Of a DNA stretch of 64,000 bases, positions 1 to 64,000 are shown piece after piece. This stretch comes from an uncultured Acidobacteriia bacterium (lineage in GTDB: Bacteria; Acidobacteriota; Terriglobia; Bryobacterales; Bryobacteraceae), in assembly GCA_903828455.1 (NCBI GenBank), contig CAIKMJ010000041.1, forward strand, positions 124,001-188,000, read 5' to 3'. The first letter of the stretch is position 1. Each line of letters opens with the position of its first letter. A program made the translations under genes and the position numbers. The notes below the pieces were generated by a model. The model did not search any database, was not told the origin of the DNA, and saw nothing but the letters and a program-made list of their open reading frames with translations.

Positions 1-1
1 T

Positions 2-559
2 GCGGACTTCAAAACACCGGAGTCGATCATGCAGCCGGCGACGCTGGCGCAGTACAACAAGTCGGTGAAGGCAGAGTTCGCTGACTCACCGCTGGCGCAT
101 TGCCAGCCGGCGGGAATGCCGCTGGCCGACGCGATGACGAATCCGTACAAGCTGGTTCAGACGCCGGGTCTGATCATGATGATGTACGAACGGGACACCA
201 CCTTCCGGCAGATTTACACGGACGGGCGGAGCCTGCCGGCCGACCCGCAGCCGACGTGGCTGGGTTACTCGGTGGGCCGGTGGGACGGCGACACGCTGGT
301 GGTCGAGACCAACGGCGTCACCGACCGGGCGTGGCTGGACGCACGCGGGCACACGCATACCGAGGGGCTCCACATCACCGAACGCTTCCACCGCGTGAAC
401 TTCGGAAAGATGGAAGTGGCGATCACGATCGACGACCCGAAGGCTTATACGAAGCCGTTCAGCTACACGCTGGTGCAGAATCTGTTTCCGGACTCGGACG
501 TGCTCGAGTTTTTCTGCAGCGACGACGAAAAGGACGTCAACCACTACCGCGGGAAGTAG
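2..559 (+). CDS. Secreted 'GYSxGxW' family protein, 5' partial
   Basis: The frame is open from base 2, so the start lies outside the window. The in-frame ATG at 29 is not the true start, because the residues before it (ADFKTPESI) match the internal stretch ADFKPEDKI of the complete paralogue at 20222-21070. The visible ~186 residues carry the family core WLGYSVGRWDGDTLVVET, then ITERFHR and IDDPKAYTKPF, and end in an acidic CSDDEKD tail. Three more members lie in this window (12008, 16295, 20222). No catalytic motif or cofactor site is recognisable. Members with intact N-termini have signal peptides, so a periplasmic or outer-surface role is inferred. The molecular function is unknown to me. 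The stop codon lies inside a 16-bp tandem repeat. Confidence 0.85.
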   Translation, partial: ADFKTPESIMQPATLAQYNKSVKAEFADSPLAHCQPAGMPLADAMTNPYKLVQTPGLIMMMYERDTTFRQIYTDGRSLPADPQPTWLGYSVGRWDGDTLVVETNGVTDRAWLDARGHTHTEGLHITERFHRVNFGKMEVAITIDDPKAYTKPFSYTLVQNLFPDSDVLEFFCSDDEKDVNHYRGK

Positions 560-592
560 GTACCGCGGGAAGCAGGTATCGCGGGAAGCAGG
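545..592. repeat. 16-bp tandem repeat, 3 copies, spanning a stop codon
   Basis: Three consecutive copies of a unit close to TACCGCGGGAAGCAGG lie at 545-560, 561-576 and 577-592. The first copy contains the TAG stop of the preceding gene, so the array extends from the coding end into the spacer. The units differ by one base each. Confidence 0.85.
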
Positions 593-601
593 CGGCCGCG
601 G

Positions 602-830
602 GCGTTTGCGCGCGCCGTTCCGCCTGGCCGGCCGCGCGCCGCTAAGTCTGGGCGGACGCGGCGTTTGCGCGCGCCGTTCCGCCTGGCTGGCCGCGCGCCG
701 TTCTGTCTGGGCGGACGCGGTGTTTGCGCGCGCTGTTCCGCCTGGCCGGCCGTGCGCCGCTAAGTCTGGGCGGACGCGGTGTTTGCGCGCTTTGTTCTGT
801 CTGGCTGGCCGCGCAACGGTTACGCCTGAT
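602..830. repeat. 59-bp tandem repeat, about 3.9 copies
   Basis: A 59-bp unit beginning GCGTTTGCGCGCGCCG starts at 602, 661, 720 and 779, and the last copy is degenerate and truncated. It fills the 260-base space between the partial gene ending at 559 and the convergent hydrolase ending at 820. Open frames across it exist only because the unit lacks stops and show no recognisable protein. I see no gene here. Confidence 0.85.
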
Positions 831-1674
831 CGGGACGATGCGCCCGCAGGAACGAACGAATCTGGCGCACGGCGAGCGGAATCCGCTCCTTCGGTTCCTT
901 CCACGGGAAGATGCTGACTTCGGACTTCGGCGCGAGCAGCGCGGATTCCATGGCGACGGCGTAGGGATGCGGCGCAACGTCGTCCGGCAGAACGAGCACC
1001 GGCGTCTGGCAGGAACGCACGAAATCGCGCGTGACGGTGAAGACGAAATCGGCATCGGCGCGGAACATTTTGGTCAGGAATTTATCGACCGTGGCCATGG
1101 TGATTTCGGGGCGGCGCTTGACGAGTTCCGGACCCCAGCCCATCATGCCGCCGTCGTACATGACGGTGGGCATTTCGGGGCGGAAGCCGACGGGCTGCGC
1201 GGGCACGGCGGCGACGACGCGGCCCGGGGCGCGCTTCATGAGATTCCAGATGAAGGGGCCGCCGATGCAGAAGCCGAGCACCATGAACTTATCGATGCCG
1301 AGGTGGTCCATGAGGCCGAGCTGGTCGTCGGCGTAGGCGTCCCACGGGCGGTCGACTTCGAGAGGGCCGGTGGATTCGCCGCCGATGGAGTTGCGGAGGT
1401 CGGCGTAGATGCAGCGGTACTCGCCCTTGAACTCCTCGATGGGATTGAAGGGCATGTTGGGGAGGCCGGACATGCGCGAGTTGAGGCCGCCGCCGGGGAT
1501 GAGCAGGAGGGGGAAGCCGGAGCCGGTCTCCTGATAGGCGATGCGGACGGCGCCCTTTTCGTAAAAGCGCGTGGCACCGCTCTGCGCGGACTGTTGGCCG
1601 AACAGTTGCGGCATGGCGGCGATGGCGGTGGCGGCGGCGCCTGTTGTGAGAACCTTGCGTCTGGTCTTATCCAT
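820..1674 (-). CDS. Exported alpha/beta hydrolase with Cys nucleophile elbow
   Basis: 284 residues. The N-terminus TRRKVLTTG followed by an Ala-rich segment resembles a Tat signal, so export is likely. The body is an alpha/beta hydrolase: an oxyanion-region LIPGGG near residue 60, and a nucleophile elbow GFCIGG with Cys136 where most hydrolases have Ser. The downstream VLPDDVAPHP could supply the acid and His. A Cys nucleophile is known in dienelactone hydrolases, but the overall sequence looks closer to general proline-iminopeptidase or haloperoxidase-like hydrolases, so the substrate is not assigned. The ATG at 1674 is the only plausible start. The gene is convergent with the partial gene at the window start and reads into the 59-bp repeat at its 3' end. 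Confidence 0.85.
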   Translation of the reverse strand: MDKTRRKVLTTGAAATAIAAMPQLFGQQSAQSGATRFYEKGAVRIAYQETGSGFPLLLIPGGGLNSRMSGLPNMPFNPIEEFKGEYRCIYADLRNSIGGESTGPLEVDRPWDAYADDQLGLMDHLGIDKFMVLGFCIGGPFIWNLMKRAPGRVVAAVPAQPVGFRPEMPTVMYDGGMMGWGPELVKRRPEITMATVDKFLTKMFRADADFVFTVTRDFVRSCQTPVLVLPDDVAPHPYAVAMESALLAPKSEVSIFPWKEPKERIPLAVRQIRSFLRAHRPDQA

Positions 1675-1732
1675 AGTGGAGATCTCCCCCCGGTGATTTT
1701 ATCGCGATTGGCCGCGGAGCAAAGTCCTTTCT

Positions 1733-1920
1733 GCTGACGTTCTTGCTGCTGACGTTCTTGCTGCTGACGTGCTTGCTGGTGACGTGCTTGCTGGTGACGT
1801 CCTTTCCGCTGACATTCCTTCCGCTGACGTTCCTACCGTTGACATTCCTGCCGCTGACATTCCTTCCGCTGACATTCCTGCCGCTGACGTTCTTGCTGTT
1901 GACGTCCTTTCCGTTGACGT
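1733..1920. repeat. 15-bp minisatellite, 13 copies
   Basis: The core GCTGACGT/GCTGACAT recurs exactly every 15 bases from 1733 to 1913, with variable TTCTTGCT- or TCCTTCC-type linkers. The array fills most of the 315-base space between the hydrolase start (1674) and the ATPase stop (1990). The frames through it give only a monotonous five-residue repeat of Leu, Thr, Phe and Pro with no ribosome-binding site, so I treat it as non-coding. Confidence 0.95.
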
Positions 1921-1989
1921 TATAGCACCGGCGGCGGGGCCGGGGAAGGTAACTGCAGGAATCGAAAGGCGCAGGGCGCGGAACCGGCG

Positions 1990-3021
1990 TCAGAACGGGA
2001 GGTGAATCTGGCGGGCGAGGACGTCGAGGGCGGCGACGCCATCGACATCGCGCTCCAGTTCCGAGAAGACCTGGATGTCGCGGACCTGCGTGCCGTAGGC
2101 TTCCTTCAGGCTCCAGACGGCGGCGCGGTGGGATTCGCTGACGGCGCTGTACCAGCCGAGGACGTCGCCGGCCATGCCGCCCGGCAGGGGTTCGGGCGCG
2201 GCGTGGAGCCAGGCGCGATTGACGCAGATGGCGCCGATGGGGAAGTTCCGTTCGCCGAGCGCGGAGGTAAAGAACGCCGCGTCGCGCATGGCCTTTTGCG
2301 GCGTGGTGACGACGCGGAATTCGGTGACGGCGGGATCGCGCAGCATGGCGACGGTGCGTTCGGCGCGGCGTGAGTAGCCTTCGGCGATGGGATAGAAGAT
2401 CGAGTAGAAATCGAGGACCTGGCGGACGAGATTGACGCCGAGGATCTCTTCGGCCTTCGCATAAATATCGATAGCGCTGCGCCCGATGGACTGGAGGCCG
2501 AGGGCGGAGACGAGCTTGTAGGTGCGGCCGACGAGTTTGACCTTGCGGGAGGAGGAGAGGTCGGCGAAGAGGGCGGGCTTATCGAGAATTTCGAAGGCGT
2601 GGCGCGAGGGCGCGGTGTCGACGATGATGCGGTCGAAGCCGCGGAGGCGGAGCTGATCGATGCGCTCGACGGCCATGAGTTCCTGCATGCCGACGAGGGA
2701 GCTGGCGATGGTGGCGTAGATGGGGTGATCGAGGATGCGCTGCGCCATGCCGGCCCTGGCATAGAGGCGGACGGCTTCATCGAGCGTGGCGCGGACATCG
2801 AGGAGCGCGGCCCAGAGTTCGCCGGCGTCTTCGGAATCGGGCAGGGGGACCTGCTGTTCGGTGATGCCGTCGGCGAGGCCGAGCGCGGTGCGGAGACGCA
2901 GCGAAGGGTCGGTGGTGATGACCATGCTGCGGACGCCGGTGCGGGCGAGGGCGAGGGCGCTGGCGGCCGCGACGGAAGTCTTGCCGACGCCGCCGGTGCC
3001 GAGATAGACGATGATCTTCAT
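1990..3021 (-). CDS. ArsA/Get3-like ATPase, second of a split pair
   Basis: 343 residues from the ATG at 3021, which is preceded by AGGAGA at proper spacing. The open frame runs further upstream without family similarity. The P-loop is GTGGVGKTS. Get3/ArsA proteins have KGGVGKT, so the signature lysine before GGVGKT is replaced by Thr here. Switch I reads TTDPSLRLRTAL, and DTAPSRHAFEILDKP matches the DTAPTGHTLR region of ArsA. It lies downstream of, and is probably co-transcribed with, the ArsA-like gene at 3062-3988. Paired bacterial ArsA homologues, as in Mycobacterium Rv3679-Rv3680, form heteromeric ATPases. I infer the same two-subunit arrangement. No arsenical efflux pump or ars regulator is nearby, so arsenite transport is not implied. 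Confidence 0.88.
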   Translation of the reverse strand: MKIIVYLGTGGVGKTSVAAASALALARTGVRSMVITTDPSLRLRTALGLADGITEQQVPLPDSEDAGELWAALLDVRATLDEAVRLYARAGMAQRILDHPIYATIASSLVGMQELMAVERIDQLRLRGFDRIIVDTAPSRHAFEILDKPALFADLSSSRKVKLVGRTYKLVSALGLQSIGRSAIDIYAKAEEILGVNLVRQVLDFYSIFYPIAEGYSRRAERTVAMLRDPAVTEFRVVTTPQKAMRDAAFFTSALGERNFPIGAICVNRAWLHAAPEPLPGGMAGDVLGWYSAVSESHRAAVWSLKEAYGTQVRDIQVFSELERDVDGVAALDVLARQIHLPF

Positions 3022-3061
3022 GCGCGGCTTCTCCTGCTTCCATGGAGTCTTGCACGGAGTG

Positions 3062-3988
3062 TCATAGGGCAGCGGGGATGTTGAGCCATTCGCCGATCTG
3101 GTCGAGCAGGTCGAGATCGCCATCCCAGTGGCGGATGCGGGGGACGGAGACCTGCGGGGCGGCGATGCGGTGGCGGATATCGGCGCAGAGTTCGCGTTCG
3201 GCGAGGCCGCGGTTGACGGCGAAGCGGAGGGCGGGCGCGGAGGAGTCGTCGATGTGCAGGGTGGCGAGGTCGGCGTCGGAGGCGGTGACGACGGGGGAGA
3301 CGGAGTTGAGGATGAGGGCGTCGCAGCCGAGCTGGAATTCGCGGGAGAGGGCGTCGGCCATTTCGAAGGTTTCGGTGAGCGCCATTTCCTCTAGGGGGCT
3401 GACGGGGAGGATGGACATATTGGCGGCCGAGGAGAAGAAGCGGTCGAGGTTGGCGCCGGCGGCGGCGAGGGGGCCGGTGAGGTAGGTCTCAAAGGCGCGG
3501 GCGGCGCGGAGCGTGGCGAGGAAGTGGCCGCTGGCGGGGGCGTCCCAGATGAGGATGTCGTAGTCCGGGGTGGAGGCGCCGGAGATGGCGCGCTTGCGCT
3601 CGGCGAGTTGCTGCAGGCGGGCGAGGAAGTAGAACTCCTTGAGGCCGGGTGAGATTTCGACGAGGTTCTGAAAGATGGAGCTGTTGAGGATGGTGGAGGC
3701 GACCAGAGGGACAGGGACGGCGCGTTCGACGACTTCGACGAGGAGTTCGCGGGGGTCGAGGTGGACGACGAAGAGGTTGCGCGAGGCTTCGGGGAAGCGG
3801 CGGCTGAGGCCATCGAGCGAGACGGCGATGCCGAGTTCGGGAAGCGGGTGGGAGCTGACGATGACGACGCGGCGGCCCTGGCTGGCGTGGCGGAGTCCGA
3901 GGGCGAGGCTGAGGGTGGTTTTACCGACGCCGCCCTTGCCGCAGAGGACCAGGATTCGAGCCTGAGGTTGGGGAGCCTGATGGTCCAT
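3062..3988 (-). CDS. ArsA/Get3-like ATPase, first of a split pair
   Basis: 308 residues from the ATG at 3988. An in-frame ATG at 4021 would add 11 residues, and neither start has a clear ribosome-binding site. The N-terminus has a complete deviant Walker A, GKGGVGKTT, with the signature lysine. Switch I is SSHPLPELGIAVSL, so the usual STDPAH is changed and the catalytic Asp is replaced by His. WDAPASGHFLATLRA matches the DTAPTGHTLRLL region. Its partner at 1990-3021 has the reverse pattern (normal TDP, altered P-loop lysine), which suggests that the two chains share composite active sites. This is a sequence-based inference. Confidence 0.87.
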   Translation of the reverse strand: MDHQAPQPQARILVLCGKGGVGKTTLSLALGLRHASQGRRVVIVSSHPLPELGIAVSLDGLSRRFPEASRNLFVVHLDPRELLVEVVERAVPVPLVASTILNSSIFQNLVEISPGLKEFYFLARLQQLAERKRAISGASTPDYDILIWDAPASGHFLATLRAARAFETYLTGPLAAAGANLDRFFSSAANMSILPVSPLEEMALTETFEMADALSREFQLGCDALILNSVSPVVTASDADLATLHIDDSSAPALRFAVNRGLAERELCADIRHRIAAPQVSVPRIRHWDGDLDLLDQIGEWLNIPAAL

Positions 3989-4086
3989 TGGCGGCGGTGT
4001 GGGTCCAATTGAGTTTAGCATCGGACGGGGAGATGCCGGGGCACACGTCCGCTGTAAAGAGGTACGAATTTGCGGGGCGGGCTGTA

Positions 4087-4899
4087 TCAGGCGGCCGCTC
4101 CGAGGACGGGCGGGGCGGTTTTTCCGCAGCAGCGCTTGAATTTTTCACGGGAGCCGCAGGGGCAGGGGGCGTTGCGCGGGGTTTGCGGGGGTGTTTGCGG
4201 GCAGCCTGGCGTTAGCGTTGAGCGATTTTGCACGTTCGAAGCCAATTTTGCCGGGGCAGGCGGGGCGGGAACGGGCTGGGCGAGGACGGGCTGGGCGGGG
4301 ACGGGCTGGGCGGAGACGGGCTGGTGGGCGCTGGCGGCGTCCGGCGCGTCGGACGGGCGGAGGTCGAGGATGTCGTTGACGTGGTCGTCGACGTAGCCGT
4401 GGCGGTGGTAGTCGCGCCAGGCCTTGTAGGCGCGTTCGTACTGACGTTCGAATTTGGTTTCGTAGCGCAGCCAGGTGCTGTAGGAGGTACCGGTTTCAGC
4501 GAGGGTTTCGACGGCGAGCGACTGGAGGGTGACGGGTTCGGCGCCGGGGTGATCGGGCGCGAGGGCGGCGATGCGACGGGTGATGGCGTCTTCGATGTAG
4601 TGGCGGACGCGGCGGAGGCGCCATTCGGCGTCGGCCATTTCGCGAATGAAGCGGAGTTCGGAGATTTCGGCGGGGAGGCCGGGCGCGAGGAAGTGAGTGG
4701 TGAGTTCGGCGAGGAGGGCGTCGTAGTCGGCGGGGTCGTCGCCGGGAAGGAGGACGGATTGGGAGCGGAAGCCGTGGCGGAGGTTGTTGCGGGAGGAGAT
4801 GGCTTTGGTGGCGGCGGTGAGGGGGCCGGTGGAGAGCTGAGCGTTCGCCTGATTGGCGGCGATTTGAGCGGGGGAAGCGCAAGGCGCGGAAGAGTACAT
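4087..4899 (-). CDS. SEC-C motif protein of acidobacterial type
   Basis: 270 residues from the ATG at 4899, preceded by GAAAGGAT. The N-terminal block AANQANAQLSTGP followed by SSRNNLRHG is one I associate with acidobacterial proteins of unknown function. A helical charged middle region follows. Residues ~200-230 are a Gln-Pro-Val repeat produced by a 15-bp tandem repeat. The C-terminus has a SEC-C zinc motif, APCPCGSREKFKRCCG, as found at the end of SecA and in many accessory proteins, where it binds zinc. No enzyme domain is visible. It stands alone, divergent from the CPBP gene. Confidence 0.8.
   Translation of the reverse strand: MYSSAPCASPAQIAANQANAQLSTGPLTAATKAISSRNNLRHGFRSQSVLLPGDDPADYDALLAELTTHFLAPGLPAEISELRFIREMADAEWRLRRVRHYIEDAITRRIAALAPDHPGAEPVTLQSLAVETLAETGTSYSTWLRYETKFERQYERAYKAWRDYHRHGYVDDHVNDILDLRPSDAPDAASAHQPVSAQPVPAQPVLAQPVPAPPAPAKLASNVQNRSTLTPGCPQTPPQTPRNAPCPCGSREKFKRCCGKTAPPVLGAAA
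4269..4328. repeat. 15-bp tandem repeat, 4 copies, inside the SEC-C gene
   Basis: Units close to GGACGGGCTGGGCGG at 4269, 4284, 4299 and 4314. In the minus-strand gene they encode a Gln-Pro-Val-Xaa-Ala repeat, so expansion or contraction keeps the frame. Confidence 0.9.
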
Positions 4900-5018
4900 G
4901 GGCGATCCTTTCGGCGAGGAGTGTAGCAGGGGCGGGCGGAAAAGCGGTGCGGGAGGGCGGCGGGCGGGGATGGTTAAAAGATTTGGAATGAGATCGATAA
5001 AGAAAATTTTCGGGTGTT

Positions 5019-5687
5019 GTGACCGATTCCGGTGTACCGGAATCGTCATTTGATCGTAATCTGGATGTCATGGAGTGGGCGGGGCGGAGAGCGGCGTGGG
5101 CGAGGCTGGGGGCGACGATCCTCGGCATCTATGTGTGCCCGGTGGCGCTGGTGGCGACGGGTGTGATTCCGTTTGCGTGGCGGTTTGCGGTGCTGGTGGG
5201 GATGACGGTGGTGGCGGCGGGAATCGCGGCGGCGTCGAAGCGGCACACTTTGCGGGGGTTGGGAATGGGGATGCCGGGCGCGGGACAGGCGCTGCGGTGG
5301 GCGATTGTGCCGTCGGGACTGGTGCTGGCGGCGATCGGACTGGGGTGGTTGCCGGTGCATCATGCGGCGGCGGGCGGGGCATCGGGAGGGATGGCGTTCT
5401 ACGTATTCTTCGTGTGCGTGTCGGCGCCGGCGCAGGAGTTTTTGTACCGCAGTTTTCTGTTCGCTGAGCTGGGAGAGATTCGGATTCCGCCGACGGGGAT
5501 GGTGCTGGTATCGGCGGCGCTGTTCGGGTTCATGCACATCATCTACCGGGATCTGAATACGGTTCTGGTGACGCTGGCGGCGGGGCTGATGTGGGCGGTG
5601 GTGTTTCAGATGACGCGGCGGGTATCGATTACGGCGCTGTCGCACGCGGTGCTGGGCGTGGCCGCGATTGTGGCGGGCGTGGTTTAG
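5019..5687 (+). CDS. CPBP (CAAX-like) intramembrane protease homologue
   Basis: Up to 222 residues with a GTG start at 5019. An ATG at 5070 gives 205 residues and may be the real start, since neither has a strong ribosome-binding site. Several hydrophobic segments are evident. Motif 1 of the CPBP family, normally EExxxR, reads QEFLYR. The second motif is FGFMH, and a C-terminal SHAVLG supplies another conserved His. The first Glu of motif 1, the catalytic base in Rce1-type enzymes, is Gln here, so proteolysis may be altered. The substrate is unknown. A 15-bp duplication at 5675-5704 spans the stop codon. Confidence 0.82.
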   Translation: MTDSGVPESSFDRNLDVMEWAGRRAAWARLGATILGIYVCPVALVATGVIPFAWRFAVLVGMTVVAAGIAAASKRHTLRGLGMGMPGAGQALRWAIVPSGLVLAAIGLGWLPVHHAAAGGASGGMAFYVFFVCVSAPAQEFLYRSFLFAELGEIRIPPTGMVLVSAALFGFMHIIYRDLNTVLVTLAAGLMWAVVFQMTRRVSITALSHAVLGVAAIVAGVV

Positions 5688-5704
5688 GTGGGCGTGGTTT
5701 AGGT
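5675..5704. repeat. 15-bp duplication over a stop codon
   Basis: GGGCGTGGTTTAGGT occurs at 5675-5689 and again at 5690-5704. The TAG stop of the CPBP gene is inside the first copy and a second TAG is in the next. Confidence 0.9.
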
Positions 5705-5750
5705 GGGCGTTTAGGCGGGGGCGGCCGGGGCGGGACATTCCGGACAGAAA

Positions 5751-5787
5751 AATGCCGGCGCGAGGAGTTTGCCTCGACGCCGGCATT
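5751..5787. terminator. Bidirectional intrinsic terminator hairpin
   Basis: AATGCCGGCG (5751-5760) pairs with CGCCGGCATT (5778-5787), continued inward by CGAGG/CCTCG around a six-base loop. An A-run precedes it and a T-rich tail follows. It sits between two convergent genes (CPBP ending 5687, secreted protein ending 5817), as expected for a terminator serving both strands. Confidence 0.85.
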
Positions 5788-5816
5788 CTTGTTTGCGGTT
5801 GCCCGCGGAGCGGCGT

Positions 5817-6617
5817 TTACTGAACGCTGATGAGGGTTCCGGTAGCGACGGCTCCGGCGGGGCTGCTCTGAATCACGTTGGCGCCGGACATGGTGTCGGC
5901 GAGCATGCCGAACCAGGTGGAGGCGGTGCTGCCGACTGTGAACGCGGTGGTGAAGCTGCAGTTGGCGTTGACGCTATAGGTGCCCGCCAGGGTTTCCGGC
6001 TGGATGAGGCCGGCGTAGCTGGTCTGGACGGAGCCGGTGAAGTTGCCGTTGCCATCGAAGGTCAGCTTGCCGACCCGGGCGAAGAAGCCGGGGGGAACCA
6101 GGAAGCCGCTGATGATCGTACCGTTCATGCTGAGCCCGTAGGCGCCGGTGAGGTTGGCGTTGGAGCAGGTGGTTTTGCGCTGCTTGTTGAGGTAGATGCG
6201 AACGTCGGTACCGGCGGGACTCAGGAGGATGAGATTCATGTTCATGGCGTTATTGGAGAGCACGCCGCTGAAGGTGAAGGGCACGGGCTGGGGAGCGCCG
6301 GGGAAGGGGACCTGGAGGATCACGGAAGCGGTGCAGTCGGAGGAGATGGTGTAGGTTCCGTTGTACTGCTCCTGGAGGATGGTGCCGTTGAGGCTGAGGG
6401 TGGTGGTGATGGAGCTGCCTCCGTTGCCGTCCAGCTGGACGCGGCCAACGCGAGCGGTGGGGCCGGGGGGGATGCCGGGAGGCGGGGTGATGAAGCTGCC
6501 GATGACCTGGGCGCTGTAGAGGCCCTGGAAAGAGGCATTGGTGCATTGCGCCCATGCGGCGGGCGCTGCGAGCGATAACATGGCCAAAACGGCAAGCGGA
6601 GCGGTTCGGCGTTTCAT
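5817..6617 (-). CDS. Secreted two-repeat protein (paralogue of 59063-59869)
   Basis: 266 residues from the ATG at 6617, preceded by AAAGGAG. The N-terminus is a classical signal peptide ending at AWA-Q. The mature protein holds two ~120-residue repeats, each starting with a Cys-containing CTNASFQGLY- or CSNANLTGAY-like segment, continuing with VGxxxxDGNG and closing with GTYxxxxxC. The paired Cys in each repeat may form disulfides in the periplasm or outside the cell. The same architecture is found at 59063-59869. I do not recognise a named family or function. Confidence 0.75.
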   Translation of the reverse strand: MKRRTAPLAVLAMLSLAAPAAWAQCTNASFQGLYSAQVIGSFITPPPGIPPGPTARVGRVQLDGNGGSSITTTLSLNGTILQEQYNGTYTISSDCTASVILQVPFPGAPQPVPFTFSGVLSNNAMNMNLILLSPAGTDVRIYLNKQRKTTCSNANLTGAYGLSMNGTIISGFLVPPGFFARVGKLTFDGNGNFTGSVQTSYAGLIQPETLAGTYSVNANCSFTTAFTVGSTASTWFGMLADTMSGANVIQSSPAGAVATGTLISVQ

Positions 6618-6860
6618 GGTGGGTTGTAACTCCTTTTCGTGAACAGGTGGACCGCAAAGTAAGGCGGTCGCTGATAAAAGCATACGCCTTGCCACGGCAA
6701 CGCGCTGAATTTAAAGGGCCGCGGGGCCGGGCAGAGCAGCGTCCGCGGAAGCCGATGCGCAGGGCAGCGCAAAGGGTGCGCCATATCGCGGGAACGGGCG
6801 GCGAGGGGCGGAGACACCACGGGATTCACGTGGCGCGGTGCGGGTTGGGCGAAGGGCGGA

Positions 6861-8168
6861 TCAGCCGATCAGTTCGGTGATCTTATCGGCGTCGTTGGGT
6901 ACGACGATCGGGGCATTGCCGAAGGTCGGGTGGATGGGGGATTTATCGGGCGCCCGCAGTTTGCCGGTGTGGTAGTTGATGATGTAGTCCGGGTCCTTGA
7001 GGACGTTGCCGGTGAGGACGGCGACGACGTCGGCGGCGCGGTCGATGATGCCGGCGGCGGTGAGTTTGCGGATGCCGGCGAGCGTGGCGGCGGAGGCCGG
7101 TTCGCAACCGATGCCGGCAGCGCCGATGGTGGCCTTGGCGTCGGCGATTTCCTGTTCGGTGACGCGTTCGACGACGCCGCCCGAGGATTCGATTTCGAGC
7201 TGGGCTTTGGGCCAGCTGACGGGGTCGCCGATTTTGATGGCGGTGGCGAGGGTTTCGGGATGTTCCTGGGCTTTGAAGGGCGGCTTCGCGCCGTCGCGCA
7301 TGTACTCGTAGAACGGCGAGGAGCCGGCGGCCTGGATGACGGCGAGGCGGGGGAGCTTATCGATGAAGCCGAGGTCGCGCATTTCGCGGAGGCCTTTGCC
7401 GAAGGCGGAGACGTTGCCGAGGTTGCCGCCGGGGAGGACGACCCAGTCGGGGACGCGCCAGTCGCGCTGATCCATCATTTCGATGACGATGGATTTCTGG
7501 CCTTCGATGCGGAAGGGGTTGATGGAGTTGAGGAGATAGATGCCGAGGCGTTCGGCGAGGACGCGGACGAGGGCGAGGATCTGATCGAAATTGGCTTCGA
7601 CCTGGAAGGTTTTGGCGCCGTATTCGAGGGCCTGGGAGAGCTTGCCGTAGGCGATGTTGCCGTGGGGGATGAAGATGAGCGGGTCGAGTCCGCCGGCGCT
7701 GGCGTAGGCGGCCATGGAGGCGCTGGTGTTGCCGGTGGAGACGCAGGCGACGCGCTTCATGCCAAGGCGGCGGGCCTGGGCGGCGCCGGCGGTCATGCCG
7801 TTGTCCTTGAAGGAGCCGGTGGGGTTGAAGCCCTGGTGCTTGAAGGTGATGGAGTCGAGGCCGCCGTAGTGCGCGGCGCGCGGGGCGGGGAGGAGCGGGG
7901 TGTTGCCTTCGCGGAGGGTGACGATGTGGGCTTCGTCGGCGATGAAGGGGAAGAGTTCGCGGTAGCGCCAGACGCCGGAGTTGGAGAGCGGGTCGTTGGA
8001 CATGCGGCGTTCGCGCCAGGTGCGCTTGAGGGCGGGGGCGCTGAGGGAGGAGAAGTCGTATTGGGCTTCGAGGAGGCCGCCGCATTTGGGGCAGTTATAG
8101 AGGACGTCGGTGATGTCGAAATGCGCACGGCACGACGGGGTGAAGCACTGCAGATGGGGCTGTTGCAT
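6861..8168 (-). CDS. thrC: Threonine synthase
   Basis: 435 residues, pyridoxal-phosphate fold type II. It converts O-phosphohomoserine to threonine in the cytoplasm. The N-terminus has a CxxxxC...CPKCG zinc-ribbon-like segment seen in many bacterial threonine synthases. The PLP lysine lies in NPTGSFKDNGM and the phosphate/substrate loop in STGNTSASMAAYA. Length fits the long bacterial class. No other threonine-pathway gene is adjacent, so it appears monocistronic. Confidence 0.95.
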   Translation of the reverse strand: MQQPHLQCFTPSCRAHFDITDVLYNCPKCGGLLEAQYDFSSLSAPALKRTWRERRMSNDPLSNSGVWRYRELFPFIADEAHIVTLREGNTPLLPAPRAAHYGGLDSITFKHQGFNPTGSFKDNGMTAGAAQARRLGMKRVACVSTGNTSASMAAYASAGGLDPLIFIPHGNIAYGKLSQALEYGAKTFQVEANFDQILALVRVLAERLGIYLLNSINPFRIEGQKSIVIEMMDQRDWRVPDWVVLPGGNLGNVSAFGKGLREMRDLGFIDKLPRLAVIQAAGSSPFYEYMRDGAKPPFKAQEHPETLATAIKIGDPVSWPKAQLEIESSGGVVERVTEQEIADAKATIGAAGIGCEPASAATLAGIRKLTAAGIIDRAADVVAVLTGNVLKDPDYIINYHTGKLRAPDKSPIHPTFGNAPIVVPNDADKITELIG

Positions 8169-8227
8169 GGAAATTTAATTTTAGCGTTGCCGGAGCGGCG
8201 GGGGCGCGCGGGAGGGCAGAGGCAGAA

Positions 8228-8605
8228 TTAGTCCCAAACAACGCGCAGGTGCTTATAGGCGCTGAAGCGGGCGTCGCTGGTGAGGAGCGGCGTTTCTTCG
8301 GCGAGGGCCTGCGCGATGAGAAGGCGGTCGAAAGGGTCGCGGTGATCGTCGTGAAAGGGCAGATGGGAGAGCCGTTCGAGATGAGTGAGCCGAACGGGAA
8401 GGAGTTCGGCGCCCATTTCACGGACGGCGGCGTCGACATCGGAAACGGCGAGGCCCAGTTTGGGCTTCAGGACGATTTCCCAGCAGGATACGATGCTGAC
8501 AACGGGGGTGGCGTCGCGTCGCGAGAGCAGACGCCGGGCGGCGCGGGGAACGGGCATGTCGCCGGTGTGGCGGAGAAAGGCGTTGGTGTCGAGGAGAAAT
8601 CTCAA
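8228..8605 (-). CDS. PIN-domain toxin (VapC-like)
   Basis: 125 residues, complete PIN fold with acidic metal-binding residues in place: Asp6 in LLDTN, Glu43 in SCWEI, Asp90/Asp93 in RDPFDRLLIAQA and Asp111 in LLTSDARF. VapC-type proteins are Mg-dependent ribonucleases that cleave tRNA or rRNA when not held by their antitoxin. The gene begins 15 bases after the stop of the Phd-type antitoxin gene, a standard antitoxin-first operon. Confidence 0.9.
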   Translation of the reverse strand: MRFLLDTNAFLRHTGDMPVPRAARRLLSRRDATPVVSIVSCWEIVLKPKLGLAVSDVDAAVREMGAELLPVRLTHLERLSHLPFHDDHRDPFDRLLIAQALAEETPLLTSDARFSAYKHLRVVWD

Positions 8606-8620
8606 GTCGGGTTCGCGGAG

Positions 8621-8866
8621 CTACTCGGAGTCTGTTTCGAACAGTGACTGGAGCCGCAGGTCTTCGTCGGGCGAGTCCCAGCCGGGATAGAAGCTGATCT
8701 TCCCGCTGAGTGCGCCGCGGCCGCGAGACGGAGACGGAGCGGCGGGGGCCGGGATGAGCCGGGCGACCCGTTCTCCGCGATTCGTCAGGAATACGTCCTG
8801 ACCGGCAAGAGCCGCTTCCACGAGTCGGGAGAGGTTATTTTTTGCTTCCCGGATGCCAACATCCAT
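8621..8866 (-). CDS. Phd/YefM-family antitoxin
   Basis: 81 residues from the ATG at 8866. The N-terminal MDVGIREAKNNLSRLVEAA is the classic Phd/YefM DNA-binding start, followed by GERVARLIPA. The C-terminal ~35 residues are Pro/Ser-rich and then acidic, as expected for the flexible toxin-neutralising tail. It precedes the PIN toxin and probably autorepresses the operon. The longer open frame upstream of this ATG has no similarity and overlaps the neighbouring peptidase gene. Confidence 0.88.
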   Translation of the reverse strand: MDVGIREAKNNLSRLVEAALAGQDVFLTNRGERVARLIPAPAAPSPSRGRGALSGKISFYPGWDSPDEDLRLQSLFETDSE

Positions 8867-8892
8867 TCTTTGATTGTAGCCGCAAAATGTAG

Positions 8893-11382
8893 CTACCGGC
8901 GCAGGACGGAGGAGGCCGGGTCGAGCGTGGCTTTGGCGGTTGCGGCGGCGACGGGGACGGTGATGGTGACGGGTTCCGAGGCCGTGCGGATCTGGCGGGT
9001 GAGTTTGCCGCGGCCGGTCTGGATTTCGACGGGGACGATGACGCTGAAGTCGTCCGGGACGCCGGTCTGCGTGACGGTGGCGGTCAACTGCGTGCCTTTG
9101 ACGGAGTAGTTCAGTTTGATGCCGGGGATGCCGGTGCCGTAGACCCAGACGTCGAAGAAGTCTTCGAGTTTGGGGTCTTCCGATTTCGGCGGCAGGAATT
9201 CGGCGCAGAGCAGGCGGAAGTCTTCCGTGGCGAGGTCTTTGAAGGCGAAGCGGCGGCGGAGTTCGGCGAGCATCTTCAGGAATTGCGCGTCGCCCATGCG
9301 GCGGCGGAGCATGTGCAGGACCCACGTCCCTTTGCCGTAGGCGACGGCGTTCCAGGCGTTGGGATTGGCCGAGCTTTCGAGGCGGCGGCCGCTGACGAGC
9401 GGACCTTCGGCTTCGGCTTCGATGCCGTCGGGACCTTTGGCGATGAGCTGAGAACGGTAGGCGTCCAGAATGCCGTCGGTGAATCTGGGGCCTTTGTGGC
9501 TTTCGAGGAAGAGCAGCGCCGAGTAATTGGCGAGGGCTTCGAGGAGCCACTCGTGGTGGTAAGACGCCGTGGTGACGATGTTGCCCCACCACTGGTGGGC
9601 CGTCTCATGGGCGCGCAGCAGTTCGCCGTAGAAGGCCTGTTCGTAAGGCGACATGGTGCTGAGCGGCTGCGAGGTGGCCGGCAGGTAGGAGAGCGTGGAG
9701 AGATAGAGCATGCCCGCGAATCCCTGGCCGAAGGTGCCGGGAACGGGAGAGACTTCGAGGTTGTCGAGCGGCGGGGGGCCGAAGCGGGCGCGATAGAAAT
9801 CGATGGCGTCGGCCACGTCCTGCGCGATGTGTTCGAGCTGGCTCACGGGGGCAGGTTCGGGAACGGTCAGGTTGCCGGCCATCGATGTGGAGGGGCGGGC
9901 GCCGCGCCCCGCGCGGGCGGGCGCGGTGGGAACGGTGATGACGGTCGTCTGGCCGGCGTGGATGGCGTTTTCGATTTCGCTGTTGGAGAAGATTTCGACC
10001 GCGATGCCGTTGCGTTCGATCTGCCTGCGTTCGAACTGGCCGAGGTTGAAGGCCAGCAGACGGAGCGGCCCGGAGGGGACGCGGCGGGTGATGTGGCGGT
10101 CGCCTTCGATGCGATCTTCCTTAACGACGCCCGCGGCCACCAGGGAAAGATCCTTCGGGTAGCTGTAGGTGACGTCGTAGGTGGCGAACTGCGCGCCGCG
10201 GTTGGGATACCAGACGCCGCGCGCGCCGACGAAATAGACGCCGTTGCCGCGGTCCGTGATGACGTGGCCTTCGTGGCGGATTTCGAGTTCGTGTTCGGAG
10301 CCGGGATCGAGGGGGTGCGGCGGGACGATGAGGAGCAGGTCGTTGCCGCTCGCGTTGACGATGGCCTCGGCGGCGGCATTTTTGGCGGATTCGCGCTGGT
10401 AGAGTTCGGCGGGAGCGCCGTCGATGAGGGCGGCGGTGGCGCGCATCTGGCTGGAGAGGTCGAAGGGGATGACGGTGCGCGAGGCATCGGTGGCGCGAAT
10501 GCGAATGCGCGTGACGCAGCGGAGGTTGAGGCCGGAGTCGAGCGCGGCTTCGATGCGGTAGCTCAGGACTTTGACTTCCGGTTCTGGCTCGGGCGCGTTG
10601 CGGCGGGAGCGGCCGGGGAAGCTGGTCCAGGTGTCCCACCAGGCGTGGCTGTTGCGGGTGACGACCTGGCCGGTGCTGAGTTGTTCGTAGGAGCGCGGGT
10701 CCCAGGCGAGATCGAAGGTGCCGAGTTTGCGGCCGAGGATGAAGGCCTGGAAGAAGCCGTCTTTGCCGCGCGGGCCGAGGAGATCGAGGGCGACGCGCGA
10801 TTCGAGGCCGGACATGGCGGTGGCGACGCGCTGGTTCCAGCGTTCGGCGAGAAGGGTCCCGACGTCGGGGGCATTGCGGACGCCGGGGCGGTGGCGGATT
10901 TCGTCGAACTGCGCGCGGTCATCGGCGCCGGAGAAGACAAAGATGGCGCCGGTGAAGTGCTCGTCGAGCGTGGGGGCGCCGGTGTAGGCGGCGAGGGAGC
11001 GGCGCTCGGCGCGATCGGGCGGGAGCATGAGGATTTCGGCGTCGCCGCCATCGGTATCGGCGCTGAAGACGGCGGTGACGGGCGCGCCGTTGACGGGTTT
11101 GCCGAAGATGAGGTAGCCGTCGGTGAGATAGAGGCGGGCGTCTTCGCGGGTGAGGATGACGTCGCGGATGCGGTAGCACTGGGCGGGATCGAGCGCGGTG
11201 GAGTTGAGGGCGGCGGCGAGGTCGGCCGCGATGTGTCCGGTGGCGATGTGTCCGGCCGCGATGTATCCGGGTGCGATGTGTCCGGGTGCGGGGGCCTGGG
11301 AGCGCGCGGGGGGGACGGAGAGGAGTCCGACCAGGCAGGCGGCGCTGAGGAGGGTGATGGCCGTGACGCGACGCGGGATCAT
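8893..11382 (-). CDS. Secreted M1-like metallopeptidase
   Basis: 829 residues with a signal peptide (cleavage near RSQA). The C-terminal half has the gluzincin zinc site His592-Glu593-x-x-His596 followed by Glu615, exactly 18 residues between the second His and the Glu. Upstream, the usual GxMEN exopeptidase motif is replaced by GQGFAGMLYLS, so the aminopeptidase anchor for the substrate amino terminus is not evident. The first ~280 mature residues are an extension beyond the M1 core. Directly after the signal peptide is a Gly-His-Ile-Ala repeat encoded by a 15-bp array. It is divergent from the gene at 11495. Confidence 0.88.
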   Translation of the reverse strand: MIPRRVTAITLLSAACLVGLLSVPPARSQAPAPGHIAPGYIAAGHIATGHIAADLAAALNSTALDPAQCYRIRDVILTREDARLYLTDGYLIFGKPVNGAPVTAVFSADTDGGDAEILMLPPDRAERRSLAAYTGAPTLDEHFTGAIFVFSGADDRAQFDEIRHRPGVRNAPDVGTLLAERWNQRVATAMSGLESRVALDLLGPRGKDGFFQAFILGRKLGTFDLAWDPRSYEQLSTGQVVTRNSHAWWDTWTSFPGRSRRNAPEPEPEVKVLSYRIEAALDSGLNLRCVTRIRIRATDASRTVIPFDLSSQMRATAALIDGAPAELYQRESAKNAAAEAIVNASGNDLLLIVPPHPLDPGSEHELEIRHEGHVITDRGNGVYFVGARGVWYPNRGAQFATYDVTYSYPKDLSLVAAGVVKEDRIEGDRHITRRVPSGPLRLLAFNLGQFERRQIERNGIAVEIFSNSEIENAIHAGQTTVITVPTAPARAGRGARPSTSMAGNLTVPEPAPVSQLEHIAQDVADAIDFYRARFGPPPLDNLEVSPVPGTFGQGFAGMLYLSTLSYLPATSQPLSTMSPYEQAFYGELLRAHETAHQWWGNIVTTASYHHEWLLEALANYSALLFLESHKGPRFTDGILDAYRSQLIAKGPDGIEAEAEGPLVSGRRLESSANPNAWNAVAYGKGTWVLHMLRRRMGDAQFLKMLAELRRRFAFKDLATEDFRLLCAEFLPPKSEDPKLEDFFDVWVYGTGIPGIKLNYSVKGTQLTATVTQTGVPDDFSVIVPVEIQTGRGKLTRQIRTASEPVTITVPVAAATAKATLDPASSVLRR
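11228..11287. repeat. 15-bp tandem repeat, 4 copies, in the M1-like gene
   Basis: Units close to GCGATGTGTCCGGGT at 11228, 11243, 11258 and 11273. They encode the repeated GHIA(A/T/P) segment just after the signal peptide of the minus-strand peptidase. Confidence 0.92.
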
Positions 11383-11458
11383 TCGACCATGATTATCGCA
11401 GGAGATTTCCGCAGGGGATTTGCGCGGCGCTGGCGGGGAACGGATGGAGGGCGGTGCA

Positions 11459-11487
11459 TTGACACGGTTCCTGGCGAATCATAGAAT
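11459..11487 (+). promoter_or_regulatory. Near-consensus sigma-70 promoter, leaderless geometry
   Basis: TTGACA at 11459-11464, a 17-base spacer, and TAGAAT at 11482-11487. The expected transcription start, about seven bases after the -10, is at 11494, immediately before the ATG at 11495. No Shine-Dalgarno sequence could then be present in the transcript. Confidence 0.65.
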
Positions 11488-11494
11488 CAGCCTT

Positions 11495-11995
11495 ATGCAA
11501 AAACGGCTGAGTCAACTATCGAGCATTGCCGCCGCGGTGCTGCTGGCCTGCGTTCCGGCGATGGCGCACCATGGCAGCGGCATCTCCTATGACACCGGGC
11601 ATGCGTGGACGACGTGGGGGACGGTGACGGAGTTCAACTATCTGAATCCGCATCCTTCGATGAGCTTCGACCGGGTGGATAGGAACGGGAAGGTGGAGCA
11701 CTGGGTGACCGAGTTGTTCGCCAATCCTTCGAATCTGGCGCGGCTGGGCTGGACGAAGAAGCGCAGCGTGGACGCGCTGAAGCCGGGTACGCGGGTGAAG
11801 ATTTATATCGCCACGGCGCGGGTCGGCGGGTTCGGCGGCGTGATCCTGATGATGGAAAACGAAAAGGGCGAGATCATCGTCAGCGAGAGAACGAAGGTGA
11901 ATGCCGTGGATCTGGATGGCGTGCCGGGCGGATATCAGCCGAGCGGCGACGATAAGCTGCCGGGACACGGCGCGGCTCCGGAAGACAAGGAATAA
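11495..11995 (+). CDS. DUF6152 periplasmic protein
   Basis: 166 residues from the ATG at 11495. Signal peptide ends at AMA, followed by the family hallmark AHHGSG, then WGTVTEFNYLNPHPSM. This matches DUF6152: a secreted small beta-rich domain that begins with adjacent His residues and contains a V/T-x-NPH motif. The upstream in-frame ATG at 11420 would put 25 non-signal residues before the signal peptide and is rejected. The gene is followed 12 bases later by the GYSxGxW protein at 12008, probably as one operon. A second DUF6152 gene is at 14527-14952. Function unknown. The His pair suggests metal binding, which is inference. Confidence 0.85.
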   Translation: MQKRLSQLSSIAAAVLLACVPAMAHHGSGISYDTGHAWTTWGTVTEFNYLNPHPSMSFDRVDRNGKVEHWVTELFANPSNLARLGWTKKRSVDALKPGTRVKIYIATARVGGFGGVILMMENEKGEIIVSERTKVNAVDLDGVPGGYQPSGDDKLPGHGAAPEDKE

Positions 11996-12007
11996 GGAAC
12001 AGCGACC

Positions 12008-13006
12008 ATGAACAGAAGTGAATGGACGCGGGCGCCGTTTCGCTCGGTGATTTCGCGGATCGGAAAGAAGTGCGCTCTGCCGGCGCTCCCCGTGATTTTG
12101 CTGGGGCAGGTTTTGCTGGTGCAGCTGCTGATGGTGCAGCCGGGCGCGGCGCAGCGCGGTTATACCGATCCGAACGACTATACTTCGACCGATAAGGACA
12201 CCAGTCCATACGACAAGCACGATCTGAGCGGACTGTGGAGCCGGGAGCCGGCGCTGCAGGGCATGACGCCGTGCCTCGAATGCCGCGAGCACGGTTCTGC
12301 ATCGGGCTACGGTTATCGCGGGGATGTGCCGCCGCGCACGCCGGAGGGCGAACGGCGCTTCAATCTGAATAAACCGTCGCGGGGTTATGACCTCGGCAGC
12401 AAGGAAGCGGCCGCGCATCCGGAGATCGATATCGGGATGCGGCGCGCGGTGATACCGTCGGAGGGCAACGATCCGATCGCGTATTGCAATCCGCTGGGAG
12501 CGCCGCGCCTTGTGACGTATTCGGGCGGCGGGGCGGCGATGGAGCTGGTGCAGCTGAAGGACCGCATCATCCAGAATTTCGAATGGAACTGGGATCACCG
12601 GGACTTCTGGATGGATGGCCGGGAGCTGCCCGATGTGGACGACTATATTCCGCGCTTCAACGGCTACTCGGTGGCGAAGTGGGACGGCGACACGCTGGTG
12701 GTGACGACCACGGGCTTCGACGACCGCGCGTGGGTGGATCACTACGGCTACCCGATGAGCGACAAGATGGTGTTCGAGGAGCGCTACACGCGCATCAGCC
12801 CGAACCGGCTGCAGCTGCAGATGACCATCACCGACCCGCTGCTCTACACGCGGCCGTGGAAGAGCGAGAAGAAGATCTGGGGCAAGATCCCGAAGGAAAA
12901 GATGGCGATCGGCGGCTGGTCCGGACTGCTGGAAGACCGCTGCGTGCCGACCGACGAAGGGCTGTTCACCAAGTTCCGCGACAGAGCCGCGGGCATGACG
13001 AAGTAA
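12008..13006 (+). CDS. Secreted 'GYSxGxW' family protein
   Basis: 332 residues, preceded by AAGGAA and probably co-transcribed with the DUF6152 gene. It has a long charged N-region, then a hydrophobic signal segment ending GAAQ. The mature part includes a Cys-containing segment (GMTPCLECREH), and then the family core NGYSVAKWDGDTLVVTTTGF, followed by FEERYTRI and ITDPLLYTRPW. The order of blocks matches the other three family members in the window. No enzymatic motif is recognised. The repeated linkage of this family to DUF6152 and dihaem cytochromes here suggests one shared periplasmic process. Confidence 0.85.
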   Translation: MNRSEWTRAPFRSVISRIGKKCALPALPVILLGQVLLVQLLMVQPGAAQRGYTDPNDYTSTDKDTSPYDKHDLSGLWSREPALQGMTPCLECREHGSASGYGYRGDVPPRTPEGERRFNLNKPSRGYDLGSKEAAAHPEIDIGMRRAVIPSEGNDPIAYCNPLGAPRLVTYSGGGAAMELVQLKDRIIQNFEWNWDHRDFWMDGRELPDVDDYIPRFNGYSVAKWDGDTLVVTTTGFDDRAWVDHYGYPMSDKMVFEERYTRISPNRLQLQMTITDPLLYTRPWKSEKKIWGKIPKEKMAIGGWSGLLEDRCVPTDEGLFTKFRDRAAGMTK

Positions 13007-13011
13007 GGGCG

Positions 13012-13043
13012 AGCGCGCCGGTCCGAAAAGGCTAGCGCGCTTT
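13012..13043. terminator. Possible convergent terminator hairpin
   Basis: AGCGCGC at 13012-13018 pairs with GCGCGCT at 13035-13041, followed by a short TTT. It lies between convergent genes ending at 13006 and 13032. The loop is long (16 bases) and the T-tract is poor, so this is tentative. Confidence 0.3.
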
Positions 13044-14330
13044 GCCGAAAGACTTCACCACGGCCGGAGCGGGTTTGGCGAACCTGGCGGCATCGATGGC
13101 CACGTTGGGCTGGATGTCGGTGAGGAGAATCTTCGACTGGCCGCCGGTCCAGGTGATGACGATGCCGTAAGGCATTTTCACGCCGGCGACGTCGCGGTAA
13201 TCCGAGTAGTCGATCTGCAGCGGAACGGTGCCGATGATGGTGGGCGAATAGCGAACCTGGCGGGTGAGCAGGCCGTTTTCTTCATCGAAATAAAGTTTGA
13301 TGCGGGAGCCGCCGGCGCCGGTGCCCTGCACGATGTTGACGGTGCGGTCGTTGATGGTGGTGACGGGGAAGCCGACCTTCCACTGCGTGAGCGCCTGTTT
13401 GATGCCGCCGGGGAAAGCGAGATTGGCGTCGAAGCGCGCGCCGTCGAGTTCCGCGCCGGGCAGCAGAGCGAGCAACCGGACGGGCTTGTCGGCGGCGGCG
13501 ACCCAGCCGGATTTGCCGTCGAAGGTGGTGGTGCTGTCGCCGTTCTGGGTGTGGACGACGATGGAGCGCTGGCCGGGCGCCTTGGCGTAGATTTCCACCG
13601 GCACCTTCATGTGATAAGTGTCGTAGCCTTCGTAGGTGCCTTTCGCGGTGATGCTGGTGAGGGCGGCGAGCTTCTGGGCGCTGCCGAGAGCCTGCAGATA
13701 CTTGTTCAGCGTTTGTTCGGCGGTGGGCTCGGTGGGGCCGTCGGGAACGATCTCAATGGAGTTGGCGTCTTCTTCGGGCACCGTGTATTGCGCCATGAGG
13801 CTGGGAATGCTTTCGGGGGCCTGGGAGCCGTGGTGGCAGGTCCAGCAGGTGACGGCCTGGCGTCCGCCGAAGCCGGACTTATTGAAGTTGTTGACCATCA
13901 GGACCATCTGGCGGGCGATGACTTTGCGCGGCACGTCGTCGGCGAAGTGGGCGACATCCTGCAGGCTTTCCGGGGTGTGGCAGCCGGTGCAATTCATGCC
14001 GGTGGCGGCGGAGAAGAAGCCCATGGTGTCCATGAACTGGCTTACGGGAATGCCTTTGAGAACTTTGACGTTGCGGAAGACGTCTTCCACCATCGGTACC
14101 TTATCGCCGGATGCGGTGGTGGCGGCCGCGGATTTGGCCGGAGCTGCTTTTGCCTGCGTTGCTTTCGCGGGAGCTGCTTTGCTCTGCGAGGTGGCCGGGG
14201 TGGCCGGTTTTGGCGGCGCTGCGGTCTGGCCGGTCGCGACGGCGATGGCGAGCAGGCCGGCCGAGGCTGTCGTGAGCAGGCGGGCGGCGAATCGAGAAGA
14301 AGCCAATCGAGAAGAAGAAGAGCGGTTCAT
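13032..14330 (-). CDS. Dihaem cytochrome c (reaction-centre cytochrome type) with C-terminal LolA-like domain
   Basis: 432 residues from the ATG at 14330, preceded by GGAAAGGT. The open frame upstream of this has no similarity. Signal peptide, then an Ala/Lys/Pro-rich linker (residues ~35-75). The haem part has two CxxCH motifs, CTGCH and CWTCH, in the arrangement VFxNVxVLKGIPVxQFMDTMGFF typical of the photosynthetic reaction-centre cytochrome c subunit family (CytoC_RC). The C-terminal ~230 residues, with LTSITAKGTYEGY and YSDYRDVAGVKMP, resemble outer-membrane lipoprotein-sorting (LolA-like) beta domains. A paralogue is at 15054-16202. No photosynthesis genes are present, so a periplasmic electron-transfer role is inferred. 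Confidence 0.88.
   Translation of the reverse strand: MNRSSSSRLASSRFAARLLTTASAGLLAIAVATGQTAAPPKPATPATSQSKAAPAKATQAKAAPAKSAAATTASGDKVPMVEDVFRNVKVLKGIPVSQFMDTMGFFSAATGMNCTGCHTPESLQDVAHFADDVPRKVIARQMVLMVNNFNKSGFGGRQAVTCWTCHHGSQAPESIPSLMAQYTVPEEDANSIEIVPDGPTEPTAEQTLNKYLQALGSAQKLAALTSITAKGTYEGYDTYHMKVPVEIYAKAPGQRSIVVHTQNGDSTTTFDGKSGWVAAADKPVRLLALLPGAELDGARFDANLAFPGGIKQALTQWKVGFPVTTINDRTVNIVQGTGAGGSRIKLYFDEENGLLTRQVRYSPTIIGTVPLQIDYSDYRDVAGVKMPYGIVITWTGGQSKILLTDIQPNVAIDAARFAKPAPAVVKSFGKAR
14290..14319. repeat. 15-bp duplication in a signal-peptide region
   Basis: AATCGAGAAGAAGCC at 14290-14304 is followed by AATCGAGAAGAAGAA at 14305-14319. It encodes a repeated Ser-Ser-Arg segment at the N-terminus of the cytochrome gene. 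Confidence 0.85.
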
Positions 14331-14526
14331 GAGGTACCTTTCCGATCCGGCGCCGGTGGTTGCGGCCGGACAGCGTGAATGATTTCGATTGAGGCAGTCT
14401 GGCCGACGCGCTTGGCGTGGAGCGCTGCCCGTGGCATGGCAATAGCGGACGCCGGAACGATGGTGGCGACGGCGGAACGCGGCGAACCGCCGGATGCCGC
14501 CGTCATCCTGTTCGTACTTCCGGCCG

Positions 14527-14952
14527 TTATTGCTTCTGGTCTGCCGCTCCCTTGTCCGCGCCGCCGCGGCCGCCGCCGGCCGGACCCATGCCGCTGCCGT
14601 AAGTCTTGCCGTTGAAGACGACACGCGAGATGCGTCCGAGCGGCTCGCCGTTCTTGGCCGGAATCATGGTGACTTCGACTTCATCGCCGGGCTTGAGCAG
14701 TTTCTTGCTGTAGCCGGCCGACATGATGTCGAGCGGATTGCTGAGTTCGGCCGTCCAGTGCACGACTTTGCCGCTGTCGTCCTTCGCATCGAAATCGAGC
14801 AGGCAATGCGGGTTGGCCCACAGCCACTGTGTCACCACGCCTTTGACCGTGATGGTCTTGCCGGAATCATAGATTGCGTTCCCATGGTGGGCAAACAATC
14901 CCGTGGCCGCAAGCAGCAGGGCGAGGACGACGGCGCCAAATCTAAGCTTCAT
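14527..14952 (-). CDS. DUF6152 periplasmic protein
   Basis: 141 residues from the ATG at 14952, preceded by GGAGAA. Signal peptide followed by LFAHHGNAIYD, then VTQWLWANPHCLLDFD, the DUF6152 hallmarks (His pair, NPH motif). The C-terminal tail is Gly-rich (GMGPAGGGRGGADKG). It lies between the two CytoC_RC-type genes on the same strand, with its own promoter-like element upstream (14998-15026). Function unknown. Confidence 0.85.
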   Translation of the reverse strand: MKLRFGAVVLALLLAATGLFAHHGNAIYDSGKTITVKGVVTQWLWANPHCLLDFDAKDDSGKVVHWTAELSNPLDIMSAGYSKKLLKPGDEVEVTMIPAKNGEPLGRISRVVFNGKTYGSGMGPAGGGRGGADKGAADQKQ

Positions 14953-14997
14953 GAAAATTCTCCATTTCAGACCGTTCAAGCAGGGACAATCGTGTTT

Positions 14998-15026
14998 GTT
15001 TTATCGGATCGACTCCGCGGAGTCAA
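14998..15026 (-). promoter_or_regulatory. Promoter with a perfect 14-bp palindrome between -35 and -10
   Basis: On the minus strand: TTGACT (15026-15021), a 17-base spacer, TAAAAC (15003-14998). The perfect palindrome GACTCCGCGGAGTC at 15011-15024 overlaps the -35 and spacer, which is where a dimeric repressor would block polymerase. It drives the DUF6152 gene starting at 14952, leaving a leader of about 40 bases. Confidence 0.55.
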
Positions 15027-15053
15027 CCCGTATTTGCCGCAGTTCGCGCGGCG

Positions 15054-16202
15054 TTACTTCTTTGCGGGACGCGCGAATTTCGATGGGTCGATCGGAACGT
15101 TCGCCTTCACGTCATCCAGCTGAATGACGGACTTTCCATCGAGCCAGGTGACGATCATGTTGCAGGGGATTTTCAGGCCGTTGACGTCGCGATAGTCGGA
15201 GTAATCGACCTGCATGGGGATGAGTCCGACGGGCGAATCGGCGTAGGTCACGGTTCGGACCAGCAGGCCGGAATTGTCGTCGAAGTAGAGGTTGACGGGG
15301 AATTTGCCGTTGAGGGTTCCCTGCACCATGGTGAGGTCGCGGTCGTCGATGGCAGCCGGGCCGGCGACGCGCCACTGGGTGAGCAACTTCTTGATTTGCG
15401 CCGGGAAGGTGAGAGCGGCGGTGAGGCGGGCACCATCCACTTCGCCGCCGGAACGTTCGGTGATGGTGAACGGGGCGAGCAGGGGCGACTGCGAGATCCA
15501 GGCTTCCTTGCCGTCGAAGGTATCGATGAGGTCGGCTTCGGCGAGGTTGCGGACGATCACGGTGCGCTGCGCCGGGGCCTTGGCGTAGAACTCCATTTTG
15601 AACTGCTTCGGGATGGCGTACGCCTTGTATGTGCCGGTGGCGGCGATGCTGGTGAGTTCGGCGGCCTTTTGTTCACCGCCGATGGCCTTCAGGTAGCGGT
15701 CGAGAATTTCGCCGGCGTCGGGAGCGCCGGGGAACTGCTTCACCATGCGGTCGGGTTCGCGGTAGCGGAGATCGGCGTAGAACTGGGTCAGATCCGGCGT
15801 GATTTCGGGCGACATGGCGCCGCGGTGGCAGGTGTAGCAGGTCACCTGGCGCTTGCCGGCGAAGAACATTTTGTTCATGGTGTTGACCATGGCGATCATG
15901 GTGCGGGTGCGCCGCTTCATGGCGTTGTCGTCGGCGTATTTAGCCCAGTTGCCGCCGCTTTCATCGGTGTGGCAGTCGCCGCAGCTGATGCCGAGCGAGG
16001 CGGAGAAGAAGCCCATGGTGGTCATATATTCGTCGACCTGGACGCCTTTCATCGCCTGCACGTTCTTAAAAACCTGTTCGGCCGGGCGCGTGTCTCCGCG
16101 GGTCTGCGCACTCGCGCCGGCGACACTCAGAACGCACGCCAGAAGGGCGGCAAACGGGCGCGTAATCTCGCGAACCGGGGTGTTCCCTGATTCGAATTTC
16201 AT
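15054..16202 (-). CDS. Dihaem cytochrome c (reaction-centre cytochrome type) with C-terminal LolA-like domain
   Basis: 382 residues from the ATG at 16202, preceded by GAAAGGA. Signal peptide ending ASAQ. Two haem motifs, CGDCH and CYTCH, lie in the CytoC_RC context (VFKNVQAMKGVQVDEYMTTM). The C-terminal domain (YSDYRDVNGLKIP) matches that of the paralogue at 13032-14330. It lacks the long Ala/Lys linker of that paralogue. The upstream neighbour on the same strand is the GYSxGxW gene at 16295-17137, 92 bases away. Confidence 0.88.
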   Translation of the reverse strand: MKFESGNTPVREITRPFAALLACVLSVAGASAQTRGDTRPAEQVFKNVQAMKGVQVDEYMTTMGFFSASLGISCGDCHTDESGGNWAKYADDNAMKRRTRTMIAMVNTMNKMFFAGKRQVTCYTCHRGAMSPEITPDLTQFYADLRYREPDRMVKQFPGAPDAGEILDRYLKAIGGEQKAAELTSIAATGTYKAYAIPKQFKMEFYAKAPAQRTVIVRNLAEADLIDTFDGKEAWISQSPLLAPFTITERSGGEVDGARLTAALTFPAQIKKLLTQWRVAGPAAIDDRDLTMVQGTLNGKFPVNLYFDDNSGLLVRTVTYADSPVGLIPMQVDYSDYRDVNGLKIPCNMIVTWLDGKSVIQLDDVKANVPIDPSKFARPAKK

Positions 16203-16213
16203 TCCGGAAGTCC

Positions 16214-16252
16214 TTTCAAAAAAGCAGTTCAAAAAAATAGTTCAAAAAAACC
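16214..16252. repeat. 13-bp direct repeats, 3 copies, in a 5' leader
   Basis: GTTCAAAAAAATA-type units at 16214, 16227 and 16240, just upstream of the cytochrome start at 16202. On the transcribed strand they give three U-rich blocks ending UUGAA. The ribosome-binding site lies inside or directly beside the first unit. Confidence 0.8.
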
Positions 16253-16294
16253 GTGTCGCAGCGGAGCCGTGACGCAGGAGTTGGCAGCGCGTTT

Positions 16295-17137
16295 TTACTG
16301 CGGCGGAACCGGGGGCGGACCGTTGGTGGAGGTCGGCTGCCCGAAGCCCATTTGCTTGTTGTACTCCATGTATTCGGAGACCGAGCACATCATTTCGTTG
16401 GAGTCGAAATCATCCGGCAACAGCTTCATGCCGAATTTATCGAGCGGCTTCCAGGGGGCGGTGTACATCCTGGGATCGAAGATCTCCACGGTCAGGTCCA
16501 TGGTGTCTTTGCCGGTGCGGTGGAAGGTTTCGACGACGCGCATCTGGTCGCTGTGCGGGCGGCCGGTTTTGTCGAGCCAGGTGCGCTCATCGACGTTGGT
16601 GGTTTCGGCCACGAAGGTGTAGTCGTCGGTCCATTTGCCGATGGAGTAGCCCATCCAGCGCTGAATGTCGGGATTTTCGGGCAGCTTGCGGCCGTCGGTC
16701 CAGATGGTGCGCCAGACCTGTTCGTACTGATAGAGCAAATAAACCTTGAGCTTTTCCTGGACGATGTGGAGATCGCGGAACTCGTACACATCCATGCGCG
16801 GCACGCCCTGGGGGTCGCAAAAGATGACGGCGGGGTCATTGATCTTACTCGGCACCACCTGATTGACGCCGTTGCCGGGGTGGTAGAGCTTCATGGTGTC
16901 CAGCGCCAGTTGCGTGTAAGGCGGTTCGTGTTTTCCATCCGAAGGCATGCTGGCCGGGCCCATGCCGCCGTTGCCGGAGTTGGCGCGGGCCGGAGTCCAG
17001 GTGCCCGCAATGCTGCGCAGGGGGATGTCGGATGCGGCCGGGGCTGCTTTTGCCGGAGCGGTCTGTGCGTGGGTAAGGGGGGCGCCCACCACCAGCGCGG
17101 CAACAAGCGCAAGCGGACCGGCTGAACGTCTGAACAT
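16295..17137 (-). CDS. Secreted 'GYSxGxW' family protein
   Basis: 280 residues from the ATG at 17137, preceded by AAAGGAG. Signal peptide ending THAQ. The family core reads MGYSIGKWTDDYTFVAETT, with VVETFHR and IFDPRMYTAPW following in the usual order. The conserved DGD of other members is changed to TDD. A single CDPQG near residue 105 aligns with the CNPLG and CLGPLG of the other members. It heads the minus-strand series 17137 -> 16202 -> 14952 -> 14330, which combines all three recurrent families. A LacI-type half-palindrome (AAGCGCTT, 17191-17198) lies upstream. Function unknown. Confidence 0.85.
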   Translation of the reverse strand: MFRRSAGPLALVAALVVGAPLTHAQTAPAKAAPAASDIPLRSIAGTWTPARANSGNGGMGPASMPSDGKHEPPYTQLALDTMKLYHPGNGVNQVVPSKINDPAVIFCDPQGVPRMDVYEFRDLHIVQEKLKVYLLYQYEQVWRTIWTDGRKLPENPDIQRWMGYSIGKWTDDYTFVAETTNVDERTWLDKTGRPHSDQMRVVETFHRTGKDTMDLTVEIFDPRMYTAPWKPLDKFGMKLLPDDFDSNEMMCSVSEYMEYNKQMGFGQPTSTNGPPPVPPQ

Positions 17138-17265
17138 GCAAAACTCCTTTGGCTCAAAATATTCTACAGGGTTTCCCGCAAGGCGGACGTAAGCGCTTGC
17201 AAAAAGATGCCTGATGCGCCACGACGCGGCGCGGCGGGCCGGGCGTTTCCAGAGTGCGGCTTTTC

Positions 17266-20064
17266 TCAGCGGATGGCCACGGTCACTCCGGCGGGGCTGC
17301 CGATGCCGCCGACGGTGAGGACGACCGGCACGGAGCCCGAGCCGGTGCCGTCGGGGACAGTAGCGTTGACCTGCAGGAACCCCGCGATCCCGCCGGGCGC
17401 GGTGCCCGCGAAGACCACATTTGCGGGCTGTCCGCCGATGGTTACCGACACGGGCGCGGCGGGCGCGGGATAAGCCGGTCCATTGGCCGGTTTGCCGTCG
17501 GTGCCGGGCGGATTGGTGATGCCCTCGCCTGTTGCGTAGAGCTGAATGACGGATCCGGCCGCGGCGGGATTGGCGGGGCCGTTGACGCTGTAGTCCTGGT
17601 TCAGAATTGCGCCCTGGCCGGCGCCGCCGATGACGAAAATAGCCGGTGACGCGGGCGCGACGTTCAGGGTGACCGTGTTGCTCGTAACGCCCTGCGACTG
17701 AATCTGGAGCGGGACCGAAGCGGCTCCCGCGACAGAATAGGGAACCACTGCGTTCACCTGGCCGGAAGACACGTAGATTAACGGGGCCGGGGTGCCGCCG
17801 AAGAGAACCTGCGTCTGGCCGAGCGATGTGGCGACGAGTCCCGCGGAATTGAGCTGGGCGCCCTGTCCGGCGGAGGGTCCGATGGCGGAGCCGTAGATGG
17901 TTACCATTTCGCCCGGCGCGATGGGGCCGGCCTTCTGGCTCGCGGCGTTGGTGACGCCGGCGGCGCTGATCTGCGGGGCGACGCCGGTGGTGAGCTTGCG
18001 GATGCGGGCGTTGCCGGAATCGGCGATGTAGATGTTGCCGGCGGCGTCCAGCGCAAGGTCGGTGGGTCCGTTGAGCCGCGCGGCGGTGGCGGGACCGCCG
18101 TCGCCGGAGAAGCCGTAGCTGGTGGTGCCGGCGATGGTGGAGATGATGCCGGAGGGCGCGACGACGCGAAGCTGCGAGCAATCGTAATCGACGATGTAAA
18201 CGTTTCCGGCGGTGTCCGCGGCGACTGCCCAGGGTCCCGAGAGTGTGGCGGCAGCAGCCTGGCCGCCATCGACGCCGCAGGCAGCGGTTCCGTTGCCGGC
18301 AAAGGTGGAGATGATGCCGGCGGGAGTTACTTTGCGGACGTTGCTGTTGATGTAGTCGGCAATGTAGATGTTGCCCTGGCCATCGACCGCGACGGCGGCT
18401 GGCTGGCCGAGTGCGGCTTTGGTGGCGGGGCCGCCGTCTCCGCTGAAGCCGGAGGTGCCGTTGCCGGCGTAGATGGAGAGCGCGCCGGCGGAGGTCAGCT
18501 TCCAGATGTAAGCGTTGTACGGGTCGGCCACGTAGAGGCTGCCGGAGTTCTTATCGAAGGCCACCTTCACGCCATTGGTGTACTGCAGTTGCGCGGCCAG
18601 CGCGGGAGGAGTGGAGACGCCGCCGGACGCGGTGATTTCACGGACGTCGTAATCTTCGCCCACATAGATGTTGCCGGAAGTATCGACCGCCATGCTGTCC
18701 GGGGCTTCGAGTTGCGCGGTGGCGGCGGTGGTTCCGGTGGAGCCGGAAACGCCGGTTCCGGCGAGAGTGGAGATGGTGCCGGAGGAGGTTACTTTGCGGA
18801 TGCGGTTTTGCACGTCGTCGGCGATGTAGAGATTGCCGGCCGCGTCGGTGGCGACAGCGACGGGGTCGATGAACAGCGCCGAGAGGGCGGGGCCGCCATC
18901 GCCGATGCGGGTCGGCAGGCCGACTCCGGGAATTCCGGCAACGGTGCTGATGGTGCCGGAGGCGACAACTTTGCGGATCACGCCCATGAGCTGCTGGGAG
19001 ATGTAAACGTTGCCGGCGGCGTCGATGGTGACGCCGATGGGCTGCGAGATCTGAGCCGAGAGGGCGGGGCCGCCGTCGCCGCCGAGGCCCCAGTCGCCGG
19101 TGCCGGCGAAGACGTTGACGATGCCGGTGGCGGCGGTTACTTTGCGAATCTGCCAGTTGTAATAGTCGGCGATGTAAACGTTGCCCGCGGCATCGAGAGC
19201 CACGTCCCAGGGGTTGTCAAAGGTGGCGGCGGTGGCCTTGCCGCCGTCTCCGGTATCGTCCGCGTTGCCGTTGCCGGCGTAGCCGGTGATGATGCCGGTG
19301 GCGGCCGTTACTTTGCGGACGACGTTGTTTTGGGTATCGGCAATGTAGATGTTGCCGGATGGATCGACGGCGAGGCCCAGCGGGCCGGCGAGATTCGCGG
19401 CAGTGGCCTTGCCGCCATTGCCGGTGTAGTTACTGGTGCCGGTGCCGGCGATGGTGGTGATGATGCCGGTGGAGGCGGTCACTTTGCGGATCTTGTTGTT
19501 TCCCGAGTCGGCGATGTAGATGTTGCCGGCCGCGTCGAGGGCCACGCCGAAGGGAGTATTCAGTTTCGCGAGCGTGGCCGCGCCGTTGTCGCCGGATGCG
19601 CCGAGGCTGCCGTTGCCGGCGACGGTTGTGATGATGCCGGTCGCGAGGTTGACCCGGCGGATGGCTTCGTTGTCGCTGTCGGCGATGTAGAGATTGGCGC
19701 CGGCGGCGTCGAGCGCGACCGCGGCCGGGTCGTAGAGCAGCGCGGAGGTGGCGGGGCCGCCATCGCCGCCGTAGCCGTACTTGCCGGTGCCCGCGAGCAG
19801 GGTGATGATGCCCGCGGCGGACACCTTGAAGACCTGGTTGAAATAGTAGTCGGCGAAGTAGAGGTTGCCGGCTGAATCCGCGGCGACCTTGTGCGGATTA
19901 AACAGCTGCGCGGAGGTCGCCGTTGCGCCCTGTCCGGTAAACGTGGCGAAACCGAGACCAGCCACGGTGCTGATGGTGTATTTGGCGGCGGACTGTGCCC
20001 GGGCGGCGGAGGTGCCTGCGAGGAGCAGCAGCGTGACAGCCGAAGTGCGCAAGACCGATCTCAT
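17266..20064 (-). CDS. Secreted NHL-repeat beta-propeller with Solibacter C-terminal domain
   Basis: 932 residues, signal peptide at the N-terminus, ATG at 20064 preceded by AGGACA. About twelve NHL-like units of 50-58 residues follow, each with a version of GVALDAAGNIYIADSGNNKIRK and IITTIAGTG. The number exceeds one six-bladed propeller, so two propellers are likely. From about residue 700, APQISAAGVTNAASQ through IGGQPANVVFAGTAPG is the domain described from Solibacter as TIGR03437. This domain typically ends large secreted proteins of acidobacteria. Ligand unknown. The repeats are highly alike at DNA level, which favours recombination between units. Confidence 0.92.
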   Translation of the reverse strand: MRSVLRTSAVTLLLLAGTSAARAQSAAKYTISTVAGLGFATFTGQGATATSAQLFNPHKVAADSAGNLYFADYYFNQVFKVSAAGIITLLAGTGKYGYGGDGGPATSALLYDPAAVALDAAGANLYIADSDNEAIRRVNLATGIITTVAGNGSLGASGDNGAATLAKLNTPFGVALDAAGNIYIADSGNNKIRKVTASTGIITTIAGTGTSNYTGNGGKATAANLAGPLGLAVDPSGNIYIADTQNNVVRKVTAATGIITGYAGNGNADDTGDGGKATAATFDNPWDVALDAAGNVYIADYYNWQIRKVTAATGIVNVFAGTGDWGLGGDGGPALSAQISQPIGVTIDAAGNVYISQQLMGVIRKVVASGTISTVAGIPGVGLPTRIGDGGPALSALFIDPVAVATDAAGNLYIADDVQNRIRKVTSSGTISTLAGTGVSGSTGTTAATAQLEAPDSMAVDTSGNIYVGEDYDVREITASGGVSTPPALAAQLQYTNGVKVAFDKNSGSLYVADPYNAYIWKLTSAGALSIYAGNGTSGFSGDGGPATKAALGQPAAVAVDGQGNIYIADYINSNVRKVTPAGIISTFAGNGTAACGVDGGQAAAATLSGPWAVAADTAGNVYIVDYDCSQLRVVAPSGIISTIAGTTSYGFSGDGGPATAARLNGPTDLALDAAGNIYIADSGNARIRKLTTGVAPQISAAGVTNAASQKAGPIAPGEMVTIYGSAIGPSAGQGAQLNSAGLVATSLGQTQVLFGGTPAPLIYVSSGQVNAVVPYSVAGAASVPLQIQSQGVTSNTVTLNVAPASPAIFVIGGAGQGAILNQDYSVNGPANPAAAGSVIQLYATGEGITNPPGTDGKPANGPAYPAPAAPVSVTIGGQPANVVFAGTAPGGIAGFLQVNATVPDGTGSGSVPVVLTVGGIGSPAGVTVAIR

Positions 20065-20115
20065 GAATTGTCCTGTTGACGCCGAATTGGTTCATTGATT
20101 GTGTCACGATCGCAC

Positions 20116-20160
20116 CGGGCATGAGCGGACGGGGCGTGAGCGGCCGGGGCATGAGCGTAC
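20116..20160. repeat. 15-bp tandem repeat, 3 copies, intergenic
   Basis: Units GGGCATGAGCGGACG, GGGCGTGAGCGGCCG and GGGCATGAGCGTACG at 20116, 20131 and 20146, upstream of the gene at 20222. Confidence 0.9.
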
Positions 20161-20187
20161 GGCGGCGGGCGCGGACTTCGCCGGTAA

Positions 20188-20215
20188 TTTGCGGGTACCG
20201 GAATTCCTGTATACT
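20188..20215 (+). promoter_or_regulatory. Candidate promoter with leaderless geometry
   Basis: TTTGCG (20188-20193), a 16-base spacer, and TATACT (20210-20215). The predicted start of transcription coincides with the ATG at 20222, and no Shine-Dalgarno sequence precedes that ATG. The -35 is a poor match. Confidence 0.4.
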
Positions 20216-20221
20216 CGACCG

Positions 20222-21070
20222 ATGATGCAAACGAGACTGGCTGCGCTGTTGGTGGTGTTCGGCATCGGCGCGCAGGCGCAGTGGCTGAACTACCCGGCGC
20301 CCGGAACGCCACGACTGAAAAACGGCGAGCCGAACCTCGCCGCCCCGGCGCCGCGTGCGCTCGACGGGCACCCGGACCTTTCCGGCGTGTGGATGCACGG
20401 CAAGACCACGGTGGAAGAGGTCAAGCAGATTTTCGGCACACTCTTCGATGGTGAAATCGCCGGATCGCTGCCCGGTATGGAGATCGGGACGCAGTACAAG
20501 TACGCCTTCAGCGTGCTGGCCGACTTCAAGCCCGAGGACAAGATCATGCGTCCGGAAGCGGAGGCGCTCTATAAGAAACGAATGGCGGAGGATGATCCGT
20601 CCGCGGTCTGCCTCGGACCGCTCGGGATTCCGAGTTCGGCGCTGCTTTCCGAGCCGATCAAGATCGTGCAATCGCCGCGGGTGACGATGCTGTTGTACGA
20701 GATCGATAACCAGCATCGCCAGATTTTTACCGACGGCCGCAAGCTGCCAAAGGAGTTTGAGCTGCCGGCTTATCTGGGGTATTCGGCGGGGCACTGGGAG
20801 CGCGACACGCTGGTGGTGGAAACGGCCGGCTTCAACGACAAGACTCCGCTGGACTGGGTGGGGCATTTTCACAGCGACGCAATGCGTCTGACCGAGCGTT
20901 TCCACCGGCGCGACTTCGGCCACATGGATATCGAGATGACGATCGACGATCCGAAGGTCTTCACGCGGCCGTTCACGTTCCAGGTGCCGTTCGAACTGAT
21001 TGCGGACCAGGATCTTTTCGAAATGTACTGCGATGAAAACGAGAAGGACCGCGGGCATCTGAAGCGGTAA
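20222..21070 (+). CDS. Secreted 'GYSxGxW' family protein
   Basis: 282 residues from the ATG at 20222 (a second ATG follows at 20225). Short signal peptide ending AQAQ. Contains a 'HPDLSGVW' segment common in this family, then VCLGPLGIP, YLGYSAGHWERDTLVVETAG, LTERFHRRDFG and IDDPKVFTRPF, ending YCDENEKD. Of the four members it is the closest to the truncated gene at 2-559, with which it also shares the ADFKPED segment. It is preceded by a 15-bp repeat and a leaderless-type promoter. Function unknown. Confidence 0.85.
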   Translation: MMQTRLAALLVVFGIGAQAQWLNYPAPGTPRLKNGEPNLAAPAPRALDGHPDLSGVWMHGKTTVEEVKQIFGTLFDGEIAGSLPGMEIGTQYKYAFSVLADFKPEDKIMRPEAEALYKKRMAEDDPSAVCLGPLGIPSSALLSEPIKIVQSPRVTMLLYEIDNQHRQIFTDGRKLPKEFELPAYLGYSAGHWERDTLVVETAGFNDKTPLDWVGHFHSDAMRLTERFHRRDFGHMDIEMTIDDPKVFTRPFTFQVPFELIADQDLFEMYCDENEKDRGHLKR

Positions 21071-21102
21071 CGGAGACGCAGGAAATAAAGGTTCGTCGCG
21101 AG

Positions 21103-21612
21103 CTATTTCAGCAGGTTCGCCACTTTGGCAATTCCCGCCTTCGCGCAGGCGTCATCGTTTTCCTGCCCGGAGCCGGAACTGCCCACGCCGCCGATCGTTT
21201 CATTGCCGATCTTGATGGGGACCCCGCCGCCGGCCGCGAGGATATCGGGGACTTCGCGCAGTCCCGCGCCGGCGTTTTCGCCCTTGCTCGATTCGCGGAA
21301 CTCAAGCGACGGGACGCGGAAGACGCGCGCCGTGTAGGCCTTGCGCCGCGCCATGTCGACGGTCTCCGGACCTGCCTGTTCGTCGCGCAGAACGACGAGC
21401 ACCTGCCCCGCGCGGTCCACCACGACAACGGCTGAATGGGCGCCTTTGGCTTTGCACTCGGCCAGAGCTGTTTCGGCGATGGTCTTTGCCATCGCGAGAG
21501 ACAGAATGCGCTGCGTGACCAGCCCTCCCGGGGCGGCGTCCTGAGCGTACATCGCAGCGCCCGGAGCGAGCGCCAGAACCAATACCGCAAGAGTCTTCCG
21601 GATTTGCCGCAT
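21103..21612 (-). CDS. Secreted GlcG/HbpS-family haem-binding-like protein
   Basis: 169 residues from the ATG at 21612, preceded by GGGAGG. Signal peptide ending MYAQD. The body AMAKTIAETALAECKAKG...VVVVDRAGQVLVVLRDEQAG...ARRKAYTA...AAGGGVPI...IGGVGSSG is the standard GlcG/HbpS fold. Members bind haem or cob(I)alamin-related ligands or act as sensors. It lies downstream of, and close to, the FMN dehydrogenase gene on the same strand. The pairing of an exported haem-binding-like protein with an exported hydroxyacid dehydrogenase recalls glc operons, where GlcG accompanies glycolate oxidase. Confidence 0.88.
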   Translation of the reverse strand: MRQIRKTLAVLVLALAPGAAMYAQDAAPGGLVTQRILSLAMAKTIAETALAECKAKGAHSAVVVVDRAGQVLVVLRDEQAGPETVDMARRKAYTARVFRVPSLEFRESSKGENAGAGLREVPDILAAGGGVPIKIGNETIGGVGSSGSGQENDDACAKAGIAKVANLLK

Positions 21613-21705
21613 GATGTCTCCCCTCCCGCGCTTCACCCCGCGCATTACCGCGGTGCGCACCCGCCGATGCCGCGCGGAGATGATTCTATCCCAATTTGCC
21701 GCCAA

Positions 21706-22998
21706 TCAGCCGCGGGTGACGAGCGAGTCGCGGCGGATCTTTGCGATGGATGCGGCGCCGGCCTGCGCCATCATGACCTGGAGTTCGCGGCGCAGCAGTC
21801 CGATGACGGTCTCGACGCCCTCCTGTCCGAACGCGGAAAGTCCCCAGATATGCGGACGCCCGATGCCCACCGCCGTGGCGCCGAGCGCGAGTGCCTTGTA
21901 GATATCGGCGCCGCCGCGAAAGCCGCTGTCGATGAGAACCGGGATCTTGCCCGCTGCTCCGGCGACGACTTCGGGGAGGCACTCGATGGTGCCGCGCGCG
22001 CTTGCGTCTTCGTGGCCGCCGTGGTTGGAGACGATGATGCCATCGACGCCGTGCTGTACCGCGAGCGCCGCATCTTCACGCGTCACGATGCCTTTGAGGA
22101 CGAGCTTCATGCGCGTCAGACCGCGGACGCGTTTCACATCTTCCCAGCTGAGCTTCACGCTGTTTTCGCCCATCAGCGAACCGACCGAGCCCATGACGTC
22201 CATGGGCGTCGTTACGGTGGTTCTGCTGATTTTGGGCAGGTTGTTGTGGCAGCCGGCGCAGCGGGCGTCGGCTTCGCGGTCGAGGTCCTTCACGCCGGCG
22301 CGCTGAATCGATTTCGCGCCGATGGTGTTGGCGCCGCCGTCGTCGACCGTCCAGACGAGCACGGGGCAGCCCAGCGATTCGAGGTGCTTGATCATCGGCT
22401 CGTTCAGCGTGTCGCCCAGTCCGGCGAACCAGACGGGCATGCCGCGAGCTTCGTTGACGTCTTCAATCACTTTGGGGTTTTCGCGAATCGCCGAAGAGCC
22501 GGACAGGACGTGCAGAGAGTTGGTCGCCTTCGCCGCGCGCGAGACGACCACCGCGCCATTCGGGTAGTAGGCGTTCATGCGTCCGATGGGCGACAGGAAG
22601 ATCGGCGATTCCCACGTCACGCCGAAAAGACGGATCGACTGGTCTACCTTGGTGATCCCGGTGAGGCGCCGCAGCCGAACCTGGTACTTCGAAAAGCCTT
22701 CGCGGTTGGCGCGCATGGTCTCGTTGTTGAACGAGCCGTCCGTGATGAACGTGTAGTGCGCGGTGGAGAGTTTGGTGCGCGCGACGGCATCGAAATCGAA
22801 AACGTTGAGGGCTTCTTTGACGGAACGGATGACGACTTCGTTCTGCGCGCCGAGCGCGGCGGCGTCCTGCGGCGCAAAGGGCGCGGCCATCAGGTCGTCC
22901 GCCCAGTTGGATGTGAAGCCCGCGGCTGCCATGATCGGGCTGGCGGCGAGAAATCTGAGGAACGAGCGGCGGTCTTTCAATGCACGAGCAGACAGCAT
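21706..22998 (-). CDS. Exported FMN-dependent alpha-hydroxyacid dehydrogenase with a CxxCH motif
   Basis: 430 residues. The N-terminus DRRSFLRFLAASPIMAAAG looks like a Tat signal. The rest is an FMN (S)-2-hydroxyacid oxidase/dehydrogenase TIM barrel: SPIFLSPIG near 131, active-site His326 in IIVSNHGG, and the phosphate loop DSGFRGGADIYKALALGA (358-374). The substrate-binding Arg that usually follows NHGG is His329. A haem-c attachment motif, Cys247-Ala-Gly-Cys250-His251, sits in the variable loop 4 region between strands. L-lactate or glycolate oxidation in the periplasm is the likely reaction, inferred from family only. GlcG is encoded just downstream. Confidence 0.9.
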   Translation of the reverse strand: MLSARALKDRRSFLRFLAASPIMAAAGFTSNWADDLMAAPFAPQDAAALGAQNEVVIRSVKEALNVFDFDAVARTKLSTAHYTFITDGSFNNETMRANREGFSKYQVRLRRLTGITKVDQSIRLFGVTWESPIFLSPIGRMNAYYPNGAVVVSRAAKATNSLHVLSGSSAIRENPKVIEDVNEARGMPVWFAGLGDTLNEPMIKHLESLGCPVLVWTVDDGGANTIGAKSIQRAGVKDLDREADARCAGCHNNLPKISRTTVTTPMDVMGSVGSLMGENSVKLSWEDVKRVRGLTRMKLVLKGIVTREDAALAVQHGVDGIIVSNHGGHEDASARGTIECLPEVVAGAAGKIPVLIDSGFRGGADIYKALALGATAVGIGRPHIWGLSAFGQEGVETVIGLLRRELQVMMAQAGAASIAKIRRDSLVTRG

Positions 22999-23051
22999 GT
23001 GAGCTTCTCCTTACAGCGACCCATATTCTATACGCGCGGCTGCGTCACATT

Positions 23052-23510
23052 CTATACGTGCGGCGGAGCCACGGCGCGCGCGGCGGAGTCATGGCCGTTT
23101 TCGTGAAATGCCTCCGCGAGCCGGTCAATGCGCTTTCCGACCGGAGTGGAGGCGATGGCGATGGAAAGCAGGAACGTGCCGATGCCGGTGAGTGCGGCCT
23201 CCGTGTATTCGCCCGGATAGTGCGAGCTGTGAATCGCGGTGTCGGCCACGAAGCCGCAGATCCCCAGAAAGACGGAGGAGGTCCACTTGTTGGCAAAGTG
23301 CCGCGCGTGCCGGGTGAAGGAGATCAACAGCGCCGGGGCAATGGCTGCCAGGCCGGTCTTTGTTGCCAGCGCGAGGTGGGCCGGCGTGAGAGCCAGCAGA
23401 TTGCCCTGCACCATCAGGACGAGGCAGACCGCGCCGGTTTCAAATGCTTTATGACCGCAAAGCACGAGCCGGAACTGATGGCGTTTGTGAAACAGTGGTG
23501 GCCGGTTCAT
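23052..23510 (-). CDS. Small membrane protein of unknown function
   Basis: 152 residues from the ATG at 23510, preceded by AGGAA. About four hydrophobic segments span residues 25-125, separated by short polar turns (TRHARHFANKW, HSSHYPGEYTE). The C-terminus is His-rich and polar. I do not recognise the family. Clear ribosome-binding site and coherent hydrophobicity argue that it is real. Confidence 0.6.
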   Translation of the reverse strand: MNRPPLFHKRHQFRLVLCGHKAFETGAVCLVLMVQGNLLALTPAHLALATKTGLAAIAPALLISFTRHARHFANKWTSSVFLGICGFVADTAIHSSHYPGEYTEAALTGIGTFLLSIAIASTPVGKRIDRLAEAFHENGHDSAARAVAPPHV

Positions 23511-23656
23511 CGGTTCCTGAAGTTGAAGCGACGCACGGCAGAGCCAGCCAGTCTGGTGCTCTGCCGTGCATGGTGCGAGTTACTTGTTGTTCCCGGTGGC
23601 TCGAAGGAAGGCTGAGCGCGCGGGCGGGCCAGCGACCGGTTTGACCGAGGGGATGG

Positions 23657-24268
23657 CTACTGGGTCCGCCGGAACAGGCCGCCGTAGACGGCTTTCCCGA
23701 GGATGTGGCCCTGAATCGCCTTCATCACGTTGGCGCGCGTCTCGAAGGCGTCGGCCGTCGGCTTCACATCGAGCTTCGTGTCGAGCGCGTAGAGTTCGAA
23801 CATGTAGTGGTGGACGGGGCCGGTCGCCGGCGCGCCGGGGCCGCGATACATGGGGCCGGTGGCGCTGATCTGGTAGCTTCCGTCGGGCAGTTGCGAACCC
23901 TTCGGCACGCCCTCGGGCAGGCCGGTGAGAGTGCCCGGCAGATTCCACAGCACCCAGTGCGGCTGGTCGTCGGTTGTTTTGTTGCGGGCCAGTTCCATGT
24001 CGTGCATGTGGAGGAAGAAGCTCTGGGTGCCGGCGGGAACATTGGTCCAGCTGATGGCGGGCGACGTGCCCTCGCCTGTGGCGACACCCGGCGCGGACTG
24101 GGTGAATTTCACGGGGATCATGCTGCCATCGGGAAAGGCCGGAATGGTCATCGTCATGGACGATGCCGCCGGAGCCTTGCCTGCGGCCGGGGCGCCGCGT
24201 CCCGCGTCCTGCGCGGATAACGCCAGCGTGAGCGAAACAATCATCGTGGAAAGGAGGAGCAATCGCAT
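23657..24268 (-). CDS. Secreted PEBP/YbhB-family protein
   Basis: 203 residues with a signal peptide ending ALSAQ. The PEBP fold markers are present: FTQSAPGVATGEGTSPAISW, FFLHMHDMELA, PHWVLWNLPG and GPVHHYMFELYAL. The Asp/His anion-binding pocket residues (the D in HMHD, PHW) are kept. Bacterial members are often called Raf-kinase-inhibitor-like, and their ligands are unknown. It is separated from the next operon by a 20-bp tandem repeat. Confidence 0.92.
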   Translation of the reverse strand: MRLLLLSTMIVSLTLALSAQDAGRGAPAAGKAPAASSMTMTIPAFPDGSMIPVKFTQSAPGVATGEGTSPAISWTNVPAGTQSFFLHMHDMELARNKTTDDQPHWVLWNLPGTLTGLPEGVPKGSQLPDGSYQISATGPMYRGPGAPATGPVHHYMFELYALDTKLDVKPTADAFETRANVMKAIQGHILGKAVYGGLFRRTQ

Positions 24269-24280
24269 GGGTCTATCCTA

Positions 24281-24379
24281 TCGCGAAATCCAAAAGCCGG
24301 TCGCGAAATCCAAAAGCCGGTCGCGAAATCCAAAAGCCGGTCGCGAAGTCTAAAAGCCGGTCGCGAATTGCAAAGCCGG
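24281..24379. repeat. 20-bp tandem repeat, 5 copies, intergenic
   Basis: TCGCGAAATCCAAAAGCCGG at 24281, 24301 and 24321 (identical), a variant at 24341, and a 19-base variant at 24361. It lies upstream of the PEBP gene, between it and the end of holB. There are no spacers, so it is not CRISPR. Confidence 0.95.
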
Positions 24380-24419
24380 TCGCCGCGATTCCGGCACGCG
24401 ATTGCGGGTGGCTCGTGCG

Positions 24420-25448
24420 CTACCCGGCGCGGCGGAAGGCCATGAGCAGACCGTCGAGCGCGATGGGCTTCTGGATATTGCGGCGCAGCAGGGCGGCCAC
24501 GTCGTCCACGCTGCTCACGGCATCGATGATCCAGCGTCCGGAAACGCGGCCGGCGAGGGCGGCGAGTTCGCTGCGCAGGTCGATGTTGCGAATGGCGCTG
24601 CCGCCTTCGCGCAGAATGGTGACGTCGCGCAGCAGTTCGTAGAGCAGCTTGAGATAAGGTTCCAGCTTTTCGCTGCGGCTGCGCGCCAGGGCTTCGGAAA
24701 CGGGCAGCCACGCGGCGTAGGAACTGGCGCCCGCGCCGGTCTTGAGCAACGCCAGCATGGCCGCGCGGCGTTTCTGATAAAGCTCGATGTCGAGCGAAGC
24801 GGCCACGCCCGGGCTGCCGCCGGAAAGCGCGATGCGGCGTTCGGCGTTGTCCAGTCCGCGGTCGCGCGCGAAGGCCTGCATGTCTTCGGCGGAGAGCGGA
24901 GAAAAATTCAGCACGACGGAGCGCGAACGGATGGTGGGCAGCAGATCGTAGGCGTTTTCGGCGGTGAGGATCAGGATCAGGTGCGCGGGCGGCTCTTCCA
25001 GAATCTTGAGCAGGGAGTTGGCGGCCTGTTCGCCGGCGCGGTCGGCGTGGTCGATGAGGAAGACGCGACGGTCCCCGTGCAGCGGTTTGTACTGCGCGTG
25101 TTCCTTGAGGAGCCGCATCTGCGGGATGGAGATCTGGCGCAGCGGGCCGTCGGGCGGAAAGGTGAGGAAGTCGGGATGGGTGCTGAAGAAGAGCGGTTCG
25201 TCGTTGCGCTTGTCGGCGGGGAGCTTTTCGCGCGCGGCGATGGACTGGGCGTTGGCGGGAAGGCTGAGGTCGTCGGCTTCGATCTTTTCCGGCGAGTGCA
25301 GGATGCGGGCGGCGAAGCGGCGGGCGAGCGTTGCCTTGCCGAGTCCGTCGAGGCCGGCAAACAGCATGGTCTGCTGGATGCGGCCGCGTTCGATCATGCC
25401 TTCGAGCGCGGTCTGCACGTGACGGTTGCCGTGGAAGTTTTCAAACAC
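24420..25448 (-). CDS. holB: DNA polymerase III delta' subunit
   Basis: 342 residues. AAA+ clamp-loader fold: Walker A-like GLDGLGKATLARRF, a Walker B region VFLIDHADRAGEQAANSLLK, then LEEPPAHLILIL and the sensor-1 IRSRS. The four-Cys zinc module found in E. coli delta' is absent; the corresponding segment contains no Cys. It overlaps the end of tmk by eight bases, the usual tmk-holB arrangement, so the two are translationally coupled. Confidence 0.93.
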   Translation of the reverse strand: MFENFHGNRHVQTALEGMIERGRIQQTMLFAGLDGLGKATLARRFAARILHSPEKIEADDLSLPANAQSIAAREKLPADKRNDEPLFFSTHPDFLTFPPDGPLRQISIPQMRLLKEHAQYKPLHGDRRVFLIDHADRAGEQAANSLLKILEEPPAHLILILTAENAYDLLPTIRSRSVVLNFSPLSAEDMQAFARDRGLDNAERRIALSGGSPGVAASLDIELYQKRRAAMLALLKTGAGASSYAAWLPVSEALARSRSEKLEPYLKLLYELLRDVTILREGGSAIRNIDLRSELAALAGRVSGRWIIDAVSSVDDVAALLRRNIQKPIALDGLLMAFRRAG

Positions 25449-26076
25449 GCGCGGCGATCTCCTCGGCGACGCGACGGGCCACGGCGTCGATCGGCGCCCG
25501 CCCGTCGATCACGACGAAGCGCGCGGGCTCATGGCGCGCGAGGGCGAGATAGCCGTCGCGCACGCGGGCGTGGAAGGAAGCATGTTCATCGTCGATGCGC
25601 GATTCTTCCTGCCCGGAACGCGCGTTGCGGCGGCGCGCGCGGGTGAGGCTGGTTTCGAGGTCGATATCGATGAGCAGCGTCAGGTCCGGCCGGAGCCCGT
25701 GGCAGGCGATGCGGTCGAGCGCGAGGATGGTGTCGGGTTCGAGGCCGCGGCCGTGGCCCTGGTAGGCGAGCGTGGAATCGGTGAAGCGGTCGCAGAGCAC
25801 GACGTGGCCGGCGGCGAGCGAGGGACGGATCACTTCCTCCACGTTCTGCGCGCGGCTGGCGAAGTAGAGCATGAGCTCGGTGCGGGCGTGGATGGCGGTG
25901 TTGGCGGGGTCGAGCAGGATTTTGCGGATCTGGCGGCCGATGTCGGTGCCGCCGGGTTCCACGGTTTCGACCACGGTGCGGCCCTGTTTGCGGAGCCACT
26001 CGGCGAGCAGGCGAAGCTGCGTGGTCTTGCCGCAGCCATCGATGCCTTCAAAAGTGATGAATCGGCCCGGGTTCAT
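25441..26076 (-). CDS. tmk: Thymidylate kinase
   Basis: 211 residues. Phosphorylates dTMP to dTDP. P-loop FEGIDGCGKTTQ, then the dTMP-binding EPGGTDIG, the DR motif CDRFTDSTLAYQG, and an Arg-rich lid ARRRNARSGQEESR. All catalytic elements are present and length is normal. It starts the tmk-holB operon, divergent from msrP with a ~110-base spacer. Confidence 0.95.
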   Translation of the reverse strand: MNPGRFITFEGIDGCGKTTQLRLLAEWLRKQGRTVVETVEPGGTDIGRQIRKILLDPANTAIHARTELMLYFASRAQNVEEVIRPSLAAGHVVLCDRFTDSTLAYQGHGRGLEPDTILALDRIACHGLRPDLTLLIDIDLETSLTRARRRNARSGQEESRIDDEHASFHARVRDGYLALARHEPARFVVIDGRAPIDAVARRVAEEIAARV

Positions 26077-26186
26077 GGGAACTCCGATTTTCGCAGATGA
26101 GGGGCGCGCGTCGCGCCGGCGAATTTCCCCCGGGGCTTTTGCGGGCGGCCGGCAGGGGAGTAAATTGAAGTACGGGAGCTATCGAC

Positions 26187-27131
26187 ATGAGCCGTTTGTC
26201 CGACCTTCGTTATTCCGATGTGACGCCGCAGAGCATTTACGTGAACCGCCGCCGGTTTCTCGCGACGGCCGCAGCCGCGGCGGGCGCAATAGCCGGGCCG
26301 TTCTCGGGACAAGGGCGCGCCGCCGCGCTGACCGGCGCGAAGAGCGCGTTCAGCACGACGGAGAAGCCGACGCCGCAGCAGGTGATCACTTCGTACAACA
26401 ACTACTACGAATTCGGCACCGGCAAGGACGAGCCGGTGCGCAATGCTCCCAAGTGGAAGGTGCCGGCGCCCTGGACGGTGCAGATCGGCGGCGCGGTGGC
26501 GAAGCCGAAGACGCTGGATCTGGACGCGATCCTGAAGCTGGCGCCGCTTGAAGAGCGCATCTACCGGCATCGCTGCGTGGAAGGCTGGTCGATCGTGGTG
26601 CCGTGGATCGGCTTTTCGCTGAGCGCGCTGCTGAAGCAGGTGGAGCCGACCGCGAAGGCGAAGTACGTGGCGTTCGAAACTTATTACGATCCGAAGGCGA
26701 TGCTGTCGGCGCGCGAGGCGGGCATCCCGTTTCCGTATAAGGAAGGCCTGCGCGTCGATGAAGCGATGCATCCGCTGACGCTGCTCTCCATGGGGCTTTA
26801 CGGCGAAACGCTGCCGAATCAGAACGGAGCGCCGCTGCGGCTGGTGATTCCGTGGAAGTACGGTTTCAAGAGCATTAAGTCGATCAATAAAATCACGTTC
26901 ACCGAGAAGCAGCCCGACACGGCGTGGGCGACTTACGCGCCGAACGAGTACGGGTTTTATTCCAACGTGAATCCGAAGCGCGACCATCCGCGCTGGAGCC
27001 AGGCCAGCGAGAACCGGCTCGGCGAAGGCTTCCTCGGCAAAGGCACGCGGCGTCCCACCGAGATGTTCAACGGCTATGCGGCGCAGGTTGCCGGTCTTTA
27101 CAACGGCATGGATCTCATGCGTAACTATTAG
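26187..27131 (+). CDS. msrP: Protein-methionine-sulfoxide reductase, catalytic subunit
   Basis: 314 residues. Twin-arginine signal NRRRFLATAAAAAG directs the folded molybdoenzyme to the periplasm. The Mo-ligand Cys130 lies in YRHRCVEGWS, the conserved molybdopterin-binding region of the sulfite-oxidase fold. MsrP repairs oxidised methionines in periplasmic proteins using electrons from MsrQ, whose gene follows 25 bases downstream. Full length, no changes in key residues seen. Confidence 0.96.
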   Translation: MSRLSDLRYSDVTPQSIYVNRRRFLATAAAAAGAIAGPFSGQGRAAALTGAKSAFSTTEKPTPQQVITSYNNYYEFGTGKDEPVRNAPKWKVPAPWTVQIGGAVAKPKTLDLDAILKLAPLEERIYRHRCVEGWSIVVPWIGFSLSALLKQVEPTAKAKYVAFETYYDPKAMLSAREAGIPFPYKEGLRVDEAMHPLTLLSMGLYGETLPNQNGAPLRLVIPWKYGFKSIKSINKITFTEKQPDTAWATYAPNEYGFYSNVNPKRDHPRWSQASENRLGEGFLGKGTRRPTEMFNGYAAQVAGLYNGMDLMRNY

Positions 27132-27156
27132 CCGGTTTGCGGCGAAGTTCAGGTGT

Positions 27157-27804
27157 ATGCCGAAAATTCTGGCCAGCAAGTGGACGAAGGCCGCAGTGTT
27201 TCTTGTTTGTCTCGCGCCGGCAGGATATCTTCTGGCGCTGGGCGGGCTGGAGTATCGCGCGCAGGTGCAGGGTATCGGGCAACCGGGGAACCTGACGGGC
27301 GATCCGATCAAATACATCACGCATTTTACGGGCGACTGGACGCTGCGATTCCTGCTGCTCACGCTGGCCGTGACGCCGCTGCGCAAACTGCTGAACCAGC
27401 CGCAGTTGGCGCGCTATCGCCGCATGATCGGACTGTACGCATTTTTCTATGGCTGCGTGCACCTGATGATCTGGATGGGGCTCGACAAAGAGTTCGCCGG
27501 CGCGGAACTGTGGAAGGACATTCTGGAACGCTGGTACATCACGGTGGGCATGGCATCGCTGCTGGGGATGCTGCCGCTGGCGGTGACGTCGACGGCCGGG
27601 TGGATCCGGCGGATGGGCTTCGTGAAGTGGCAGCGGCTGCACCGGCTGGTGTACGGATGTGCCGCGCTGGGCGTGATCCATTACTACCTGCTGGTGAAGT
27701 CCGACATCCGTTTGCCGCTGCTCTACGGCGCGATTCTGGCGGTGCTGCTGTCCTATCGCTTTGCGGTGCGGAGGCGCAAGGCCGGCGCGGTTGCGGCGCG
27801 CTAG
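27157..27804 (+). CDS. msrQ: MsrPQ haem-binding membrane subunit
   Basis: 215 residues from the ATG at 27157, preceded by AGGT. Five to six transmembrane segments of the ferric-reductase-like fold, with conserved His in FYGCVHLMIWM, LHRLVYG and VIHYYL that ligate b haems. It passes electrons from the quinone pool or cytosolic flavin reductase to MsrP. Convergent with the LysR gene, whose stop is seven bases away. Confidence 0.94.
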   Translation: MPKILASKWTKAAVFLVCLAPAGYLLALGGLEYRAQVQGIGQPGNLTGDPIKYITHFTGDWTLRFLLLTLAVTPLRKLLNQPQLARYRRMIGLYAFFYGCVHLMIWMGLDKEFAGAELWKDILERWYITVGMASLLGMLPLAVTSTAGWIRRMGFVKWQRLHRLVYGCAALGVIHYYLLVKSDIRLPLLYGAILAVLLSYRFAVRRRKAGAVAAR

Positions 27805-27811
27805 CCGCGGA

Positions 27812-28225
27812 TTACAAGTCGCCCTGGCGGACGAACTCGATGGCGCGCGAAAATTCCGCGAGGACGCGGCGGCTGCGGTGGAGCATCCGCTTGCCTGGCT
27901 CGGTGAGTGAGACGCCGCTCGAAGTGCGATCCAGCAACTCGACGCCGAGGTGGCGTTCAAGGTCGCGGATCTGGCGGCTGAGGGGCGGCTGCGAAACGTT
28001 CAGCGAGCGGGCGGCGCGGCCAAAGTGCCCGTGTTCGGCGACGGCGACAAAATAGCGAAGATGGCGCAGTTCGATGGCGCCGTGATTCGATCCGTTGACG
28101 TGATGGTGGCTGGCCGGGTGAGCGCGTTCAGGGTTGTTGTCCGGGGATTCCTGTTCGTACCAGGATTGCTTTCCGTCATTGAAACTGGCCTGCATACGCA
28201 ACTCGTAGCGCAACTGTTGCGCCAT
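27812..28225 (-). CDS. LysR-type HTH protein lacking its effector domain
   Basis: 137 residues. From residue ~52, ELRHLRYFVAVAEHGHFGRA...LNVSQPPLSRQIRDLERHLG...LLDRTSSGVSLTEPG is a complete LysR N-terminal winged HTH and the start of the linker helix. The protein then stops at ~137, so the ~200-residue periplasmic-binding-like effector domain is absent. The first 50 residues are His/Asn-rich and unlike LysR, and a non-ATG start near residue 50 is possible. Either a 3'-truncated remnant or a stand-alone DNA-binding protein. It lies downstream of the electron-transfer operon. Confidence 0.7.
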   Translation of the reverse strand: MAQQLRYELRMQASFNDGKQSWYEQESPDNNPERAHPASHHHVNGSNHGAIELRHLRYFVAVAEHGHFGRAARSLNVSQPPLSRQIRDLERHLGVELLDRTSSGVSLTEPGKRMLHRSRRVLAEFSRAIEFVRQGDL

Positions 28226-28334
28226 CCCGCCGCAATGGAAACAGACTGCTTGCCGGATGCGTTGCGGCGAATCGCGTACAACAGCTGGGTTGCCGCGCTA
28301 TATCGCGCAGGCCGCGCAGCAGGCCCGGGGGCCA

Positions 28335-29795
28335 CTATTTCGCCGGCAGCAGGCCGAGCGATTTGAGGATGGCGGGCTTGGTCTCTTCGACCGCAAGCGT
28401 CTCGTGGCACAGACCGCAATCCTGACTGATGGCCTTTTTTGCGCCGCCGTCCGCCGCCACGGTGTTGTGGCTCTCATCGTGGCATCGGAAGCAGCCCGGT
28501 GAATCCGAGTGGCCGAGGTTATTGGGATAAGTCCCCCACGTGACCCTGAACTCGGGGAAGACGTTGCGCTGCCAGGCCGCCAGGAGGGCCGCGCCGGAGC
28601 GCCGGATGTCGTCAGCCTGCTTCGCCGCCACCTCCGGATACTTTTCCCGATAGAAAGCCTCGAACGCGGCGGGAATCTTCTGCGCGGCTTCTTCGTCGGA
28701 AGTGTAGGATGCCTTGAGCACGGCGACGCCGGTCTTGTGGGCGAAGGGCAGGGAGGCGGCGATGTCGCCCGTCGCCATGGCCTTGTCGACGGCCTTGTCG
28801 GGGAGGTCGAAGGTGTGGGTGGGGCGGTTATGGCAGTCGGCGCACTGCATCGTGTAGTGCGGCAGGCTGCCGATGGCATCGGGTTTCGCATCGGCCGTCA
28901 CGTAGCTGCGGGTCTGACCTTTGGCGGCGTCGTGGTATTCGACCCACGGAATCGTCTGCCGCGTGGAATCGGTGGCGGCGTAGCGGATCTCCACGCCCGC
29001 TCCCATGTGAGCCGAGTGGATGCCGGCCGCCTTGCCGCCGCCCACCTGCATCATGAGCACGGTGTCGATGCGGGTATTGGCCTGGTCGTCTTTGAAGCCG
29101 GTGATGACGCGCAGTTTGGAACCGCTGCTCCGCTCGCGGGAGTGGCACTGTTCGCAGGTTTCGGCAGAGGGCGCGAGACGGTTGCTGGCGAGGCCGGAAG
29201 GCAGCGGGCGCGGGAATGAATTGAAAGCCACGAGGCGCAGCTGGTGAGCGCCGTTGATCTTGGCGGCAAACCATCCGCTGGCGCCGGGCGTGATGTGGCA
29301 GTCCACGCAGGCGACCTTCTGGTGCGTGCCGGTCAGGTGGGAGACGAACTCCGGCTTCATGACGTGGCAGCTTTGTCCGCAGAACTGGTTGGTGTCCATC
29401 TGCTCCACGGCGCGGTAGGTGAGCTGGCTCCCGATCACCAGATTGATGGCGGTCATGATGCCGATGAAGAGGGCGACGCGCTGGAAAATGGCTCGCCGGT
29501 TCGGCACCACGGCAAAGCCGCGGACAATCCGGCGCTTGCCGAGATACATGCCGACCGGGATCAGAAGCAGGCCGAGGAAGAAGACCATCGGGATGCCGAT
29601 GAAGGCCAGCAGTCCGATGTAGGGGTTATCGACGCGGCCCCGCATGTGGAGCGGCAGCACGAACAGCCAGGAGCAGCCCGCCGTGGTGACCAGCGCAACG
29701 CCGAGCATGCCCAGCCAGTGGCTGGTGAGGAGGGAAAGGACGGGGCGCTTATCGTCCAGCGCGGGGATGCGGTCCGGGCCGCTAGCGTTTGGCAC
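28335..29795 (-). CDS. Membrane-anchored multihaem cytochrome c, NapC/NirT-like
   Basis: 486 residues. Two or three N-terminal transmembrane helices (residues ~20-125) precede a periplasmic haem region. Haem motifs: CGQSCH (a CxxxCH variant followed by VMKPEF), CVDCH, CEQCH, CADCH, CFRCH and CGLCH, six in total. The first block is like NapC/NrfH quinol dehydrogenases, which take electrons from membrane quinols. It overlaps the preceding tetrahaem gene by 14 bases and is last in the porin-cytochrome operon, so it is the likely inner-membrane entry point for electrons going to the outer-membrane conduit. Confidence 0.88.
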   Translation of the reverse strand: MPNASGPDRIPALDDKRPVLSLLTSHWLGMLGVALVTTAGCSWLFVLPLHMRGRVDNPYIGLLAFIGIPMVFFLGLLLIPVGMYLGKRRIVRGFAVVPNRRAIFQRVALFIGIMTAINLVIGSQLTYRAVEQMDTNQFCGQSCHVMKPEFVSHLTGTHQKVACVDCHITPGASGWFAAKINGAHQLRLVAFNSFPRPLPSGLASNRLAPSAETCEQCHSRERSSGSKLRVITGFKDDQANTRIDTVLMMQVGGGKAAGIHSAHMGAGVEIRYAATDSTRQTIPWVEYHDAAKGQTRSYVTADAKPDAIGSLPHYTMQCADCHNRPTHTFDLPDKAVDKAMATGDIAASLPFAHKTGVAVLKASYTSDEEAAQKIPAAFEAFYREKYPEVAAKQADDIRRSGAALLAAWQRNVFPEFRVTWGTYPNNLGHSDSPGCFRCHDESHNTVAADGGAKKAISQDCGLCHETLAVEETKPAILKSLGLLPAK

Positions 29796-30927
29796 TGCCG
29801 GCCTCCCGCGTGTTCAGGTAGGCGATGACGTCAGACATTTCCTTTTCACTGAACCGCGGCCAGGCCAGATGCTTTTGCTGCATCAGGCTCAGCATGGAGG
29901 GGCCGTGACGCCACAGGGCGGCGATGATCGATATGCCGGTAAAATCCTTCGTGCCGGCGAGCGCCGGAGCGCCGCTTGAGGCATCGTCATGACAGGTGGA
30001 GCAGTTCCTCGCGGCGAACACTTTTTTCCCGCGAACGGCATCGCCGCCGTTGTCCAGAAGGCGCCGCGTCCAGATGAAACTGGCAACGTCTCGCATCTCA
30101 CCTGGCTGGAACCTGACCCCGGCTGACGACATGGCAATTCCATGATTCCACATGTCGGCCGCCACATCGGTGAGAGTCTGGCCGGCAAGGCCGGCGGAAA
30201 GGAATGTTTCCGGCGACGTGTGGCAGCCGAGGCAGCCTTTGGTCTCGAACAGTTTCTCGCCGCTGGCGGGCGAGGCGGTGCGGAAGACGCCCGGTTCCGG
30301 CGGGTTGGCCGGGATGTTGCGGAGATAGACGATGAGATCGGCCACGTCCTGACCGGAAAGCCGCGGCCATTTGATGTTCTTGACGGCCATCAGATCGTGC
30401 ATGGTGGAGGCGTGATTCCACATCTGCTCGATCATGCCGATCGGGTCGTTGAGCGAGGTCCAGTGGCTCACCAGCTGCACGCCGGAGATCTTCGTCTCCG
30501 TGAGGCCGTGGCAGGCCGAGCAGGACCTGGAAGTAAAAAGCTGCTTGCCGCGCCCGGCGTCGCCCGGGTTTTCAAAGAAGCGCTTGGAGTAGAAGAAGGC
30601 GAACAGATCGGCGGCGGCCTGATCGTCCATCGGCTTGACGGCGATCTTGCGGGCATCCATGGCCGCCCACATGGTGGGGGCGTGGTTCCACATCGTGCTG
30701 GCCAGCAGCGAGGGCGTGAAGCCGCGGTCGATGATGCGGCCGAGGTCGGGACCGATGGTCTTTTCGGCGGCCGCCGCGTTGCCGCCGATCCGGTGGCACT
30801 GGCTGCAGGAGACGTCAGCGAACACCTGCGCGCCGCGCGTCGAATCGGTAGCCGGCGTTGCCGCCGGCAGCGCCACCGCGGTCAGCAGCACGGCGGACAC
30901 CAGCCGGATTTTCCGGATGCAGTTCAT
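29782..30927 (-). CDS. Periplasmic tetrahaem cytochrome c made of four repeated domains
   Basis: 381 residues from the ATG at 30927, whose ATGA overlaps the stop of the barrel gene. Signal peptide ending LPAAT. Four class-I-like cytochrome c domains of 90 residues, each with one CxxCH (CSQCH, CSACH, CLGCH, CSTCH). Each is followed by a conserved MWNHxxxM or LWRHGPSM block whose Met may be the distal axial ligand. The repetition indicates internal duplication to form a molecular wire. Likely carries electrons between the NapC-like protein and the MtrA-like decahaem. Confidence 0.9.
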   Translation of the reverse strand: MNCIRKIRLVSAVLLTAVALPAATPATDSTRGAQVFADVSCSQCHRIGGNAAAAEKTIGPDLGRIIDRGFTPSLLASTMWNHAPTMWAAMDARKIAVKPMDDQAAADLFAFFYSKRFFENPGDAGRGKQLFTSRSCSACHGLTETKISGVQLVSHWTSLNDPIGMIEQMWNHASTMHDLMAVKNIKWPRLSGQDVADLIVYLRNIPANPPEPGVFRTASPASGEKLFETKGCLGCHTSPETFLSAGLAGQTLTDVAADMWNHGIAMSSAGVRFQPGEMRDVASFIWTRRLLDNGGDAVRGKKVFAARNCSTCHDDASSGAPALAGTKDFTGISIIAALWRHGPSMLSLMQQKHLAWPRFSEKEMSDVIAYLNTREAGSAKR

Positions 30928-32894
30928 TTGGTCAACCTCATCCCGGTGGTTACCATTTGCGTCCGAAACGCCTGGTAGCCGTAGAAATTCTCTTCGAATC
31001 CGTAATACCGCCATTCGCTCACCCATGCAAGGGTTTTGTTTACGGGCATCGAAAGCCGGGCGAGCGGCTGATAGAAATGCGTCGGGTTACTGCCCGACGA
31101 CATATAGAGCGATCCGCCGAGGGAGAGCTTCACGATCCGGGTCTTCTGAACCGGAAGGTTGGCGTCGAAATAACCGGTGGCGACGTGGCTGTTGTCGCGA
31201 TAGAAAGAGATGCCCGGGCGCTCATACGCGGGGTCGAGATAGCTGATCTCCGAACGGAGCGTGGAACGGGTGTAGGACCCCTGGAAGTCCCAGCGTTTTC
31301 CGCCGGCCGGCGCGAAGAGGAAAGATGCGGTCTCCTGATGCGACAGGTAGTCGTAATGCAGGCCGGCGTTGGGATTGTTATTGTTCAGGACCGAGACGCT
31401 GGCTGCGAGGCTCAGGGACGGCGTGACCTGGTAGCGTCCGCGCACGCGGCCCTTCTGGTAGTTGTAAAGGCTGGTGCGGAAGTAACTGCCGGTGCTGACG
31501 CCGTCTTCGAAATCGGCATTCAGCGAAACTTTGGTCAGCGGGCGGTAGGCGATCCCCGCCAGCGCGACATTGCGGCGGACGGTGCCGGTCTCGACCGCTG
31601 CAAGCTCGGCGACGGGAAGGATGACATCCGACGCATTGCCCCACACGTAGCGATAACCGGCCCGCAGCGTCACTTTCGGCATCACTTCCAGCATGGCGCT
31701 GAGTTCGGCCTGATTGTAGTTGTTCACCAGCTTATTGCTCAGCAGTGAGTTGATCGTTGCCGGGCCGGAAGCGAGCGAAGTTCCGGTAAGTGTCTGCGCA
31801 TTCACGTCCGACGAACTGGTGTGCATCCGGTCGGTGAACCAGGAGGGCAGCAGGCGCAGTTGGCGGAAGGGGCGCAGTTCCGCGCCGAGACTGCCGGTGG
31901 TGTGCGGCAGCTTCGAGACCGCCGAGGCGATGCTCTGTTCGCCGGTGTAAAAAATCAGCTGGCTCAGCAGGATCTGATTGCCGCTGTCGAACTGCTGGTA
32001 GTTCACCGTGGAACGCGGCTGGCTGAACAGGAACTGGCCGTAGAGATCGAACCACGATGCGATGTTCGCCGTGAGCAGCGCCTTGGTGTAGATGCTGTCG
32101 CCGCGCACGCGGTACGCCTGCGACAGGCTGGTGAGGTCGAGCTTCTGGCCCAGCACGGCGCTGAAGGAATTGCCGTAGTTGGTGCCGCTGCCGGCGGCCA
32201 TGCCCAGTTGCTGGTCGTCGCGGAAGGTGGTGCCGCCCTGTTCCAGCGTGACGTGGAAGCGGCGCTGCTCGATCCGGGCACCGCCGCGGTAGTTGTTGGT
32301 GGAATTGGTGACGATGCTGCCCACCGGGAACTCGTCGTCATTCGAAACGAAGGTAGCGACGCCGTTGCCGGTCGACGAATTGCGGTCGTAAACCAGATAC
32401 GGGACCAGCCAGCTTTCGGGCAGCAAGGTCAGCTGGTAGCTGCCCATGCGCTGGCGCGTATCGAGCGATTGTTCGTTCAGCGTGACGCCGCCCGAGAGGC
32501 GCGGGTCGGCGAACGACGGCAGGTTGCTGTAGTAGGCGATATTCCGGTAGTCGGCGCTGAAGTCGTAGAGCTTGTGCCGGCGCACGTCGACGTGGAGGGT
32601 GGCGTAGGGATCGTCGCCCCAGTTATAGGCGCGGACGGTGACGCTGTCGAACAGCCGGTGCTTCGGATCGGAAATGGTGAATTCGGTGCCCAGCAGTTTG
32701 GGGCCGGAGCCGAGGTCGACCACGCTGCGGTACGTATTGAAGCTGCCGCCGGTGCCGACCCATCGATAACCGAGATCGACGAAGCCGCTGATACCGGCCT
32801 CGCCGGATGGCACGGACGAAGCCGCGGCCGGCAATTCCTGGGGCAGCGCCGGAAGCGCACAGGCCAGAGCGAGAGCGGGAAGCAGGAGTCTCAT
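30924..32894 (-). CDS. MtrB/PioB-like outer-membrane beta-barrel
   Basis: 656 residues from the ATG at 32894, again with ATGA overlap to the MtrA-like gene. Signal peptide ending LPALPQ. The body is rich in alternating aromatic/polar strands and ends in a long barrel with a final strand ...TQMVTTGMRLTK. Position between the decahaem and the tetrahaem genes supports an MtrB/PioB function: a porin sleeve that lets the decahaem cytochrome cross the outer membrane. The CxxC near the N-terminus of Shewanella MtrB is not seen. Assignment rests on context plus general barrel character. Confidence 0.78.
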   Translation of the reverse strand: MRLLLPALALACALPALPQELPAAASSVPSGEAGISGFVDLGYRWVGTGGSFNTYRSVVDLGSGPKLLGTEFTISDPKHRLFDSVTVRAYNWGDDPYATLHVDVRRHKLYDFSADYRNIAYYSNLPSFADPRLSGGVTLNEQSLDTRQRMGSYQLTLLPESWLVPYLVYDRNSSTGNGVATFVSNDDEFPVGSIVTNSTNNYRGGARIEQRRFHVTLEQGGTTFRDDQQLGMAAGSGTNYGNSFSAVLGQKLDLTSLSQAYRVRGDSIYTKALLTANIASWFDLYGQFLFSQPRSTVNYQQFDSGNQILLSQLIFYTGEQSIASAVSKLPHTTGSLGAELRPFRQLRLLPSWFTDRMHTSSSDVNAQTLTGTSLASGPATINSLLSNKLVNNYNQAELSAMLEVMPKVTLRAGYRYVWGNASDVILPVAELAAVETGTVRRNVALAGIAYRPLTKVSLNADFEDGVSTGSYFRTSLYNYQKGRVRGRYQVTPSLSLAASVSVLNNNNPNAGLHYDYLSHQETASFLFAPAGGKRWDFQGSYTRSTLRSEISYLDPAYERPGISFYRDNSHVATGYFDANLPVQKTRIVKLSLGGSLYMSSGSNPTHFYQPLARLSMPVNKTLAWVSEWRYYGFEENFYGYQAFRTQMVTTGMRLTK

Positions 32895-33862
32895 CGGAGC
32901 AGGTTCCTGTCCACGTGGCTGCCGTGGATCTTCTGGTGGCAAACGGTGCAGTTGCGGTAGCGCGCCGAGGTCAGATCGTGAAACGCCGGCGGCACTACGC
33001 CCGTGACCCGCGCCGTCGCGTTCGGTTGCGGCTGCGGCAGGTTGGCGTGGCATTCGAGGCAGACCAGCCGCACTTCCTGGCGGACCAGCATTTTGGCGTT
33101 GGAAGAACCGTGCGGCTCGTGGCAGCCGTTGCAGCCTTCCTCGCGAACCGCGGCATGCTCAAACGTAAACGGGCCGCGCTTGTCACCGTGGCACTTCATG
33201 CAGCCGGGTTCGTTGGCGCTGGCCATCTGCATCTGGCCCGGCTTTACGCCGCCGTGGGGATTGTGGCAGTCCACGCAGGTCATGGCGTTTTCGGTGACCT
33301 TGTGTTTGAAGGGTAACTGGAAGCGCGCCATCACGTCCGTGTGGCAGCCGGCGCAGAGTGCATTCACCTCGGCGGGCTTGCGGGCCACAAGGCCGTTGGG
33401 TCCGTGCGCGTGAACCGAGTGGCACGACGTGCAGGCCACCGAATTGTGCGCGTGCGCGCTTTCGATGCGCCCGACCTGCGTGGGGCGGTTCAGATGACAC
33501 GTGAGACAGGTGCTCGTCACCTGCGCGGCCGTCAGCTTCAGCGGGTTGCGGATGTCGGCGGCGGAAAGCGATTCCACATGCTTGCCGCCCGGGCCGTGGC
33601 AGGACTCGCAGGCCTTGCCGGTCCAGTTGGGTCCGCCGTGTTTATCGCCGGTTTCGACGTCATGGTGCGGATTGCGCGCGAAGTCTTTCGCCACGTCTTC
33701 ATGGCAGGTCCCGCAGACTTCCGAACCGACGTAGGCGACCGGGGCGGCCGCCGGCGCCGCGGCCTTTTTCGTTTTGGCCGGCTGGGCGCCGCCCGACTGA
33801 GCGAGCGCCGCCGTCCCCGCTGTCAGAGGTATCAGAATCGCGAATGCGAGGAGCCGGTTCAT
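32891..33862 (-). CDS. MtrA/DmsE-like decahaem cytochrome c
   Basis: 323 residues from the ATG at 33862 (a GTG at 33871 is possible). Signal peptide ending ALAQ, then a short Ala/Lys/Pro linker. Ten CxxCH motifs: CGTCH, CESCH, CLTCH, CTSCH, CAGCH, CVDCH, CMKCH, CNGCH, CLECH, CTVCH. The spacing and VGSEVCGTCHEDV opening match the MtrA/DmsE decahaem family. It would insert into the barrel encoded next and pass electrons from periplasm to the external cytochrome. It starts 14 bases after the stop of the MtrC-like gene. Confidence 0.93.
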   Translation of the reverse strand: MNRLLAFAILIPLTAGTAALAQSGGAQPAKTKKAAAPAAAPVAYVGSEVCGTCHEDVAKDFARNPHHDVETGDKHGGPNWTGKACESCHGPGGKHVESLSAADIRNPLKLTAAQVTSTCLTCHLNRPTQVGRIESAHAHNSVACTSCHSVHAHGPNGLVARKPAEVNALCAGCHTDVMARFQLPFKHKVTENAMTCVDCHNPHGGVKPGQMQMASANEPGCMKCHGDKRGPFTFEHAAVREEGCNGCHEPHGSSNAKMLVRQEVRLVCLECHANLPQPQPNATARVTGVVPPAFHDLTSARYRNCTVCHQKIHGSHVDRNLLR

Positions 33863-33875
33863 GGCTGGCACCGGA

Positions 33876-36011
33876 TCAATACTGCGCGTGAACCTTCGAC
33901 ACCGAATAGTCGCCGTCCGAGCCGTGGCAAACCGAGCAGGCTTCGCCGAGGGCCGTTGTGGCGCTCAACATGTGGGATGCATCGGCCTTCGCGGTGTGGC
34001 AACTGCCGCACGCCGCCGTTGTTGCCTGCGTCGGAGTAATCCAGCCCTGCGGATTCGTCACCGGATTCAGGCCTTCGGGCAGATTCTGTTCGCTGCCGCC
34101 GGTGTGGCAAAGCGAGCAGTTTCGGGTATCGCCGGCGCTGCCGGCGGGACTGAACGGCGGATAGAGGACGCCTGAAAAATCGTTGTGCGAGCCGCCGAAA
34201 CCAACCACAACGTAAGGATACTGGGCGCCATCGGCCACGTTGTTCGCGCCCCGGTGGATGTTGTGAATCAGCAGGTCGAAGTTGATGCCCTGCGGCGGCA
34301 GCGCTTTGTCGGTGGCGTTCACCGCGGCGGGCCGCACCGGTATGTCTGTTGCGGCCGGATTATGACACTCGACGCAGTATTCCGTGTTGTTGCGCAGCCC
34401 GCCGTGGATGGAATCGAACTTCACATGGCACTGCTGGCAATTGGCCAGCGCCACAACCTTGCGCCGCGGCGTAACGGCGGAACCATCCACCGAGAAGTAG
34501 GACACCGGATTCAGCGCGCCATACGTCACGCTCTGCTGTTTCGGCGTTCCCGCGAGAATGGTCTCGGTTCGCCGGGCTTCCATGCCGATCACGAACGTAC
34601 CTGTCGCGGTCGCCGGCACTGCATGGTTGAAGGTATACGTACAGGTGCCGTCCGCGGCGCAGGATGCGGTTGTAAGCGCACTTTCCGAAACATAACCGGG
34701 CGTGGTCACGTCGCTGCCGAAACTGGTGAGACCGTAGTCGGTCGTCGGCCCGGACATATTCAGCGAGAGGCTGCCCAGCAACTTCGGCGAAATTCCGTTG
34801 CCGCTGCTGTCGGTCAGCTTAAAGGTCACCACCGGCTTGCTGCCCGGCGTGCCGTTTTTCACGCTGACGATGGTGGCGTTGATTCCGCTCAGCAGGGATG
34901 AATCCGTGGGTACCACGTGCGATCCGATCACGGAATTGTCGAAATCCTGGGTTCCCACCGGGATGTGGCAGGTGGAACACTTGGAATCGTCCGTGTAAGC
35001 GCCGCCCGCATGGTTGGCGCCGGTGGCGAAATTCACGTTGTCGTGGCACGAGCCGCAGACTACCCGCGTCGGGTTGGTCGCATAAGCTGTCGCCTGCGCC
35101 GCCCCGCTTTTCTGATCGTGGCAAACCGTGCAGCGCTGCACATTGGCGGGATCGACGACTTTGGAAAAATCAGTAACGCCGGTGCCGCTGCCGAACTGGT
35201 AGGCCTTGCCGGCGACCACGCTGGGCAGCGAGGAGCCGCTGTGGATCTTGTGGATCATCACCTTGAAATCAGCGGAACTCCCCGTGTTCGGGTCCACGTT
35301 CTGCGGCTGATGGCAAAGCACGCACATTTCCACGCCCCGGCGCCGTCCGCCGTGGAACGAGAGCTGGTCATGGCAACGGTCGCAGGAGGCGGTCCGCACC
35401 ACGTCGCGCGTTGTGACAACCTTCGATCCGTTGGGAACGAAATTGAATGTCGCGCTGGCGTAGTTTGTGGTGAGGTTATAAGTCGTCAGAACGCGGGAAG
35501 CGTAAATGCCGATGGTGTGCGTGGCGGTGGGGTCGAATCCGGCCGCTTTTGTGCTGAATTTATAGGTGTACTGGCCGGCGGCGATCTGGGTCGTCGTGCC
35601 GCCGGAATCTGCTGTCGGCTGGTTGACAGAGGGGATCAGCGTTCCGGTGACTGTCCTCGTGATGTAGCTCACGTATTGCGTCTGGCCGTTCGGAATGTAG
35701 GCGGCGAGAAAGCTGAGCGTAATCGCGCCCGGTGTGGTTACGCCGGCGATGTCGAGCGGCAGACCGCCCGGGTCGGCGACGGTGAACGTTGTTGTAATCG
35801 TTCCGTCACTGGCGATGGCGGCGGACTGGATGGTGAGATTCAGGCCCGGGCGAACGAATTCCGCCGTGGGGGTATCGAGGAAAAAGGCCTTCTGGTGCTG
35901 GTTGAGGAAATCCTTAATCGGTCTGGTCCGTGCGGACTGCGCGGCACCGGCAGCCACAATCGCGAGTCCAAGTGCAACAACCCAGGTCTTCTTCTTTCGC
36001 AGCGTCACCAT
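33876..36011 (-). CDS. OmcA/MtrC-like extracellular decahaem cytochrome c
   Basis: 711 residues, first gene of the operon. Two immunoglobulin-like beta domains alternate with two pentahaem regions: CDRCH, CVLCH, CTVCH, CGSCH, CSTCH and then CQQCH, CVECH, CSLCH, CGSCH, CSVCH. This is the OmcA/MtrC layout of an outer-surface terminal reductase. The N-terminal signal peptide ends without a lipobox Cys, so it is probably not a lipoprotein, unlike Shewanella MtrC. How it stays on the surface is unknown. It is divergent from a monohaem cytochrome gene with a 112-base shared promoter region. Confidence 0.93.
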   Translation of the reverse strand: MVTLRKKKTWVVALGLAIVAAGAAQSARTRPIKDFLNQHQKAFFLDTPTAEFVRPGLNLTIQSAAIASDGTITTTFTVADPGGLPLDIAGVTTPGAITLSFLAAYIPNGQTQYVSYITRTVTGTLIPSVNQPTADSGGTTTQIAAGQYTYKFSTKAAGFDPTATHTIGIYASRVLTTYNLTTNYASATFNFVPNGSKVVTTRDVVRTASCDRCHDQLSFHGGRRRGVEMCVLCHQPQNVDPNTGSSADFKVMIHKIHSGSSLPSVVAGKAYQFGSGTGVTDFSKVVDPANVQRCTVCHDQKSGAAQATAYATNPTRVVCGSCHDNVNFATGANHAGGAYTDDSKCSTCHIPVGTQDFDNSVIGSHVVPTDSSLLSGINATIVSVKNGTPGSKPVVTFKLTDSSGNGISPKLLGSLSLNMSGPTTDYGLTSFGSDVTTPGYVSESALTTASCAADGTCTYTFNHAVPATATGTFVIGMEARRTETILAGTPKQQSVTYGALNPVSYFSVDGSAVTPRRKVVALANCQQCHVKFDSIHGGLRNNTEYCVECHNPAATDIPVRPAAVNATDKALPPQGINFDLLIHNIHRGANNVADGAQYPYVVVGFGGSHNDFSGVLYPPFSPAGSAGDTRNCSLCHTGGSEQNLPEGLNPVTNPQGWITPTQATTAACGSCHTAKADASHMLSATTALGEACSVCHGSDGDYSVSKVHAQY

Positions 36012-36123
36012 GTCTCCGTCCTCATTTCATCTGGAACAAGGTTTATTGACAAGAATACCGTCACTTGCACGAGCGCTGCCAATACTTAGAAGGTATTTGC
36101 AAACCCTATTCCGTTGAGCGACA

Positions 36124-36474
36124 ATGGGCGGCATGAAACCCTCCGCGCGCCATATTACGATGACCGCCGCCATCAGCGCTCTGCTGGGCCTGGTTCCCGC
36201 AGCCGCCACAGCCGCCGACGCCGCGGCGGGCAAGGCTGTCTTCGCAGCGAAGTGCAAAACCTGCCACGCCGAAGACGGGACGGGCAATCCCGCGATCGCC
36301 AAAATGATGAAAGTCGACCTGAAGCCGCTGGGTGGCGCCGAAGTCCAGAAGAAGTCGGATGCCGAACTGAAAGCTGCCGTCTCCGAGGGCACCGGCAAGA
36401 TGAAGGCCGTGGCGGGCGTTGCCGGCGCGGACCTCGACAACGTCGTGGCCGCCGTTCGCGCTCTGAAAAAGTAG
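36124..36474 (+). CDS. Monohaem class I cytochrome c
   Basis: 116 residues (start ATG 36124, or the ATG at 36133). Signal peptide ending TAAD. One haem motif, CKTCH, in GKAVFAAKCKTCHAEDG, and a probable axial Met in GTGKMKAV. Small soluble electron carrier of the c6/c553 type. Divergent from the MtrC-like operon, so the two may share regulation and function. Confidence 0.9.
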   Translation: MGGMKPSARHITMTAAISALLGLVPAAATAADAAAGKAVFAAKCKTCHAEDGTGNPAIAKMMKVDLKPLGGAEVQKKSDAELKAAVSEGTGKMKAVAGVAGADLDNVVAAVRALKK

Positions 36475-36503
36475 CCTGGCGCTTCGCCCGGCGGCCGGGT
36501 TCG

Positions 36504-37373
36504 TTACAGACTCAGCACCGGACACGGCGATTCGCGGATGATCGCCGCCGTATGGCTTCGCAGCCGTCCCAGGCGCTCGTGTATGCGGCCCCGTCCGATG
36601 ACCACCAGGTCGGCGCCGAGTTCTTTCGCAGCTTCCCCGATCACCGGCGCGACGCCGCCCTGGCGGAATAACGCCTCCCATGCCGTGCCGGCTGCTTTCT
36701 GCGTGGCCTGCACGCTTTCTTCGGCCTGATCGCGCACTAACCTGTCCAGCGACGTGTCAAACGTGTACGCTTCCACGTTGGCGAACGGCGCGGGCAGGGC
36801 GTGGACGAGCGTAACGGTTGCCCCGTAGCGTTTGGCCAGTTCCGTGGCGGCGGTCAGAACGTGGGAATCGCCGCTGGTTGCATCTACGGCGCAGACAATT
36901 CTGCGGATCGCCGCGGCAGAAAATGGTGCAGCCGCCTCTTCTGCGTGGGCCATGGTCCAGACCGGGCACTGGCTGTCGTGCAGTACCTTCGACGTGACCG
37001 AGCCGAGCAGCAGTTGCCGGAAAAGCCCCTGGCCGTGGGTCGGCATGACGATCAGCCCCATCTTATTTTCCGCCGCAAAGTCGGAGATGACCTGGCCGGC
37101 CTCTCCATCCAGCACCAGCCGGTCTGTCACATATGGATCGAGAAACGGCGCGCCGAAGTGGGCGATGTCGGCCTCGCACTTCTGGCGCATCCAGTCCTGC
37201 CACTGGACGTAGGCGTAACCATCCAGATCCGTCCCGCGGAAGCCGTCATAGGCACCGATGGCATGGATCAGCGTGACGCCGGCGCCGAAATTTTCCGCCA
37301 GTCCCGCCACATAGGGCACCGCCTGATTGCAGCGCGGTGAAAAATCAACGGGGAAAAGGATTTTGTCGAACAT
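36504..37373 (-). CDS. Tandem universal stress protein
   Basis: 289 residues from the ATG at 37373, preceded by GGGAGG. Two UspA domains: the first opens MFDKILFPVDFSP and has VMPTHGQGLFRQLLLGSVTSKVL, close to the ATP-binding GxxG(9)GS pattern. The second opens RIVCAVDAT and has VVIGRG, with a less complete nucleotide loop. Cytoplasmic, stress-related. Convergent with the monohaem cytochrome gene. Confidence 0.92.
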   Translation of the reverse strand: MFDKILFPVDFSPRCNQAVPYVAGLAENFGAGVTLIHAIGAYDGFRGTDLDGYAYVQWQDWMRQKCEADIAHFGAPFLDPYVTDRLVLDGEAGQVISDFAAENKMGLIVMPTHGQGLFRQLLLGSVTSKVLHDSQCPVWTMAHAEEAAAPFSAAAIRRIVCAVDATSGDSHVLTAATELAKRYGATVTLVHALPAPFANVEAYTFDTSLDRLVRDQAEESVQATQKAAGTAWEALFRQGGVAPVIGEAAKELGADLVVIGRGRIHERLGRLRSHTAAIIRESPCPVLSL

Positions 37374-37599
37374 CCTGTTTGCCCTCCCGCCTGGAGCCTG
37401 CAATTCAGTGGCCTGGCGGGTGCCGGTCAATCGCCCGTGTAACGTCCCGGCCAGGGTTATTTCGCGCGCCATAGCGCGAGATCGCGCAGGAGGCGCAATG
37501 CCCGACCGGACAACCCAAATGCTGCCGCAATCAACCGTACGGCCCTTTTCCTGCTCGCGGATTAGTATCGTCTAAATTGAAGACAGCCACTCTGACAAC

Positions 37600-38724
37600 A
37601 TGAATCCAGTTACTTTCTTTGCTCCCCGTTTGCGCGCGCTGCGCATTCTTTCTGCTGCTCTGCTGCTGGCCGGGTTTTCCGCCTCCCAGGCGCAAAACGG
37701 TCTGCCCGGCATGCCGCCGGTGCTCGATCAGAACGATATCTATTCCGCCGACCACGCCGGCAACCTCAGCGACACGGTGAAAAAGTTCCCGTCGCGCGTT
37801 TACGTGCCGAACAGTGTCAGCGACACCGTCGATGTGATCGACCCCGCCACGTTCAAGATCGTGGGACATTTCGCGGTCGGCCACCAGCCGCAACACGTGG
37901 TTCCGTCGTGGGACCTGAAGAAGCTCTGGGTCCTCAACGACCTTGGCAACAGCGTCACCGAAATCGACCCGGCCACCGGCGAGAAGGGCAAGACGTATCC
38001 GGTGGACGATCCCTACAACATGTACTTCACGCCGGACGGCAAGTACGCCATCGTTGTCGCCGAGCAGCAGCAGCGGCTCGATTTCCGCGATGCGCAAACC
38101 ATGAAGCTCGACGGCTCCATCAAAGTGGAATGCAAAGGCATCGACCACATGGACTTCACCACGGACGGCCGCTTCCTCATCGCCAGCTGCGAATTCGCCT
38201 CGCGCGTGGTGAAGATCGACGTCGCGAACCGGAAAGTGCTTGGCTACCTCGAGGTCAACAAGGGCGGCATGCCGCAGGATGTGAAGACATCGCCCGACGG
38301 CAAGGTCTTCTATGTGGCCGACATGATGGCCAACGGGATTTACCTGGTGGATCCGGCCACCTTCACGCGCATCGGCTTCATCGAAACCGGCAAGGGCGCG
38401 CACGGCCTCTATGTCAGCCGCGATTCGCGGACTCTCTACATTTCCAATCGCGGGGAGGGCAGTGTTTCGCTGCTCGACCTGGCAACCCGCAAGCTCATTA
38501 CGAAGTGGACGATTCCCGGCGGCGGCTCGCCCGACATGGGCGGCGTATCGGCAGACGGCAAAGTGCTCTGGCTGTCGGGCCGCTACAACGCTGAGGTCTA
38601 CGCGTTCGATACCACCAGCGGCCACTTGCTGGCGCGCATTAAAGTCGGCAAGGGTCCGCATGGATTGTGCGTGTACCCGCAGCCCGGCCGCTACTCGCTG
38701 GGGCACACCGGCGTTTTCCGCTAG
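37600..38724 (+). CDS. Secreted YVTN-type beta-propeller protein
   Basis: 374 residues with a signal peptide ending ASQAQ. Seven-bladed YVTN/NHL-like propeller with repeated blocks such as SVSDTVDVIDPATFKIVG, NSVTEIDPATGEKG, DGKYAIVV, NGIYLVDPATFTRIG and EGSVSLLDLATRKL. Often annotated as YncE-like. Ligand or substrate unknown. The next gene starts two bases after its stop, so the pair is an operon of two propeller proteins. Confidence 0.9.
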   Translation: MNPVTFFAPRLRALRILSAALLLAGFSASQAQNGLPGMPPVLDQNDIYSADHAGNLSDTVKKFPSRVYVPNSVSDTVDVIDPATFKIVGHFAVGHQPQHVVPSWDLKKLWVLNDLGNSVTEIDPATGEKGKTYPVDDPYNMYFTPDGKYAIVVAEQQQRLDFRDAQTMKLDGSIKVECKGIDHMDFTTDGRFLIASCEFASRVVKIDVANRKVLGYLEVNKGGMPQDVKTSPDGKVFYVADMMANGIYLVDPATFTRIGFIETGKGAHGLYVSRDSRTLYISNRGEGSVSLLDLATRKLITKWTIPGGGSPDMGGVSADGKVLWLSGRYNAEVYAFDTTSGHLLARIKVGKGPHGLCVYPQPGRYSLGHTGVFR

Positions 38725-38725
38725 A

Positions 38726-39781
38726 ATGCAGCCAATGACGCCAGGCTTTCGCTATTCGCTGATCGTGCTGGCCGCGGCCGCGGCGTTTCCGGCCGTCGCG
38801 GCCGAAGCTCCCGATACGGTGTTGACGAACATCCATCAGCTCACCAGCGGCGGTTCGAATGCAGAAGCGTACTGGGCGCCGGACGGGAAGCGCATCATCT
38901 TCCAGTCGACGCGCGGCCAGTCGACGCGCGGCAGTTCGAAGTGCGATCAGATTTACGTCATGAATGCCGACGGGTCCGATCAGCACATGGTCTCGACCGG
39001 GAAAGGCCGCACAACCTGCGGCTACTTTCTGCCGGACAATCAGCACATCGTTTACGCTTCCACGCATCTCGGTGGGGACGCGTGTCCCGCCGAGCCGGAC
39101 CGCAGCAAAGGCTATGTGTGGGCGGTGTACAACACGTACGACATCTTCTCCGCCAAAGATGACGGCACGGAACTCAAGCGCCTGACGACCGAAGACGGCT
39201 ACGACGCCGAGGCCACCGTCAACGCGAAGACGAAGAAGATCATCTACACCTCGGCCACCGGCGGCGACCTGAACCTGTGGGAGATGAAGCTCGACGGCTC
39301 CGGCAAGAAGCAGATTACGACGACGCCCGGCTACGACGGCGGCCCCGTCTTCTCGCGCGACGGCAAAAAGATCGCGTGGCGTGCCCACCACCCCGTGACG
39401 CCGGAAGACGTGAAGACCGACGCCGATCTGCTGAAACAAAACCTGACCAGCCCGATGAAGATGGAACTCTTCGTTGCCGACGCCGACGGCAAACACGCGA
39501 AGCAGATCACCAGCTTCGGCTGCGCCTCCTTCGCGCCGACTTTCACTCCCGACGGCAGGCAGATTCTGTTCGCATCCAACAAACTCGCCTGCGACTCCAG
39601 CAGGTTTGAGCTGTTCCTGATCAATATCGACGGGACGGGCCTGCGCCAGATCACCAGCTACGGCGGCTTTACGTCCTTCCCCGAGATTTCACCAGATGGG
39701 GAAAAGCTGGTCTTCGTCAGCGACTGGAAAGCCTCGCAGCGTTACGAATTCAACATCTTTACGGCGGACTGGAAGCCGTAA
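38726..39781 (+). CDS. Secreted TolB-like (PD40) beta-propeller protein
   Basis: 351 residues from the ATG at 38726 (a second ATG at 38735 is also possible). Signal peptide ending AVAAE. PD40 units repeat: YWAPDGKRIIFQS, YFLPDNQHIVYAS, TKKIIYTS, VFSRDGKKIAWRA, TFTPDGRQILFAS, EISPDGEKLVFVSDW. This is the TolB/DPP-IV-like propeller without a peptidase domain. A 15-bp duplication (38903-38932) encodes a repeated GQSTR in the first blade. Confidence 0.88.
   Translation: MQPMTPGFRYSLIVLAAAAAFPAVAAEAPDTVLTNIHQLTSGGSNAEAYWAPDGKRIIFQSTRGQSTRGSSKCDQIYVMNADGSDQHMVSTGKGRTTCGYFLPDNQHIVYASTHLGGDACPAEPDRSKGYVWAVYNTYDIFSAKDDGTELKRLTTEDGYDAEATVNAKTKKIIYTSATGGDLNLWEMKLDGSGKKQITTTPGYDGGPVFSRDGKKIAWRAHHPVTPEDVKTDADLLKQNLTSPMKMELFVADADGKHAKQITSFGCASFAPTFTPDGRQILFASNKLACDSSRFELFLINIDGTGLRQITSYGGFTSFPEISPDGEKLVFVSDWKASQRYEFNIFTADWKP
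38903..38932. repeat. 15-bp duplication in a PD40 gene
   Basis: CAGTCGACGCGCGGC occurs twice in a row, at 38903-38917 and 38918-38932, without mismatch. Confidence 0.92.
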
Positions 39782-39850
39782 CGGACCGCGGCCGCACTGC
39801 CTCGCATGTGGATTTGGTGCAGTTTGGTGTAAAACGGTGCCGGGGTCGAT

Positions 39851-40120
39851 ATGCCTGCTCTCCCAACTCCGCCCGAGGCTGCGGTTCGCCGCAGCGTAAG
39901 TCTTCCGGGCGATCTCGCCGATAAAGTCAATCGGATTGCCGAGGCGCGGCGGGTGAGTCAGAATCGGGCGCTGACCGATTTGATCCGCGACGGAATTGCG
40001 GCCTGGGAGCAGCGGCGCAAGGAGTTTTTTGCCCTCGCTGATTCCTTTCAGAAATCGACCGATCCGAAGGAGTCCGCACGGCTGCGCGATGAACTCGCGC
40101 GCCTCACTTTTGGCGGCTGA
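39851..40120 (+). CDS. Ribbon-helix-helix (CopG-like) protein, probable antitoxin or regulator
   Basis: 89 residues. RRSVSLPGDLADKVNRIAEARRVSQNRALTDLIRDGI is the beta-helix-helix of the RHH superfamily, followed by a charged helical tail. Its TGA overlaps the ATG of the next gene (TGATG), as in antitoxin-toxin or regulator-partner pairs. Confidence 0.82.
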   Translation: MPALPTPPEAAVRRSVSLPGDLADKVNRIAEARRVSQNRALTDLIRDGIAAWEQRRKEFFALADSFQKSTDPKESARLRDELARLTFGG

Positions 40121-40460
40121 TGCCGGAAATCCCGTGGCTGGATCTGCCGGCGGCACTCCGGCCGCAGCGCTTTGATCGGGCAAAAGAATTTGATCGGGCA
40201 AAAGAATTTGATCGGGCAAAAGAATTTGATCGGGCAAAAGAATTTGATCGGGCAAAAGAGCGCCGCTTGATCGGGCAAGAGAGCGCCGCATCAAAATGGA
40301 AGATCTCTTCGCGCTTGAGGAATGGCGTCGCCACTCGCCACAGGTTCCGGACGGGCCGTGGTTCAAGGACTTCGGTTCGTTCATGCTTTGCGGCGAGGGA
40401 TCTTACCCAAAGACATTCCTGCTTAAAAGGCAGATTCCCTTTGGGATGGAAGTGGAGTAA
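40120..40460 (+). pseudogene. Repeat-expanded, frameshifted small gene coupled to the RHH gene
   Basis: The first frame starts MPEIPWLDLPAALRPQR, then five Phe-Asp-Arg-Ala-Lys-Glu units from an 18-bp repeat (40171-40260). After a sixth, degenerate unit that has lost one T (at 40267), the frame changes. In the shifted frame the sequence continues ...ARERRIKMEDLFALEEWRRH, then VPDGPWFKDFGSFMLCGEGS and YPKTFLLKRQIPFG, and stops at 40458-40460. The joined protein reads coherently as one conserved-looking small protein with a single ancestral FDRARERR segment. Whether it is a dead gene, phase-variable or translated from an internal start (ATG 40296) cannot be decided. Family not recognised. Confidence 0.7.
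40171..40260. repeat. 18-bp tandem repeat, 5 copies plus a degenerate copy
   Basis: TTTGATCGGGCAAAAGAA is repeated in phase with codons five times. A degenerate copy lacking one T follows at 40267-40289 and causes the frame change. Confidence 0.95.
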
Positions 40461-41609
40461 TTATTCCACCTGCAGCGAAACCCAGCCGGGCAGCGTTGCC
40501 GGCTTGTTTTTCAGAAACACCACACGGCGTGTTTTGGGGAACGGCATGCCGGTTTTGATTGCGCGTTCATAAAACGGCAGCGCCGCCAGCACCTTGCGAT
40601 GATCCTGATCCGGGGCGCCGATCGCGGCTGACTTGCTCAGGAAGCCCGCGCCCCATCCGATCGCCAGCAGGCAACCGCCGCCGGCGCGCGCCTCGGCCAG
40701 ACTCTTCTGCAGCGCCGCAACCGACCCGGCCAGCGCCTCCAGCCCCGTCCACTTCGCATACTGCGCGTGCAGTTCGAGTTGCTTTTCGGCGTAACGGTTG
40801 GCCGCGTCGAACAAATGTTTTCGTGTCACCGGCTGGCCCCAGTGCAGCGAGCGCCGCACCTCTTCGCCGTTCAGAAACGCATTCTCGCGCCAGATGCCTT
40901 CGAACGCCGATCCCGGCGCCGCCATCTCGGCAAAAGTCGGCGTGCCGCTTTCGGGACGATTGCCTTCCGCCGCGCCGCGTCCCGCCTGCTTCCAGCCGAG
41001 CGCGTACTGTTCCGGCCCGCGCGCGATGAGCGTCGAAAGCCGCAGCATGTAGACGCGGAAGGCGTCGCGCGCGGCCGGCGCGGAATCGGTCACCGAGAAA
41101 ACGCGCAGCCGGTCGGATCCGCCCGATCCGGCAGCCTGCTGTTCGATGTGTTCAGCCGGACGGCGCGACGGCCGGTCGCCCGCCAGCCGCTTCGCGGTGT
41201 CTTCCATCGCCGAAGGTTTCATGTGCGCGAACACGTACGCCGTGCGCAGCGCTCCCTTGATGGCTGCGCCGGGCAGGAACGCGCCATCGCCCGAATCGGC
41301 AAAGGTCGGGATGAAGCAGTTCTCGAGCGGCGCGCTGTTGAGTTGCGGCGTGCAGGAGGCGTCTTCGAACGGGATGCGGCGTCCGGCGTAATTCTGCGCA
41401 AAGCCGCCCCACGAAGCGAAATCGAGCCGGGTCGCTTTGCTCAGCTGCTGCAGATAGCCATCGAGCCGCGGGCCTTTGGCCAGCAATCGGAAAATGCGCG
41501 GCTGATTCAGAACGTTGATCTGATCGCGCCACACCATGTAGTCGATGGGCGAGAGGCGGCTGCCGTCGCCGACCAGCGTGGGCGTCAGCACTGTCACGCG
41601 GTACTTCAC
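40461..41609 (-). CDS. csm5: Type III-A CRISPR RAMP protein Csm5
   Basis: 382 residues. The first strand MKYRVTVLTPTLVGDGSRLSPIDYMV and the RAMP glycine loop LPGAAIKGALRTAYV match Csm5, which caps the crRNA 3' side of the Csm backbone. It is the last gene of the operon, and its ATG overlaps the csm4 stop (ATGA). Csm5 recruits maturation nucleases in studied systems. No nuclease gene follows here, because the next genes are convergent on the other strand. Confidence 0.92.
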   Translation of the reverse strand: MKYRVTVLTPTLVGDGSRLSPIDYMVWRDQINVLNQPRIFRLLAKGPRLDGYLQQLSKATRLDFASWGGFAQNYAGRRIPFEDASCTPQLNSAPLENCFIPTFADSGDGAFLPGAAIKGALRTAYVFAHMKPSAMEDTAKRLAGDRPSRRPAEHIEQQAAGSGGSDRLRVFSVTDSAPAARDAFRVYMLRLSTLIARGPEQYALGWKQAGRGAAEGNRPESGTPTFAEMAAPGSAFEGIWRENAFLNGEEVRRSLHWGQPVTRKHLFDAANRYAEKQLELHAQYAKWTGLEALAGSVAALQKSLAEARAGGGCLLAIGWGAGFLSKSAAIGAPDQDHRKVLAALPFYERAIKTGMPFPKTRRVVFLKNKPATLPGWVSLQVE

Positions 41610-42580
41610 GCAGTCACCTCGCCGGGCAGCCCAACCGCCAGCGCGAAGCCGGCTCGATAGGCCGGGTGCGGAAAACCATCCGGCGCCACATTGACGGCGC
41701 GGCCCTTCAGCGAGGATGCCGCCAGCACCGAGCCTTCTTCAATCATGCGGACATGTTTCTTGCGTGCGGCGCCGGCGCGGCTGTCGGTCCAGCCGCCGCG
41801 CGCGATGGCGGAGTAGCTGCCGCCCGACCAGTCGATCGCGTCGTCTGCGTGCGGCGAATAGAGCGACAGCAGCCAAAGCGCCGTGGCATCGGACGCGGGA
41901 AACTGCGCTGCGGGGAACAGCGACGGGGCGTCGGCGAACTCCGGCTCGGCGGCGCGTCCCCAGCCCAGCGAGCGTTCGCCGCCGAAACCGGAATCGGCAA
42001 GCAGCCGCAGTGCGGATTTCACGCGCGCTTCCCACTGGTCACTTTCGGATGCGCGGATTTCGAGCAATCCCCACCACCCGGCGCCCGCGGCAAATTCGAG
42101 GCATGCGGTGCGATGCGGCTCCACGTTGCCGGTGAGGCGATCCACCGCGGCGGCCGACCGAATCGATACGGTGAACGGCGCGGCGGTGCCGGCCGGAAGC
42201 AGGCATTCGGTGGCGCCGTCAACCATCCATTTCGATTCATCGCTCATGCCGTGAAGCGCTACTTCGAGCGGCACCAGCTTCGCGGCCTTCGCGTACAACT
42301 TACCCGGCGCGGCCGGCGGCCACGTGGTTTTCGGCGGCGGAACCAGCCGCACGCCATTCACAACCGGAAACAGCGAACTGAAACGAACCAGCGAGCCGGC
42401 CTCCGCGCGCGCCGTTGCATCCAGCCATTCATCGAGCCAGCCCAGCGCCGACATCGCGTGAGTCACAGCCGAGTACAGCGCGTCGCTGTGATAGACGGTG
42501 TCCACGCGCTCGCGGTCGCCGGCGCGGTGACCGGCGCGCCACGGAGTCGTGGGGCGCAGCTGAATTTCGAGAAGAGCCAT
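41606..42580 (-). CDS. csm4: Type III-A CRISPR RAMP protein Csm4
   Basis: 324 residues. Opens with the ferredoxin-like strand LLEIQLRPTTPW, has the conserved YHSDALYSAVTHAM block, a RAMP loop near GFGGERSLGWGRA, and a C-terminal GEVTA. Csm4 binds the 5' tag of crRNA and docks Cas10. It lies 50 bases after csm3 and overlaps csm5. Confidence 0.9.
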   Translation of the reverse strand: MALLEIQLRPTTPWRAGHRAGDRERVDTVYHSDALYSAVTHAMSALGWLDEWLDATARAEAGSLVRFSSLFPVVNGVRLVPPPKTTWPPAAPGKLYAKAAKLVPLEVALHGMSDESKWMVDGATECLLPAGTAAPFTVSIRSAAAVDRLTGNVEPHRTACLEFAAGAGWWGLLEIRASESDQWEARVKSALRLLADSGFGGERSLGWGRAAEPEFADAPSLFPAAQFPASDATALWLLSLYSPHADDAIDWSGGSYSAIARGGWTDSRAGAARKKHVRMIEEGSVLAASSLKGRAVNVAPDGFPHPAYRAGFALAVGLPGEVTA

Positions 42581-42630
42581 CGCTTTGATTTCGTGCGGCC
42601 TGTTTGCGTCCTGCGTAAAGACTTCGCCGC

Positions 42631-43461
42631 TCAGGCGACCAGCGAATCGCCGATCTCCTGCACCTTCGCCTGCAGACCGGCCAGATCGACGCCGGCTGCG
42701 ACTTCCTTTTCCGCCGCGCCGGCCGCGTAGTAATCCTTGCCGCGCCAGGTGAGCTTCAGGCCGTTGAAACTGACGCGTCCGCTGCCGCGCGAACCGCCGC
42801 CGCCGAGCGCGTCGTCTTCGAGCAGCCGCAGGCCCTGCACCACCAGCGCCGCCAGCGCCGCGTCTTCGGCGCAGAGCAGATCGAGCACCATGCGGATGCG
42901 GAACTTCGCCCCGGCCGGCACGCGCTCCAGGGTGCGCGGATTGGCCTGCGACGTGATGCGGTCGATGGCGTTTTCGCTTTTGACTTCCGTCAGTTCGTCG
43001 TCGAGCGTTTCCCGCATCTGCGGCGTAATGCTGTCGGCCACCAGCGGCGCGTCGAACACGCTGAGGCGCGCGGGCGTGGCGTGATTGCTCTCGATATCGC
43101 CGCCGCCGACCTTCTCCATGCGGCTCGGGCTGCGGCCGAAGAGGATGCAGATTTCATCGTCCGGCCGGTCGCTCTGGTGGATGCGAACTTCCTGCCCTTT
43201 GCGCTTCGAAATGTAGACCAGTTCGGAGGGCACGGCCGCGCCGGTGGCCTGCTCGAGCAGCGCCCGAATGCGTCCGCGCAGCGTGCTGCCGGGGACGTAA
43301 GGCCGCCCGTGGGCATCCTTCACGACGGGGTTGTCGGCGCCGCCGATCTCCAGCGAACCTTTGCCCGCGCCGACGTGGAGGCCGGTCTCGCAGTGCATTT
43401 CGCCTTCGAGAATCAGTTTGCCGATCAGCTTCAGTTCCGTTTGTGCAGTATGGGCGCTCAT
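42631..43461 (-). CDS. csm3: Type III-A CRISPR backbone nuclease Csm3
   Basis: 276 residues. Contains ETGLHVGAGKGSLEIGGADN, then PVVKDAHGRPYVPGSTLRGRIR: the standard Csm3 N-terminal half. Asp43 in GGADNPVV aligns with the catalytic Asp (position 32/33 in staphylococcal and streptococcal Csm3) that cuts target RNA at 6-nt steps. Target-RNA slicing is therefore probably intact. The glycine-rich loop is ALGGGGSRGSGRV. Confidence 0.93.
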   Translation of the reverse strand: MSAHTAQTELKLIGKLILEGEMHCETGLHVGAGKGSLEIGGADNPVVKDAHGRPYVPGSTLRGRIRALLEQATGAAVPSELVYISKRKGQEVRIHQSDRPDDEICILFGRSPSRMEKVGGGDIESNHATPARLSVFDAPLVADSITPQMRETLDDELTEVKSENAIDRITSQANPRTLERVPAGAKFRIRMVLDLLCAEDAALAALVVQGLRLLEDDALGGGGSRGSGRVSFNGLKLTWRGKDYYAAGAAEKEVAAGVDLAGLQAKVQEIGDSLVA

Positions 43462-43486
43462 GCAATTCCTTATTTCTTACTGGCGG

Positions 43487-44269
43487 CTATTCGTTATATG
43501 CAACGATCGCTTCGAATAAGTCGCGGAAGCGTTCGTAGCCGCGGGCGTCGTTCTTGCGCGTCACCTGCAGCAGCAGGCGTTCCAGCTGATCCAGACTGCG
43601 CAGTCCGTGGCGCGCAATCGTGTAGGCGAGGCGCGCGCGCAGCATCACGAATTCATGCTGGCGTTCGTTTTCCGGCGCACGCGTTGCCCGGCGCACGGCG
43701 TTATAGAAACGGCGCAACTGGCTGCGCGTGCCGGAATCGAGATCGCGCAGACGGCTGACAACGATGTGCGCCTGATTGTCGAGATAAAGACTGTCGCCGA
43801 CGAGCTTATCCAGATCGATCTCGGGCGGACCGTCGAAGCGGCGCTCGCCACTGTGACGCTCACCGCCGGGACGTCCGCCGCGTTCACCACCACGATGCTC
43901 GCCACCACGATGCTCGCCGCCGGGGCCACGCCCGCCGCGCTCGCCACCGGGACGCTCACCACCACCCCGGTCACCACCACCCCGCTCGCCACCGGGACGA
44001 TCGCCGCCGCCAGGACCGCGTCCGCCGCCTTCTCGCGGCGGCCGATTTTCGCGATTGCCGCCGCCCGGCCGCTGCCCCTGCTGCTGCGGGCGCCCGCCGG
44101 CAGGTCTTGCCGATGGAGCCGGAGATGCCGAAGGCGAAGCCGGTGCGGCCGCCTCCGCGGGTGTTGCCGCCGGCTCCGGTGCCGCGCTCGGCGCTACCTG
44201 CAGTCCGCCCAGCGCTCCCTGCAATGCCTCTTGTAACGTGCCTTTTGGTGTCGCCTGCTCGTCAGCCAT
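43487..44269 (-). CDS. csm2: Csm2 small subunit with long RGG-like N-terminal extension
   Basis: 260 residues. Typical Csm2 is about 120-150. The C-terminal part (150-260), with SGTRSQLRRFYNAVRRA and RNDARGYERF-like helices, is a normal Csm2 helical bundle that binds target RNA in the filament. Residues 25-57 are Ala/Pro/Ser-rich, and residues 58-145 are almost only Gly, Arg, Glu, Asp, Pro and His in five-residue units such as GGERG, GGDRG, GGEHR. The extension is disordered by composition, resembles eukaryotic RGG RNA-binding regions, and is built partly from 15-bp duplications. Start ATG 44269 is the first available. Confidence 0.9.
   Translation of the reverse strand: MADEQATPKGTLQEALQGALGGLQVAPSAAPEPAATPAEAAAPASPSASPAPSARPAGGRPQQQGQRPGGGNRENRPPREGGGRGPGGGDRPGGERGGGDRGGGERPGGERGGRGPGGEHRGGEHRGGERGGRPGGERHSGERRFDGPPEIDLDKLVGDSLYLDNQAHIVVSRLRDLDSGTRSQLRRFYNAVRRATRAPENERQHEFVMLRARLAYTIARHGLRSLDQLERLLLQVTRKNDARGYERFRDLFEAIVAYNE
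43835..44098. repeat. Degenerate 15-bp repeats coding for the Csm2 RGG tail
   Basis: Includes exact tandem pairs such as CCACCACGATGCTCG at 43887-43901 and 43902-43916, and a CACCACCCCGGTCAC/CACCACCCCGCTCGC pair further on. Units encode five residues each (GG-acidic-basic-X). Confidence 0.85.
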
Positions 44270-44325
44270 TTGTGTTTCCGATCTGCCGTCTTCCCGATCT
44301 TAAGCTCTTCCGGACTTCGCCGCTT

Positions 44326-45849
44326 CTAATCCTCGGCGAGGCGCGCCCATTCCAGCGCGACCAGACCTTCCGGCCGCAGCTTCAGCCGCCCCTTGATGCG
44401 CCGCCCCGCCATCTCTTTCATCAGATGCGATCGCAGCTTTTGAAATTCCCGTTCCCGCTTGTTGCCCACTCGCGCGAAGCGCCGCTGGAAGCGCAGAGCC
44501 CGCGCCATCAGTCGCTCTTCGTCGGCGGGTGTCGCCGAACCGGCCGAAGCTTCCACCTTCTTATAGAGGTTGCGCAACTGCCCCAGAAACACGCGGCCGC
44601 CGCGGAACTCTTCGTTGATCTGCACCACGGCGTCCTTCAGATCCGCGGCATCGTTCAGTTGCTTCCATTCGAGCACGCGGCCCAGCATGTGGAAACAGTC
44701 TTTATCCGTCGCGCGCGCAATGGCGAGGTCGCGGCCACAATCTTCGTAAACCCGCGCCAGCGGCTCGCCGGGCTCGGCAATGGCCAGCGCCATGGTGAGA
44801 GTCTTGGCCTCGGCGCCCGGCAGATCTTTCAGTTGTTCCTGCGCGAAGCGGGCGAACACGCGCTCCAGTTCCCGCGCAAAGCCGGCCAGCGAATCCCATG
44901 CGCCGAACAGCGCAAAGTCCGCACCGCCGGAATACAACACGGTCACGCGCTGGAAATACTGGCCCTGCGAGCAGAGCAATTCAATCTCGCCGGCAAGAAA
45001 CTGCTTGTAGAGCATTGAAAGGTGCACGTGCTCTTCCACGCTCTGCACGCGGCGCATGCGTGTGCCGAAATCGTCGACCTCGCCCCGCAGCACGGCCCAC
45101 AGCTTTTCTCCGCGGGCGCGGCGCGCCAGATCTTTCGGCAGCGCGACGGCCTCTCCGCTGCGTGCCGCATGGCGCGCAACCGGCAACGCGGCATCCGCGC
45201 CCACGTCCCACGTCAGGTGCGCTGGCGGTTCGGCGCTGGCGGTCTCCGCCGGCTCGGCGGCTTCGGGCGTTTCCGTCGGGGTCGTTTCCGGCGGAGTCGT
45301 TTCCGCGCCGGACTTCTTCGTCGCCGCGGCACCCGAACAGATCAGCGATGCGATATCGAAGCCCCAGGCGATGGCCGGCGCGTCGCGCAGATCGCGCGGA
45401 ATGCGGTCGGCGCCCGGTCCTGAAGGAACGTACGGTTCGAAGAATCCCGGCTCGGCGGGGCGGGCCTGCGAATGCGCGCGCATGCCCTCTTCGAGGCGCT
45501 TGCGCACCACCGTCCAGTCTCCCAGATTTTCCGTTGAACTCCAGGCGATCCGCATCCGGCCCGCCGTGACCCCGCTCAGCAATTCGGAAACGCGGGCCAG
45601 AAACGTGGCGGCCCGATCGGCGCGCGCCTGATCGGGAAGGATGACCAGAAAGCGGTCGCTGCCGGATGACCCGAGCAGCAGCGTCGGCAGTTCCAGTTCG
45701 GCCAGCAGGGCGCGCGGGATAGCCTCGCCGAGCAGAGCCAGCCACATGGAGCGGGCTTCGAAGGCGCGGTTATCGCGGTCGGCCGGAGGGAAAAGAAGAA
45801 AGTCTTCAGAGCCCAGCAGCTTGCCCTGTAAGAGGATCTGCACTGACAT
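44326..45849 (-). CDS. cas10: Cas10/Csm1 without HD domain and with GGAD in the palm
   Basis: 507 residues, against about 750-850 for usual Csm1. The N-terminus starts directly in the first palm-like domain (SGSDRFLVILPDQARAD). No HD nuclease domain is found. Between palms, the four-Cys zinc ribbon is absent and replaced by a Thr/Pro/Glu/Ala-rich linker (175-210). The second palm has LWAVLRGEVDDFG and then YSGGADFALFGAWDSL: the GGDD cyclase motif is GGAD (308-311; bases 44917-44928). The C-terminal D4 helical domain is present. Single-strand DNase and cyclic-oligoadenylate synthesis are therefore both doubtful. First gene of the csm operon. Confidence 0.9.
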   Translation of the reverse strand: MSVQILLQGKLLGSEDFLLFPPADRDNRAFEARSMWLALLGEAIPRALLAELELPTLLLGSSGSDRFLVILPDQARADRAATFLARVSELLSGVTAGRMRIAWSSTENLGDWTVVRKRLEEGMRAHSQARPAEPGFFEPYVPSGPGADRIPRDLRDAPAIAWGFDIASLICSGAAATKKSGAETTPPETTPTETPEAAEPAETASAEPPAHLTWDVGADAALPVARHAARSGEAVALPKDLARRARGEKLWAVLRGEVDDFGTRMRRVQSVEEHVHLSMLYKQFLAGEIELLCSQGQYFQRVTVLYSGGADFALFGAWDSLAGFARELERVFARFAQEQLKDLPGAEAKTLTMALAIAEPGEPLARVYEDCGRDLAIARATDKDCFHMLGRVLEWKQLNDAADLKDAVVQINEEFRGGRVFLGQLRNLYKKVEASAGSATPADEERLMARALRFQRRFARVGNKREREFQKLRSHLMKEMAGRRIKGRLKLRPEGLVALEWARLAED

Positions 45850-45956
45850 TACGGAATCTTAGGCGAGGATATCACGGAGGGACGAAAGCGCCCCGACCGT
45901 GCCGCTCTGTACGACAATGGATTCACAAGCTGAAGTGAATCGGCAGGCGCACAAAA

Positions 45957-47171
45957 ATGACAACTATTCACCGGTTTGCCCTGGGTTCGTTTTTGCTGTT
46001 CGGGGCCGCCATCGCGGCCATGGCGCAATCCGCGCCTGCCGGGTTCGTGGGCAGCGCGGCCTGCAAAGGCTGCCACCCTCAGGTTTACGAACGCTGGGCG
46101 AAAACCCGCATGGCGAACGTCGTGCGCGACCCCAAAGAACATCCCGACGCCATCATCCCCGACCTCAGTAAGGCCGACTCCGCCCTCGTGACGTTCAAGA
46201 AGGAAGACATCGCCTTCGTCTACGGCAGCAAGTGGAAGCAGCGTTACTTCACGAAGGTCGGCAACGACTACTTCCCGCTCGGCGCGCAGTGGGACGTGAC
46301 GCATCAGAAATGGTCGGCCTACAACACGAAGAAAGGCACCGACTGGTGGACCGCCTTCTATCCCGAAACCAACATGGAGCGGCCCACCGGTCCGCTCTGC
46401 GACGGCTGCCATTCGGTGAACTACAACATCCGGACCAATCAGGTGACCGAATGGAACGTTGGCTGCGAGCGCTGCCACGGGCCGGGCAGCGCACACGTGG
46501 CGAAGCCGTCTGCGGCTAACATCGTGAATCCCGCGAAGCTCGATACCGTCCGCGCCGTCGATACCTGCACGCAGTGTCATTCCCAGGGCCAGCCGGTTTC
46601 CAGCCCGATCAACGGCAAGTATTACGACTGGCCCGTGGGCTTCCAGATGGGCGGCAACCTGAGCGACGTCTGGAAACTGGAAGACCACACGCTCGGAGAA
46701 ACCACTTTCACCCACTTCCCCGACGACACCGCCCATAAGAACCGCATGCAGGGCAACGATTTCGTGCAAAGCGCCATGTACACCCACGGCGTGACGTGCA
46801 GTTCGTGTCACGACGTGCATGGCACGGAAAACAACGCCGACCTGCGGCAAGCCGGCCAGGCGATGTGTCTCACGTGCCATGCCCCGAAATCGCCCAACGG
46901 TCCGCGCGCGGCGTCGATCGAGGAGCACACGCACCACAAGGCGGGCAGCGCGGGAAGCAACTGCCTCGAATGCCACATGCCGAAGATCGAGGCCACGATG
47001 CCCGATGACTTCGTGCGCAGCCACACCTTCCGCTTCATCACGCCCGATATGACGGAGAAGTACAAAATGCCGAACGCCTGCAATTCGTGTCACGCAGACA
47101 GGTCGACGGCGTGGGCGAAGGAAGCACTGAAAAGCTGGAGCGACAAATCGCCGTGGCGTGTGGCGCAGTAG
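45957..47171 (+). CDS. Secreted octahaem cytochrome c
   Basis: 404 residues with a signal peptide ending AMAQS. Eight CxxCH motifs: CKGCH, CDGCH, CERCH, CTQCH, CSSCH, CLTCH, CLECH, CNSCH, plus many His for distal ligation. The arrangement GFVGSAACKGCHPQVYERW and the later CERCHGPGSAHV resemble the cytochrome c554 / multihaem family. Substrate unknown. Divergent from cas10 with a 107-base spacer. Confidence 0.9.
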   Translation: MTTIHRFALGSFLLFGAAIAAMAQSAPAGFVGSAACKGCHPQVYERWAKTRMANVVRDPKEHPDAIIPDLSKADSALVTFKKEDIAFVYGSKWKQRYFTKVGNDYFPLGAQWDVTHQKWSAYNTKKGTDWWTAFYPETNMERPTGPLCDGCHSVNYNIRTNQVTEWNVGCERCHGPGSAHVAKPSAANIVNPAKLDTVRAVDTCTQCHSQGQPVSSPINGKYYDWPVGFQMGGNLSDVWKLEDHTLGETTFTHFPDDTAHKNRMQGNDFVQSAMYTHGVTCSSCHDVHGTENNADLRQAGQAMCLTCHAPKSPNGPRAASIEEHTHHKAGSAGSNCLECHMPKIEATMPDDFVRSHTFRFITPDMTEKYKMPNACNSCHADRSTAWAKEALKSWSDKSPWRVAQ

Positions 47172-47233
47172 CGAATCGGCAGCCTCGTAATCCTGCCAGT
47201 CGTTGAAACCCGGTTGTTATGCTGATTTCATAG

Positions 47234-48280
<1,047 letters not shown>

Positions 48281-48352
48281 GGCGTTCGCGGTAAACGTTT
48301 GTAAAATAAGGCTTACGTCGCCAAAACAGGCGGCGGGCGAGGCCGGTTTCCG

Positions 48353-48358
48353 TATAAT
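48353..48358 (+). promoter_or_regulatory. Consensus -10 hexamer just before the gap terminator
   Basis: TATAAT at 48353-48358. No good -35 at 17 bases. A transcript from here would start at about 48365 and immediately form the terminator hairpin. Confidence 0.3.
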
Positions 48359-48363
48359 ATGAA

Positions 48364-48397
48364 AGCCGGGCGGTGGCTAACATCGCCCGGCTTTTTT
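48364..48397 (+). terminator. Intrinsic terminator after gap
   Basis: AGCCGGGCG (48364-48372) pairs with CGCCCGGCT (48384-48392), followed by a run of six T. It lies 84 bases after the gap stop. Confidence 0.92.
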
Positions 48398-48451
48398 GCG
48401 TCTTCTCAGTAAGCTTTTTTCGTCTTCAGTAACCAAGGAATGGGTTCGTTT

Positions 48452-51400
48452 ATGCAGATCTTCAGTGCTCGGGGAATGGTTGGATTGACGGCGGGGTTGC
48501 TTCTTGCCGTCGCCGTAGTCGCGGCAGAGACACAGAGCGGCGTGGTTCGCTCCACCGGTCAGGCCATTCCGGGTGCGGCGGTGACGGCGATTTGCGGCAC
48601 GGATCGAATCTCCACAGTGACCGATGAAGGCGGCCGTTTCGAGATCGGCGGACTGCCGAAATCGTCCTGCCAGTTCTCGGTCGGCATGTTTGGCTTCGAG
48701 CCCGCGCAGAAGGATGCCGCGCCGTCCGCCACGCCCCTAGAGTTCGACCTGCCGCTGCAGAAGCGCGCGACGCTGGCGAAGGAACCGGCCGGTCCGGGTC
48801 GCGGCGGACAGGTGACCGCGGCTCCGGCTGCGGCCGAAACCGTTGCGGCTGCGCAGCAGACGACTCCGGCGGCCGCGCCCGCCACTCCGGCTGCCCCGGC
48901 ACCGGCGACGGCGAGCGCTGCCATGCCTTCGTTGACCGGCCAGGCCAGCGGGCCGGGACGCGGCGGCTCGGCACGTAACGGCTCGGCAAATAACGGCAAG
49001 AGCGGGAGCACCGGAACATCCGGACGCGCCGCCGGTCAGACAACCGCCTCCACCGGCCGCAGCGGCTACCAGAGCTTGCGGCTGCAGGCCAACGCCGATA
49101 CGCCGGCCGCGGAATCCGCCGAAGAGGTCGCGCCCACCGGGGCTGGTTCAACCGATAGCAGCGATGCGAATCAGGCGTTCGTGGTCAGCGGCAGTTTGAG
49201 CTCGGGAGTTGTGTCGCAGCCCGGCGACAGTGCCGGCCTGAACGACCGCGGCCTGAGCGCCGGCAATTTCGGCGCTTCCGGCTTCGGGGCGCCCGGCTTC
49301 ACCTCGGAATCCGGCGGCGACGCCGCTTCCGGCGCTACCTTCACCGGCGCCACCTTCACCGGGGGCGGCACCACCAGCGGCCGCGGCGGCGGCCCTCCCT
49401 CCGGCGGCGGGCGCGGCGGCGGTGGCGCTCCCGGCGGGCGCAGCGGCCGCGGCTCCACCACGGCGGCGAACCGCAACACGCAGTTCGGTAACCGCGTGAA
49501 TAAAGGACGCGGGCAATCCTTTCAGGGCAGTGTCTATGACACGCTCGGCAACTCTGTGTTCAATGCGCGTCCGTATTCGTTCACTTCGCCCACCACTTTG
49601 AATGGCGCGGTGGTTCCGAAGGCGGCCTATGCTTCGAATAAGTTCGGCTTGTCGATGGGCGGCCCGCTTTACATCCCGCATCTGATCAGCGGCGACAAAA
49701 CCTTCTGGTTCGTGAATTACACCGGAAGCCGGCTGAAGAATGGTTTCGACCATGTCACCACCGTGCCCACGCAGGCCGAACGCAACGGCGATTTCTCCGG
49801 TCTCACCACCGCCAGCGGGCAGCCCGTCATCGTGACGAATCCGCTCACCGGCCAGCCGTTTCCGGGCAACGCGATTCCGGCCTCTTATCCGATCTCTCCC
49901 GCCGTGAAATCCCTGCTCACCCTTATTCCTCTGCCGAACTCGCCCGGCCTGAAGAACAACTATCAGCTGATCGGAGCCAACCCTTCCGACGCCGACAACC
50001 TGCAGGTGCGCGTCAATCAGACCCTCACTTCGAAAGACGGTCTTGACGTCAACTTCAGCTACCAGCACCGCAACTCGGCCAACGTGCAGACCTTCGGTTT
50101 CATCGATCCCACCAGCGGCTATGGACTGAGCTCTTCGCTCACCTACCGCCGCACGTTTAACAAGTCGCTGATCAACAGCCTCGTCTGGAGCTTCAGCCGC
50201 AATATCACTCAGACGGACTCGGCCTTCTCTTTCGGGGCCAACATCGAAGGAAACCTGGGGATCACCGGCGTGACTCCGGGGCCGCTTACCTACGGCCCGC
50301 CCACCCTGAACTTCACCAACTTCGGTTCGCTGAGCGATGCCTCGCCCTCGCTCACCCGCGCGCAGACCTCGGGCATCACCGATACGCTCACCCGCATTCA
50401 CGGCAAGCAGACCATGACCTTCGGCTTCGGCTTCCAGCGGCGGCAAAATAATACGCTGGCCAACCAGAACGCCCGCGGTACGTTCAGCTTCACCGGCGTT
50501 GAAACCGGCTACGATATGGCGGACTTCCTGCTGAACCGCCCCTACCAGACTTCGGTACTCAACTACCTCAACGGCAACAACTCCCGCTACCTGCGCGAGA
50601 CCACGCTGAGCCTCTACGGCACGGACGACTATCGCATGGCCTCCAATTTCACCATCAACGCCGGCCTGCGCTGGGAATACTTCGGCCCCTACACCGAAAA
50701 GAACAACCAGATGGCGAACCTCGATTTCAATCCGGCCTTCACCGCCGTCGCACCCGTGGTGGCGGGCGGGATCGGACCCTACTCCGGTCAGTTCCCGCAG
50801 GGTCTGATTCAGGCCGATCACAAGCTCATCTCGCCGCGCATCGGCACGGCCTGGAAGCCCTGGAAAACGAAGTCCATCCTCGTCCGCAGCGGCTACGGGA
50901 TTTACTATAACGGCGGCGTCTACAGCCAGCTGGCATCGAGAATGGTCGGGCAGCCCCCGTTTGCCACCACCACGCAGCTGCTGCAAAGCGCGGCGGTTCC
51001 GCTCACGCTGGAAAACGGTTTCCCCTCGATCGTCTCCGACCAGATCGCCAATACTTTCTCGGTGGACAAGAACTACCAGCCTGGCTATTCACAGAACTGG
51101 ACGGTTTCGATCCAGGAGTCCATCGGCCGTTCCTACATCATCGAACTGGCGTACAGCGGCGTGAAGGGAACGCACCTCGACGTGCTGCAACTGCCCAACC
51201 GCGCCCCCCTTGGTACCCCGCAACAGCTAGTGCAGACCAGCCGCCTGATTCCCAACACCGGCGCATTCACCTACGACAACTCCATCGGCAACTCCACCTA
51301 CAATTCCGCGCAGTTCCGCTTTACCCGGCGCTTCTCGCGCACTTCGTCTTTCACCGCTCAATACACCTTCGCCAAGGCGATTGACGATTCGTCCACGCTC

Positions 51401-51973
51401 GGCGGCGGCGCGGTGCTGATCCCCGGCAACATCGCTGCCGAACGCGCGCTGTCGCCGTTCGATCAGCGCCATCAGTTGCGCCTCAACTACACGGTGCAGT
51501 CACCCATCGCGAGCACGCGCCAGGGCACAGCGGCGACACTGCTGCGCGGCTGGACCCTCGGCGGCGTCCTGAGCGCAACCTCCGGAACGCCCTCCACGGC
51601 CACCGTAACGGGCGATCCTTCCGGAACCGGCTACTCCGGTGCGTTCCGCGCCCAGGCGACGGGACTCCCCGTGACGGACGGCAGCGGCTTCTTCAATCCT
51701 GCGGCCTTCACAGTGCCGGCTAACGGCACCTTTGGCAACGCCGGCCGCGACACCATACCCGGCATCGCTCGCTTCACGCTGTCGGCCTCGCTGTTCCGCT
51801 CCTTCCGCATCGACGACAAGCGGCGCATCGAGTTCCGGCTCGATACCAGCAATCCGCTGAACAACGTCAACATTACATCCGTGAACACCACGGTGAATTC
51901 GATCCAGTACGGCCTGCCCGCCAACGCGGCCGGCATGCGATCCATGACCACGACTGTGAGACTGAGGTTCTGA
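48452..51973 (+). CDS. Large Oar-like TonB-dependent receptor
   Basis: 1173 residues from the ATG at 48452. The in-frame ATG at 48440 overlaps the AAGGA site and is less likely. Signal peptide, then a carboxypeptidase-regulatory-like beta domain (GVVRSTGQAIPGAAVTAI...VTDEGGRFEIGGLP), a ~250-residue Gly/Ala/Thr/Pro-rich low-complexity linker with RGG-like stretches and several 15-bp duplications, and a long outer-membrane barrel (ASNKFGLSMGGPLYIP..., NAGLRWEYFGPY..., ending TTTVRLRF). This Oar-type architecture is expanded in acidobacteria. Substrate unknown. The stop overlaps the next ATG. Confidence 0.9.
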   Translation: MQIFSARGMVGLTAGLLLAVAVVAAETQSGVVRSTGQAIPGAAVTAICGTDRISTVTDEGGRFEIGGLPKSSCQFSVGMFGFEPAQKDAAPSATPLEFDLPLQKRATLAKEPAGPGRGGQVTAAPAAAETVAAAQQTTPAAAPATPAAPAPATASAAMPSLTGQASGPGRGGSARNGSANNGKSGSTGTSGRAAGQTTASTGRSGYQSLRLQANADTPAAESAEEVAPTGAGSTDSSDANQAFVVSGSLSSGVVSQPGDSAGLNDRGLSAGNFGASGFGAPGFTSESGGDAASGATFTGATFTGGGTTSGRGGGPPSGGGRGGGGAPGGRSGRGSTTAANRNTQFGNRVNKGRGQSFQGSVYDTLGNSVFNARPYSFTSPTTLNGAVVPKAAYASNKFGLSMGGPLYIPHLISGDKTFWFVNYTGSRLKNGFDHVTTVPTQAERNGDFSGLTTASGQPVIVTNPLTGQPFPGNAIPASYPISPAVKSLLTLIPLPNSPGLKNNYQLIGANPSDADNLQVRVNQTLTSKDGLDVNFSYQHRNSANVQTFGFIDPTSGYGLSSSLTYRRTFNKSLINSLVWSFSRNITQTDSAFSFGANIEGNLGITGVTPGPLTYGPPTLNFTNFGSLSDASPSLTRAQTSGITDTLTRIHGKQTMTFGFGFQRRQNNTLANQNARGTFSFTGVETGYDMADFLLNRPYQTSVLNYLNGNNSRYLRETTLSLYGTDDYRMASNFTINAGLRWEYFGPYTEKNNQMANLDFNPAFTAVAPVVAGGIGPYSGQFPQGLIQADHKLISPRIGTAWKPWKTKSILVRSGYGIYYNGGVYSQLASRMVGQPPFATTTQLLQSAAVPLTLENGFPSIVSDQIANTFSVDKNYQPGYSQNWTVSIQESIGRSYIIELAYSGVKGTHLDVLQLPNRAPLGTPQQLVQTSRLIPNTGAFTYDNSIGNSTYNSAQFRFTRRFSRTSSFTAQYTFAKAIDDSSTLGGGAVLIPGNIAAERALSPFDQRHQLRLNYTVQSPIASTRQGTAATLLRGWTLGGVLSATSGTPSTATVTGDPSGTGYSGAFRAQATGLPVTDGSGFFNPAAFTVPANGTFGNAGRDTIPGIARFTLSASLFRSFRIDDKRRIEFRLDTSNPLNNVNITSVNTTVNSIQYGLPANAAGMRSMTTTVRLRF
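49331..49360. repeat. 15-bp duplication in the receptor linker
   Basis: GGCGCTACCTTCACC (49331-49345) then GGCGCCACCTTCACC (49346-49360), encoding GATFT twice. A similar pair with 15-base period occurs at 48965-48994. Confidence 0.88.
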
Positions 51974-54126
51974 TGAAACGGTTTTTCGCAACGCCCGCTT
52001 TGTTACTGATCACCGCCAGCGCGAATTTCGTGCCGGCGAATCTGCAGGCGCAGGACGCCACCTTCAGCACCACCACCAGCCTGGTCATCGTGGATGCCAG
52101 CGTTCGGGACAAGTCCGGCAAGGTCCTCCCCGATCTGAAGAAGAGCGACTTCACCGTCCTCGAAGACGGCAAGCCGCAGACCATCGCTGTCTTCGAATTC
52201 CAGAAGCTCGAAGGTGACGTGGCCTTGCCGCCCGTGCCCGCCAGCAAGCCCGTGGACGTGCAGGCCGCCGCGCCCGCCGCTCGCAAAGCGGCCGCCGGTG
52301 CGCCGACGCCCACTGCGAATGCGCCCGTCATCCGCTACCAGGACCGCCGTCTCGTTGGCATGCTCTTCGACTTCAGCGCCATGCAGATTCCCGAGCAGAG
52401 CCGCATCCAGGCCGCCGCTCTGAAATTCGTTCGCGAGCAGATGAAGCCCGCCGACGTGGTGGCGATTCTTTCCGCCAGCACCGGGCCCGTGAAGATCGTG
52501 CAGGATTTTACCGACGATAAGGACCGCCTCGAAACAGTGATTAAGAGCTTCCAGATCGGCGCCGGCAGCGAACTCGCGGGCGACTCCGGCAACGGCGGCG
52601 ACGACACCACGGGCGAAGACACCGGCACCGCGTTCAACGCCGACGAAACCGAATTCAACATTTTCAATACCGACAAGCAACTGGCCACGATCGGCACCGC
52701 CTCCAAGATGCTGGCAGCGTTTCCGGAAAAGAAAGCCCTGCTGTATTTCTCGAGCGGCATTTCCAAATCCGGTTTCGATAATCAGGCATCGCTCGAAGCA
52801 GCCGTCAACGCCGCCAAGCGGGCGAATGTGGTGCTTTATCCCATCGACGCGCGCGGCCTGGTGGCCACCGCTCCGGCAGGCGATGCCGGCTCCGCCGCTT
52901 CCCGCGGCACCAGTTCGCTGACCGGCGCGCAGATGCAGAGCCAGAAGGACAAGTTCAACGACTCCCAGGAAACGCTCTCCACGCTCGCCGCGGATACCGG
53001 CGGCAAGCTGTTCGTCGACGACAACGACCTTGCTCTCGGCATGGAAAAGGCGCGCGACGACATCAGCAGCTACTACATCCTCGGCTACTACAGCACCAAT
53101 CCGAAGATGGACGGCAAGTACCGCAAAGTCGAGGTCAAGCTGAGCAAGGAGCTGCAGGCGAAGATCGATTACCGCGGCGGCTACTTCGGCGAAAAGGAAT
53201 TCAAAAAGTTCACCGCAACCGATAAGGAAGAGCAGCTGCAGGAAGCGCTGATGCTGGGCGATCCGCTGACGGATCTCTCGATGTCTGCCGAAGTCGATTA
53301 CTTCCGCCTCGCGCGCGACCGCTACTTCGTGCCGTTCTCGGTGAAGATCCCCGGCGCCGAGATCGCGCTGGCCAAGTCCCGCGGCAGTGCGCAGACCGAG
53401 TTTGAGTTCATCGGGCAGGTTCGCGATGCCAAAGGCAAGATGGTTGCCGTGGTGCGCGACGGCATTAAGATCCGCCTCGCCGAGCAGACCGCGGCGCAGC
53501 TCTCTTCGCGCCCCATTGCTTACGACACCGGCTTCACTCTGCCGCCCGGACCTTACTCGCTGAAGTTCCTCGCGCGCGAAAACGAGACCGGCAAGATGGG
53601 CACCTACGAAGCGAAGTTCACCGTGCCCGATCTGTCCGCCGCGCAGACCGCGCTGAAGACGAGTTCCATTGTGTGGAGCAATCAGCGGCTGCCGCTGAGC
53701 GATGCGCTGGCCTCGGCCGAGAGCAAGAAGACCATCGTGGAATCGGATCCGCTCGTTACCGATGGCGCCAAGCTCGTTCCCAGCATCACGCACGTGTTCC
53801 GCAAGGACCAGAACCTCTACGTCTACATGGAGGTTTACGATCCCGCCGTCGATGAAGCGCTGAAGAAGCCCAGCGTCGCGGCTACGCTTTCCTTCTATCG
53901 TGGAAAGACGAAAACCTTCGAGTCCGAACCCGTGCGCCTCGACGAGTTCGCGGCCAAGCGCGCGCAGACTCTTGCCGTCCGCTTCCAGGCGCCGCTGGCC
54001 CAACTGGCGGCCGGCCGGTACACGTGCCAGATCAACATCATCGATGAAACGGGGCGGAAGTTCTCCTTCCAGCGCACCGACATCGTGGTGTTGCCGGCTT
54101 CCGCGGAAAAGAACGCCGGCTTCTAG
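51973..54126 (+). CDS. VWFA-related acidobacterial protein
   Basis: 717 residues, signal peptide ending LQAQD. The N-terminal SLVIVDASVRDKSGKVLPDL...LEDGKPQTIAVFEF is the signature of the acidobacterial VWFA-related family (TIGR03436). A VWA fold follows, with the first MIDAS segment reading DFSAM, so the usual DxSxS is incomplete. A long C-terminal beta-rich region follows. The ATG overlaps the stop of the TonB receptor (TGATG), so both are translationally coupled. A role at the outer membrane with the receptor is inferred. Confidence 0.9.
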   Translation: MKRFFATPALLLITASANFVPANLQAQDATFSTTTSLVIVDASVRDKSGKVLPDLKKSDFTVLEDGKPQTIAVFEFQKLEGDVALPPVPASKPVDVQAAAPAARKAAAGAPTPTANAPVIRYQDRRLVGMLFDFSAMQIPEQSRIQAAALKFVREQMKPADVVAILSASTGPVKIVQDFTDDKDRLETVIKSFQIGAGSELAGDSGNGGDDTTGEDTGTAFNADETEFNIFNTDKQLATIGTASKMLAAFPEKKALLYFSSGISKSGFDNQASLEAAVNAAKRANVVLYPIDARGLVATAPAGDAGSAASRGTSSLTGAQMQSQKDKFNDSQETLSTLAADTGGKLFVDDNDLALGMEKARDDISSYYILGYYSTNPKMDGKYRKVEVKLSKELQAKIDYRGGYFGEKEFKKFTATDKEEQLQEALMLGDPLTDLSMSAEVDYFRLARDRYFVPFSVKIPGAEIALAKSRGSAQTEFEFIGQVRDAKGKMVAVVRDGIKIRLAEQTAAQLSSRPIAYDTGFTLPPGPYSLKFLARENETGKMGTYEAKFTVPDLSAAQTALKTSSIVWSNQRLPLSDALASAESKKTIVESDPLVTDGAKLVPSITHVFRKDQNLYVYMEVYDPAVDEALKKPSVAATLSFYRGKTKTFESEPVRLDEFAAKRAQTLAVRFQAPLAQLAAGRYTCQINIIDETGRKFSFQRTDIVVLPASAEKNAGF

Positions 54127-54233
54127 TCCGCGGTGCGGCGCGTGCTGCCTGCCGCCCTGCGGACGATTGCCGCCGTGCCGCCCTGGCGCGGGACTCCATC
54201 TACACTGAGAGTGTTCTCATCTCAGACGATCAG

Positions 54234-56462
54234 ATGAAAAAAAGCACTCGGGTCTCGCTCATAATTGTCCTGGTTCTCATTGCATCGGTATCGGCGTTCT
54301 CACTCCGTTATCGCGGCTTCATGCAGGCCGGCGTCGATTACACGCTCCACTCCAGCCTGCACGAACGACTGAATGCATCGTTCATGCTGCTTTACTGGAT
54401 GGACTGGGTCGGCCGGCAGACGCCCGATGCGCAGAACTTTTATACCTTCGACGGAACAAAAGCTTCAACACCCTTCGACCACGCGCTGACCGAATACCAC
54501 AAGGGAAATTTCGCCGGCGCGGTGCGCGAACTGCAGGACGATATTGCCGCCTCGGGCGAGAGCGAAAAGCGCGTGTTCTGGCTGGGCCTCGCTCAGTTGC
54601 GCCAGGGAGAAGCCGTCAACTGCCTCCCCAACGTGATGAGCGGCGATCACATGATGGACATGGATCATGCGCAGTATTGCGCCCTGCCCATCCGCAAGTT
54701 TCATCAGGATCCGAAGTATGCGCGCGCCGCGGCCAAAACCATTCTGCACCTGATCCGGACCTGGGGCCCGAACAACCGCCTCTATCACTGGATGCTGAAT
54801 TACGCGGCCATGGTCTCGAACGACTTTCCGCAGGCCGTTCCCGCCGAGTATCGCGTAAGCCCGGAATTTATCAGCCGCTTTTACGGCGCCGAAAAAGACA
54901 AAACCGAGCGCGACTTCGCCAATATCCGTTTCGACGAACGCGCCGCTGAACTGGGCGTCAACACGTTCAACACCGGGCGAGGCGTAGCGGTCGAGGATTT
55001 CGATGGCGACGGATTTCCGGACATCGTCACCGGCGGCAGCTTCGACGATCTCCGCTACTACCACAACAACGCCGGCAAAGGCTTCGAAGACTGGACCGAG
55101 CGCGCCGGATTCAAGGGTTATCGCCAGCCTTTTTTCATGACCGTTGCCGACATCGACAACGACGGCCATCCCGATCTGCTCGTTACCCGCATGTTCCACG
55201 ACGGCGTCACGTTGTTTCGCAACAAAGGCGACGGCACCTTTGAGGACGTAACCGCCGCGTGGGGACTGCCCGTTAAGCGCGACGACAATGCGCTCTCCTC
55301 CAGCTGGGCGGCCGCCTGGGGAGATGTGAACAACGACGGCAAAATCGACCTCTTCATTTCGCGCATGGGCATGGAGATTCCTCTGGCGGGCGGGTTGCTC
55401 TCGCGGCCGCGCTTTTACTCGGCGCTGTATATAAACGAAGGCGGCCGGTTTGTGGAGCGCACGGCCGAGTACGGCCTCGGCGATGTGGTGCGCGACAAAT
55501 ACTTCATCGGTGCGGCTTTCGGCGACTATGACAACGACGGCTATCCCGACCTGTATCTTTCCAGCCCGATCGTCAACGAGAGCGTGCTGCTGCGCAACAC
55601 CGGCGGGAAAGGCTTCGAAATTTCGAGTGCCTACAAGCATCCGAACGGCGGCTTCGTCGGGTCATTTGTCGACATCAATCACGACGGCCGTCTGGATATC
55701 TTCCAGGGCGGGTTTTCCGACGCGCGTTCCAGCATCGAAATGGCGATGTTCGGGGCGAATCCGGACGACTACCGCACCGGCAAAAGCGCCATTCTGGTGC
55801 AGCAGCCGGATGGGCAGTTCACCGAAGCGAAGGGCTTTTTCGATATGCCTGGCGGCACCATGGGCGCGTCATACGGCGACATCGACAACGACGGCTGCTA
55901 TGACTTTTATCTGGGTACCGGCAGCCCCGAAGGCTGGTTCATTTTTCCGAAGCTCATGTTCAAGGGGATTCCGGACGGCAACGGCTGCTCACTCCGAACC
56001 GCCAATATCTCGATGACGAACAACCTGGCGACCGTCCAGAAGGGCCACGGCATCGTGTTCTTCGACTTCAACAACGATGGCCTGCAGGATATCTATTCCA
56101 GCCTCGGCGGCATGTGGCCGGCCGACCGCTGGCCGAACCAGTTCTTCGTCAACCACAGCGACGTCCGAAACCAGTACGTGAAGATCCGGCTGCGCGGGCG
56201 CCAGACCAATTCCATGGGCATCGGCGCCCGGATCAAGGTCACGGCGCATGACCAGGCGGGAGCGCCCATCGTGCGTCAGGTTCTGGTGGATCAGAAGACT
56301 TCGTTCGGCAGCGGACCTTATCTCATGCACATCGGGCTCGGCAAAGCCGTTGCCGTGGATGAAGCGGAGGTCTACTGGCCCGTCTCGCGCTGCCGCAAAG
56401 GATACCCGGTCCGGATCGGCGAACTGAACGTTCTGGATGAAGCCGCCTGCGCGGCGAAATAG
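54234..56462 (+). CDS. CRTAC1-like FG-GAP/VCBS protein with ASPIC/UnbV C-terminus
   Basis: 742 residues. One N-terminal transmembrane segment or uncleaved signal, then a ~200-residue helical domain. At least seven calcium-binding-type loops follow, such as DFDGDGFPDI, DIDNDGHPDLLV, DVNNDGKIDLFI, DYDNDGYPDLYL and DFNNDGLQDIYS, forming an FG-GAP beta-propeller. The C-terminus VKIRLRGRQTNSMGIGARIKV and DEAEVYWPV are the ASPIC/UnbV domain. Extracytoplasmic. Ligand unknown. Confidence 0.92.
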   Translation: MKKSTRVSLIIVLVLIASVSAFSLRYRGFMQAGVDYTLHSSLHERLNASFMLLYWMDWVGRQTPDAQNFYTFDGTKASTPFDHALTEYHKGNFAGAVRELQDDIAASGESEKRVFWLGLAQLRQGEAVNCLPNVMSGDHMMDMDHAQYCALPIRKFHQDPKYARAAAKTILHLIRTWGPNNRLYHWMLNYAAMVSNDFPQAVPAEYRVSPEFISRFYGAEKDKTERDFANIRFDERAAELGVNTFNTGRGVAVEDFDGDGFPDIVTGGSFDDLRYYHNNAGKGFEDWTERAGFKGYRQPFFMTVADIDNDGHPDLLVTRMFHDGVTLFRNKGDGTFEDVTAAWGLPVKRDDNALSSSWAAAWGDVNNDGKIDLFISRMGMEIPLAGGLLSRPRFYSALYINEGGRFVERTAEYGLGDVVRDKYFIGAAFGDYDNDGYPDLYLSSPIVNESVLLRNTGGKGFEISSAYKHPNGGFVGSFVDINHDGRLDIFQGGFSDARSSIEMAMFGANPDDYRTGKSAILVQQPDGQFTEAKGFFDMPGGTMGASYGDIDNDGCYDFYLGTGSPEGWFIFPKLMFKGIPDGNGCSLRTANISMTNNLATVQKGHGIVFFDFNNDGLQDIYSSLGGMWPADRWPNQFFVNHSDVRNQYVKIRLRGRQTNSMGIGARIKVTAHDQAGAPIVRQVLVDQKTSFGSGPYLMHIGLGKAVAVDEAEVYWPVSRCRKGYPVRIGELNVLDEAACAAK

Positions 56463-56502
56463 GCGAGTTCCCGTCCAGCCCCCGCCGGGCGCGGCACTTC
56501 CG

Positions 56503-56521
56503 TTGACAGGGTGACTGTCAA
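56503..56521. promoter_or_regulatory. Perfect inverted repeat TTGACAG-N5-CTGTCAA
   Basis: A perfect seven-base inverted repeat with a five-base centre, containing a consensus -35 hexamer TTGACA. No clear -10 follows at 17 bases. A second short palindrome TCAAGCTTGA is at 56552-56561. Both lie in the 130-base spacer before the diguanylate cyclase gene and could be an operator. Confidence 0.4.
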
Positions 56522-56592
56522 CGACAGACAGCACTCGCTGTAGTACTGATTTCAAGCTTGAGACTGCGTGTCATTCAGTAGAAACTCTAAGC

Positions 56593-58536
56593 TTGACGAG
56601 TCCCGCAAGAGTGAAGGCTGGTTTCGGTGCCGGGTTTGCGATCCTGGTCGGCATCGCTATTGCGGCCGCTGCCCAGACGCTCGCGTGGGAAGAGACCTCG
56701 GACCTCGTCGCCAAGACGCACGACGTGATTGAGCGCCTCGAAGAGGTTTCACTTCACACCGTTGGCGCGCAGGATGCGGCGCGCCGGTACGTCGCGGTCC
56801 CCGATCCGCGCGACCTCGCCGCGACCCGCGAATCTCTGAGCCTCGCCAAAGAACGCGGCGGCGAACTCGAACGTCTGGTGGCGGGCGATACGGTTCAACT
56901 CCGCAATCTGCAGGCCGTGCGCCGGCTCATCGCACAGGAAGCCGCCGCCCTGATACTTGGACCGGGAACCGCGCAGCGCGAGGTTGCCGCGGCGCTGGAC
57001 TCCCTGGACCGCAGCGGCCTGAATGACAATCTCCGTGCCGCCATCCTCGAAATGGAAGCCGAAGAGCGAAAAATATTGCGCGAGCGCCAGGAACTGCAGG
57101 CGCACACCGCGGCCCTCAGCCGGATGCTGTTTTCCGTTGCCGCCGGATTCTCCCTGCTGCTCATTGTGGTGGCCGGATGGCGCATGTCGGTGGACAGCCG
57201 GCGGCGCGGCATCGCCGAACGCCAGTTGGCGCTGCAGGAAGAGCAATACCGGCAGGTGGTCGAACTGGCGGGCGACATTATCTACCGCACGGACCGCCAC
57301 GGCCGCTTCACCTTCTGCAACCAGGCGTTCCTTTCCAACATGCATTTTTCGCAGCAGGAGCTGATCGGCCGCTCTTACCTGCGCCTGCTCCGCCAGGACA
57401 AGCGTCCGGAGGCCCGCCGCTTCTACACCCGGCAGATGGTGCGCAAACAGAAGAGCTCTTATTACGAGATCCCCGTCATCGACGCGCACGGCCGCGAACG
57501 CTGGATCGGCCAGAACGTTCAGCTGCTGCTCGAAAACGGCACGATGGCCGGATTCCAGGGCATCGCGCGTGAGATCACAGAACAGAAGCGCGCCGAACTG
57601 GAACTGGAACGCAGTCGCAATTTTGTGGAGCGCATCGCCGCCACCACGCCGGGAATTCTTTACGTTTACGATCTCGACGAACAGCGCACCGTCTACACCA
57701 ACCGGGAAGCTGTCGAGATCCTCGGCGCGCCACTTTCGGGAACCGGCGATGTGGAACTCGCCCCGGGCGAACTGAAGGCCGACGCGAAGGCCCTCGCGCA
57801 GGTGGTGCATCCGGACGATGTGTCGCTGCTCAGCTCGCACCGCGAAATGCTGCGGCGCGCCCAGGATGGCGAAGTTCGCCGCGTGGAATACCGCGCCCGT
57901 CACGCCGAAGGCCACTGGGTCTGGCTCGCCACGCGCGAGACGCCCTTCGAGCGGACCCGGCACGGCTTCGTCAAACAGGTGGTGGGGATCGCGCAGGATA
58001 TCAGCGCGCGCAAAGCCGCCCAGGAGAAGCTGACCTGGCAGGCCAACTACGACGCCCTCACGGGCCTCGCCAACCGGCACCATTTCTGGACCCGACTGCA
58101 GAGCGCCCTCCGGCGCGCCAGCATCGAACAAAACAACACTTCCGTCTGTCTGTTCGACGTTGACCGGTTCAAGGACATCAATGACACCTACGGCCACGCC
58201 GCCGGCGACGAGGTGCTGGAAGCGGTCGGCAATATCGTGCGTGCCGAACTGCGCTCCACCAGCGACATCGCGGGCCGCCTCGGCGGCGACGAGTTCTGCT
58301 TCGCCCTTCCCGGCACAGATCACAACGAAGCCGCCCGCGTGGCGGAACGCATTCGCACGCGGCTGAGCACCCTCGCGTTCGGGCTGGAAAGCGGATCGCC
58401 CTTCTCTATAACCGCCACGTTCGGAGTTGCCGAATCGCAGCAGGATACCGATGCCCGGGAACTGCTCGAATCCGCCGACCGGGCCCTGTACCGCGCCAAA
58501 TCAGCCGGCCGGAACCGCGTTTGCGTCGATGTCTGA
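56593..58536 (+). CDS. Membrane sensor diguanylate cyclase (CHASE3-PAS-PAS-GGDEF)
   Basis: 647 residues, start probably TTG 56593 or GTG 56611, with no good ribosome-binding site for either. N-terminal transmembrane helix, CHASE3-like periplasmic helical domain (~30-175), second transmembrane helix near 180, PAS at ~205-330 (YRQVVELAGDIIYRTDRHGRF), PAS/PAC at ~335-475 and a GGDEF domain. GGDEF is intact (564-568, bases 58282-58296), so c-di-GMP synthesis is likely. The canonical RxxD inhibitory site five residues upstream is not seen (RSTSD instead), so product feedback may be weak. Confidence 0.92.
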   Translation: MTSPARVKAGFGAGFAILVGIAIAAAAQTLAWEETSDLVAKTHDVIERLEEVSLHTVGAQDAARRYVAVPDPRDLAATRESLSLAKERGGELERLVAGDTVQLRNLQAVRRLIAQEAAALILGPGTAQREVAAALDSLDRSGLNDNLRAAILEMEAEERKILRERQELQAHTAALSRMLFSVAAGFSLLLIVVAGWRMSVDSRRRGIAERQLALQEEQYRQVVELAGDIIYRTDRHGRFTFCNQAFLSNMHFSQQELIGRSYLRLLRQDKRPEARRFYTRQMVRKQKSSYYEIPVIDAHGRERWIGQNVQLLLENGTMAGFQGIAREITEQKRAELELERSRNFVERIAATTPGILYVYDLDEQRTVYTNREAVEILGAPLSGTGDVELAPGELKADAKALAQVVHPDDVSLLSSHREMLRRAQDGEVRRVEYRARHAEGHWVWLATRETPFERTRHGFVKQVVGIAQDISARKAAQEKLTWQANYDALTGLANRHHFWTRLQSALRRASIEQNNTSVCLFDVDRFKDINDTYGHAAGDEVLEAVGNIVRAELRSTSDIAGRLGGDEFCFALPGTDHNEAARVAERIRTRLSTLAFGLESGSPFSITATFGVAESQQDTDARELLESADRALYRAKSAGRNRVCVDV

Positions 58537-59062
58537 GGCCGGATCCCGCAACAAAATCGGACGCGTTCGTGCAATGTGTAAGGCCGCCCGACCTGCCATC
58601 AGGCTCTCCACCCGCCCCGGTCGCAGCGTCCCTTCGCCTTTGCCTTGCCTTCTGCGCTTTGCCGTCTGCCATCGGGACTGCTGGCCGTCGCGCAATCCGT
58701 ACCGCCTGATTCGGCCTTCCGATTCACATGCCTTTTCCGTAGCCTCGTCGCGAAAAAAAGCGAGAAAGTTGTGAAACAAAATCCCGTTTCACGGCACGAA
58801 ACAACTTGCTGCCGGGCCTGCCGCCACCTCCGTTTTCGAACGCTGTCTCGGGAACTTCCCGGTGCCGTCATTGGCGGCTTTTCCTCCGCCAAAGCCAGCC
58901 TCCGGAGCTATTTCGGGGTAGGTATTTTGACGGAAAAGTTAATTGCAAACGTACTATTGCTGCAAGCTGGCAACTGGTGTTACTCTAGCCAAGAGTCTGC
59001 GCAACGGAATTGGAGCGGGGCGCGTACTTGCGGGATTTTGTTTTGAGGGGAATCAAAAGGAA
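58537..59062. other. 526-base intergenic region
   Basis: No gene, tRNA or recognisable riboswitch found. It holds a perfect 7-bp hairpin GTGAAAC-N8-GTTTCAC at 58771-58792, and nearer the next gene TTGACG at 58927-58932 with TACTAT at 58952-58957 (19-base spacing), a possible weak promoter giving a leader of about 100 bases for the gene at 59063. A short frame before 59063 has no similarity. Confidence 0.5.
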
Positions 59063-59869
59063 ATGAAAAGCAATTACGCAAAGTTCTTGTTCACTGGCTT
59101 GATTCTGGCGCTCTCGGTGCCTGCCTCGCAGGCTGCCATCACCTGCAGCCAGTCCGATTACAAAGGTGTTTACGCCTACTCCTCGCAGGGAGCCCTGATT
59201 CAGCTTCCGCCCCAGGCCGCCGCGCTGATCGGGCCCTTCTCCCAGGCCGGTGTCATTATTTCCGACGGCCTCGGCAATCTGACCCTGCAGACCAAGGCCA
59301 GCTATAACGGCATCATTCTCGATGGCAATACCACTGCCACCTACACCGTTACGCCGGACTGCCAGATTGTATTCAATGTCTTCCTTCCCGCGCCGCTCAA
59401 TGTGAATTCCGTCTTCAACGGCGTGCTCGCCTGGAACGTGCGTCAGACCGCTCTGATGATCACCACGCCGCAGGGCAGCGTGCTTCCGGCCCAGCAGTTC
59501 AAGCAGGACCTCCGCTTCTGCGGGGTTGGCGATCTCAACGGTGCCTATCAGCTCTCGCTGGGCGGAACCATTGTTGCGCCCAAGCAGATCGCGGGCCTTT
59601 ACTCCGAAGTCGGCCGCCTCGTTGCCGACGGTAACGGGAATTTCAGCGCCACCTCAACTGCCGACTACGGCGGCGGTGTGCAGCAGGAAACCCTTTCCGG
59701 TACGTACACTGTCGATTCCAACTGCATCGCTACATTTAATGCCACGCTGAACGGACAGCCGTTCTCGTTCTATGGCCCGCTCACTGGCCACGGCGAGCAG
59801 ACGCTGCTGGTTGTGACGACGCAGGGCTGGGCTGTTACCGGCGCTCTGCGTACGCAGCAGATGCAGTAG
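59063..59869 (+). CDS. Secreted two-repeat protein (paralogue of 5817-6617)
   Basis: 268 residues from the ATG at 59063, preceded by AAAAGGAA. Signal peptide ending SQAA. Two repeats, each with an N-terminal Cys (CSQSDYKGVY, CGVGDLNGAY), a DGxGN loop (DGLGNL, DGNGNF), and a GTYxxxxxC close. The plan matches 5817-6617, although the two genes are 53 kb apart. Unknown function, probably extracytoplasmic. Confidence 0.78.
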   Translation: MKSNYAKFLFTGLILALSVPASQAAITCSQSDYKGVYAYSSQGALIQLPPQAAALIGPFSQAGVIISDGLGNLTLQTKASYNGIILDGNTTATYTVTPDCQIVFNVFLPAPLNVNSVFNGVLAWNVRQTALMITTPQGSVLPAQQFKQDLRFCGVGDLNGAYQLSLGGTIVAPKQIAGLYSEVGRLVADGNGNFSATSTADYGGGVQQETLSGTYTVDSNCIATFNATLNGQPFSFYGPLTGHGEQTLLVVTTQGWAVTGALRTQQMQ

Positions 59870-60147
59870 TATAGATTCCTTCTGGTGCTGAGGTTTTTGC
59901 AGCATTCGGCAGGGGTGGCGCTGTAGCCATCCCGCCAGGCTGCCAGGGGTAAGGTTTTTCGCCGGGTCCGGGTTGCGCCGCGGTCGATGTTTTTTTTGCA
60001 GCATCTGCCCGGCGCAGTAGTCAGTGCACGAAACTGAAAACGCTGGAACATAATATTCACATCATGCCCATTCCTCGAGGCTTCACAATTCGTTCAGTAA
60101 ACTCGGGAAAGCGACTGCTTCAAGGCAACTCACGCACGGAAAATCCG

Positions 60148-61641
60148 ATGCGGGCGAGCGGTTGTTCCCCGGTTGCACGCCTCCTGCGCGCGGCGATCTT
60201 TCCTGTGGCGCTGTTTGCCGTCGCGGGTCTGCTTGCTCCGGAGCGATGCGATGCGTCGGCCTTCTCGATTGCTGAGTTAGGTACGCGCGCGGCCAGTGTC
60301 GGTACGGCCTTCACTGCTGTGGCTGATGACAGTTCGGCGCTTTTCTATAACCCCGCCGGTATCGCATTTCAGCCGGGGATTCATATGGAAATGGACAGCC
60401 TTGTCGTTGTGGGCCTGTTCCGCTTCACTCCGTCCGATCCGCCGCCGGGCACCAATGTTCCCTCCAACGGCTACCCTGGCTCGGTAAAGCCTCACTTTAT
60501 TCCGGTGGCCAGTATGTTCATGACACACCAGTTCAACCCCAAGTGGACGGTTGGATTCGGTGCGTTTACCCCGTTCGGTCTGGCGTCGAACTTCATTAAC
60601 TTTCACGATTCCGATCCTTCCAATACGAAGTTCCCGGGGCGCTGGGCTGGTACTCGCGCTCAGTTGCAGGAGTTCTGGTTTCAGCCGACGGTCGCGTACC
60701 GGCTGAACGAAAACAGCGCTATAGCGGTTGGGCCGGCCTTCGTTCACACGCATCTCTATATTGACCGCAGCTTCCTCAATCCCGCAGACGATGCTTTGAC
60801 CTTCGGGCGTCAGGCTGCGTCGACGATCTTCCCCGGCGTGCCGGTGAATCAGGCCGCGGCCGTGATCGCCCGCCTGCTGCCGGAAGGCCGCTCGCGCATC
60901 GCCGGTACGGCCAATAGCCCGGCCTTCGCTCTCGGGTATCTTTATAAAAATCCCCGGCTGAAGACCAATTTCGGATTCTCCTTCCGCAGTTCGGTGACGA
61001 ACCACCTGTCGGGGGCGGCCGGTTTCGGCTTCACCTCCAACTCCGCGCTGATTCCTTATATCGGCTCCAGCTTCCTGCCGAGCGCGTTTCCCAATCAGAA
61101 GATCACCGGCTCGTTTACAACTCCGGCGACTTACGCGGTCGGCGTTGCGAACACTTCCCTTCGCAACACGACGATCTCAATGGATTTCCGGCTGCAGGAT
61201 TACCGCCGCTTCCAGAGCGTGCCTTTGAACTTCTCCGTCAATACTGCCAACAGCACCACGTCAGCGTTGCCTGCCGAAGACCGGCTGGTCTTCAATTTCC
61301 GCAACTCATACGTGTTTGGCCTTGGCGTGGCGCGTGACATACGTCCCGATACACAGCTCCGGATTGGTTACATCTACGATCGCTCTCCGGTTGTCGATGA
61401 GAGCGTCGGGCCGCTGTTCCCCGATGCCAATCGCAACAGCTTCACCGTTGGTGGCACGCGGAAACGGGGCGAAAAGACTTACAGCTTCTTCTATGAGGCG
61501 ATGTTCATGCAGAACCGCGTGACCAACGTGGCGGCAAACGCGGCGCAGGGCACCAACGGCGATTATCACAGCTTTGTGCATCTGGCGGGGCTTTCGATGC
61601 AGTTCGATGCCACCAACTGGATCGGTAAGAAAAAACATTGA
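60148..61641 (+). CDS. OmpP1/FadL/TodX-family outer-membrane transporter
   Basis: 497 residues from the ATG at 60148, which puts a normal signal peptide first. An ATG at 60064 would add 28 residues and has a -10-like CATAAT 10 bases before it. After the signal, ASAFSIAELGTRAASVGTAFTAVADDSSALFYNPAG is the FadL N-terminal hatch motif. The barrel follows and ends in aromatic-rich strands. FadL-type channels carry fatty acids or other hydrophobic compounds over the outer membrane. Confidence 0.93.
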   Translation: MRASGCSPVARLLRAAIFPVALFAVAGLLAPERCDASAFSIAELGTRAASVGTAFTAVADDSSALFYNPAGIAFQPGIHMEMDSLVVVGLFRFTPSDPPPGTNVPSNGYPGSVKPHFIPVASMFMTHQFNPKWTVGFGAFTPFGLASNFINFHDSDPSNTKFPGRWAGTRAQLQEFWFQPTVAYRLNENSAIAVGPAFVHTHLYIDRSFLNPADDALTFGRQAASTIFPGVPVNQAAAVIARLLPEGRSRIAGTANSPAFALGYLYKNPRLKTNFGFSFRSSVTNHLSGAAGFGFTSNSALIPYIGSSFLPSAFPNQKITGSFTTPATYAVGVANTSLRNTTISMDFRLQDYRRFQSVPLNFSVNTANSTTSALPAEDRLVFNFRNSYVFGLGVARDIRPDTQLRIGYIYDRSPVVDESVGPLFPDANRNSFTVGGTRKRGEKTYSFFYEAMFMQNRVTNVAANAAQGTNGDYHSFVHLAGLSMQFDATNWIGKKKH

Positions 61642-61699
61642 AGTGCGGAACGGCAGCACGGGGTATTTACGCTCGCTAACAGCTCATTAAATTGAGCGG

Positions 61700-63379
61700 A
61701 TGGATCAAATGGCAGATACATACGACGTAATCATTTGCGGGTCCGGATCGGGTGGCGGCTTTCTTGCCGGCCAGATCGCACAGAACGCTTCGGTGCTGAT
61801 CATTGAGGCGGGGCCTTATCCCGCCGGTGCGGTCAATCCGGGGGTCGGGTCTCCGGCGCGGCGAACACTTTCGACCCAGATGAATCTGGGCACATACATC
61901 CCCAACAGCACGGCTTCCAACCGCGGGGCGGTCTCCTGGTCCTATCCGATGTACATGGATCAGTCCCAGCCCTCCACGGTCACCGTGCAGCGGGAAGCGC
62001 GCATCGTTGGCGGCGGTTCGTTCATCAACGTGGGCGCATGGCTCCGGCCTCGCCTTGTCGATTGGGATGGTTTCCACGACGAGACAGGTGTTACCGACTG
62101 GACCAAGCCGCTGTTTGAGCCCCACTTCCAGCGCGCCGAGCGGATCCTCAGCGTTCATCGCGATCTGCGCCAGTATTGGAACAAGTCCAGCCTCGCGTAT
62201 GAGCAGGCGGCAATTAAGCTCGGAATTCCGGTTTTTGAAACGGCGTCCAATCGTCTGAACTGCATCCGCTGCGGCCACCGCCTCGATGCCGGCATGCCGT
62301 GCAAGTACGACTCGCTGATGGGCACTGCGATGACGCAGATCCCGAAGGCGATGGCCTCCGGCGCCAAGCTTGTTTCCGACGCTTCGGTGCAGCAGGTAAT
62401 CGTTCAGAACGGCACCGCGACGGGCGTGATTTATCGCGACAGCACCGGAGCCCTCGTCACCGCCAACGCACGCAAGCTGGTTGTGATTTCGGCCGGCTGT
62501 TACGGATCGCCGCTGATTCTGCGAAATTCCGGCGTGTTCGACCTCAATCCCAACGTCGGCAACTACCTCCGCTCGCATCCGGGCGCGCCCATGGACGTCC
62601 TGCTGCCTGGCGACGACTGGAATCAGGACCGCGGCTACCAGTGGAACATGCACCACTATGTGATGGATCAGTACGGTGATCCCATGGACGCATGCGTCCA
62701 CGCCGGCGCCGGCTTCATGGCCACCACGCCCTGGGTTGCCGCCTCGTTCCGGATTCCTCTTTTCGGCGCTCCTTATAAGGACGCCATGCGTGCCTGGCCC
62801 TCCCGCGCCGGCGCCTTTATCTTCACCTGGAAGCCGGCCGTTTACGGTCGTGTTGTCGGCACCGTCGATAATCCTGTCATCTCCTATCCGGTTATCGGTA
62901 AGGATGGCCTGCTCGAACCGAAGACGCTCAATGACCTCATCTCCGGCATCAAGCAGGTCGGCAAGGTATACGAGTCGCTCGGCGCCTATGCGATGTTCCC
63001 CAATCCGAACGACCCGATCAGCGTGCTGGCCCAGCAGGTCAGCCTCTTCGTCAGCATCTCGGGCGCGCTGCACGGTCAGGGTACCTGCCGCGCCGGCGTC
63101 AAGCAGTCCAATTCGGTGGTGGATACCAATTGTATGTCGTGGGACGTCAAAAATCTCATGGTTTGCGATGCCAGCGTCATCCCCAATCACATCAGCGCCA
63201 ATCCCAACGCCCTGATTATGGCGATTGCGAGCCGCGCCGGCGACTTTGTGAATTCCCAGATTCTGGGCGTAAAGAGCAGTCCGACGGCTTACGACGAAAT
63301 GCTGGCTGCTCAGGCGGCGCTTGCCGCTCAGGCCCAGCAGGAGGCTGCTGCAGACGCGGCGGCCGCAGGAGTCAACTGA
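61700..63379 (+). CDS. GMC-family dehydrogenase large subunit
   Basis: 559 residues (ATG 61700; the ATG at 61709 is also possible). FAD-binding DVIICGSGSGGGFLA at the N-terminus. C-terminal substrate region with HGQGTCR and catalytic NHISANPN. A Cys cluster NCIRCGHRLDAGMPCKY near residue 190 resembles the 3Fe-4S site of the gluconate/glucose/sorbitol FAD dehydrogenases. No signal peptide; export would need the Tat-carrying partner encoded two bases downstream. The C-terminal tail is an Ala/Gln-rich extension. Likely oxidises a sugar or alcohol in the periplasm; substrate not known. Confidence 0.93.
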   Translation: MDQMADTYDVIICGSGSGGGFLAGQIAQNASVLIIEAGPYPAGAVNPGVGSPARRTLSTQMNLGTYIPNSTASNRGAVSWSYPMYMDQSQPSTVTVQREARIVGGGSFINVGAWLRPRLVDWDGFHDETGVTDWTKPLFEPHFQRAERILSVHRDLRQYWNKSSLAYEQAAIKLGIPVFETASNRLNCIRCGHRLDAGMPCKYDSLMGTAMTQIPKAMASGAKLVSDASVQQVIVQNGTATGVIYRDSTGALVTANARKLVVISAGCYGSPLILRNSGVFDLNPNVGNYLRSHPGAPMDVLLPGDDWNQDRGYQWNMHHYVMDQYGDPMDACVHAGAGFMATTPWVAASFRIPLFGAPYKDAMRAWPSRAGAFIFTWKPAVYGRVVGTVDNPVISYPVIGKDGLLEPKTLNDLISGIKQVGKVYESLGAYAMFPNPNDPISVLAQQVSLFVSISGALHGQGTCRAGVKQSNSVVDTNCMSWDVKNLMVCDASVIPNHISANPNALIMAIASRAGDFVNSQILGVKSSPTAYDEMLAAQAALAAQAQQEAAADAAAAGVN

Positions 63380-63381
63380 TT

Positions 63382-64000
63382 ATGATCCGCGAGTCTCTCA
63401 TTGAAATGGAGCGCGTGATGACGCGCCGGAATTTCTTCGCGAACATCGTGAAGACCGTTGGCGTTGCGGCGGTCTACGATCGCTTCGGCGACGAGCTGTT
63501 CGCGCAGTCCTCCGCCGATCCGTATCAGATCTTCAGCGCTTTCGGCCAGCTGGTTATTCCCGTCGATCAGGATCCGGGCTGGGCCACATTCGAACCCGGC
63601 ATCACCCAGTACGGTCTGGGTGTCTACGTGAAGCAGGTCTTTTCCAACGGCAACGACCTGGCGTTCAACGGGCTGCTCTCGGCGATTGCCGGCTTCAACA
63701 ATCTGCCGGTCACAATCGGCTACGGCCCCACGTTCCTCAATATGGTGCCCTCGCTGAAGGGTAACTATTTGCAGGCGGTGCTTGAGGGTCAGTTTGAAAG
63801 TTCCGGCGCGCAGGACATCCTCGCCTTCGGCGCCATCTTCATGCTGCTCGGCGTTAAGCAGGTCTTCTTCAATAACTATCCCAAGCACCTGCCTATCCCG
63901 AACTCCGAATTCCAGATCCTGCCTCCCAGCCCGCGTGCCGGCTGGGACATCATGAAATACAAGGGACCGGTCGGGCCCGATGAAGAAGCGGCATTGCGGA
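63382..64000 (+). CDS. Tat-exported small subunit of the GMC dehydrogenase, 3' partial
   Basis: At least 206 residues, running off the window end. It begins two bases after the GMC stop. N-terminal TRRNFFANIVKTVGVAA is a twin-arginine signal. The body (YQIFSAFGQLVIPVDQDPGW...) resembles gluconate 2-dehydrogenase subunit 3 / FAD-GDH gamma subunits, which carry the catalytic subunit through the Tat system and assist its maturation. The family assignment is from context plus these general features. Confidence 0.85.
   Translation, partial: MIRESLIEMERVMTRRNFFANIVKTVGVAAVYDRFGDELFAQSSADPYQIFSAFGQLVIPVDQDPGWATFEPGITQYGLGVYVKQVFSNGNDLAFNGLLSAIAGFNNLPVTIGYGPTFLNMVPSLKGNYLQAVLEGQFESSGAQDILAFGAIFMLLGVKQVFFNNYPKHLPIPNSEFQILPPSPRAGWDIMKYKGPVGPDEEAALR

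What the first reader, a model, noticed from the sequence alone, without database searches (positions are those of the whole stretch)
43487..44269. Csm2 carrying an ~120-residue RGG-like disordered extension
Csm2 is normally a compact helical subunit. Here its N-terminus has Ala/Pro/Ser then Gly-Arg-acidic pentads. Because several Csm2 copies line the filament next to target RNA, each complex would bear several RGG tails. Known: RGG regions bind RNA and promote condensates in eukaryotes. Inference: target-RNA recruitment, tethering or clustering of Csm complexes, perhaps compensating for the reduced Cas10.
Basis: partly seen in the sequence, partly recalled or inferred. Interest (0 to 1): 0.88.

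Follow-up and report, generated by a model that had tools for sequence, protein, structure and literature searches.

The report
Tailed Csm complex kept family-wide
A CRISPR-type RNA-cutting complex whose small subunit carries a long arginine/glycine-rich floppy tail turns out to be an old, almost universal and strongly conserved gene set of one soil-bacterium family, often without any detected CRISPR memory, which suggests a cellular RNA job rather than ordinary virus immunity.

Summary
The window's Csm2 (43487-44269, minus) is a 112-residue helical core behind a 148-residue N-terminal tail, Ala/Pro/Ser-rich then Gly/Arg/acidic. All 98 orthologous loci read carry such an extension (39-174 residues); 13 other Csm2s of the family have no RG-rich tail.

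The larger finding lies around it. The cas10-csm2-3-4-5 operon belongs to a family-restricted Csm lineage: any Csm2 in 135 of 150 family genomes; the lineage profile hits 51 of 54 family genomes and 0 of 196 others of the class. The Csm2 core averages 87% pairwise identity, RecA 82%, in 26 genomes, and its distances follow RecA's. Cas10 is short and HD-less, GGDD is lost in this clade; Csm3's Asp is kept in 93 of 94. No cas1, cas6 or array was found beside the operon; a cas6 occurs in 130 of 150 genomes, here on another contig.

Best reading: a vertically inherited Csm ribonuclease kept as a cellular RNA machine, Csm2 tails lining it as multivalent contacts. RNA binding, guide and target are untested. 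Borrowed-crRNA defence is the main rival.

The parts
43487..44269 (-). csm2, 260 aa: tail plus Csm2 core
   Evidence: TIGR01870 43 bits, PF03750 42.5 bits; Foldseek's first 13 hits are chains of Csm complexes, one (6ae1) titled Csm2 and the rest of Csm2 size
43826..44269 (-). N-terminal disordered tail of Csm2 (residues 1-148)
   Evidence: block-mean pLDDT 41-61; homologous extensions in 98 of 98 loci
43826..44053 (-). Gly/Arg/acidic part of the tail (residues 73-148), begins with the recurrent RENRPPREG motif
   Evidence: 15-bp periodicity
44213..44233 (-). short predicted N-terminal helix (residues 13-19, within GTLQEALQGALGGL); low confidence
   Evidence: similar stretch matched by a loose pattern in 8 of 93 tails; look-alike seen by eye at the N-terminus of outgroup Csm2s
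43490..43825 (-). Csm2 core (residues 149-260); 63 columns at least 98% conserved in 93 proteins
   Evidence: helical bundle pLDDT 78-94
44326..45849 (-). reduced cas10/csm1, 507 aa, no HD domain found
   Evidence: AlphaFold pLDDT 87.5 and Csm1 fold, TM up to 0.72 by query length
44914..44934 (-). degenerate cyclase motif YSGGADF (Cas10 residues 306-312; YSGGDDL in 9g9a)
42631..43461 (-). csm3 (Cas7), 276 aa
   Evidence: TIGR02582 189.5 bits; phmmer to 4qts E 7.9e-41
43333..43335 (-). codon of the presumed catalytic Asp of Csm3 (D43, GGADNPVVKD); that this Asp is the catalytic one is recalled
   Evidence: aligns with GGTDNPVIRD of 4qts and GGIDNPVIKD of 6muu; motif in 93 of 94 orthologues
41606..42580 (-). 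csm4 (Cas5), 324 aa, without the acidic tail seen in relatives
   Evidence: TIGR01903 137.4 bits; relatives
40461..41609 (-). csm5, 382 aa, overlaps csm4 by 4 nt
   Evidence: TIGR01899 51.4 bits

Best explanation
This is a Csm (type III-A-like) ribonucleoprotein that was fixed at or near the base of one acidobacterial family (Bryobacteraceae by the record titles of relatives) and has been inherited vertically as a near-core operon. It has lost the defence outputs (no HD nuclease; cyclase motif gone in this clade; no adaptation genes or recognised signalling effectors beside it) but keeps the RNA-binding backbone and the Csm3 residue that cuts target RNA. Proposed working: Csm4 and Csm3 wrap a guide RNA, probably trimmed by the Cas6 encoded elsewhere; Csm3 binds and cuts complementary cellular RNA; several Csm2 copies line the filament, each projecting an Arg/Gly/acidic tail, so that one complex bears a multivalent brush that raises local RNA or partner concentration and may cluster complexes. 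Shown: gene content, conservation, distribution, tail, motif states. Inferred: guide, target, cutting, tail function.
For: Around 98 lineage Csm2 loci, tblastn finds csm3 in 98, cas10 in 97, csm4 in 93 and csm5 in 72, many loci being cut short, while the window's flanking genes are not shared. Any Csm2: 135 of 150 family genomes (103 of 109 good ones); lineage profile 51 of 54 in the family, 0 of 196 outside it in the class; any Csm2 outside the family 3 of 196. Cas1 in only 83 of 150. Mean pairwise identity in 26 genomes: Csm2 core 87.0%, RecA 82.1%, Csm3 75.2%; distance correlation with RecA 0.52 and 0.53, 0 of 2000 permutations. Csm3 Asp motif in 93 of 94. Cas10 ORF at most 581 aa, median 484, in 82 orthologues. 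GGDD exact in 27 of 47, lost in all 14 rows at 59% or more Cas10 identity to the window, itself included. No cas1 or cas6 like this genome's in the window or in 80 csm loci. Cas6 in 130 of 150; 19 of 20 fetched cas6 regions hold orthologues. Extensions in 98 of 98 loci, none RG-rich in 13 other Csm2s of the family.
Against: No guide RNA was found: no conserved non-coding block beside the operon in this clade, no Rfam hit around five cas6 genes. Cas6 itself hints at CRISPR-like precursors. GGDD is intact in 27 of 47 relatives, so signalling may persist in other branches. Several genus members and up to 36 of 150 family genomes hold arrays, and this genome has a type I-C-like array and a Cas1 on other contigs. 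12 of 150 genomes have Csm2 but no detected Cas6. Losses exist: all four sampled genomes of genus g8 and both of g64 lack Csm2. RecA has two copies in this family and the best hits may mix them, which lowers its figure.
Confidence: 0.55

Rival explanations
1. It is still an immune effector: the Csm complex borrows crRNAs in trans from whatever arrays the cell owns (type I-C, III-B, RT-Cas1 loci), made by a shared Cas6, and simply cuts phage mRNA through Csm3.
For: Arrays with repeats ending GGGGATTGAGAC or GGGGACTGAAAC occur in several genus members; one (G124) lies beside a Cmr2 and a RAMP gene with the cas6 orthologue about 7 kb from the array. This genome has a type I-C-like array. Cas6 and Csm2 are absent together more often than chance over all 150 genomes (8 both; p=9e-5). 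In-trans sharing between CRISPR loci is reported (PMC11229360, passages).
Against: 46 of the 123 genomes with both Csm2 and Cas6 have neither Cas1 nor an array of the searched type; Ca. Solibacter usitatus was reported to have cas genes and no CRISPR (PMC3174227, passages). RecA-like conservation and vertical descent are unusual for defence genes (general knowledge). The joint absence of Cas6 and Csm2 is not significant among near-complete genomes (2 of 6; p=0.13), so incomplete assemblies explain part of it.
Confidence: 0.33
2. The tail is a solubility brush, spacer or docking peptide for a protein partner (for example Csm4's acidic tail or the transcription machinery), not an RNA-binding or condensing element.
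For: Near-neutral polyampholyte, median one aromatic residue. Many relatives carry acidic Pro/Glu-rich Csm4 C-termini or Csm4 inserts. A short N-terminal helix-like stretch in 8 of 93 tails could be a docking motif.
Against: High Arg/Gly content and the recurrent RPPR motif (66 of 93) resemble RNA-contacting low-complexity regions (general knowledge). Csm2 tail and Csm4 tail do not always go together: the window has a long Csm2 tail and no Csm4 tail.
Confidence: 0.35
3. The tail is a neutral by-product of 15-bp minisatellite slippage, or a mis-called start.
For: 15-bp periodicity in the tail and other 15-bp repeats in the window.
Against: 98 of 98 loci keep an open extension; synonymous codons are mixed, and lag-15 mismatch is higher at third positions (0.680) than at first and second (0.552, 0.562). 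In the window no start between codon 16 and the core. Unique among 269 ORFs sampled.
Confidence: 0.05
4. Leftover cas genes from a former CRISPR system, as proposed for Ca. Solibacter usitatus in 2011.
For: No array or cas1 beside the operon; reduced Cas10; PMC3174227 reads three cas genes as remnants (passages; that they belong to this operon is my inference).
Against: The operon recurs across the family, Csm2 core averages 87% identity, Csm3 Asp motif in 93 of 94. Decaying genes would not look like this.
Confidence: 0.03

Closest known systems
Type III-A CRISPR-Cas (Csm) effector complexes, e.g. 6muu, 9g9a, 6xn3, 7uzw
   Same: Gene content cas10-csm2-csm3-csm4-csm5; folds of Csm2 and Cas10; Csm3 Asp motif
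   Different: No HD domain found, cyclase motif lost in this clade, no cas1, cas6 or array detected beside the operon; N-terminal RG-rich tail on Csm2; near-universal and vertically inherited in one family
Csm systems in three class genomes outside the family (G164, G172, G316)
   Same: Csm2 with an N-terminal extension (CxxC..CxxC Zn-ribbon-like; in G164 also RDRPPRQDRPPRPPREG) and a similar first helix by eye; short Cas10, 622 and 548 aa, Pfam palm2 and no HD hit, in G172 and G316; in G164 the 487-aa ORF before csm2 has no Pfam hit and is Cas10 by position only
   Different: Rare (3 of 196 outside the family), not hit by the lineage profile, G316 has a cas1 next to it
Type III loci without HD and/or cyclase (types III-C and III-F as described in PMC11229360)
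   Same: Loss of one Cas10 activity
   Different: There 92% of Cas10s keep a cyclase and III-F generally keeps HD (passages); here HD is absent and, in this clade, the cyclase motif too
Mycobacterium tuberculosis type III-A, reviewed as having roles beyond immunity (PMC13334790, abstract and outline only)
   Same: Csm system with little spacer acquisition and proposed cellular roles
   Different: Works through cOA and Csm6 there; no such effector was recognised beside this operon
Eukaryotic RGG/RG proteins (general knowledge)
   Same: Arg/Gly-rich low-complexity sequence
   Different: Here many Asp/Glu, almost no aromatic residues, near-zero net charge; resemblance only

Membership tests
Type III-A CRISPR-Cas effector (Csm) | Csm2, Csm3, Csm4 and Csm5 subunits encoded together | tested here: met
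   All four over NCBIfam cut-offs: 43/30.6, 189.5/90, 137.4/55, 51.4/38.3 bits
Type III-A CRISPR-Cas effector (Csm) | Cas10/Csm1 large subunit with palm fold | tested here: met
   Pfam palm2 56.9 bits and Csm1_B 27.2 bits over cut-offs; fold match. The whole-protein NCBIfam Csm1 score, 128.7, is under its cut-off of 170
Type III-A CRISPR-Cas effector (Csm) | HD nuclease domain in Cas10 (common, not obligatory in III-A) | tested here: not met
   No HD hit in Pfam; 507 aa; N-terminal block aligns only from chain residue 271 of 9g9a, a weak alignment on its own (i-Evalue 4.4); ORF at most 581 aa in 82 orthologues
Type III-A CRISPR-Cas effector (Csm) | GGDD cyclase motif | tested here: not met
   GGAD in the window; GGDD exact in 27 of 47 relatives; of the 20 others two are near-misses with both acidic residues, GSDD and GGDE
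Type III-A CRISPR-Cas effector (Csm) | Csm3 catalytic Asp | tested here: met
   GGADNPVVKD; 93 of 94 orthologues; activity itself not tested
Type III-A CRISPR-Cas effector (Csm) | CRISPR array and processing or adaptation genes at the locus | tested here: not met
   tblastn with this genome's Cas6 and Cas1: none in the window or the 80 genome contigs csm loci. Repeat scan flagged the window (a 59-bp tandem repeat) and five csm loci; L043, L090, L101 were read and are tandem or coding repeats, L069 and L097 lie between the csm4 and csm5 matches and were not read
Functional CRISPR immunity | crRNA-guided targeting of foreign RNA | not testable with these tools
   No transcriptome or pull-down; no guide identified
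RGG-box RNA-binding proteins | Clustered RGG/RG repeats | tested here: met
   Six RGG, eight RG in residues 73-148; RGG in 57 of 93 and three or more RG in 73 of 93 homologous tails
RGG-box RNA-binding proteins | Net positive charge and/or aromatic residues favouring RNA binding and condensation | tested here: not met
   Median net charge +2 (range -4 to +6), median one aromatic

The most novel reading that the evidence does not exclude
A whole bacterial family has domesticated a Csm complex into a core, guide-dependent RNA regulator or RNA-processing machine, fed by a Cas6 encoded elsewhere from a non-CRISPR or single dedicated guide RNA, with Csm2 as its most constrained part and its disordered Arg/Gly tails forming a multivalent RNA-gathering surface. 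It would be a bacterial analogue of an Argonaute-like cellular RNP rather than an immune system.
Probability: 0.4. Interest if true: 0.93.

Novelty: new variant of a known kind. Interest (0 to 1): 0.8.

Why it matters
CRISPR effectors are normally patchy and fast-evolving (general knowledge). A Csm small subunit about as conserved as RecA, near-universal in a family and kept in many genomes without detected cas1 or arrays, would be a clear case of a type III complex turned to a cellular task. It makes the open question of what non-defence Csm complexes do directly testable: pull down Csm2 from a relative without arrays and sequence the bound RNA. The tail gives a naturally varied series (39-174 residues) for testing what RG-rich tails do on an RNA-guided filament.

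Tried and rejected
Minisatellite artefact or wrong start: rejected. Remnant operon: disfavoured. Tail compensating for Cas10 loss: only a weak, ancestry-confounded length difference. A dedicated guide next to the operon: looked for conserved non-coding blocks up to 900 bp upstream of cas10 and 700 bp downstream of csm5 in 65 and 64 sequences (window included); in the window's clade nothing beyond the gene ends, and the blocks conserved elsewhere appear to coincide with neighbouring ORFs. Rfam around five cas6 loci: no hit. Arrays: two tag patterns, TTGARAC and CTGARAC (12 genomes), plus one repeat stem with up to 3 mismatches (19 genomes); arrays with other repeat ends or only two repeats would be missed, and some hits (for example G041) look like plain tandem repeats, so 36 of 150 is neither a full nor a clean count. 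The G000 hit reads as a short tandem repeat. RecA as clock is imperfect because the family has two recA copies. In one search I read some other Csm2s on the wrong strand; corrected. The first GGDD count (regex, 29 of 94 unmatched) was replaced by the alignment count. Cas10 lengths were chosen near 500 by my script and are not used; the unbiased upper bounds are. Pfam on ten window neighbours gave cytochromes, a stress protein, beta-propellers, GAPDH and an outer-membrane barrel, no CRISPR effector (two small ORFs without hit); neighbours in other loci were only clustered, not scanned. Literature searches listed no paper whose title or abstract start describes a family-wide Csm or an RG-tailed Csm2; only open-licence PMC papers are covered.

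Full report
WHAT IS THERE. On the minus strand, 45849 to 40461, lie cas10-like, csm2, csm3, csm4 and csm5. Csm2 to Csm5 pass their NCBIfam cut-offs; Cas10 does not pass the full-length Csm1 model (128.7 against 170 bits), being short, but passes Pfam palm2 and Csm1_B. Csm2 is 260 aa: residues 1-148 are a tail, 149-260 the core. Residues 73-148 contain 32 Gly, 17 Arg and 13 acidic residues of 76, with six RGG and a net charge of +4. AlphaFold with a 45-row alignment gives block-mean pLDDT 41-58 over residues 1-140 and 78-94 over 151-260, a helical bundle. Foldseek's first 13 matches are chains of Csm complexes (prob 0.80-1.00, TM by target length 0.52-0.68), although no E-value is below 0.001.

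THE TAIL IS REAL AND SHARED. The only possible internal start in the window's tail is a TTG at codon 16. In 98 orthologous loci (18 from the genome search, 80 from genome contigs; 93 distinct proteins) the extension is open in every case, 39-174 aa, median 68. Composition over 93 tails: Gly 23%, Arg 18%, Pro 14%, Glu 11%, Asp 7%; RGG in 57 of 93, three or more RG in 73 of 93, RPPR in 66 of 93. Starts usually lie close to the end of cas10: -28 to 10 nt in 52 of 92 with a measurable gap (counted). Synonymous codons are mixed and lag-15 differences are most frequent at third positions, so composition rather than a fresh DNA repeat is preserved. In 269 ORFs from 344 kb of the same genome nothing else reaches its G+R. 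Thirteen other Csm2s of the family, present as second copies and not matched by the lineage core, have N-parts mostly of 34-55 aa where a start with an SD motif is readable (L002 has none, L004 several), G+R 0.15-0.34, and no RG-rich tail; two contain a single RGG.

THE LARGER FINDING. PF03750 finds a Csm2 in 135 of 150 family genomes (103 of 109 good ones). A profile of the conserved core (A1) scores 210-237 bits in 51 of 54 family genomes of a class-wide sample of 250 and finds nothing in the 196 others (the 54/196 split follows from the kinship order of the listing); any Csm2 occurs in 3 of those 196. Around the 98 lineage Csm2s, csm3 is found in 98, cas10 in 97, csm4 in 93 and csm5 in 72, many loci being cut short, while flanking genes change. 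Identity to the window (best tblastn segments): Csm2 core 77-96%, Csm3 60-90%, Csm4 40-72%, Csm5 44-76%, Cas10 28-68%. In 26 genomes the mean pairwise identity is 87.0% for Csm2 core, 75.2% for Csm3 and 82.1% for RecA; distances of both Csm proteins correlate with RecA (Spearman 0.52 and 0.53; 0 of 2000 permutations). RecA has two copies in at least 21 of 28 genomes (two hits over 400 bits) and best hits may mix them, so 'as conserved as RecA' is fair and 'more conserved' is not proven.

LOST AND KEPT PARTS. No HD domain is found in Cas10; the ORF from its first Met is at most 581 aa, median 484, in 82 orthologues; the model (pLDDT 87.5) fits Csm1 chains with TM up to 0.72 by query length. The cyclase motif is YSGGADF instead of YSGGDDL. 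Among 47 aligned rows GGDD is exact in 27 and lost in 20: all 14 rows at 59% or more Cas10 identity to the window (the window included) and six others, two of which keep both acidic residues. The Csm3 Asp motif is present in 93 of 94. Pfam finds no CRISPR effector in ten window neighbours.

WHERE THE GUIDE MIGHT COME FROM. A Cas6 domain occurs in 130 of 150 family genomes (97 of 109). In the window's genome it is a 277-aa gene on another contig, next to a SpoU-family methylase, without a repeat array in the 12 kb read. Of 20 cas6 regions fetched, 19 hold orthologues; the 18 from other genomes are 30-52% identical to it. Cas1 is in 83 of 150 (60 of 109) and TTGARAC-type repeats in 36 of 150 (31 of 109). 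Of 123 genomes with Csm2 and Cas6, 50 have no Cas1 and 46 have neither Cas1 nor such repeats. This genome has a type I-C-like array at the end of contig C29 and a Cas1 on C33. In the genus, one array lies beside Cmr2 and RAMP genes (G124), and Cas1-like genes occur within the stretches fetched around arrays of G160 and G161; the array of G162 shows no Cas1 or Csm match in the 12 kb read. A published analysis of Ca. Solibacter usitatus reports three cas genes and no CRISPR and calls them left over (PMC3174227, passages). No dedicated guide was found.

MECHANISM. Shown: operon, folds, motif states, conservation, distribution, tail. Inferred: a guide-bearing Csm filament that cuts RNA through Csm3 with Cas6-made guides, and Csm2 tails as a multivalent brush. 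The tails are polyampholytes with few aromatics, so RNA binding is plausible but condensation is not predicted by composition. Csm2, usually a weakly conserved subunit (general knowledge), is here the most conserved of the five, which suggests a fixed RNA or protein partner. Csm4 in many relatives carries an acidic Pro/Glu-rich C-terminus or a long insert, a possible charge partner; the window's Csm4 does not.

ORIGIN. Three class genomes outside the family carry Csm2s with an N-terminal extension: a CxxC..CxxC Zn-ribbon-like segment, a similar first helix by eye, and in G164 an RPPRQDRPPRPPREG stretch. Two of them have a short Cas10 (622 and 548 aa) with palm2 and no HD hit; in G164 the ORF before csm2 (487 aa) has no Pfam hit and is Cas10 by position only. 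G316 has a cas1 beside it. This suggests, without a tree, that the family's operon descends from an HD-less CRISPR system with an already extended Csm2.

VERDICT. Observation confirmed; interpretation partly supported; the wider and more surprising result is a family-wide, vertically inherited Csm complex.

Noticed in passing
L032-L035, L037-L040, L042-L045, L048, L055, L060, L094, L099, L108 (csm4 3' part); L049, L053, L063, L068, L073 (csm4 insert): Csm4 orthologues carry acidic Pro/Glu-rich C-terminal tails or long internal inserts, sometimes as coding tandem repeats; the window's Csm4 has neither.
   Followed up: partly
L267 8196-9107, L268 2273-3103, L269 983-1564: Csm2s outside the family have an N-terminal extension with a CxxC..CxxC Zn-ribbon-like segment and a DAMKKAGL-like first helix.
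   Followed up: partly
G000:C58:2479-3312 (L123): cas6 standing away from any array, a Cas6 being near-universal in the family (130 of 150); far more divergent than Csm2; its substrate is unknown.
   Followed up: partly
G000:C29:1-210 (L216, L175): Type I-C-like array (repeat GTCGCCCCCCGCGTGGGGGCGTGGATTGAAAC) at a contig end; a Cas1 lies near the end of C33.
   Followed up: no
window 40171-40259: Perfect 18-bp tandem repeat TTTGATCGGGCAAAAGAA, 4.9 copies, just past the 3' end of csm5 inside an ORF (40120-40572) beside a small ORF (39851-40120); neither has a Pfam hit.
   Followed up: no
window 591-814, 1727-1921, 24281-24383: Other tandem arrays: 59-bp, 15/45-bp and 20-bp units.
   Followed up: no
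G000:C30, G000:C27 and other family genomes: Two full-length recA copies in at least 21 of the 28 family genomes examined.
   Followed up: no
window 33876-36011 and 45957-47171: Multihaem cytochromes (MtrC/MtrF-like and cytochrome c3/c7-like) on either side of the csm operon.
   Followed up: no
genus g8 (G007, G079, G114, G136) and g64 (G064, G107): Sampled genomes of two genera that lack Csm2; those of g64 also lack a detected Cas6. Possible natural deletion lineages for comparison.
   Followed up: no
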